DNA of 18,714 bases from a bacterium (GTDB taxonomy: Bacteria > T1Sed10-126), in assembly GCA_003557545.1 (NCBI GenBank), contig PWOD01000013.1, forward strand, positions 1-18,714. Reading direction: 5' to 3'. The notes under the pieces are model-generated. The model had not been told where the DNA came from and searched no databases. It saw only the letters and a list, made by a program, of their open reading frames with translations. Each line of letters opens with the position of its first letter. Positions within the stretch are counted from its first letter, which is position 1. This document shows, piece after piece, positions 1 through 18,714 of the stretch. The translations under genes were made by a program, and so were the position numbers.

Positions 1-555
1 GCTTCTCTCTTAATATTTTCCGAGTTATTACGACTTAAAATAAAGGAACTGTTGCCCCGGAGTGAGGAGCCGGGGAAAGAAAAACTGTTGAGAGAGATTG
101 GTCCTGAGGAGAAGGAGTTTTTTGTTAAAGTTGGAAAACAGCTGCAGGAAAAAGCCGAGTTAAGAGGTCGGCTTTATGATACCAGCCCTGATTTGCCTGA
201 GTTTGTTAAGGAGGGTGAGAAGGTATATAAGGAGGTTACCCTGTTTGAGTTGATCAAGGCGTTTCAGGATATACTGGTGACCCACAAACGGTCACAAACA
301 ATGGTTGACTATCAGTTTTCGGATGAGTTTACTACTGAGGAACAGATGGATAAAATACGGAAAATAGCCCAACCGGGGGCAGCTGTCGAATTTACAGTTA
401 TTTTAAGTTCTCAACCCGGGCGGGAGGAAATTGTGGTAACATTTATAGCCCTGCTGCAGCTGGTTAAACAGTCTGAACTGCGAATCGTTAAAAAAATTGA
501 TACGGATGATATCTATATAGTTGGATTGAACCGGAAGAAACAGTCTGACCGGTAG
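1..555 (+). CDS. scpA: Segregation and condensation protein A (ScpA), 5' truncated by the window
   Basis: This is the kleisin subunit of the bacterial SMC condensin. It bridges the SMC heads with ScpB and acts on the nucleoid during chromosome segregation. Frame 1 is open from the first base and reads ASLLIFSELLRLKIKELLPR, which matches the conserved ScpA stretch that runs into 'LLP(K/R)'. The TTG at 52 is therefore an internal Leu codon, not the start. 184 residues are present. ScpA is usually about 250 residues, so roughly 70-80 N-terminal residues, including the SMC neck-binding helix, lie upstream. The C-terminal part (from about residue 125) contains the winged-helix segment that contacts the SMC cap. 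scpB begins 24 bases downstream, the classic partner order. Confidence 0.9.
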   Translation, partial: ASLLIFSELLRLKIKELLPRSEEPGKEKLLREIGPEEKEFFVKVGKQLQEKAELRGRLYDTSPDLPEFVKEGEKVYKEVTLFELIKAFQDILVTHKRSQTMVDYQFSDEFTTEEQMDKIRKIAQPGAAVEFTVILSSQPGREEIVVTFIALLQLVKQSELRIVKKIDTDDIYIVGLNRKKQSDR

Positions 556-579
556 CGATAGAGAGGAGAAAAAGTTAGA

Positions 580-1137
580 ATGTCCGGTGAAGAGTTTACC
601 TATGATTTAAAACAGGTAGTAGAAGCTGCCCTGTTCGTTTCCGAAGAACCGTTGAGAGCTTCAGAACTGGCCAGGGTAATGCCGGTAGGTGGTGGTAAAA
701 TCAGACAAATTATGATTGAATTAAAACAACAGTATGATTCTGATTGCCGTGGTATGCAGTTATTGGAGATATCGGGTGGTTTTAAAATGACTACCCGGGA
801 GGAACATTATCCATTGTTGGAAAAACTGTTTGGTCGTCAGACCCGGGCCAGGCTTTCTAACTCAGCGATTGAAACGCTGGTTATAGTAGCTTATTACCAG
901 CCAGTTACCCGGGCTGAGGTGGAGGGGTTTCGCGGTGTCAATTCCCAGTCAGTTTTAAACAGTTTGCTGGATAAGGGATTTATTCGAATTAAAGGACGCC
1001 GGGAGGAGATCGGCCGTCCCATGGAGTATGCGACGACTGAAAAGTTTTTAGATTATTTTGGTTTGAGCAGCCTGAATGATTTACCAGATGAAGATGAGGT
1101 TGAAATGTTTGCCCTTGAGGAGACCGATGATGACTGA
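580..1137 (+). CDS. scpB: Segregation and condensation protein B (ScpB)
   Basis: ScpB dimerises and clamps the middle of ScpA, completing the SMC-ScpA-ScpB condensin complex. The 185-residue length is normal for the family. The N-terminal winged helix contains VVEAALFVSEEPLRASELARVM (about residues 13-34, with conserved 'EALLF.sgeP'). The second winged helix has the hallmark LSNSAIETLVIVAYYQPVTRAEVE followed by RGVNSQSVLNSLLDKGFI and GRPMEYATTEKFLDYFGL. The C-terminus is short and strongly acidic. The ATG at 580 is chosen because GAGAGGAG ends about 11 bases upstream. The last 8 bases overlap pheA, so pheA translation is probably coupled to scpB. Confidence 0.95.
   Translation: MSGEEFTYDLKQVVEAALFVSEEPLRASELARVMPVGGGKIRQIMIELKQQYDSDCRGMQLLEISGGFKMTTREEHYPLLEKLFGRQTRARLSNSAIETLVIVAYYQPVTRAEVEGFRGVNSQSVLNSLLDKGFIRIKGRREEIGRPMEYATTEKFLDYFGLSSLNDLPDEDEVEMFALEETDDD
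1117..1122 (+). promoter_or_regulatory. Ribosome binding site that fixes the pheA start
   Basis: GAGGAG lies inside the end of scpB, 7 bases before the ATG at 1130. It selects the 1130 start over an in-frame ATG at 1076, whose extra 18 residues have no match to a chorismate mutase N-terminus. Confidence 0.75.
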
Positions 1138-2212
1138 TAAATTAACCGAATTACGAATGGAAATAGATCAAATCGACCAGTCGATAGTGGAGTTGCTGAA
1201 GCAACGGGCTGAGGTTGCTCTCCGGGTTGGGGAATACAAAAAGGAGCGGGGAATGAGACTTTATGTACCCGAACGTGAAAAACAGGTAATCAAACGGTTG
1301 GAAAGATTAAACAGGGGACAGTTTCCTCTGCCTGCATTGAAACATATTTATAATCAGATCATTGCCACCTGTTTGAATCTGGAAAAAGCGCTGCAAATAG
1401 CCTATCTGGGGCCGGAGGCGACATTTACTCATTCGGCTGCTTTGAACCGGTTTGGCAGAACGGCTGAGTTTGTCTCTCATGAGACGGTGGATGAGGTGTT
1501 TGAAGCGGTAGAACGGCGTGAGGTAGATTTTGGTGTGGTGCCGATTGAAAACAGCCAGGAGGGGGCGGTTCGTCATACCCTGGATAGGTTTTTAGAGTCT
1601 GATCTGGTTATTTCAAGTGAGTCATATCTGGAGGTCGAACTCTGTTTATTGGGAAAGATGCCCCGGTTGGAGGATATTGAAGTCCTCTGTTCTCACAGGC
1701 AGGCTTTTTCCCAGGCAAAAAAATGGATAGAAAAAAATCTCCCCGGGGTCTCCACCCGGGAAACCAATAGCACTGCTGCAGCAGCCTCCCGTGCGGCTGA
1801 ACAGCCGGCCATAGCAGCAGTGGCCAGTCCGGTGGCGGCAGAAATCTACGGTCTGGAAATCCTTGCCCATCAGATTGAGGATAGGATCGATAATTTTACG
1901 AGGTTTTTGGTGATCGGTCGGGATCTACCGGAGCCGACCGGTGATGATAAGACATCGATAGCATTTTCACTTAAGGATCGTGCCGGTGCCCTCTATAAAA
2001 CTCTACAACCGTTTGGTGAAATGAATATCAATATGACTAAAATAGAATCCCGTCCGGCCCAGAGCCGTACCTGGGATTATATATTCTTTGTTGATTTTAT
2101 AGGTCATCAGCAGGAGGAAAAAGTTCGGGATCTACTGGAAAAGCTTAAGACCACTTCAGCGTTTTTTCAAATTTTAGGATCATATCCCCGTGAGGAGCCG
2201 TTCAATGAGTAA
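1130..2212 (+). CDS. pheA: Bifunctional chorismate mutase / prephenate dehydratase (P-protein)
   Basis: This enzyme converts chorismate to prephenate and then to phenylpyruvate, the committed Phe branch. With the start at 1130 it has 360 residues, the usual P-protein length. Residues 1-85 are an AroQ-type chorismate mutase (ELRMEIDQIDQSIVELLKQRAEVALRVGEYK). Residues 90-262 are the prephenate dehydratase domain (YLGPEATFTHSAA, VPIENSQEGAVRHTLD, and the catalytic TRF at 257-259 in DNFTRF). Residues 273-352 are an ACT domain with the ESRP motif (306-309), followed by W-x-Y-x-FFVDF. The ESRP motif is the known Phe-binding signature, so allosteric inhibition by Phe is expected. The start overlaps scpB by 8 bases, and the stop overlaps the hisC start. 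It probably also supplies prephenate for TyrA, which has no mutase domain. Confidence 0.95.
   Translation: MTDKLTELRMEIDQIDQSIVELLKQRAEVALRVGEYKKERGMRLYVPEREKQVIKRLERLNRGQFPLPALKHIYNQIIATCLNLEKALQIAYLGPEATFTHSAALNRFGRTAEFVSHETVDEVFEAVERREVDFGVVPIENSQEGAVRHTLDRFLESDLVISSESYLEVELCLLGKMPRLEDIEVLCSHRQAFSQAKKWIEKNLPGVSTRETNSTAAAASRAAEQPAIAAVASPVAAEIYGLEILAHQIEDRIDNFTRFLVIGRDLPEPTGDDKTSIAFSLKDRAGALYKTLQPFGEMNINMTKIESRPAQSRTWDYIFFVDFIGHQQEEKVRDLLEKLKTTSAFFQILGSYPREEPFNE
2192..2197 (+). promoter_or_regulatory. Ribosome binding site that fixes the hisC start
   Basis: GAGGAG lies within the last codons of pheA, 7 bases before the ATG at 2205. It favours ATG 2205 over the in-frame GTG at 2190, which would place this site inside the coding region. 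Confidence 0.7.
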
Positions 2213-3332
2213 AAGATCACCCTATGAGGTTAGACCGGCGCTGGCCGGGCTACATCCCTATGAGCCAGGTCGCCCGATTGAGGAGATTGAAGCAAAATAT
2301 GGACTGGATAGTCCACCTGTGAAGTTGGCTTCCAATGAAAATCCCTACTCTCCGCCCGAACAGCTGAAAGAGATCTACTGTCAGGAGTTTAGCCAGCTAA
2401 ATCGCTATCCTGACGGGGGGAGTTATTATTTGCGTGAGGCTCTTTCAGAAAAATATGATTGGCCAATGGACGGGATCGTGGTGGGTGCCGGGAGTGATGA
2501 GGTGCTGGACTGTCTGGCCAAAGCAATGCTGGAGCCAGGTTGTGAAATTGTCTGTGGTGATCCCTCATTTGTTATCTATCAAATGGATGCTTTAAAAATG
2601 GGGGCCCGTCCGGTTACGGTTAAGCTCACCCGAGATTTTCAGTTTGATCTCGAGGCAATGGTTGATGCGGTCACCGAAAATACCCGCTGGGTATGTTTGC
2701 CGAATCCGAATAATCCCACGGCTCGATATATTACTACAACCCAGCTGGAGGAGTTTTTTGCTGCCCTGCCGTCCCACTGCCTGTTGCTGCTGGATGAGGC
2801 ATATTTTGAATTTATCGACAGTGAAGATTATCCTGATGGGATAGAATTTTTAAAAAATCGGACGGAGGATCAGGCCGGTCTGGTTGTCTTGCGAACTTTT
2901 TCTAAAGCTTATGCTCTACCGGGATTGCGGGTTGGCTATGGACTGATGGAACCCCGGCTGGCCCGGGAGTTGCACAAGGTCCGGCCACCGTTTAATATTA
3001 CCCGGCCCACCCAGGCAGTTGCTGTTGAAGCGCTCAAGCAGGAAGAGTTTCTTGCCTGGTCCAGGGAAAAAATCATCTCCGAGCGTCGCCGGCTGGAAGT
3101 TGAATTTGAAAGTCGTGGAATCGATTTTGTTCAACCTTCTGCTAATTTTATTCTGGCTGAGGCACCGGGTGATCTGACCGCCGATGAGCTGTTTGAAAAG
3201 CTCTTACCTGAAGGTGTGATTATCCGGTCGATGAGTCCATATGGTCTGGAAAAACATGTGAGAATCACTGTGGGTAAACCGATAGAAAATCAGATTTTGC
3301 TGTCCGCATTGGATAATGTTTGTGGATTTTAA
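2205..3332 (+). CDS. hisC: HisC-family aminotransferase (histidinol-phosphate / aromatic aminotransferase)
   Basis: This is a PLP-dependent fold-type I aminotransferase of 375 residues. HisC members act on histidinol phosphate, and several also transaminate phenylpyruvate and hydroxyphenylpyruvate. Its position between pheA and tyrA suggests it makes Phe and Tyr here. Visible family motifs are KLASNENPYSPP (residues 40-51), RYPDGGSYYLREAL (67-80), GAGSDEV, LPNPNNPTA (165-173), LLLLDEAYFEF (193-203) and the PLP-lysine motif RTFSKAYALPGLRVGYG (K234). The ATG at 2205 overlaps the end of pheA by 8 bases, and the last 17 bases overlap tyrA. I cannot tell from sequence whether it also serves histidine synthesis. 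No other his gene is in view. Confidence 0.85.
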   Translation: MSKRSPYEVRPALAGLHPYEPGRPIEEIEAKYGLDSPPVKLASNENPYSPPEQLKEIYCQEFSQLNRYPDGGSYYLREALSEKYDWPMDGIVVGAGSDEVLDCLAKAMLEPGCEIVCGDPSFVIYQMDALKMGARPVTVKLTRDFQFDLEAMVDAVTENTRWVCLPNPNNPTARYITTTQLEEFFAALPSHCLLLLDEAYFEFIDSEDYPDGIEFLKNRTEDQAGLVVLRTFSKAYALPGLRVGYGLMEPRLARELHKVRPPFNITRPTQAVAVEALKQEEFLAWSREKIISERRRLEVEFESRGIDFVQPSANFILAEAPGDLTADELFEKLLPEGVIIRSMSPYGLEKHVRITVGKPIENQILLSALDNVCGF

Positions 3333-4413
3333 ACAGCATTTACATCTGATTGGTCTGGGACTGATAGGCGGATCGGTTGCTCGGGGGTTAAGTGGGACTG
3401 AAATTAGAGTTACAGGATGGGATAATAGCCGTCAAGTGGCCGAACAGGCCCTGGAGGGGGGGATGATAGAGGCTGTTTATCCGCCTGACAGGGTTCCTTC
3501 GGGGGTTGACGGGGTAATGCTGGCGGTGCCAGTTCCCGAGATGGTAGCTGTTATGGAGCAACTTGTCGAGGGGGAATTTGCTGGAGATTACGTGACCGAT
3601 GTTGGTTCAACAAAAAATTGGATTTGTCAGCAGGCAATGGAGATATTGCCTTCCTCTGTGGAGTTTGTAGGTGGACATCCGATGGCTGGTTCTGAGAAGG
3701 GAGGGTTGGAAGCATCAGATCCGCTGTTGTTTGAGAATGCAATCTGTGTTTTGACCCCCACCGACCGCCCGGGCCGGGGTCTGGTAATGGTGCGACAGAT
3801 CTGGGAGAAGCTGGGAGCCCATCTGATGGAACTTTCTCCGGACCGGCATGATAGGGTTGTGGCACATATTAGCCATCTTCCCCATATTGCAGCGGCCGGG
3901 ATGATTCATACTTTGTTGGAGTTGCCGGATTATGAGGAGGCAGCTCTTCCGCTGGCCGCTGGAGGATTTCGTGATACAACCAGAATAGCCGGAAGTAAAC
4001 CGCAACTCTGGCGTGATATTTTTGCGACTAACAGGCAGGAGATTTTACAGAGCCTGGATGAATATAAAACTGTTCTCACCAGACTGGAAAACGCTCTGGA
4101 ACAGGCTGATTGGGAGCTGGTAACAGACTGGTTGGAAGCCGCGCGAAGACTACGTAATCGGGTTCCGGCTAAAGCCAAAGGTTTAATTGGTAAACTTTAT
4201 GAATTGAGAATTCAGGCTCCCGACAGGCCGGGAATACTGGCAGAAATAACAGGAATACTGGGAGAAGCAGGAATTAATATCTGTGATATTGAGGTGTTGC
4301 GTGTTCGGGAGGGTGAAAAAGGAACTGTAAGATTAGCTTTTCGCCGTCCCCGGGAGTTTAAACAGGCCCGTGAAATTTTACTGGCAAAAGCCCGGGGAAT
4401 TAAAATTATCTGA
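3316..4413 (+). CDS. tyrA: Prephenate dehydrogenase with C-terminal ACT domain
   Basis: TyrA oxidatively decarboxylates prephenate to 4-hydroxyphenylpyruvate with NAD(P), the committed Tyr step. The Rossmann dinucleotide motif is HLIGLGLIGGSVARGL (residues 9-24). GGHPMAGSEKGG (119-130) and HDRVVAHISHLPHIAA (178-193) are the conserved substrate-site segments. An ACT domain follows at about 294-365 (LRIQAPDRPGILAEITGILGEAGINI), so feedback control by Tyr is likely. At 365 residues it matches the TyrA-ACT form of Firmicutes and has no chorismate mutase part. The ATG at 3316 lies within the end of hisC and has no good ribosome binding site, which suggests coupled translation. The gene is followed by a short AT-rich gap before cmk. 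Confidence 0.93.
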   Translation: MFVDFKQHLHLIGLGLIGGSVARGLSGTEIRVTGWDNSRQVAEQALEGGMIEAVYPPDRVPSGVDGVMLAVPVPEMVAVMEQLVEGEFAGDYVTDVGSTKNWICQQAMEILPSSVEFVGGHPMAGSEKGGLEASDPLLFENAICVLTPTDRPGRGLVMVRQIWEKLGAHLMELSPDRHDRVVAHISHLPHIAAAGMIHTLLELPDYEEAALPLAAGGFRDTTRIAGSKPQLWRDIFATNRQEILQSLDEYKTVLTRLENALEQADWELVTDWLEAARRLRNRVPAKAKGLIGKLYELRIQAPDRPGILAEITGILGEAGINICDIEVLRVREGEKGTVRLAFRRPREFKQAREILLAKARGIKII

Positions 4414-4447
4414 AATAATTAAATTTTTTTGATGGGATTGATTCGTT

Positions 4448-5119
4448 TTGTCTGATAAAAAGGAAGTTATAGCTATTGATGGGCCGGCCGGCAGTGGGAA
4501 AAGTACGGTTGCAAAACGGCTGGCCCGGCAGTTGGATTGGAACTATATCGATACTGGTGCGATGTATCGCTGTGTCTGTTTGAAAGCATTGGAGTCAGGC
4601 CAGTCGCTTGACGATCAGCAGGCGCTGGTTGAGATAATTAAAAATACCACAATGAAGATGCGATTCGATGGTAATGGTTTGAAGGTTTATATGGATGGTG
4701 AAGATGTCAGTAAGGCTATCCGTAAAAACCGTGTACACAGGCGAGTTAGTGAGGTTGCTGTGCTTCCGCTGGTCAGAGAAAAGTTGGTTGAAAAACAGCG
4801 GGCTCTGGGGGCTGAAGGGCAGGTCATAATGGATGGCCGGGATGTGGGAACAGTAATTTTTCCCGATGCTCGATATAAATTTTATCTTGATGCTTCTCTT
4901 GAAATCCGGGCGCAAAGGCGGTATAATGAGCTTCAGGACGCCAGTGAAACTGTTGGCTTTAATGCGGTGATAGATGAGATAGAGGAGCGGGATGTTGCCG
5001 ATCGTACTCGTTCATCAGGGCCGTTAAAACCGGCAGAAGATGCATATATAATAGATAGTTCTGAGTTTACGATAGATCAAGTAGTGAGCGAAATGTTAAA
5101 GATAATAAACAGAAATTGA
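4448..5119 (+). CDS. cmk: Cytidylate (CMP/dCMP) kinase
   Basis: Cmk phosphorylates CMP and dCMP to the diphosphates using ATP in the cytosol. The protein opens with IDGPAGSGKSTVAKRLA (P-loop at residues 12-19), then DTGAMYR (35-41), VIMDGRDVGTVIFPDA (127-141) and a lid/terminal segment RDVADRTRSSGPLKPAEDA. All are standard for bacterial CMP kinase, as is the length of 223 residues. The start is TTG at 4448. The only in-frame codons further upstream before a stop (TGA at 4439) are not start codons, so TTG is the only choice for a protein that retains the P-loop. plsC follows after 4 bases, an arrangement (cmk-plsC-rpsA) common in Firmicutes. Confidence 0.95.
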   Translation: MSDKKEVIAIDGPAGSGKSTVAKRLARQLDWNYIDTGAMYRCVCLKALESGQSLDDQQALVEIIKNTTMKMRFDGNGLKVYMDGEDVSKAIRKNRVHRRVSEVAVLPLVREKLVEKQRALGAEGQVIMDGRDVGTVIFPDARYKFYLDASLEIRAQRRYNELQDASETVGFNAVIDEIEERDVADRTRSSGPLKPAEDAYIIDSSEFTIDQVVSEMLKIINRN

Positions 5120-5123
5120 ACTA

Positions 5124-5780
5124 ATGAATGAGCTCCAAATTCCGGTGCAAGCCCGGAGACGTTGGTATTATTGGCTTTCTCAGGTGATAGTGGGAGTTCT
5201 TTTTAGAATTTATTTTAGACATGAAACCAGCGGAATAGAAAATCTACCTGAGAAGAAAGGAGCAGTGATAGCAACTAATCATACCAGTGTGCTTGACCCG
5301 CCGATGATCGGCGTGGATCTTCCCCGTCCTGTATATTATATGGCTAAAAAGTCCCTTCACGATATTCCACTATTTGGCTCATTAATCCGTGCTTACAATG
5401 CTTTTCCAGTGAATCGTGGAGGTTCAAGCCGAGCTGCCCTGGACAAGGCAAAAGAGATAGTAGAAAAAGGCAATTTATTATTAATATTTCCTGAAGGCAG
5501 CCGTAGTGGAGATGGGAAAATTAGAAAATTCAAACCGGGGATAGGAAAGATAGTGCTTGAGACAGGAGTTCCGGTAATACCTGGTTTTATTGCCGGTGCT
5601 AATGATGCGTGGCCGGAAAAGGGCTGGTGGCCCAGACCCCGAAAAACCGCTGTCCTATTTGGCCCCGCAGTAGATTTTCAAAATGCTGTTCTTTCTGACA
5701 ACAGGCGAAAGAATTATCAGAAAGTGGCCGATGATATTCAGAATGCAGTAATGGTCCTGGCAGCTTCTCAGGGAAAATAA
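5124..5780 (+). CDS. plsC: 1-acyl-sn-glycerol-3-phosphate acyltransferase
   Basis: PlsC adds the second acyl chain to lysophosphatidic acid at the inner face of the cytoplasmic membrane, giving phosphatidic acid. The catalytic HX4D box is NHTSVLD (residues 52-58). Block II resembles VNRGGSSRAALDKA (96-109), block III is FPEGSRS (122-128), and GVPVIPGFI (148-156) is block IV. A hydrophobic N-terminal stretch, WYYWLSQVIVGVLFRIYF (14-31), should anchor it to the membrane. The length (218 residues) is typical. It starts 4 bases after cmk with no clear ribosome binding site, so translation is probably coupled. In many Clostridia ispH sits between plsC and rpsA, but here it does not. Confidence 0.92.
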   Translation: MNELQIPVQARRRWYYWLSQVIVGVLFRIYFRHETSGIENLPEKKGAVIATNHTSVLDPPMIGVDLPRPVYYMAKKSLHDIPLFGSLIRAYNAFPVNRGGSSRAALDKAKEIVEKGNLLLIFPEGSRSGDGKIRKFKPGIGKIVLETGVPVIPGFIAGANDAWPEKGWWPRPRKTAVLFGPAVDFQNAVLSDNRRKNYQKVADDIQNAVMVLAASQGK

Positions 5781-5864
5781 ATTGGCTGGTTGAGTTGTAA
5801 TAGAAAGTTACAGTTAGAGTTGGTTGTTGTAAGAAGTTCAGAAGATTGTATTAGAAATTAACCC

Positions 5865-5870
5865 AGGAGG
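5865..5870 (+). promoter_or_regulatory. Strong ribosome binding site of rpsA
   Basis: AGGAGG lies 11 bases before the ATG at 5882. It is one of the best-matching sites in the window, fitting a highly expressed ribosomal protein. The 101-base gap upstream is long enough for a separate promoter, but no convincing -35/-10 pair could be fixed. Confidence 0.7.
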
Positions 5871-5881
5871 TAATTTGTAGC

Positions 5882-7600
5882 ATGGCTGACCCTAAACCTA
5901 CGATGCTTGATCCGGAAGATGAAGATTTTGATTATGAAACACCACCTGAAGAAAAAATTGATGATGTGGTAGAGATAGAAAAAGGAGCAATCTATAGCGG
6001 AGAAGTCGTTCAGCTGCAGGATGATTGCGCAGTAATAGATTTCGGGGGCCCTGCCGACGGGATTTTGCCCTTCGATAAGCTGCAGCAGGGTGGTGTATCG
6101 GTGGGTGATGAAAAATTGGTTAAAATTATTGCTGAGGAACATGAAGGTGGTTGTCCTCTGTTGAGTGAAAAAGAGGCGGTGGCTGATAGAAGCTGGGAGC
6201 TTATTGCTGAAGCCTATGAAAAAAATGGGTTTGTCGAAGCCAAGATATTTAAGAAGATAAAAGGTGGTTTTCTGGTCAGAATATTAAACTATTTGACCGC
6301 TTTTATGCCGCTTTCTCACCTGAGTCTCAGCCGCAAGAAAAACACCGATAAATATCTCGATAAAACTTTTAAAATGAAGGTGCTGGAGTTTGATCGAGCT
6401 GAAGAAAATGTTGTTGTTTCAAGACGTGAATATCTTGAAGAAAAGCGTGGAGAGGAACGGAAAAAGTTTTTTGAGAGTCTTGAACCGGGTCAGTGGATTA
6501 AGGGCAAGGTGAAAAATATTGTTAACTTTGGAGCTTTCATAAATCTTGGCCCGGTTGATGGGCTGTTGCATAAGAGTGATATAGCCTGGGGACCGGTTCG
6601 TGAGGTAAATGATTATGTTGAGTTGCATGAAGAAATAGAGGTAATGGTACTGGAGATAAACCAGGAGGATGACAAGGTATCGCTCGGATTGAAACAGAAA
6701 TACCCTGATCCCTGGGAAAAGATCACCGACCGGTATGAAGCTGGGTTGACGACCACCGGTGAGATTGTTGATGTCTGGAGTGATGGGATTTTTGTTCGGT
6801 TGGAAAAAGATGTTGAGGGGAAGATTCCAGAGGAAGAACTGGCCTGGACTAAAACCTGGGAGCATCCGGAAGAACAGTTCTCCAGAGGCAGTAAAATCAA
6901 GGTTAAAATTTTGGAGATTGATGAAGCCCGGCGTCATGTGTTGCTCAGTCATAAGCAGACCCAAAAAAATCCCTGGAAGATTTTACAGAATAAATTTCCC
7001 CGGGGAACAGTCCTGGCTGCACCGGTTGTTGATATCACCTCGGATACCGTTAAGGTCCAGCTGTTAGAAAATGTTCGGGGGCGAATAAAAAAATCGAATA
7101 TTGGCTGGAAACAGGACAATATAGATCTTTTCAAGCAGTTTAAGATTGGGCAGCAGGTACGCTGTAAGGTGTTGAGAATGGAACCGGATAGTCAGCGGGT
7201 CGAGTTGGGAATCAAACAGATGTTACCCAACCCCTGGGTTAAAAAAGCTCGTAAATATCCGGTTGGTTCAGCAGTTGAGGGAACCGTCACAACCGTTCTA
7301 CAGTTTGGCGCTTTTGTTAAAATAGAGGATGAGTTGGAAGGGCTTGTTCATGTCAGTGAAATGGTCGAGGGCAAACGGGTAAATCCCTTTGAAATTGTTA
7401 GTGAAGGGGAGAAGGTTATGGTGCAGGTGATCGGACTTGATGAGAAGGAGAGGAAGATCGATCTCAGTATAAAAGAGTATAAGAAACACCAGGAGAAACA
7501 GCAGATGGAAGAGTATATGCAGGAAAAGGGGGCGGATTCCAGTAACGTAACGATCGGGGATCTCCTTGGTGATAAGTTACCAGATGCACTTAAGGGCTGA
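5882..7600 (+). CDS. rpsA: 30S ribosomal protein S1 with six S1 repeats
   Basis: S1 binds single-stranded mRNA at the 30S platform and helps initiation on weakly marked or structured messages. Six S1 (OB-fold) repeats can be laid out at residues about 34-97, 114-182, 203-271, 288-359, 374-445 and 461-531. The clearest are repeat 3 (GQWIKGKVKNIVNFGAFINL, then VDGLLHKSDIAW) and repeat 6 (GSAVEGTVTTVLQFGAFVKI, then LEGLVHVSEM). Repeats 1 and 2 are divergent, as in other S1 proteins, where they contact the ribosome. A very acidic head (about residues 10-35) precedes them and a charged Lys/Gln/Glu tail follows. At 572 residues it is close to the six-repeat proteobacterial form and longer than the four-repeat Bacillus form. 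It is not fused to IspH. Confidence 0.92.
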   Translation: MADPKPTMLDPEDEDFDYETPPEEKIDDVVEIEKGAIYSGEVVQLQDDCAVIDFGGPADGILPFDKLQQGGVSVGDEKLVKIIAEEHEGGCPLLSEKEAVADRSWELIAEAYEKNGFVEAKIFKKIKGGFLVRILNYLTAFMPLSHLSLSRKKNTDKYLDKTFKMKVLEFDRAEENVVVSRREYLEEKRGEERKKFFESLEPGQWIKGKVKNIVNFGAFINLGPVDGLLHKSDIAWGPVREVNDYVELHEEIEVMVLEINQEDDKVSLGLKQKYPDPWEKITDRYEAGLTTTGEIVDVWSDGIFVRLEKDVEGKIPEEELAWTKTWEHPEEQFSRGSKIKVKILEIDEARRHVLLSHKQTQKNPWKILQNKFPRGTVLAAPVVDITSDTVKVQLLENVRGRIKKSNIGWKQDNIDLFKQFKIGQQVRCKVLRMEPDSQRVELGIKQMLPNPWVKKARKYPVGSAVEGTVTTVLQFGAFVKIEDELEGLVHVSEMVEGKRVNPFEIVSEGEKVMVQVIGLDEKERKIDLSIKEYKKHQEKQQMEEYMQEKGADSSNVTIGDLLGDKLPDALKG

Positions 7601-7605
7601 TTTTT

Positions 7606-8427
7606 TTGGCAAAGTTTGAGGATGATTGGTCCGGTGAATATAGAGAACAGGTTGTTTTAATTGAAAAACAGCTGGGTCGTGAAATATGTGGTCGGCCACT
7701 AAAAACTGGCCGGCCCTGTAAAAATTGGCCGGTTGACGGGGGGCAGGGGCGCTGTCGTAAACATGCGTCGAGCAAACCAGTGGAATCAGGTAAATCCTCG
7801 GATCAGCCGGGGGTACCCGGGGTACAAGAGGTGAGTTCTGTGGAGCAAGTAGACGATCAGGCGGGCGGCCGGCATCTGTTTAAAATTTTGTTGTTGCTTA
7901 CCCTGAGCGGATTTATTGCCGGTGCTGCTGCAGCCGTAGCCTGGTTTCAATACTATTCATTCCCAATCTCAACCGGCTCTGTTACTCAATCAATACAGGA
8001 TGATTCTACAACCACTGCTCAGCCAGCAGATGATTCGGAGGCTGGTTTTCCCGAGGAGGTTGGGGGGCCTGATCTGAAAGATCCCGACTTTACCCGTATA
8101 CAGCATTTTTTACGGGAGGGTCAGGCCAGTTTGATCCCGGTTTTTCTGGAAGCGATAGTTGCTGATGCAGAAGTTCCGGCTGACCGAGCTCGGGCCCTGT
8201 TTCAGCTGCATGTTTTTTATCATCACCAGGGAGATTATGAGGCGGCGCTGGAAACTATTGAGCAGTTGCGAGACCGTTATCCGGATGATTTTCACCTGCC
8301 GGAGGCATTGTTCAGCGGCTGGCGAATAAGTAAACAGGAGCTAAATGATTCTGAACAAGCAGACTATTATCGAACTGTTATTGAAGATGAATTTGGTGAG
8401 AGCAAATGGATGGAAGAGCTTCCCTGA
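7606..8427 (+). CDS. Unrecognised membrane protein: Cys/His cluster, one membrane helix, TPR-like tail
   Basis: I do not recognise a characterised family for the whole protein. Residues 28-53 hold C-x9-C-x11-C-x2-H (CGRPLKTGRPC, then GQGRCRKH), a likely zinc knuckle. It resembles the short 'CG...G.PC...GRC..HGG' motif seen in assorted phage and bacterial proteins. A polar linker follows, then one hydrophobic helix (about 92-117, FKILLLLTLSGFIAGAAAAVAW), an acidic Ser/Thr-rich spacer and a helical tail with TPR character (RALFQLHVFYHHQGDYEAALETIEQLRDRYPDD, about 196-228). The predicted topology is knuckle in the cytoplasm and tail outside. The start is TTG at 7606, 5 bases after rpsA, with AAGGG about 10 bases upstream. 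The 3' end overlaps the next gene by 22 bases, so the two products probably work together. Confidence 0.75.
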   Translation: MAKFEDDWSGEYREQVVLIEKQLGREICGRPLKTGRPCKNWPVDGGQGRCRKHASSKPVESGKSSDQPGVPGVQEVSSVEQVDDQAGGRHLFKILLLLTLSGFIAGAAAAVAWFQYYSFPISTGSVTQSIQDDSTTTAQPADDSEAGFPEEVGGPDLKDPDFTRIQHFLREGQASLIPVFLEAIVADAEVPADRARALFQLHVFYHHQGDYEAALETIEQLRDRYPDDFHLPEALFSGWRISKQELNDSEQADYYRTVIEDEFGESKWMEELP

Positions 8428-10463
8428 AACTAATATATTTTTTCTTTATAGCCATATTTATAGTTGTTACCGGGAATACTGCAGTTAGAGCCGAACAGCA
8501 TCCCGTAACTGAGGAACAGTTTATTGATGAGGCTGTTACCCGGGAACAGCCGACTGTTATTGATCCCGGGGATACCTGGACACAGTTTACCTTTGGTTAT
8601 CAGGCCTATCATCGTGAGGGTGATCTGCAAATAGCCCGCCAGCGGTTGGAAAGGGCTCTGGCCGGGGATACTGGATTTGCCCGAGCTCGATACTGGTTGG
8701 GAAAGGTTCATTATGCCCTGGGTGAAAATAACCGGGCGGTTGAACTATGGGAACAGGGCCGGGAGATTTTTAGTGGTGAACGGCGCAGCTGGTTTGAACA
8801 TCAGTTACGCAAACATCAGTTAAGATATGAGCCGTCTGAACCGGTCCGGGGAAACTGGAAATTAATCTATAGATTGCGTGGTGAACAACCGGGGGCTGGA
8901 CAAAATTTAAATCCCACCGCTCTTGCCCCCCGCCCGTCAGGTGGTTTTTTCAGCAGCTCATATGGGCTGGGTAGAGTGTTGCTGTTTAGTGAGGAGGGCC
9001 GCCAACTGGAACGCTGGCGGAAGTTTGACCGTCCGATTGATCTGGACTATCATCCCGGGCTGGGATTATTGATTGCCGAACATCGGCTAAACAAACTTAA
9101 ATTGATCGGTCTTGATGGTGAACTGAAGATTTTTGCAGATACTGAGTTGGAAGCTCCGGCCCGTGTTTTTTCAACGGAAAATGCAATCTATCTGTTTAAT
9201 AGTTCGACCAACCGAATTGTTCGATTTTCTACTGGCGGTGACTATCTGGGGACTGTCTGGCAAGCCACTTTTATGGATAATATTACTGATGTGGCATTTG
9301 ATTCTGAACAGAATTTCTGGTTGCTGAACCGGGGAGGAAACAGCCTCGAACTGGTTGCTGTTGATGGTTCTGAACTGGCCAGTTACGATCTGCATGGCTG
9401 GCCTGAAATTAATAACATATGGTGGCGCGAAGAAAATCTTTATGGAAATAGTGATGAGGGAATTATTCGAATTGATCTAGATGGCGAACATGATCTAATC
9501 AGAGCCCAGGGAGAGATTATTAGTGGGACAGGGGTCAGCGACCTGCTTTTTTCCGGTGATCGTTTGATTATTTCCCGCTATAATGAGCATCTGCTGGAAA
9601 TTTACCGGCCTGAAGATATAACCAGGCCGGATATAATTGTTAATGACGAACGGGTTCATCTTGATGATTATCCGGTGATCAGGATGAATCTTCATCTTGC
9701 TGATCCTCTCCAGACAGGCCGGTTTGAATATCTTGTTGATAGAAATGTCGGTGTAACAGTTGAGGAGTTAAGAGCTCTGCCCAGTCTGCTGAGACCAACT
9801 CGAGAATATTTTTCGCCCAGTTGGATTTTAATTCTTGATGAGGGGTATATTGACGATGCGGGCTGGAGGGAGGTTAGACCGCAACTTAATCGGCTGGTTG
9901 AGCAGGCCCCACAGGATAGCAGGGGTAGCCTGTGGAGTGTTGATAATCATCCGACTCCGGCAATCCAACCATCTACTTATTCCCGGGAAAGTTTAAATTA
10001 TCGGATGAACCAGCAACAACCCCAGAGGATCTTAGATCCGCTGTCGGATGAAACTTTTAAAGAGTTGTTGAATAATGCCATAGATCTGGGATTTGGCTGG
10101 CGGGGACCCACCGGAATAATTGTTGTATCCAGTCGGTTCAACGATTTACGCGGCGATTATGGCCGGATTGCCAGAAGGCTTCGTAATAACTCCATGCCTC
10201 TCTTTGTAGTTGATCCCGGGGTTGCAGAACCGTCTTCTGACAATCTCCTGTTGACTGTTGGTAAAGGAAAGTTTTTTAATGCTGCCACAATCGATACCGA
10301 AGAAATCTGGGAGAGTTATAACCGGCGGCTGTCCCGACATTACACCGCAGTTTTTCGTAGTCCTATAGATCGCATTGAGCCGGGTGCCTGGCGACGTTAC
10401 CAATTGGAGTTTCATTACCTTGACTCGATTTTTAGATTTACCCACGGTTATCAGTTACCTTGA
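8406..10463 (+). CDS. Exported TPR / beta-propeller / VWA-like protein of unknown function
   Basis: I cannot name this 685-residue protein. It begins with a signal peptide (hydrophobic core about residues 8-23, likely cleavage near AVRA-EQ at 29). Two TPR-like helical pairs follow (about 59-125, GYQAYHREGDLQIARQRLERALA, then ARYWLGKVHYALGENNRAVELWEQG). An NHL-type beta-propeller spans about 150-405, with repeats such as LIAEHRLNKLKLIGLDGEL and FNSSTNRIVRFSTGGDYLGTV. The last part (about 420-685) looks like a VWA-related domain: SWILILDEG (472-480), GIIVVSSRF (570-578), SMPLFVVDPG (596-605), ending Y-TAVFRSP...RYQLEFHY..FRFTHGYQLP. A metal site D-x-S-x-S is absent at the expected strand end (D478 is followed by EGYI). 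The start at 8406 lies inside the preceding gene. Confidence 0.75.
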   Translation: MDGRASLKLIYFFFIAIFIVVTGNTAVRAEQHPVTEEQFIDEAVTREQPTVIDPGDTWTQFTFGYQAYHREGDLQIARQRLERALAGDTGFARARYWLGKVHYALGENNRAVELWEQGREIFSGERRSWFEHQLRKHQLRYEPSEPVRGNWKLIYRLRGEQPGAGQNLNPTALAPRPSGGFFSSSYGLGRVLLFSEEGRQLERWRKFDRPIDLDYHPGLGLLIAEHRLNKLKLIGLDGELKIFADTELEAPARVFSTENAIYLFNSSTNRIVRFSTGGDYLGTVWQATFMDNITDVAFDSEQNFWLLNRGGNSLELVAVDGSELASYDLHGWPEINNIWWREENLYGNSDEGIIRIDLDGEHDLIRAQGEIISGTGVSDLLFSGDRLIISRYNEHLLEIYRPEDITRPDIIVNDERVHLDDYPVIRMNLHLADPLQTGRFEYLVDRNVGVTVEELRALPSLLRPTREYFSPSWILILDEGYIDDAGWREVRPQLNRLVEQAPQDSRGSLWSVDNHPTPAIQPSTYSRESLNYRMNQQQPQRILDPLSDETFKELLNNAIDLGFGWRGPTGIIVVSSRFNDLRGDYGRIARRLRNNSMPLFVVDPGVAEPSSDNLLLTVGKGKFFNAATIDTEEIWESYNRRLSRHYTAVFRSPIDRIEPGAWRRYQLEFHYLDSIFRFTHGYQLP

Positions 10464-11134
10464 ATTATCAGTCAGGTGATTCCTCCCGGTTTGAGCAGGC
10501 CAGGGAGCAGATGGTGGTTGAACAGCTACAGCGCCGGGGAATCTCTGATCATTCGGTTTTACAGGCTTTTCGGAAGGTTCCACGAGAAAAATTTGTGCCG
10601 GTTGAGCAGCGGGACCAAGCTTATGCTGACCGAGCCCTGGCGATTGCTGACGGACAGACAATTTCACAACCTTACATGGTTGGTTTGATGACGGAACTGT
10701 TAGCTGTTGACCAGGGAATGAAAATCCTTGAGATAGGGACGGGGTCCGGTTATCAGACGGCAATCCTGGCAGTCCTGGGAGCAGATCTTTATACAGTAGA
10801 AAATAGTCAGAAACTGGCCGGTCAAGCCAAAAAGCGTTTGACTGAGTTGGGTCTTATCGACAGGGTTAACTTTAAGCTGGCCGACGGCTCGGGAGGCTGG
10901 TCTGCGGTCGCTCCGTTTGACAGAATTATTGTTACCGCCGGGGCTCCACAAGTCCCGACTCCACTCAAGCAGCAGCTGAGGATAGGAGGCAAGCTGGTTA
11001 TACCGGTGGGGGACCGTCGCTCACAGAAATTGATGGTGGTTACTAAACAGGGAGCCAATGATTTTAGTCAACAGGTGACTATTAACTGTCGTTTTGTGCC
11101 GTTAATTGGTGAATATGGCTGGCCTTCAGAATAG
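10460..11134 (+). CDS. pcm: Protein-L-isoaspartate O-methyltransferase
   Basis: Pcm transfers a methyl group from SAM to L-isoaspartyl residues in aged proteins, starting their repair. The 224-residue protein shows FEQAREQMVVEQLQRRGI, VPREKFVP (40-47), GQTISQPYMVGLMTELL (65-81), SAM motif I EIGTGSGYQTAILA (91-104), motif II LYTVE (110-114) and DRIIVTAGAPQVP. These are all standard for the family. The start is taken as TTG at 10460, overlapping the previous stop as TTGA. An internal ATG at 10511 would remove conserved N-terminal residues. No clear ribosome binding site precedes it, so coupling is likely. Its product SAH is the substrate of the hydrolase encoded at 17151. Confidence 0.92.
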   Translation: MNYQSGDSSRFEQAREQMVVEQLQRRGISDHSVLQAFRKVPREKFVPVEQRDQAYADRALAIADGQTISQPYMVGLMTELLAVDQGMKILEIGTGSGYQTAILAVLGADLYTVENSQKLAGQAKKRLTELGLIDRVNFKLADGSGGWSAVAPFDRIIVTAGAPQVPTPLKQQLRIGGKLVIPVGDRRSQKLMVVTKQGANDFSQQVTINCRFVPLIGEYGWPSE

Positions 11135-11149
11135 TGGTGAACCGCCGTA

Positions 11150-12310
11150 ATGTTACAGAATAAACGGACTTTTAAAGAGTGGGTGGTTCTTTACATACAG
11201 GGTTTGTTTATGGGGATGGCCGATGTTATACCAGGTGTCAGTGGTGGAACCATGGCCCTGGTTATGGGAATTTATCGGGAGTTGATAGAAGCTCTCAGCA
11301 ATCTAAATCTTTTCTGGATTAAAGAATTATTGATAAAACTGAAAAACCGGGAAAATCCGGGAGAATTAATAACCTTTACAGCTGACCGGGTAAGAAATTT
11401 AAAGATCCCATTTTTTATTATTCTGGGGGTAGGTATTCTGACTGCTATAAGTACTGCCGGGATGGTTCTGCCGGAATTAATGGATCAGCATCCCCGGTTG
11501 ATTTCAGCATTGTTTTTCGGTTTGATTCTGGGCAGTTTACAGATTCCGGCCAGGGAGTTGAAACTCCGGAAGAGAGGAGATTATTTCACTGCCGCTCTGG
11601 TTGGTCTGGTATTTTTTGCTGTTGCTTTTGGGTTGACCGATCCCGGAAGGGGTATGAGATTTAGCCCCCGCATCTGGGTAACCGTGGAGTCAACCGGTGA
11701 AACTGTCGAACAGCTGCTACTGCGAACTCCGCTGTCCGGGTCCCCCCAGCAGGTGGCTGAATATCAGCAGAATTTACAGAAAATCCCTGAACTGGCCGAA
11801 ACCAGCGATCTCTCTGAGCTCTATCTCGAGGCCGGCAACTCCCTCTATCTCCCCGTGTTGCCGAACTGGTATCTGTTTCTTTCCGGTTTTGTGGCGATAA
11901 TTGCGATGATTTTACCGGGCATTAGCGGAGCTTATATATTATTAATCTTAGGTTCTTACCGGTTTGTTCTGGATCTCGTCAGGGTATTTAATCAGCAGCT
12001 TTTTAGCGGTCAATTTGCTGGTTCGGTTTTTTGGAGAATAGGTATATTTGTCGGCGGTATGGTCCTGGGTTTATTAATTTTTTCCCGTCTCTTGCGCTGG
12101 TTTCTTGACAGCTGGCAGCAGCTGACCATGGCCGCCCTGCTGGGATTAATGTTTGGTGGTTTGCGCGGACTGTGGCCCTTTAATTTTCTATCCGATCGGC
12201 CTGATACAACCACTGGTCTATACATTATAGGAATGATAGGGATAGGGATTATTTTTATTCAGCTGTTTGATTATATAGCAGGATTATCCCGGGATCGGGA
12301 TGGCTGTTGA
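11150..12310 (+). CDS. DUF368 integral membrane protein (PopT-type undecaprenyl-phosphate translocase)
   Basis: DUF368 proteins have recently been reported as transporters that return undecaprenyl phosphate across the cytoplasmic membrane for cell-envelope synthesis (PopT). The family repeats are clear: GMADVIPGVSGGTMALVMGIY (residues 22-42) and the second half-copy MILPGISGAYILLILGSY (253-270). About eight hydrophobic segments can be seen. The protein has 386 residues, longer than the roughly 280-310 common in the family. The extra length is largely a polar stretch at about 165-236 (GLTDPGRGMRF to SLYLPVLPNWY), which I would expect outside the membrane. The start ATG at 11150 follows pcm by 15 bases. 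The last bases overlap the Xer gene by 4. Family assignment is firm; substrate is by family knowledge only. Confidence 0.87.
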   Translation: MLQNKRTFKEWVVLYIQGLFMGMADVIPGVSGGTMALVMGIYRELIEALSNLNLFWIKELLIKLKNRENPGELITFTADRVRNLKIPFFIILGVGILTAISTAGMVLPELMDQHPRLISALFFGLILGSLQIPARELKLRKRGDYFTAALVGLVFFAVAFGLTDPGRGMRFSPRIWVTVESTGETVEQLLLRTPLSGSPQQVAEYQQNLQKIPELAETSDLSELYLEAGNSLYLPVLPNWYLFLSGFVAIIAMILPGISGAYILLILGSYRFVLDLVRVFNQQLFSGQFAGSVFWRIGIFVGGMVLGLLIFSRLLRWFLDSWQQLTMAALLGLMFGGLRGLWPFNFLSDRPDTTTGLYIIGMIGIGIIFIQLFDYIAGLSRDRDGC

Positions 12311-13215
12311 GCTCCGGGGAGTGGCAAACTGACTGGGATTTTGCAATAGATAGTTTCCGTCAAAAATTAATAGTCGAGGAGGGGCTGGCAGAAAACACGG
12401 TTAATTCCTACTGTTCGGATATTGATAATTTTAAACAGTTTACCGCTCAGACGGGGATTTTACCCCACCAGGTAGAGCAACAGCAGCTGGCCGAATATTT
12501 AAAACTCTGTCGCCGGGGGGAATATAGCTCAAGAACTATAAGCCGCCGTTTTTCAAGTTTGAATCGTTTTTTCAGTTTTTTAGAAAAAACCGGTAAAACT
12601 AAAAATCCGCTGTTGAAACTGGACCGTCCGCGATGCCGTGAGTTTTTTCCAGATTATCTGGATGAAGGTGAAGTCAAACAGCTGTTGGAAGCGATTGATT
12701 GTGAAACTGATCGGGGGATAAGAGATCGAGCCTTGCTGGAAATGATTTATGGTTGTGGTCTGCGGGCTTCCGAAGCTGCCGGCTTGCAGGCCACAGCAAT
12801 AGACTGGGAAAGGGGTGAGCTGCGGGTCAGGGGTAAGGGAAACAAACAACGGCTGGTTCCAATCGGTCGGGAGGCGCTGGACTGGGCCGAGCGATATGCT
12901 TTAAATGTAAGACCGAGTTGGATCTCCTCGAGTGGGTCAAAATTTTTCTTCATAACTGAACGTGGGCTCAAGCTATCCCGCCAAAAAATCTGGTATATAG
13001 TCAAACAGACAGCTCTCCAGGCCGGGCTTACCGATGTATCTCCCCATACGTTACGTCATTCCTTTGCTACTCATATGTTGTCCCGGGGCGCCAACTTAAG
13101 AAGTTTACAGGATATGTTGGGCCATACTGATGTAAAAACTACCGCTGACATCTACATTCATCTTAGAGATGAAGTTAAAACTGCCCATGCAACCTTTCAT
13201 CCCCGGGGCAGCTGA
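12307..13215 (+). CDS. xerD: XerC/XerD-type tyrosine recombinase
   Basis: Xer recombinases resolve chromosome dimers at dif by a tyrosine-linked strand exchange. The 302-residue length is normal. The N-terminal SAM-like core-binding domain (about 8-95) contains EEGLAENTVNSYCSDIDNFKQF and SSRTISRRFSSLNRFFSFL. The catalytic domain has the whole active-site set: R153 (GCGLRASEAAGL), K177 (VRGKGNKQRLVPI), H247 and R250 (PHTLRHSFATHML), H273 (LGHTDVKTT) and nucleophile Y283 (DIYIH). The start is TTG at 12307, overlapping the DUF368 stop. Whether it is XerC, XerD or another single Xer cannot be settled here; the symbol is a best guess. No dif-like site, integrase attachment site or mobile gene lies beside it, so a housekeeping role is favoured. 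Confidence 0.85.
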   Translation: MSSGEWQTDWDFAIDSFRQKLIVEEGLAENTVNSYCSDIDNFKQFTAQTGILPHQVEQQQLAEYLKLCRRGEYSSRTISRRFSSLNRFFSFLEKTGKTKNPLLKLDRPRCREFFPDYLDEGEVKQLLEAIDCETDRGIRDRALLEMIYGCGLRASEAAGLQATAIDWERGELRVRGKGNKQRLVPIGREALDWAERYALNVRPSWISSSGSKFFFITERGLKLSRQKIWYIVKQTALQAGLTDVSPHTLRHSFATHMLSRGANLRSLQDMLGHTDVKTTADIYIHLRDEVKTAHATFHPRGS

Positions 13216-13240
13216 CCCGATCAATCTGTTAGGACTTTTT

Positions 13241-13263
13241 ACCAGAATTTGCTGGTTGTTTTT
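13241..13263 (+). terminator. Weak candidate intrinsic terminator after the Xer gene
   Basis: ACCAG, a six-base loop (AATTTG), then CTGGT, running into TTGTTTTT. The 5-bp stem is short, but the U-rich run follows at once, and the position between the recombinase and the next transcription unit fits. No other terminator-like hairpin was found in the window. Confidence 0.45.
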
Positions 13264-13304
13264 AGATTGACCCGCTTTTTGGGACTGACCGGCCAAGGTA
13301 ACCC

Positions 13305-13333
13305 TTGAAAAAATCGTCTGGATGCCGGACAAT
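13305..13333 (+). promoter_or_regulatory. Candidate promoter for the gpgS cluster
   Basis: TTGAAA (13305-13310), a 17-base spacer and GACAAT (13328-13333) resemble a sigma-A promoter, with 5/6 and 4/6 matches. It lies between the candidate terminator and the GTG at 13384. A perfect TTGACA at 13356-13361 is also present but sits too close to the start codon to serve gpgS. Confidence 0.4.
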
Positions 13334-13336
13334 AAG

Positions 13337-13353
13337 GTTAATTGGATATTAAC
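13337..13353 (+). promoter_or_regulatory. Palindrome GTTAAT-N5-ATTAAC, possible operator
   Basis: A perfect 6-bp inverted repeat with a 5-base centre (TGGAT) lies just downstream of the candidate -10 and upstream of the gpgS ribosome binding site. This is where a repressor would block transcription. A chance origin cannot be ruled out for a 6-bp half-site. Confidence 0.3.
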
Positions 13354-13369
13354 TGTTGACAACTTATTC

Positions 13370-13376
13370 GGAGGTG
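13370..13376 (+). promoter_or_regulatory. Ribosome binding site that fixes the GTG start of gpgS
   Basis: GGAGGTG ends 7 bases before the GTG at 13384. It supports a GTG start for a protein whose next in-frame ATG would be deep in the conserved domain. Confidence 0.7.
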
Positions 13377-13383
13377 ACCGTCC

Positions 13384-14358
13384 GTGAATTTAGAGGCCTG
13401 GTTGAAAAAAAATAGTTATCATCATTCCCGTTACCAGGATATTGAGCGGTTGGTTGAACTCAAGCAAGAAAAATCTCAGAAGATCGCCCTCAGTCTGCCC
13501 ACACTTAATGAAGAGGAAACGATTGCTAAAGAGATAATTTTGATCCAGACAGAGCTGATGATCAGACATCAGCTGATAGATGAGATTGCGGTGGTTGATA
13601 GTGGTTCTGAGGATCAAACCCGTGAAATTGCTCGAAAATATGGGGCTACGGTCTATGAGGCCAGTGATTATTTAAAAGAAGAGGGGGTATATCAGGGAAA
13701 AGGGGAGAATCTCTGGAAAAGTCTTTATCTGCTCGATGGAGATATTATTATCTATCTTGATGCTGACATTAAAAATATCGATCCTAAATTTGTTTATGGG
13801 CTGGTGGGTCCACTGCTGGAGCGGGATGAGATCAGCTATGTTAAAGGGTTTTATGAACGACCGTTAAAGTTTGGTCAGGAGATGCGTCGGGGGGGAGGAG
13901 GTCGTGTAACAGAGATTCTTGTGCGTCCTCTGTTCAACCTCTTTTTTCCACAACTGGCCGGGATGATTCAGCCCCTGTCTGGTGAATATGCCGGTCGACG
14001 TGAACTGCTGGAAAAACTTCCTTTTTTTATTGGTTACGGTGTAGAAACAGGTCTGTTAATTGATATTAGTGAGCAGTTTGGAATTGAAACAATAGCCCAG
14101 GTTGATCTGGACAGGCGGGTTCATGAGAACCAGGATCTGCATTCGCTGGGAAAGATGGCGTTTGGTATTTTGCAGACCTTTTTTAGTCGGGTTGATGCCT
14201 TTGATAAACTCCAGCTCAAACAGGAGCTTCAGGGAATATACAGTAGTATTTTGACGGCCGGCGATCAATACCGTATGCAGCAGGAAGAACTGACCGAGAT
14301 TGAACGACCACCGATGATTGAGCTTGAACAATACTGTCAAAAACATGTAAGAGAGTAG
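13384..14358 (+). CDS. gpgS: Glucosyl-3-phosphoglycerate synthase (GT81 family)
   Basis: GpgS transfers glucose from an NDP-glucose to 3-phosphoglycerate, giving glucosyl-3-phosphoglycerate. This is the first step to the compatible solute glucosylglycerate. The 324-residue protein has the GT-A layout of the family: KIALSLPTLNEEETIAKEI (33-51), VVDSGSEDQTREIARKYGA (70-88), the metal/nucleotide motif YLDADIKNIDP (D126, D128), the acceptor-side block QPLSGEYAGRRELLEKLPF (196-214), GYGVETGLLIDI (217-228) and RVHENQDLHSLGKMAFGIL with the conserved His at 247. The length is right for bacterial GpgS. The start is GTG at 13384, set by GGAGGTG. It has its own candidate promoter and leads a four-gene set with a phosphatase, a second glycosyltransferase and a nucleotidyltransferase, which supports a solute pathway. 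A mannosyl-3-phosphoglycerate synthase is less likely. Confidence 0.88.
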   Translation: MNLEAWLKKNSYHHSRYQDIERLVELKQEKSQKIALSLPTLNEEETIAKEIILIQTELMIRHQLIDEIAVVDSGSEDQTREIARKYGATVYEASDYLKEEGVYQGKGENLWKSLYLLDGDIIIYLDADIKNIDPKFVYGLVGPLLERDEISYVKGFYERPLKFGQEMRRGGGGRVTEILVRPLFNLFFPQLAGMIQPLSGEYAGRRELLEKLPFFIGYGVETGLLIDISEQFGIETIAQVDLDRRVHENQDLHSLGKMAFGILQTFFSRVDAFDKLQLKQELQGIYSSILTAGDQYRMQQEELTEIERPPMIELEQYCQKHVRE

Positions 14359-14367
14359 TTATATCGG

Positions 14368-14922
14368 GTGGAGGTTATTCTGATACGGCATGGTCAAACC
14401 TTCTGGAATCAGCGTGGTTTGATCCAGGGTAATATAGATGTAGGACTTAATCAGCATGGGGAACAGCAGGCTCGGAATGTCGGCCGGACTCTTCCTCAAA
14501 ATCAGGCTTATGATCTGGCTGTCAGCCCTCTGCGGCGTGCCTGGCAGACAGCTGAAATATTGCGGGAACTGATAACCGTGAAAAACTATTGGATAGAAGA
14601 ACAATTAAGAGAGTTTGATCAGGGATACTGGAATGGTCTGCCCGGCGAGCGAGTGAAGGAGTCACTTGATTCCCAGCTTTATCGTGACTGGCAGGCTGAT
14701 CCAATCGAACTTTCCCCACCCAACGGGGAAACCTTCAAACAGGTTGAACAGAGGGTCAGTCGGGCTCTGGAGCTTATTCTGGAGAAAACGGAGCATCCTC
14801 TGATTATTGTTGGTCATAAGGTGATAAACAGTGTTATAGCTGCGCTGGCTGGTTGCTGGCCGTTGGAACAGGTTCTGGATAGATTACCCGAGAATGCGGG
14901 ACTGGTTCGGGTAGAGTTTTAA
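14368..14922 (+). CDS. Histidine phosphatase superfamily protein, probable glucosyl-3-phosphoglycerate phosphatase
   Basis: This 184-residue protein is of the phosphoglycerate-mutase-like histidine phosphatase class. The nucleophile motif is RHG (residues 7-9, LIRHGQTFWNQRGLIQG), and SPLRRAWQTAEIL (53-65) is the usual second block. REFDQGYWNGLPGE (81-94) contains the general-acid Glu, and the second catalytic His is H150 in LIIVGHKVINSVIAAL. That motif is usually GHG, so the Lys after it is unusual. The gene lies 9 bases after gpgS. In mycobacteria, GpgP, which removes the phosphate of glucosyl-3-phosphoglycerate, belongs to this same superfamily, so this is the natural candidate for step two. 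The superfamily is broad (cobalamin, sugar and nucleotide phosphatases), so function rests on context. The GTG start has only a weak ribosome binding site. Confidence 0.8.
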   Translation: MEVILIRHGQTFWNQRGLIQGNIDVGLNQHGEQQARNVGRTLPQNQAYDLAVSPLRRAWQTAEILRELITVKNYWIEEQLREFDQGYWNGLPGERVKESLDSQLYRDWQADPIELSPPNGETFKQVEQRVSRALELILEKTEHPLIIVGHKVINSVIAALAGCWPLEQVLDRLPENAGLVRVEF

Positions 14923-14939
14923 TAAAGCAGGTGTAAATT

Positions 14940-16184
14940 ATGGAGGAACAACCGCTCAAGAATATGACTGTTGGGCTGTTACATTATAGCTGTCCCCCGG
15001 TGATTGGTGGGACCGAGTTTATCCTGGAAGCACATGCCCGCTGGCTGCATAAATATGGAGCAGAAGTTCGTGTTGTGGTGGGTAAAGGGGAACAGTTCGC
15101 GCCGGAAATTCCGGTGCTTGAAGTTCCTGAATTTGCCTCTGATTACAGCCAGAAAAAACAGATCATGAAAGCTCTCTCAAAGGGTGATTTGAATAGTTTT
15201 GAAAGGCAAAAACAGCACTGTATAGAACGATTAACTGAGCTGTTTGACGGTTGCCATAAGGTGCTGGTCCACAATCTCTTTACCATGCCCTTCAATCTCC
15301 CGTTAACTGCAGCACTGGTAGAGCTGGCAGAAACAGCAGAGTTTGAAATTGTCCCCTGGACCCATGATATTGCCTGGTTAGATGAGAAGTATGATACACC
15401 GGATGAATATCCCTGGAATCTCCTCGGCCAACCGGCCGGCGTGGAAAATTACGTGGCAATATCAGGTCTTCGCAAACGGCAGCTGGCGGAGCTTTTTGGT
15501 GAACAGGTAAATATCACAGTAATTCATGATGGTATAGAGTTCGACGAGTTTCATGAACTGGATCCTGAGATTCAGAACATTTATCGAAAAAATCAGATGT
15601 ATTATGATGATCTTCTGGCACTTTATCCAGCCCGCATTGTTCAACGTAAAAATTTTGAACTTGCACTGGAAATTATTTACCATCTGAAAAAATTAGGCTA
15701 CACCCTGCATTTTATTATTACCGGCCCTCCTGATCCCCATAATCCTGAATCTTTGGAATATTTTGAGTCGCTTAAAAGTCTGAGAAATGATCTGGATCTG
15801 GAAGATGAGGTAATATTTTGTTATGACTTAAAAAGTCAAAAAACCGGCGAACCTTTAAAAATAAGTTATAACAGGATGCGGCAGTTTTACCGGCTCAGTG
15901 ATCTGCTGCTCTTTACCAGCAAACAGGAGGGTTTCGGTTTGCCCCTGCTGGAGGCCGGTTTGAGTCGCACGTTGATCTGCTGTTCTGATATTGAGCCACT
16001 GCCCGAGGTTGGTGGCGAAGCCCCCTTTTATTTTAATCCCAATGAACACCCGTCGATAATTGCTTATCAGATACGTGAGGAAATTGAGTCGCAGGCTGCA
16101 ACTTTATTGCAGCGTAGGGTGAGAAAAAATTTCACCTGGCCGGCGATTTTCGAACAGTATATAATTCCTTTTTTAACCGATTGA
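14940..16184 (+). CDS. GT-B glycosyltransferase, candidate second sugar transferase of the solute pathway
   Basis: This is a GT4-like retaining glycosyltransferase of 414 residues. The N-terminal Rossmann domain opens with TVGLLHYSCPPVIGGTEFILEAHARWL, a Gly-rich acceptor loop (GGTE, 23-26). It also holds HNLFTMPFNLPLTAALVELA (111-130) and PWTHDIAWLDEKY (139-151). The donor domain carries YPARIVQRKNFELAL (R/K phosphate contacts) and the E-x7-E motif QEGFGLPLLEAG (E330, E338). It lies 17 bases after the phosphatase. In MGG-producing bacteria a GT-B enzyme (MggA or MggS type) adds mannose from GDP-mannose to the glucosyl-(phospho)glycerate. I infer a similar role, but donor and acceptor cannot be read from sequence. 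No signal peptide or membrane helix is visible, so it is cytosolic. Confidence 0.8.
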   Translation: MEEQPLKNMTVGLLHYSCPPVIGGTEFILEAHARWLHKYGAEVRVVVGKGEQFAPEIPVLEVPEFASDYSQKKQIMKALSKGDLNSFERQKQHCIERLTELFDGCHKVLVHNLFTMPFNLPLTAALVELAETAEFEIVPWTHDIAWLDEKYDTPDEYPWNLLGQPAGVENYVAISGLRKRQLAELFGEQVNITVIHDGIEFDEFHELDPEIQNIYRKNQMYYDDLLALYPARIVQRKNFELALEIIYHLKKLGYTLHFIITGPPDPHNPESLEYFESLKSLRNDLDLEDEVIFCYDLKSQKTGEPLKISYNRMRQFYRLSDLLLFTSKQEGFGLPLLEAGLSRTLICCSDIEPLPEVGGEAPFYFNPNEHPSIIAYQIREEIESQAATLLQRRVRKNFTWPAIFEQYIIPFLTD

Positions 16185-16230
16185 ACAGTCCGAACAAAGC
16201 GGTCTGGTAGTTGAGTTTAGAAATCTTTCC

Positions 16231-16237
16231 AGGAGGG
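16231..16237 (+). promoter_or_regulatory. Strong ribosome binding site before the nucleotidyltransferase
   Basis: AGGAGGG sits 8 bases before the ATG at 16246. The 61-base gap upstream shows no terminator, so read-through from the glycosyltransferase gene is likely. Confidence 0.65.
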
Positions 16238-16245
16238 TTGATAGA

Positions 16246-16989
16246 ATGAAAGCACTGTTATTAGCAGCCGGTTATGCGACAAGATTATATCCTCTGACTG
16301 AGGATACTCCTAAACCGTTACTGGAGGTCGGAGACCGACCGATAGTTGATTACATAGTTGAAAAATTGGAACAGCTCGGGATGGTTGATGAGGTGCTGGT
16401 CATTACTAACGATAAGTTTTATAAAAATTTTTCTGATTGGTCTGACAGTCATGATAGTCCCCTTAAGATCCGTGTAATCAATGACGGAACTACCCAGGAT
16501 GGAACCAGGCTGGGGGCTATAGGTGATATAAAGTTTGCTGTGGACGCTGCCTCTGTAGAGGATGATCTGCTGGTGCTGGCGGGAGACAATCTGTTTGATT
16601 TTGATCTGGGGGAGATGGTGGCAGAGTTTGATAAAAAGGCTGAAAATATGATCGGGGTTCTGGAGTTTGAAGATGAAAGTAAACTGTCGAAATATGGAAT
16701 CGTTGAGGTGGATCAAAATAACCGGCTGGTTGATTTTATGGAGAAACCGGAAAATCCACCAACTAATCTTGTAGCCATGGGGATCTATCTCTTTCCAGGC
16801 GACAATTTAGGACTTCTGGATGATTATTTAGAGTCCGGAGGGAATCCGGATGAACCGGGTTGGTATGTTACCTGGCTGGTAGAAAATCATCGGGTCTATG
16901 CCTATCCCTTTGAGGGCCTCTGGTTTGATATCGGGGATAAGGATTCGCTAAATAAAGCTGATCGATACTTACAGAGTAACAGCCTGTAG
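16246..16989 (+). CDS. Sugar-phosphate nucleotidyltransferase (RmlA/GlmU-like)
   Basis: This enzyme activates a sugar-1-phosphate with an NTP to give an NDP-sugar and pyrophosphate. The signature is MKALLLAAGYATRLYPLTEDTPKPLLEV, with R13 and K23 expected to contact phosphates. LVLAGDNLFDFDL (109-121) provides the metal-binding Asp (D114). YGIVEVDQNNRLVDFMEKP (150-168) and GLWFDIGDKDSLNKAD (224-239) complete the fold. At 247 residues it is a compact single-domain form without the left-handed-helix extension of GlmU. The base and sugar cannot be told from sequence. Lying just after gpgS, a phosphatase and a glycosyltransferase, it plausibly makes the NDP-glucose or GDP-mannose that those enzymes consume. 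A surface-polysaccharide role is the main alternative. Confidence 0.83.
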   Translation: MKALLLAAGYATRLYPLTEDTPKPLLEVGDRPIVDYIVEKLEQLGMVDEVLVITNDKFYKNFSDWSDSHDSPLKIRVINDGTTQDGTRLGAIGDIKFAVDAASVEDDLLVLAGDNLFDFDLGEMVAEFDKKAENMIGVLEFEDESKLSKYGIVEVDQNNRLVDFMEKPENPPTNLVAMGIYLFPGDNLGLLDDYLESGGNPDEPGWYVTWLVENHRVYAYPFEGLWFDIGDKDSLNKADRYLQSNSL

Positions 16990-17078
16990 AGCTGACAACT
17001 CCACTTTTTTCATCTGGTCAACTCTCTTTTGAAAAACCTTTTAACCCCGGGGCTATGGCGTTGATCAGCCTTTCACTA

Positions 17079-17084
17079 TATAAT
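17079..17084 (+). promoter_or_regulatory. Consensus -10 element, likely ahcY promoter
   Basis: A perfect TATAAT lies 66 bases before the ahcY ATG. No good -35 lies 16-18 bases upstream. TTGATC at 17061-17066 is only 12 bases away but would be spaced 17 from an overlapping TAATAG. The 161-base gap also holds a CCCCGGGG palindrome (17045-17052) but no riboswitch-like or terminator-like structure that I can see. Confidence 0.4.
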
Positions 17085-17150
17085 AATAGGCCGTTTAATT
17101 CTTATGAGTTTTTATAGGTAGATTAATTTATATTATTGGAGTGAGTTTTT

Positions 17151-18416
17151 ATGAGTTCCATCAAAGCAGATATAGCAAATCCCGCTCTTGCTGATGAGGG
17201 TGAAAAAAATATTCTCTGGGCTGATCGTTCAATGGAAGTTCTCCAGGGAATCCGGGAGAGATTCAGTCAGGAAAAACCACTGGAGGGTGTGAAACTTTCT
17301 GCCTGCTTGCATGTTACCACCGAGACGGCAAATCTAATGAGAACCTTGAAAGCCGGTGGTGCCGATGTTGTGCTCTGTGCCTCCAATCCCCTTTCTACCA
17401 AGGATGATGTGGCTGCGGCGCTGGTTGAAAAATATGATATTCCTGTTTTTGCTATCCATGGTGAGGATCGAGATAGTTATTATTCACATATCGAAGCGGC
17501 AGTGGAACATGCTCCACAGATCACAATGGATGACGGAGCTGACCTGGTAAGCACTATTCTCAAGAGTTACCCGGAACTTGCAAGCCAGCTTATTGGTAGT
17601 ACTGAGGAGACGACCACCGGGGTGATAAGGTTGCGTGCCATGGCCAACAATAATGTTTTACAGTTTCCTGTCATTGCAGTTAACGATGCCCGGACCAAAC
17701 ATATGTTTGACAATCGTTACGGTACAGGTCAGAGCACGATCGATGGGATTTTAAGGGCGACTAATATATTATTGGCCGGCCGTCAATTTGTTGTTGCCGG
17801 CTTCGGCTGGTGCAGCCAGGGAATTGCCATGCGAGCCCAGGGTATGGGGGCAAATGTAACTGTCTGTGAGGTTGACCCCTTAAGAGCATTAGAGGCCCAC
17901 ATGAGTGGTTTTGATGTGGTACCGATGGCCGAAGCGGCTAAAACAGGTGATGTTTTTGTCACTTCCACCGGTGATATATCGGTGATTAGAAAAGAACATT
18001 TTGAACAGATGAAAGATGGTGCAATAGTTGCTAATTCCGGCCATTTTAACGTAGAATTGGATCTGGAAGATCTTGCTGAAATGGCGGTTGAAAAGAACCA
18101 GATAAAACCGAATCTTGAGGAATACTGTCTGGCCGATGGTCGGTCGATATTTGTTCTGGCAGAAGGACGGCTGGTAAACCTTGCGGCGGCTGAAGGACAT
18201 CCGGCCGAGGTTATGGATATGTCTTTTGCCAATCAGGCTCTTTCCGCAGAATATCTGGCTAAAGCTGCTGCCGATCTTGAGCATGATGTCTATCCGGTCC
18301 CCCGGGAGATAGATGAGAGAATTGCCAGATTACGGCTGCAGGCCAGTAATGTAGAGATTGATCGGTTAACTGCGAAACAGTTGGAATATCTTGAATCATG
18401 GCAGATGGGTACCTGA
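17151..18416 (+). CDS. ahcY: S-adenosylhomocysteine hydrolase, short archaeal/Thermotoga type
   Basis: AhcY reversibly splits SAH to adenosine and homocysteine with tightly bound NAD, removing the inhibitory product of SAM methyltransferases such as Pcm. Visible landmarks are [12 protein letters not shown] (His54), [16 protein letters not shown] (76-91), [10 protein letters not shown] (152-161), [19 protein letters not shown] (177-195, with Lys183 and Asp187), the NAD loop [20 protein letters not shown] (215-234), GHFNVELD (297-304) and [18 protein letters not shown] (345-362). At 421 residues it lacks the C-terminal Lys/Tyr NAD-capping tail of the eukaryotic and many proteobacterial forms. 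The 'NRYGTGQS' segment is also typical of the short class. In some lineages short-class relatives prefer S-inosylhomocysteine, so the substrate is not certain. GGAG precedes the ATG by 9 bases. Confidence 0.92.
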
Positions 18417-18500
18417 TTGTATTTACCATTTGTTTCCTGAATAAGCCGGTACGGACAGTTTTACTGTTAATAGAAGATTAAGCTTCAAGGGTGATAATCG

Positions 18501-18714
18501 ATGCGCTATGATACTGTAATAAAAAATGGTGATATTTTCACCGGATCTGAACAGTTCCGTGGCGACATTGGAATTTCTGGAGAAAAAATTATAACCCTTG
18601 GTCAGTCCTTACCACCCGGCGACAGATGCACAATTGATGCGGCCGGTCTGCAGGTTTTACCGGCTGCGGTAGATGTTCATGTTCATTATAATCTTGAGCT
18701 TCCTCTGCTGGGAA
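18501..18714 (+). CDS. Hydantoinase/dihydropyrimidinase-like amidohydrolase, 3' truncated by the window
   Basis: Only the first 71 codons are in view. The sequence has the N-terminal beta-sandwich of cyclic amidohydrolases (YDTVIKNGDIFTGSEQFRGDIGISGEKI) and the start of the metal barrel, VLPAAVDVHVHYNLELPLLG. The HxH pair (about residues 60-62) should bind zinc. The 'LELPLLG' after it resembles the 'L.mPfmG' of hydantoinases and dihydropyrimidinases rather than the 'HTHL.MTL.RG' of MTA/SAH deaminases. The usual PGG/PGA before the Asp is PAA here. The start at ATG 18501 has AAGGGTGA about 6 bases upstream. It follows ahcY by 84 bases with no terminator, so co-transcription is possible. Substrate unknown. 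Confidence 0.72.
   Translation, partial: MRYDTVIKNGDIFTGSEQFRGDIGISGEKIITLGQSLPPGDRCTIDAAGLQVLPAAVDVHVHYNLELPLLG

Follow-up and report, generated by a model that had tools for sequence, protein, structure and literature searches.

The question raised by this locus is whether four adjacent bacterial genes form a self-contained pathway for a compatible solute of the glucosylglycerate type, and which of them belong to it. The window, i.e. the whole stretch of DNA that was analysed, is 18,714 nucleotides long. The reading favoured here, at a probability of roughly two in three, is that three of the four genes are a compact operon making an intracellular sugar-glycerate solute, in which glucosylglycerate would be formed first and then extended by one or two more hexoses. 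The features on which the analysis is based are the following.

13305..13333, plus strand: weak sigma-70-like promoter match 5' of gpgS (9/12 matches, chance level)
13384..14358, plus strand: gpgS, GT81 glucosyl-3-phosphoglycerate synthase, 324 aa, GTG start (NF010496, 383.6 bits, cut-off 262)
14368..14922, plus strand: histidine phosphatase of branch 1, proposed to be GpgP-type, 184 aa, GTG start (PF00300, 141.6 bits)
14940..16184, plus strand: GT-B glycosyltransferase of GT4 type, family unnamed, proposed sugar-glycerate extender, 414 aa (PF00534, 55.1 bits)
16246..16989, plus strand: sugar-1-phosphate nucleotidyltransferase, 247 aa, assigned to a metK/ahcY-linked module (PF00483, 141.6 bits)
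17151..18416, plus strand: ahcY, adenosylhomocysteinase, marker neighbour of the nucleotidyltransferase module (TIGR00936, 628.9 bits, cut-off 497.6)

The four open reading frames that the sequence-only reading had placed at 13384-16989 are present there, head to tail on the plus strand, with gaps of 9, 17 and 61 bp, and ahcY starts 161 bp past the nucleotidyltransferase. The promoter that had been assigned to gpgS was not borne out: its 9/12 match is no better than those in shuffled sequence (10 such sites in the region, where shuffling gives 7.3 +/- 2.4), and the DNA upstream of gpgS has no visible conservation in the genome of a sister genus (G001). The four genes and ahcY have the same order in G001, with identities of 81, 54, 70, 66 and 85%, respectively.

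The first three genes also occur together elsewhere, in phyla unrelated to that of the host. Outside the host phylum the order GpgS, phosphatase, GT-B was found in two genomes of family f94 (G094 and G362) and in one of family f231 (G311), which brings the identical order to five genomes in three families. The order, described earlier as unrecognised, is therefore not unique and recurs in other families. Four Chloroflexota MAGs (L078, L080, L086, L088) have a different order, namely the GT-B, a fusion of a Usp domain to GpgS (the presence of the Usp domain was checked in L080) and the phosphatase; a glycosyltransferase resembling mannosylglucosylglycerate (MGG) synthase is added to the cluster in L078, L080 and L088, and an MGH1-like glycoside hydrolase in L080 and L088. 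Family f72 encodes GpgS and a histidine phosphatase as one fused protein. Immediately upstream of the cassette, f94 has genes for a ManC-type GDP-mannose pyrophosphorylase, a phosphohexomutase and another GpgS-related glycosyltransferase. The open-access papers searched do not describe such a cluster, although this is not proof of its absence from the literature.

Co-occurrence was counted in a sample of 386 genomes, using E-value cut-offs of 1e-50 for GpgS, 1e-35 for the GT-B and 1e-30 for MggS-like proteins, which were found in 35, 20 and 28 genomes, respectively. GpgS and the GT-B occur together in 13 genomes against 1.8 expected (Fisher p 1.4e-10), and the GT-B and MggS-like proteins in 10 against 1.5 expected (p 8.6e-8); both p-values count related genomes as independent and are inflated by relatedness. 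After collapsing to families, GpgS and the GT-B are common to 8 families, with 15 families carrying the GT-B and 23 carrying GpgS. The GT-B gene adjoins a GpgS or MggS-like gene in 12 of its 20 genomes (GpgS in seven, MggS-like in five). At the GpgS cut-off of E 1e-50, the GT-B is accompanied by an MggS-like gene but not by GpgS in four genomes, and by neither in three. The grouping of the trio, taken over the five-genome order, the f72 fusion and the co-occurrence at p about 1e-10, is far beyond chance. Judging from these gene comparisons, the trio of the window is a real, conserved three-gene unit of predicted sugar-glycerate function.

In the proposed pathway GpgS would join glucose from an NDP-glucose to 3-phosphoglycerate, the histidine phosphatase would strip the phosphate to give glucosylglycerate, and the GT4-type GT-B enzyme would add a hexose to glucosylglycerate, or to the phosphorylated precursor before dephosphorylation. 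Family and active-site residues point to the first step, conserved adjacency and the GpgS fusion in f72 to the second, and gene order, co-occurrence and fold to the third. We infer both co-transcription of the trio and an osmotic role; the donor and acceptor of the GT-B are guesses. The earlier proposal that glucosylglycerate is made and then extended is consistent with the adjacency, the fusion and the linkage of the GT-B.

The residues of the branch 1 catalytic set (R-H, R, E, H) correspond to R7, H8, R57, E82 and H150 of the phosphatase and are invariant in ten homologues of the cassette protein. The phosphatase had been called mycobacterial-type; the superfamily is indeed shared, but against a profile built from the cassette phosphatases a PspA-type phosphoserine phosphatase (186 bits) and a PhoE-type phosphatase (158 bits) both outscore mycobacterial GpgP (133 bits). 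Its gene adjoins gpgS in the window, G001, f94, f231 and the Chloroflexota, and a GpgP role is proposed from this linkage together with the f72 fusion.

It is unlikely, yet deserves serious weight, that the GT-B uses glucosyl-3-phosphoglycerate as its acceptor, ahead of the phosphatase, as is reportedly the case in the phosphorylating route of Petrotoga to mannosylglucosylglycerate, the phosphatase then being in reality a disaccharide-phosphoglycerate phosphatase. The gene order synthase, phosphatase, glycosyltransferase is compatible with either order of action, and the same logic is seen in locus L084, where the GT-B gene lies between a GT20 synthase gene and a trehalose-phosphatase-type gene. 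Two alternative pathways are reported for Petrotoga in the title of a paper (Fernandes 2010) that PMC3694870 cites. The GpgS-phosphatase fusions of f72 (L073 included), however, have no adjoining GT-B of the window family, and there direct dephosphorylation is favoured.

At the family level the GT81 gene is GpgS, as had been claimed: its product passes the curated NCBIfam model NF010496 with 383.6 bits and retains the active-site residues of Mt GpgS. All of E54, S81, K114, D134, D136, T187, L209, Y229, E232, H258 and M269 are kept, and the DXD motif, the K114-E232-D134 network, T187, H258 and the residues of the donor pocket are conserved; among the residues named for UDP, Mg, donor and 3-PGA in Mt GpgS, the exceptions are R101, which is A in the window protein, and the main-chain contact A51, which is T. 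In a tree of 38 sequences the window protein groups with the GpgS of G032, G206, G094 and G362 with a support of 93/83, just short of the support line of the tool (95/80).

The pass of NF010496 was dropped as proof of a glucose donor: a fragment of the mannose-type Rubrobacter enzyme (Rx MpgS), used as control, also passes with 353 bits, and the donor is therefore not readable from this model. That the window enzyme is itself a mannosyl-3-phosphoglycerate synthase, with a product based on mannosylglycerate, nevertheless appears improbable. This reading draws on the passing control and on the solved chain that is closest by score, Rubrobacter MpgS 3f1y (219 bits); mycobacterial GpgS is also among the closest solved chains. 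Against it, at seven positions (L52, E54, S81, S210, Y213, G230 and H258) the window protein agrees with Mt GpgS and not with Rx MpgS, which favours glucose as donor. In its active-site residues the window enzyme matches the glucose-type enzymes over the one mannose-type enzyme compared.

The GT-B enzyme had been likened to the MGG synthase of Petrotoga. This identity was rejected, with 49.2 bits against the MGG synthase model NF041101, for which the cut-off is 640. Full-length members of the GT-B family score about 370-660 bits with their own HMM and 36-90 with the MggS-like HMM, and MggS-like proteins show the reverse; by HMM scores the window GT-B belongs to a family separate from MggS. An AlphaFold2 model (pLDDT 94.2) predicts two Rossmann domains and a GT4-type GT-B fold, and the two glutamates of the E-x7-E motif (E330 and E338) are invariant in 25 homologues. 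The top Foldseek matches of the model are BshA, MshA, glycogen synthase, sucrose-phosphate synthase and TreT; with VIA-align, many GT4 enzymes lie within one Z unit. The GT-B sequence on its own found no match in the PDB, the profile and fold searches gave general GT4 matches only, and no member of the family with a known function was found. The model supports a soluble GT4 enzyme, and the fold matches support nothing finer. In L084 and L087 the GT-B gene adjoins trehalose-phosphate synthase or phosphatase-type genes, so that in some genomes the acceptor may be something other than a sugar glycerate; the synthase and phosphatase neighbours in L084 suggest that the family may extend small glycosides in general.

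The mycobacterial methylglucose lipopolysaccharide is begun by GpgS and GpgP, after which a second glucose is added (PMC4555173). There is a small chance that the trio likewise makes a polysaccharide primer, such as the glucosylglycerate and diglucosylglycerate of that lipopolysaccharide, and not a free osmolyte; the GT-B could then be a diglucosylglycerate synthase. Beside the trio, however, neither the window nor the compared clusters hold a recognised methyltransferase, acyltransferase or branching enzyme; what is seen instead are enzymes resembling MGH1 and sucrose phosphorylase, and domains of the Usp or PTS EIIA type.

The fourth gene follows another neighbourhood, one of methionine-cycle genes. 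Close homologues of the nucleotidyltransferase were found in 23 other genomes among 372, G001 included, and metK and/or ahcY lies within 1.5 kb of the homologue in 13 of the 18 loci outside the host phylum that were retrieved with flanks. In G094, G206 and G362, all of them with the osmolyte genes, the nucleotidyltransferase is on a separate contig beside metK/ahcY. There is only a slim likelihood that the four genes are a self-contained unit with the nucleotidyltransferase as supplier of the sugar donor: the spacing of 61 bp in the window and the conserved order in G001 speak for it, but the gap to the GT-B gene is 200 bp in G001, and the gene is unlinked to the cassette in the three genomes just named. 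Since the gene travels with metK/ahcY, and ahcY is the next gene in the window, the notion of donor supply within one unit fails, and the nucleotidyltransferase was ruled out as donor supply for the cassette. It is judged, from gene neighbourhoods, to be the probable start of a second, ahcY-linked module separate from the osmolyte cassette. Of the four-gene unit in the sequence-only reading, genes 1-3 stood as a conserved group; the nucleotidyltransferase is kept with them only in G001 and is metK/ahcY-linked elsewhere.

It is very improbable that the GT-B and the nucleotidyltransferase belong to a surface-polysaccharide locus that adjoins gpgS by chance. Such loci often contain GT4 enzymes, and in one incomplete genome (G379, L262) the GT-B gene lies beside ORFs that look by eye like other glycosyltransferases. 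In 12 of 20 genomes, however, the GT-B gene has GpgS or MGG-synthase-like genes as neighbours, not surface-polysaccharide genes, and no polysaccharide export or polymerase genes were recognised by eye near it in the cassette loci.

The host had been tentatively connected with the Halanaerobiia. Its phylum comprises two genomes in the compared set, the host and G001, both of one family; a host placed in this two-genome phylum is not a member of the Halanaerobiia. The median protein pI, a rough measure from ORFs chosen by length, is 5.31 in the host (about 47 kb of DNA) and 4.86 in G001, whereas three genomes taken for comparison gave 8.3-9.2; the acidic proteins of the host fit a salt-adapted cell. 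No betaine transporter of the BCCT type, the only type searched for, was found in the host genome or in G001. In the search for ectoine synthase the control itself matched nowhere.

Elsewhere the host genome encodes an MggS-like glycosyltransferase (G000:C130), which with 240 bits over its full length against the NF041101 cut-off of 640 is a homologue only, and a homologue of the GDP-mannose pyrophosphorylase ManC (G000:C148). The former could add mannose from GDP-mannose supplied by the latter, so that the end product of the favoured three-gene pathway may be a di- or trisaccharide glycerate, e.g. mannosylglucosylglycerate or a further-extended form. A wider proposal is tentative and on balance rather doubtful: that the GT-B founds a new family of compatible-solute enzymes, that together with the MggS-like enzyme it makes an undescribed trisaccharide glycerate, and that the core is common to Chloroflexota and Cyanobacteriota as well as to several lineages that have been poorly sampled, the organisms named being a sample among the matches listed in the collection scan for relatives of the GT-B. 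If the sugar-glycerate reading of the trio is correct, osmolytes of this kind, known from few organisms, would extend to a number of lineages that are uncultured or little sampled, an unnamed GT4 family would gain a testable function, and GpgS would have a histidine-phosphatase partner outside the mycobacteria. The locus also shows an apparent donor-supply gene to be part of another conserved neighbourhood.

BshA and MshA, which are among the top fold matches of the window GT-B, are GT4 enzymes glycosylating small soluble acceptors (L-malate and inositol phosphate, respectively); the identity is only 15-18%, many GT4 enzymes tie, and no shared function is claimed. In the MGG pathway of Petrotoga (MggS, NF041101) a GT4-type enzyme follows glucosylglycerate, as proposed here; the window GT-B belongs by HMM scores to a different family from MggS, and the MggS-like homologue is encoded elsewhere in the host genome. 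Hydrolases related to mycobacterial GgH and MGH1 (PF22422; PMC6608630) were not detected in the host genome, whereas a PF22422 protein is encoded in the trio cluster of the Chloroflexota L080 and L088 and beside the Usp-GpgS gene in L246. Mycobacterial GpgS (Rv1208) is, like the window GpgS, a GT81 synthase with conserved residues for UDP, metal and 3-PGA, but it has R101 where the window protein has A (PMC4555173, PMC2581804). Mycobacterial GpgP (Rv2419c) and the window phosphatase both belong to the histidine phosphatase superfamily (PMC4555173, PMC2581804), within which they are not especially close. In mycobacteria gpgS and gpgP lie apart and prime methylglucose lipopolysaccharide, whereas in the window the synthase and phosphatase genes are adjacent and accompanied by a GT4 enzyme.

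GpgS was found fused to other domains in loci from other genomes (L-numbers; f-numbers are genome families), with universal stress protein domains at the N-terminus in two groups and a PTS EIIA-2 domain at the C-terminus in family f74. These fused domains suggest that stress or sugar signals control the synthase. In family f20, GpgS and a second, mannosylglycerate synthase-like glycosyltransferase domain form one protein of 734-768 aa; in the L072 protein, the one tested, the second domain scored 26.5 bits against PF21969, just below the cut-off.

L065 9775-11607; L080 5515-7353: GpgS with N-terminal universal stress protein domains
L069 8481-10004 (f74): GpgS with C-terminal PTS EIIA-2 domain
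L072 9437-11641; L210; L212 (f20): two-domain GpgS protein

The short NTP_transferase gene is linked to metK and/or ahcY (within 1.5 kb) in 13 of 18 genomes outside the phylum of the window genome, spread over many families. Why these genes should be linked is something for which we are aware of no account. Apparent sugar-phosphate isomerase (SIS) and PTS enzyme I genes, assigned by eye, lie upstream in some of these loci.

Window 16246-18416; L266-L276, L279, L283, L289-L296: NTP_transferase with metK/ahcY

A second GpgS cluster type (L239, L240, L241, L242) comprises an unnamed protein of ~400 aa, GpgS, an unnamed protein of ~500 aa and an MggS-like glycosyltransferase, with a HAD-type hydrolase also present in L239 and a sucrose-phosphorylase-like gene adjoining MggS in L242. 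In Chloroflexota MAGs (L084, L087), members of the window's GT-B family adjoin genes of the GT20 trehalose-phosphate-synthase type, the trehalose-phosphatase type or both.

L084 4481-8066: GT-B family with trehalose-type neighbours
L087 2-1362: the same, trehalose-phosphatase-type gene assigned by eye
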